From: Gemmatimonadota bacterium
Lineage (GTDB): Bacteria > ARS69
Assembly (NCBI GenBank): GCA_030747075.1
Contig: JASLLL010000055.1
Span: forward strand, 1-5,152
Length of the DNA stretch: 5,152 nucleotides
Direction: 5' to 3'
Position 1 is the stretch's first letter; every line of letters begins with the position of its first letter. The translations under genes were made by a program, and so were the position numbers. Below the pieces are notes generated by a model. The model saw only the letters and a program-made list of their open reading frames with translations. It made no database searches and was not told where the DNA came from. Below, in pieces: positions 1-5,152 of this stretch.

Positions 1-1069
1 GCGAAACATGCGATTTGTGAGCGTCGGCCTTGGGTACGGGACGCGTGACCAGCTTCGCGTGTCGGGAGAGTGGGGGCACCGGAACCTCTGGGGGCAGGGG
101 AAGCAGGCGACGCTGCGGGGGATTGTGGCGTCGGAACTGTTCCCGGCGGACCTGGTGCGGACGAGACTGGAGGGCCGGTTCGTGGAGCCGTGGCTTTTCG
201 GAACGCGCACCACCGGGACGGCGGATCTCTTCTACGAACGGCGTCGGGAGTCCTACCGGCAAGAGGAAACACTCCACCAACTGGAGTACGACCTGAGCCT
301 CGTGAGCCTGGGCGTGAATGTGAACCGAAGGTTCTCACGCTTCACGCGATCATGGCTGACGCTGGAGAATGAGTGGGCGGATGTCGACGCGGACCCGGGG
401 ACGGAACCGCCCGACGACGCGCGCCCTGACCTCACGCGAACCCTGGCATCCACCGTGGAGAGGGATCGGCGCAACGACTACTTTCAGCCCGAGCGCGGGT
501 TCCTGAACCGGGGCGCGGCGGAGGTTTCGGGTGGGCTCCTCGGCGGCGACAACGACTTCTGGAAGGCGCACATGGAGTCGGCATGGTATCGCAAGACGGG
601 TGCCGTGGTGGCGGCCGCGCGCTTCCGGATCGGTTACGAGAAGTCGTTTGGGGACTCGAAGGAGATTCCGGATCGCGAGCGGTTCAAGCTGGGTGGATCG
701 GCGACGGTTCGCGGCTATCGGGAGCAGGAGATCGGACCGGGCGACTTCGTCATTCTCGCGAATCTGGAAGTGCGTTTCCCGATGTTCTGGATCCTGCACG
801 GCGGGCTCTTTCTGGACGGAGGAAATGCGTGGCAGAGTCCGGGGGATGTTCGTCTGCGCGACTTCCGCCTTGAAGATGCCGGGGACGACCCGCAGCGTTC
901 GCTGGAGAACGCCTTCCGATACTCGGTTGGCGCCGGAGTTCGTATCCCGACGCCCGTGGGACCGGTACGATTGGATGTTGGCCGCAAGCTGAAGATCCTC
1001 CCCGTTCCCGAAGGCGGGGCGGAGGAGGATCGCTGGAGAGTACACATGAGTCTGGGACATCAGTTCTGA
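1..1069 (+). CDS. tamA: BamA/TamA-family outer membrane protein (Omp85), C-terminal beta-barrel, 5'-partial
   Basis: This is the barrel half of an Omp85 protein, which assembles or exports outer-membrane components. The frame is open to the left edge (codons CGA AAC precede the ATG at position 8), and the product starts directly in barrel strand 1, so that ATG is internal; the signal peptide and POTRA domains lie outside. Residues below count from it. Residues 3-38 resemble Omp85 strands 1-2 (GLGYG, then HRNLWGQG). Residues 153-175 match the D-x-R-N...P-x-x-G segment. Residues 229-237 hold the signature VRGY of loop 6 (R235, codon 710-712). Residues 265-275 match the GGLFLDGGNAW strand and 306-325 the GxGxR...P-x-GPVRLDVG strand. 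The protein ends in Phe, as a beta-signal should. About 353 residues is a full barrel length. TamA rather than BamA is inferred from the tamB-like gene one base downstream; the barrel alone does not decide it. Confidence 0.9.
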   Translation, partial: RNMRFVSVGLGYGTRDQLRVSGEWGHRNLWGQGKQATLRGIVASELFPADLVRTRLEGRFVEPWLFGTRTTGTADLFYERRRESYRQEETLHQLEYDLSLVSLGVNVNRRFSRFTRSWLTLENEWADVDADPGTEPPDDARPDLTRTLASTVERDRRNDYFQPERGFLNRGAAEVSGGLLGGDNDFWKAHMESAWYRKTGAVVAAARFRIGYEKSFGDSKEIPDRERFKLGGSATVRGYREQEIGPGDFVILANLEVRFPMFWILHGGLFLDGGNAWQSPGDVRLRDFRLEDAGDDPQRSLENAFRYSVGAGVRIPTPVGPVRLDVGRKLKILPVPEGGAEEDRWRVHMSLGHQF

Positions 1070-1073
1070 CATG
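1050..1073 (+). promoter_or_regulatory. Translational coupling junction between the two genes
   Basis: The stop TGA (1067-1069) and the next start ATG (1071-1073) are separated by a single C. In the downstream frame a TGA at 1047-1049 bars any extension further upstream, and there is no ATG, GTG or TTG between it and 1071. The only Shine-Dalgarno-like bases are a weak GGGA at 1054-1057, about 13 bases before the start, which is far for independent initiation. Reinitiation by ribosomes finishing the upstream gene is therefore the likely mode. No promoter-like sequence is visible here. Confidence 0.6.
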
Positions 1074-4000
1074 CGAGTGGATCCGCGAGTGATCCGGACG
1101 ACCATGGTCTGGCTGGCGGGGCTGGTCCTTGCCTGCGTGTTCCTGTTTGCGGCGCTGCTGGAGTCGGGAGTTCTCACGCCGCGACTTCGTGCGCTGGTGA
1201 ACCAGCGCCTGGGTGAGGTCAGCGGGCTGGTCGTGGATGTCGAGGCCTTCTACTGGCGACCGTGGAGCGGGGTCAGTGTCGTGGGACTCTCCGTCACCGC
1301 GCCGGGAGCGGAGGCGGACAGCGTGCGAGTCCCCGTGATCAGCGCGGATCGCGTGGAGGTGGGCTATCAGTTCGGCGGGCTTCTCAGGGGGCGCCTGCGG
1401 ATTCAGAAGCTGAAGTTCTTCCGCCCGAAGGTCGACGCCGCCACGCTTGCGGTAGTGCTTTCCCCTGGCGATCAGAGCCGCGACGACACGGTTCCCGTCG
1501 ACCCGGATGAGCATGGAGCGACCGGGTTCGGACTGCTCGTGAAGGACCTTCGTGTGATGGACGGCCTGGTGAGGGTCCCGGGTGGCGGCGAAGTGGCCGG
1601 GCTGCATTTCGTCGGTGCGCTGGACATGAGGGGGGACCGGCGAACGCTGGAGATCCTCACCGGGTCGGCGCGTCTTCGCCGCGGGGAGATCGACGAAGAA
1701 CTGGTCTTCACCGGAGGCGTCGCCGTGGACGGGGGCGTTCTCCAGACCGACGGACTTCACCTGGAGGTGGCCGGCGGGAGAATCAGCGGACTCGGAAGTG
1801 TGGATGTCACGGGCAAGCGGTCCGGGAAGCTCCACCTGACCGGAGTGGGGATTGCGCTGGACCGCGTGGTGGGGTGGTTCGCTCTGGAACACCCGCAACT
1901 GTCGGGGTCGGTGGACATCGATCTGGTGACGACGGGCCGGATGGACTCGCTGCTCGTGGTGGGGCGCATGCGTGGCAAGCAGGAGAATCGCCCGGAGCGA
2001 AAGCTCGACCTCACGGCACAGTTCACCAACGGATCCGCGCAGGTGACGGCGCTTCGTCTGGCAGTCGGGGAGTCCGTCGTGGAAGCGCAGGGCACCGTGC
2101 AGCCGGGAACGGATCTTCGGGTAGAGGGGGTCGCGACATTTCGGTCGATGGATCCGTCCGAAGTGCTGGCCACGCCCATCGAACGCCAGACGGTTCTCGG
2201 CGGGACGGTCCGGTTCGAAGGGACGGGACTCACGCGCACCAGTTTTCTGGGGATCGCGGAGGTGGAGATCGGTCCCGGGGTGGTCTTCGGCCTTCCGGTG
2301 GACGCCGGGTCGGCACTGTTCTCCGCATCAGACGGGGAGCTGACTCTTCGCGGGGCGCGCGTTGTTCGCGGGGGGACGGAGCTGAACTGCGTGGGTTCAG
2401 TGGACGCGCTTGACCGGCTGGCATTCGAAGTCGGCGGAAGCCTGGCGGGGCTCTCCGACTTCGGAGAGGTCTTTGGCGGTCTGCCCCCCGATGCGCTGCG
2501 CGGGGAGGCCTCGGTGGAAGTGAGACTTGTCGGGCCGCTGGCGGAACCGGCGCTGGAAGGCGTGTTGCACTTCGAAGACGCGTCGCTCTTCGGCGTTCAC
2601 GCGGACACGCTCGACCTCGGCGTGGAGTCGGAGCGGCTGTCTGAGAATGCGGAGTTCCGGCTGCGCCTGTCGGGTTCCGGCCTGGGCTATGGCGGCGTGA
2701 CCCTCGACTCGGGAAGCGCGGATGTTCTCGCGCGGGCGGGGAGCGCCGAGATTTCCATGCTCGGGTTTTCCGCCGGAGAGCGTGGGCGCATTGATCTGTC
2801 GGGGCGGGTGGACTGGGACCCGGAGGGAACGGTTGCCGGGCGTTTCGATCGGCTGGACGCCGTGTCCGCGGACCGTGCGAAGACCTGGGCGAACGACGGG
2901 CCCATCTCCTTCGGACACACCCCGGCCGGGTGGTCGGTGACCGGAGTGAACCTGTCGAGCGGGCCGGGAAGAGTTCGCGCGGACCTGACGGTTCCGGGAG
3001 GCGGGGGCGTCGTGATGGAGGCGAAGGGGACGGAGATCGAGCTGGGGGATGTCGCCCCCTTCCTTCTTCTTCCGGAACCGCTGACCGGGCGTCTGGAGTT
3101 CGGCGTGAGAATGGGCAACGCGGACGGCGAAGCCGATCTGGAGATCGACCTGGATCTTCAGGATGGAGCCTACGGAGCGGACGCTCTGGAGCAGCTCCGC
3201 GGTCGCGTTTCCATGAATGCGGGGCGTGTGGAGTTTCATGGCGTCGAGATCCGGGCCGGGTTTGCAGAGGCGTCGGTTGCGGGTGCGGCGCGGCGCATCG
3301 GCGAGGCGGAGAGTGCGCCGGACGGCGGGTGGATTCACGGCGGGCAATGGGAGATGGACTCTCTGCGGGTGGAGGTGGAGTTGCCGGACCTCGACCGCCT
3401 TCAGGAGATCATTCCGCGATTCCCTTCGCCCGGAGGCAGCGGATGGGCACGCGCCGTCATCAGCGGAACTTCCGACTCTCCGCGAGCGGACATTGCGCTG
3501 AGGGTAGAGGACGGAACATTCGGCGGAGAGGCCATGCCGCGGCTGGAGGCGGAGGGGACGCTTCTGGATGGAGTGCTGTCGCTGGGACGCGCGCGCGCGG
3601 AAGTCGGCGGAGGGGTGGTGACCGCGACAGGCAGCCTGCCTCTTCACTGGCGGCCGCTTGAAGGCGGGCCGAAACTCCCCCCCGACGGAGACCTCGCAAT
3701 CGACGCCACGGTGGACGGCGCGTCCCTGGGCGCCTGGTCGGTGCTTCTGAAGGAGCTGGCCGGAGCAACAGGCCCGACGCGCGGGACCGCCACGCTTCGA
3801 GGAACGCCCTCCGCGCCGGAACTTCGCGGCGCGTTCGTCATGAACGACGGGACGGCCCCGGTTCCCGAACTGGCCGACCCGGTGAAGATCACCCGCGCCG
3901 AGGTGGAGGTCACGGAGACAGGCGTCGAGTTTCGAAAGATGGAGTTTCACGACGGGCGCGGAGGGGAGGGCACCGCGATCGGGACCGTTCCTCTGGAAGG

Positions 4001-5051
4001 GCTCCGCCCGCAGGGATATGAGTTCGGCGTTCGCCTGAAGGATTTCCATTATCGAGGGCATCCGGGGGTCACGGGGACCGGCAGCGGATCGATCAGGATC
4101 ACTCCGAAGAGAACGCGCGATGACCGCGAGATTCCGTTCATCGAAGGGCATCTGGATATGTCCGCGTTGAATGTCTCGGAGGAGTTGTGGATGCCGGACC
4201 CGGCAATCATGACGGCTCCGGAGGGCGTGAATGTTCCCGCGCCGGAGGGAGAGGAAGACGCCGATCTGGGGTTCACTCGCGCCATGGTCCTGGCCGATGT
4301 GACCTTCTCCGGAGACCGGAATCTGTGGCTGAAGTCCGCCGACGGAACGGTAGAAGGATCGGGAGAGGTTCGTCTGAGGGCCACGGAGGACTTCGTCGGC
4401 CTGACCGGGCAGCTCCGGTCGCTTCGGGGGAAGTACCTGCTGTTCAATACGGAACTCGATGTGGACCGGGCGGAGATCGAGTTCACGGACCCGGCGGACA
4501 TCGAAGCGTCCTATGTGGACTGCGTGGTACATACCACCGTGCTCGACGAAGAAGTGGAGATTCACATCTCCGGAACGCTCGGATCTCCGCAGATCGAAAG
4601 CACCTCGGATAGCGGGTACACGGAGACGGAGATCTACCAACTGCTCGCGCTGCGCATCAAGCGGGACCAACCGAAGGAGGAAGCCGCCCCGGTGGGCGGG
4701 TTCACCGGCGCGCTCTTTCAGTCGTGGGGGGCATCGCTCGCAAACCGTTTCGGGCGGGACATTCTCCGGGAAGTGGGGATTGACGTGTTCGAGATCGACA
4801 TGGGAGATGTCCCCGAGGTGGGCGTGGGGAAATACATCGGACCGGGGTTCTTCGTCCGGTACACGCAGCAGGTGTCCGGGAGCGGGGAGGGACTCGCGGA
4901 GGATGTGGCGAGGGAGCGACTGGAAACTCCGGAGCGTCGGCTTCTTCTGGAGTACCGCCTGTCGGAGATGTTCCTCCTCCAGGGAGAAACGGGGACGATC
5001 GAAGGCGACGGCTATCTGAATGTCGATCTGAAGGCGGAATGGGGCTATTGA
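1071..5051 (+). CDS. tamB: Translocation and assembly module protein TamB (AsmA-like, C-terminal DUF490 domain)
   Basis: This inner-membrane-anchored periplasmic protein partners an Omp85 protein; AsmA-like relatives bridge the envelope in outer-membrane lipid and protein transport. It has 1326 residues, close to the ~1260 of E. coli TamB. Residues 1-11 are basic (R2, R6, R9) and 12-30 form one hydrophobic anchor. Residues 36-130 look like the AsmA-type N-terminal region. Residues ~180-1035 are Gly-patterned amphipathic beta repeats, expected to form the lipid-binding beta groove. Residues 1040-1066 are a Pro/acidic linker. Residues ~1100-1326 are the TamB domain: LRGKYLLFNTELDV (1118-1131), ISGTLGSP (1166-1173), a helix-prone stretch with VGIDVFEI (1235-1242), VGKYIGPGFFVRY (1252-1264), LLLEYRLS (1291-1298) and a final amphipathic strand. 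The ATG at 1071 is chosen because it is the first possible start and keeps the basic n-region; M12 (1104) would lose it. Cysteines are few (22, 440, 1151). Confidence 0.93.
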   Translation: MRVDPRVIRTTMVWLAGLVLACVFLFAALLESGVLTPRLRALVNQRLGEVSGLVVDVEAFYWRPWSGVSVVGLSVTAPGAEADSVRVPVISADRVEVGYQFGGLLRGRLRIQKLKFFRPKVDAATLAVVLSPGDQSRDDTVPVDPDEHGATGFGLLVKDLRVMDGLVRVPGGGEVAGLHFVGALDMRGDRRTLEILTGSARLRRGEIDEELVFTGGVAVDGGVLQTDGLHLEVAGGRISGLGSVDVTGKRSGKLHLTGVGIALDRVVGWFALEHPQLSGSVDIDLVTTGRMDSLLVVGRMRGKQENRPERKLDLTAQFTNGSAQVTALRLAVGESVVEAQGTVQPGTDLRVEGVATFRSMDPSEVLATPIERQTVLGGTVRFEGTGLTRTSFLGIAEVEIGPGVVFGLPVDAGSALFSASDGELTLRGARVVRGGTELNCVGSVDALDRLAFEVGGSLAGLSDFGEVFGGLPPDALRGEASVEVRLVGPLAEPALEGVLHFEDASLFGVHADTLDLGVESERLSENAEFRLRLSGSGLGYGGVTLDSGSADVLARAGSAEISMLGFSAGERGRIDLSGRVDWDPEGTVAGRFDRLDAVSADRAKTWANDGPISFGHTPAGWSVTGVNLSSGPGRVRADLTVPGGGGVVMEAKGTEIELGDVAPFLLLPEPLTGRLEFGVRMGNADGEADLEIDLDLQDGAYGADALEQLRGRVSMNAGRVEFHGVEIRAGFAEASVAGAARRIGEAESAPDGGWIHGGQWEMDSLRVEVELPDLDRLQEIIPRFPSPGGSGWARAVISGTSDSPRADIALRVEDGTFGGEAMPRLEAEGTLLDGVLSLGRARAEVGGGVVTATGSLPLHWRPLEGGPKLPPDGDLAIDATVDGASLGAWSVLLKELAGATGPTRGTATLRGTPSAPELRGAFVMNDGTAPVPELADPVKITRAEVEVTETGVEFRKMEFHDGRGGEGTAIGTVPLEGLRPQGYEFGVRLKDFHYRGHPGVTGTGSGSIRITPKRTRDDREIPFIEGHLDMSALNVSEELWMPDPAIMTAPEGVNVPAPEGEEDADLGFTRAMVLADVTFSGDRNLWLKSADGTVEGSGEVRLRATEDFVGLTGQLRSLRGKYLLFNTELDVDRAEIEFTDPADIEASYVDCVVHTTVLDEEVEIHISGTLGSPQIESTSDSGYTETEIYQLLALRIKRDQPKEEAAPVGGFTGALFQSWGASLANRFGRDILREVGIDVFEIDMGDVPEVGVGKYIGPGFFVRYTQQVSGSGEGLAEDVARERLETPERRLLLEYRLSEMFLLQGETGTIEGDGYLNVDLKAEWGY
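1896..3998 (+). repeat. Protein-level tandem beta modules inside TamB (about six copies)
   Basis: The middle of TamB (residues ~276-976) reads as diverged copies of one module. Each opens with a hydrophobic-x-Gly-x-hydrophobic motif (Gly 279, 378, 478, 673, 791, 905). Each closes with a short strand containing Gly before a small or hydrophobic residue, such as QGTV, VGSV, TGSL or IGTV (Gly 341, 442, 578, 738, 854, 971). The opening-to-closing distance is 62-66 residues in five copies and 100 in the third. Several modules also contain a G-x(4)-P turn (LVGPLAEP at 486, ISGTSDSP at 797, LRGTPSAP at 909), which recurs in the C-terminal domain (ISGTLGSP at 1166). The repeat is visible in protein only; the DNA copies have diverged. 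I aligned these by eye, and Gly is common, so module edges are approximate. Confidence 0.5.
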
Positions 5052-5152
5052 GTCCGGGGGGGCGGCAGGGTTCTGCTGCGGCTTCGTCAGGGGGCGCCCT
5101 GCTGCGTCGCTGACGCGGACTCGATCCTCGACGGGGCTATGGCCCCGCCTTC
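5052..5152. other. Intergenic region downstream of tamB with clustered inverted repeats
   Basis: These 101 bases hold no open frame I would call a gene. Three compact inverted repeats follow one another before the more terminator-like one at the edge. GCGGCAG / CTGCTGC (5062-5068 with 5073-5079) makes seven pairs including one G-U around a GGTT loop. CAGGG / CCCTG (5088-5092 with 5097-5101) makes five pairs. GCGTC / GACGC (5104-5108 with 5112-5116) makes five pairs with a three-base loop. The octamer CTGCTGCG also occurs twice, at 5073-5080 and 5099-5106. In DNA this GC-rich some small hairpins are expected by chance, so function is unproven. Confidence 0.4.
5132..5152 (+). terminator. Possible intrinsic terminator stem at the window edge
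   Basis: CGGGGC (5132-5137) and GCCCCG (5142-5147) form a perfect six-base-pair stem with a TATG loop, 80 bases after the tamB stop. Position and stem strength suit termination of the tamA-tamB transcript. The window ends five bases later (CCTTC), so a T-tract cannot be seen or excluded, and the call stays tentative. Being palindromic, the stem could equally serve a convergent gene beyond the edge. Confidence 0.35.

Follow-up and report, generated by a model that had tools for sequence, protein, structure and literature searches.

The avoidance of recognition sites is an established mark of Type II restriction-modification (R-M) systems that are present in a genome or have been lost from it (Rusinov et al. 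2015, PMC4687349). In that survey, short palindromic sites were under-represented beyond what base composition predicts (Kr < 0.78), avoidance could outlast the R-M system, and long residence led to stronger avoidance, while in R-M-free genomes just 0.7% of the orthodox site-genome pairs showed avoidance (PMC4687349). For the tetranucleotide ACGT, the characterised methyltransferases, M.Hpy99XI and M.MaeII, both produce m5C (PMC10423294, PMC10113651). The Gemmatimonadota genome described here, from an uncultured bacterium with Candidatus Eisenbacteria/Krumholzibacteriota as relatives, is a striking case of this known phenomenon. Silent changes have removed about 98% of the ACGT sites and 88% of the AATT sites from its lineage.

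The stretch of DNA analysed, referred to as the window, is the 5,152-nucleotide contig JASLLL010000055.1 (positions 1 to 5152). It contains ACGT once, against 14.2 copies expected from a maximal-order Markov model and 15.6 from composition (Poisson P(<=1) = 1e-5); the initial annotation had put the number predicted by composition at ten or more. The window carries the 3' part of an Omp85/TamA-like outer-membrane gene (8 to 1069, forward strand; Pfam PF01103, E 3e-46), whose frame is open at the contig edge, followed by a TamB-like gene encoding 1326 aa (1071 to 5051, forward strand; Pfam PF04357, E 1.6e-25). The sole ACGT, previously reported at 4783 to 4786 and borne out by a recount, lies at an Asp(GAC)-Val(GTN) junction within the TamB-like gene, in which most of the codon-junction evidence of the window sits. 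Recounting also upheld the claims that ACG occurs roughly a hundred times and CGT commonly (108 and 87 copies) and that ATGT and ACAT together amount to about 35 (19 + 16, against about 17 expected). The same was true of the codon choices described: Asp-Val junctions use GAT 11 times and GAC once, the lone GAC being the 4783 site, all four Asn-Val junctions use AAT, the single Tyr-Val junction uses TAT, and Thr before T is never ACG (2 ACA, 3 ACC, 1 ACT) even though Thr is most often encoded by ACG. GAC is indeed the usual Asp codon of the upstream gene, but its count, given as 16 of 25, had to be corrected to 17 of 25. AATT, which had not been mentioned before, is also strongly depleted, both in the window (0 against 2.7 expected) and in the genome.

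The window is typical of its genome, since 362 of 380 genome windows of equal size contain 0 or 1 ACGT. The assembly (GCA_030747075.1) comprises 2.67 Mb in 61 contigs and is probably a metagenome bin. Over the 2.51 Mb used for tetranucleotide counts, ACGT occurs 184 times against 6863 expected, and this observed/expected (o/e) ratio of 0.027 is the lowest among all 256 tetranucleotides. The loss is genome-wide, and neither of the outcomes that the initial annotation named as refuting it, a ratio near 1 or an equal depletion of many unrelated tetranucleotides, was found. AATT occurs 223 times against 1646 expected. In the core, without the rRNA genes and five foreign-looking islands, the ratios fall to 0.0155 for ACGT (105/6786) and 0.116 for AATT (188/1617). 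Karlin's Kr values are 0.038 (ACGT) and 0.136 (AATT), compared to 0.93, 1.03 and 1.00 for the control palindromes TCGA, GATC and CATG. A general high-GC or CpG effect was rejected, as CG is over-represented (rho 1.17) and TCGA, CCGG, GCGC and CGCG are near 1. A single degenerate site AMKT spanning both sequences was rejected as well, with AAGT/ACTT at an o/e of 1.02. Among flank classes with at least 50 expected copies, every NACGTN class lies at 0.005-0.035 and the AATT classes at 0.089-0.164. Because every class is depleted, the site is exactly ACGT and not a longer sequence containing it. Palindromes of 6 bp are under-represented in general (median o/e 0.85, compared to 1.00 for non-palindromes and 0.95 in relatives), and several individual ones are also avoided.

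The depletion does not depend on reading frame. The share of ACG among Thr codons is 1.0% before T and about 50% elsewhere, and relatives use it at 33% before T. NAC codons are used at 1.8% before GT compared to 74% before GA, and CGT is used at 0.3% after A and about 14% otherwise. The corresponding values for AATT in its three frames are 3.1/34, 1.9/22 and 2.2/26%. Short intergenic DNA, with 6 ACGT against 227 expected, is as depleted as the genes. With the three frames and intergenic DNA equal, the action is on double-stranded DNA irrespective of frame, strand and coding status. This bears on the possibility that ACGT and AATT are costly for reasons unrelated to restriction, for instance because of an RNA-level nuclease, a DNA-binding protein or a codon-pair preference. 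Per-site selection as small as that estimated below could have other sources, and no R-M genes were found. However, both strongly depleted tetranucleotides are perfect palindromes, intergenic DNA is affected as much as genes (6/227), all frames are equal, and 6-bp palindromes as a group are avoided. An RNA-level or codon-level cause predicts none of these four together and is disfavoured, leaving this reading most improbable.

The second explanation offered by the initial annotation was an m5C methyltransferase acting on ACGT, whose deamination products ATGT and ACAT became fixed, as in Helicobacter pylori with M.Hpy99XI. In its favour, ATGT and ACAT are raised (o/e 1.27 in the genome; 35 against 17 in the window), and the known ACGT methyltransferases named above are of the m5C type. 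Orthologous sites were compared in rpoB and secY only, against the relative DHS20C21. There, 0 of 25 ACGT sites are kept, compared to 113 of 262 other 4-bp palindromes (P 7e-7), and where C-to-T is the sole silent escape, 10 of 14 sites became ATGT. The pattern differs wherever another silent escape exists: the nine sites lost in the ACG|T frame became ACCT (4), ACGC (2), ACTT (1), ACCG (1) and ACAT (1), and genome-wide the gains of ACC and ACT exceed those of ACA. In the A|CGT frame, in which both C-to-T products change the amino acid, depletion is equally strong, and CGC, CGA or CGG are used instead. After A, Cys TGT shows no increase (0.238 compared to 0.231), and His CAT is even lower (0.246 compared to 0.316). 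In addition, AATT, which has no cytosine, shows the identical frame-independent pattern, and the assembly lacks a PF00145 enzyme. Lost sites therefore turn into ACC, ACT or CGC wherever this is silent, which largely refutes the deamination reading already and makes it very unlikely as the cause.

The loss is not a family-wide trait. SSACGTSS occurs 36 times here and 3947-5730 times in four genera of the same family, whose control counts are lower. As these genera are normal or enriched for ACGT, the loss belongs to this lineage. AATT is likewise normal in the same-family relatives, and DHS20C21 has methyltransferases yet normal ACGT. An unrelated genome, G017, with 5 matches to the ACGT pattern against 508 to the control, is a first candidate for another genome with an ACGT o/e below 0.05 and no methyltransferase.

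Within the assembly, ACGT persists at normal frequency in the rRNA genes (18 against 19.2 expected) and in the five foreign-looking islands (61 against 63.4), which are located near the ends of contigs C10, C29, C41 and C46, and two parS sites retain it. The remaining ACGT is found where it is needed (rRNA, parS) or newly arrived (horizontally acquired islands). DNA with normal ACGT marks recently acquired genes, and the rRNA and parS sites, kept against the pressure, point to a functional need for ACGT. The same exceptions speak against a local accident or a sequencing or assembly artefact. Such an origin could be suspected because the assembly is fragmented into 61 contigs and is probably a metagenome bin, but the pattern spans 2.5 Mb, rRNA, parS and islands of the same assembly retain the site, and miscalled bases at modified sites would not yield the silent, in-frame substitutions observed. 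This possibility is already refuted.

The modification system that the initial annotation expected to be encoded elsewhere in the genome was not found. Avoidance driven by R-M predicts a cognate system in the genome itself or in a near relative; for the DNA methyltransferase families PF00145, PF01555, PF02384, PF07669 and PF02086, there was no match in the whole assembly, although the controls worked. This includes the m5C methyltransferase search that had been suggested, for which the PF00145 control search gave matches in 10 of 14 genomes. In the MT-A70 search, no control gave a match. Motif scans of 94% of the assembly yielded no R-M candidate, and PADLOC and Pfam searches of the candidate genes and of 146 atypical genes brought up no R-M match. 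One island contains a nuclease-like open frame (L017:2-865) for which Pfam, PADLOC, PHROGs, PDB, plasmids and viral contigs offered no relative; the structure modelled from its sequence alone was unusable (pLDDT 35). No CRISPR array was seen in the examined part of the assembly.

The first explanation originally offered, that sites are avoided because a restriction enzyme cuts ACGT, is supported: the loss is lineage-wide, follows the exact 4-bp palindrome, and does not depend on frame, flanking bases or coding status. The probable cause is selection against double-stranded ACGT and AATT, imposed most likely by orthodox Type II R-M systems of both specificities. R-M enzymes would now and then cut a site that had escaped methylation; each ACGT or AATT site would therefore carry a small cost and could be replaced by whatever silent variant is available. 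If mutation and selection are in balance, a residue of 1.5% implies a scaled selection strength of about 4 for each ACGT site and about 2 for AATT, a tiny cost per site. In a simulation, the ACGT residue roughly doubled with about 1% of neutral silent substitution, and for this reason the pressure is current or was lifted very recently. Most likely, one or more Type II R-M systems were long active and then very recently lost, or lie outside the metagenome bin. The missing genes may have just been lost or may reside on mobile DNA that was not binned, and restriction would have been active until very recently. Against this explanation, the searches of the assembly brought up neither a restriction enzyme nor a DNA methyltransferase, and the simulation leaves little room for an old R-M loss. 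Avoidance this strong without R-M genes is also unusual, because the survey found avoided sites in only 0.7% of cases in R-M-free genomes (PMC4687349).

These observations could alternatively be explained by an ongoing restricting agent that is not encoded on the chromosome, namely the R-M systems of other strains acting through DNA uptake or recombination, or a plasmid or phage. The bin holds no methyltransferase, yet the residue caps any relaxation at about 0.01 silent substitutions per codon, and the avoidance of several 6-bp palindromes would fit the action of more than one specificity. In H. pylori, moreover, ACGT density does not track methyltransferase frequency among populations (PMC10423294). 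On the other hand, DNA uptake, other strains and a plasmid lack direct evidence, and the easy loss of mobile R-M loci from metagenome bins explains the absence more simply. An external agent is unlikely. Some phages and plasmids carry almost none of the restricted sites. That this chromosome is likewise protected by absence, without any methyltransferase, while restriction of ACGT and AATT continues from a non-encoded agent, is quite unlikely. If no strain of the species carries the R-M system, the pressure must originate outside the chromosome, which would be unusual.

A tetranucleotide emptied to 1.5% of expectation while its agent is apparently absent illustrates the reach of weak per-site selection. 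Under the preferred explanation of restriction-site avoidance, the sequence also becomes a clock, since the residue gives an upper limit on the time since the pressure stopped.

Compared to known systems, the MaeII R-M system of Methanococcus aeolicus (ACGT, m5C; PMC10113651) is the kind of enzyme pair that would give this pattern, but unlike there, no PF00145 (m5C) methyltransferase is present in this assembly. The cases surveyed previously (PMC4687349) share the under-representation of palindromic sites beyond composition. Here, however, Kr reaches 0.038 and 0.136 for ACGT and AATT in an assembly that yielded no DNA methyltransferase, and avoidance covers two 4-bp sites and several 6-bp palindromes at once. 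H. pylori with M.Hpy99XI (A-m5C-GT; PMC10423294) shows a lineage-dependent loss of the same tetranucleotide, and neither there nor here is there a simple link to the methyltransferase now present. The absolute densities are similar, with about 53 ACGT per Mb in hpEastAsia H. pylori (PMC10423294) and 73 per Mb in this 66% GC genome, in which about 2700 per Mb are expected. In H. pylori, the lost sites mainly became ATGT or ACAT, which was ascribed to deamination (PMC10423294), whereas here any silent variant has taken their place.

The near-total loss of ACGT in the window reported by the initial annotation is borne out, with one copy (4783-4786) found against 14.2 expected under a maximal-order Markov model (Poisson P = 1e-5). 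The accompanying statements on codon choice also hold, except that GAC is used for 17 and not 16 of the 25 Asp codons in the upstream gene. On the window contig, which belongs to an assembly of 2.67 Mb in 61 contigs, lie a TamA-like Omp85 gene, represented by its 3' part, and a TamB-like gene. These genes themselves are ordinary and the anomaly is compositional. In the genome-wide comparison proposed initially, covering 2.51 Mb of the assembly, ACGT was found 184 times against 6863 expected (observed/expected, o/e, 0.027), the lowest value among all 256 tetranucleotides, followed by AATT (223/1646, o/e 0.135). In 362 of 380 windows of 5,152 bases, ACGT occurs once or never. Karlin's measure (Kr), the one used in the literature, is 0.038 for ACGT and 0.136 for AATT, and lies between 0.93 and 1.03 for the control palindromes TCGA, GATC, GTAC and CATG. 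The CG dinucleotide is not depleted (rho 1.17), and CTAG is low here (o/e 0.29) and likewise in relatives (0.51). Separately, several 6-bp palindromes are under-represented in this genome and not in relatives (GCCGGC 0.37, CTCGAG 0.37, GGGCCC 0.54, AGCGCT 0.58), which suggests more than two past restriction specificities.

The loss had been attributed either to avoidance of a restriction site or to deamination of m5C within ACGT. Every class of neighbouring bases around ACGT is reduced to 0.005-0.035, and AATT is likewise depleted across flank classes, so that the affected units are exactly ACGT and AATT. Of the Thr codons followed by T, 1.0% are ACG (relatives, 33%), against 45-55% of those followed by another base. 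The NAC share is 1.8% before GT (relatives, 73%) and 74% before GA, and the CGT share is 0.3% after A (relatives, 16%) and 12-15% after the other bases. All three frames show a roughly 11-fold reduction of AATT, and short intergenic DNA contains 6 ACGT vs 227 expected. The excess of ATGT and ACAT, on which the deamination reading drew, exists, and its source is mainly the frame in which C-to-T is the sole silent escape. Where several silent escapes are possible, all are in use, both for Thr before T (ACC 64%, ACT 20%, ACA 15%) and for Arg after A (CGC 51%, CGG 31%, CGA 17%), and neither Cys TGT nor His CAT is raised after A. Orthologues of rpoB and secY were compared with the nearest available relative, the MAG 'Gemmatimonadota bacterium DHS20C21' (protein identity 82% and 81%, respectively). 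None of its 25 alignable ACGT sites is kept, vs 113 of 262 sites of seven other 4-bp palindromes in the same orthologues (P 7e-7), and the replacements in the ACG/T frame were ACCT (4), ACGC (2), ACAT, ACTT and ACCG (1 each). Taken together, specificity, frame, coding status, mixed silent products and orthologues rule out that ACGT was lost mainly through m5C deamination. They point instead to selection against ACGT as a double-stranded sequence, and of the two initial readings site avoidance is the one that fits.

A SecY search put the genome close to MAGs that carry the labels Candidatus Eisenbacteria, Krumholzibacteriota, Krumholzibacteriia and UBP1. The DHS20C21 sequence (L153) sits in a record that shares its counts and match positions with genome G003, and the two are probably one genome. 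Counting SSACGTSS vs the reversed control SSTGCASS gave 36 vs 1104 in this genome and 3947-5730 vs 2348-2944 in four genera of the same family, in which AATT is also normal. Therefore, both depletions arose after the split from the sampled relatives. In a simulation starting from 900 real genes, silent third positions were allowed to change neutrally, following the codon usage of the genome and with ACGT itself under no selection, and o/e climbed from 0.017 to 0.031, 0.050 and 0.094 after 0.01, 0.02 and 0.05 substitutions per codon. On this basis, the pressure is either ongoing or ceased within about 1% silent divergence. Assuming mutation-selection balance, its scaled strength per site (-ln of o/e) would be about 4.2 for ACGT and 2.2 for AATT.

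The remaining ACGT sites are clustered in two states without a gradient. Two rRNA regions (18 vs 19.2 expected) and five islands of 15 kb in total (61 vs 63.4 expected) have normal frequencies of both ACGT and AATT, while 105 ACGT remain in the other 2.49 Mb (o/e 0.0155). The islands encode C25 peptidases with FlgD-Ig sorting tails (L128:500-4400 and L133:400-4300), a FlgD-Ig-tailed protein with a weak Reprolysin-like match (L078:16000-18600), and sequences without a family match (L123:10400-12657 and L017:1-2300); such tails are thus found on secreted proteins of three of the five. The islands are probably recent horizontal acquisitions, and ACGT density in a depleted genome can serve as a detector for such transfer. 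The L017 island, at the edge of contig C10, has a lower GC content. One open frame in it (2-865) shows a D...ExK-like nuclease pattern (FDLAVLSP...YAIEVKY), and the next one (951-2063) has an HExxH motif. Neither matched Pfam, PADLOC or PHROGs, and no relative of the former was found in plasmid or viral collections. Among the 105 residual sites, two form the cores of a pair of parS sites (GTTTCACGTGAAACA) that lie next to parA in the origin region (L063:1354-1369 and 1390-1405, contig C11). Another adjoins a DnaA-box-like sequence pair near dnaA (L063:8683), and together they span about 21.35-28.7 kb of the contig. The exact sequence TTTCACGTGAAA occurs only at these two parS sites, vs 8 and 5 times in two relatives (G001 and G004), and the parS array may have shrunk. 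Hence, ACGT survives where its loss is presumably costly or where DNA has just arrived.

The modification system that the initial annotation expected elsewhere in the genome did not emerge, as neither the m5C family PF00145 nor the amino-methyltransferase families PF01555, PF02384, PF07669 and PF02086 matched the assembly. The same searches were positive in control genomes, and DHS20C21 matches all five families. Motif scans of open frames covering 94% of the assembly yielded RsmD as the only genuine-looking candidate, and PADLOC detected no restriction-modification (R-M) components among 146 atypical genes. Three small contigs of the assembly, C59-C61 (L145-L147), consist wholly of N. Mobile R-M loci are easily missed by metagenome bins, and the genes may be carried by the organism while absent from the assembly. 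Unusual methyltransferases such as M.MaeIII can also evade standard searches (PMC10113651). A resident nuclease without protection is unlikely since rRNA genes, parS sites and islands hold intact sites. An unrelated genome (G017, about 37% GC at rpoB) has 5 SSACGTSS vs 508 control sites genome-wide, 0 ACGT vs 16 expected in its rpoB region (L251), and no PF00145 or PF01555 match. It may represent another instance of extreme ACGT loss in a genome that lacks a methyltransferase.

It is established that Type II sites are avoided and that this avoidance can outlast a lost system as its trace; the survey concerned uses Kr < 0.78 as its threshold and, for genomes encoding no R-M system, reports avoidance in just 0.7% of cases (PMC4687349). 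The same tetranucleotide is contracted in some Helicobacter pylori populations, where this was ascribed to deamination of A-m5C-GT (PMC10423294). The present genome behaves like cases of R-M-driven avoidance. It differs from genomes with a known ACGT R-M system and is not classed with them, because such a system was searched for and not found. With the absent enzyme as its odd point, it is a genuine and very pronounced instance of a phenomenon already known.
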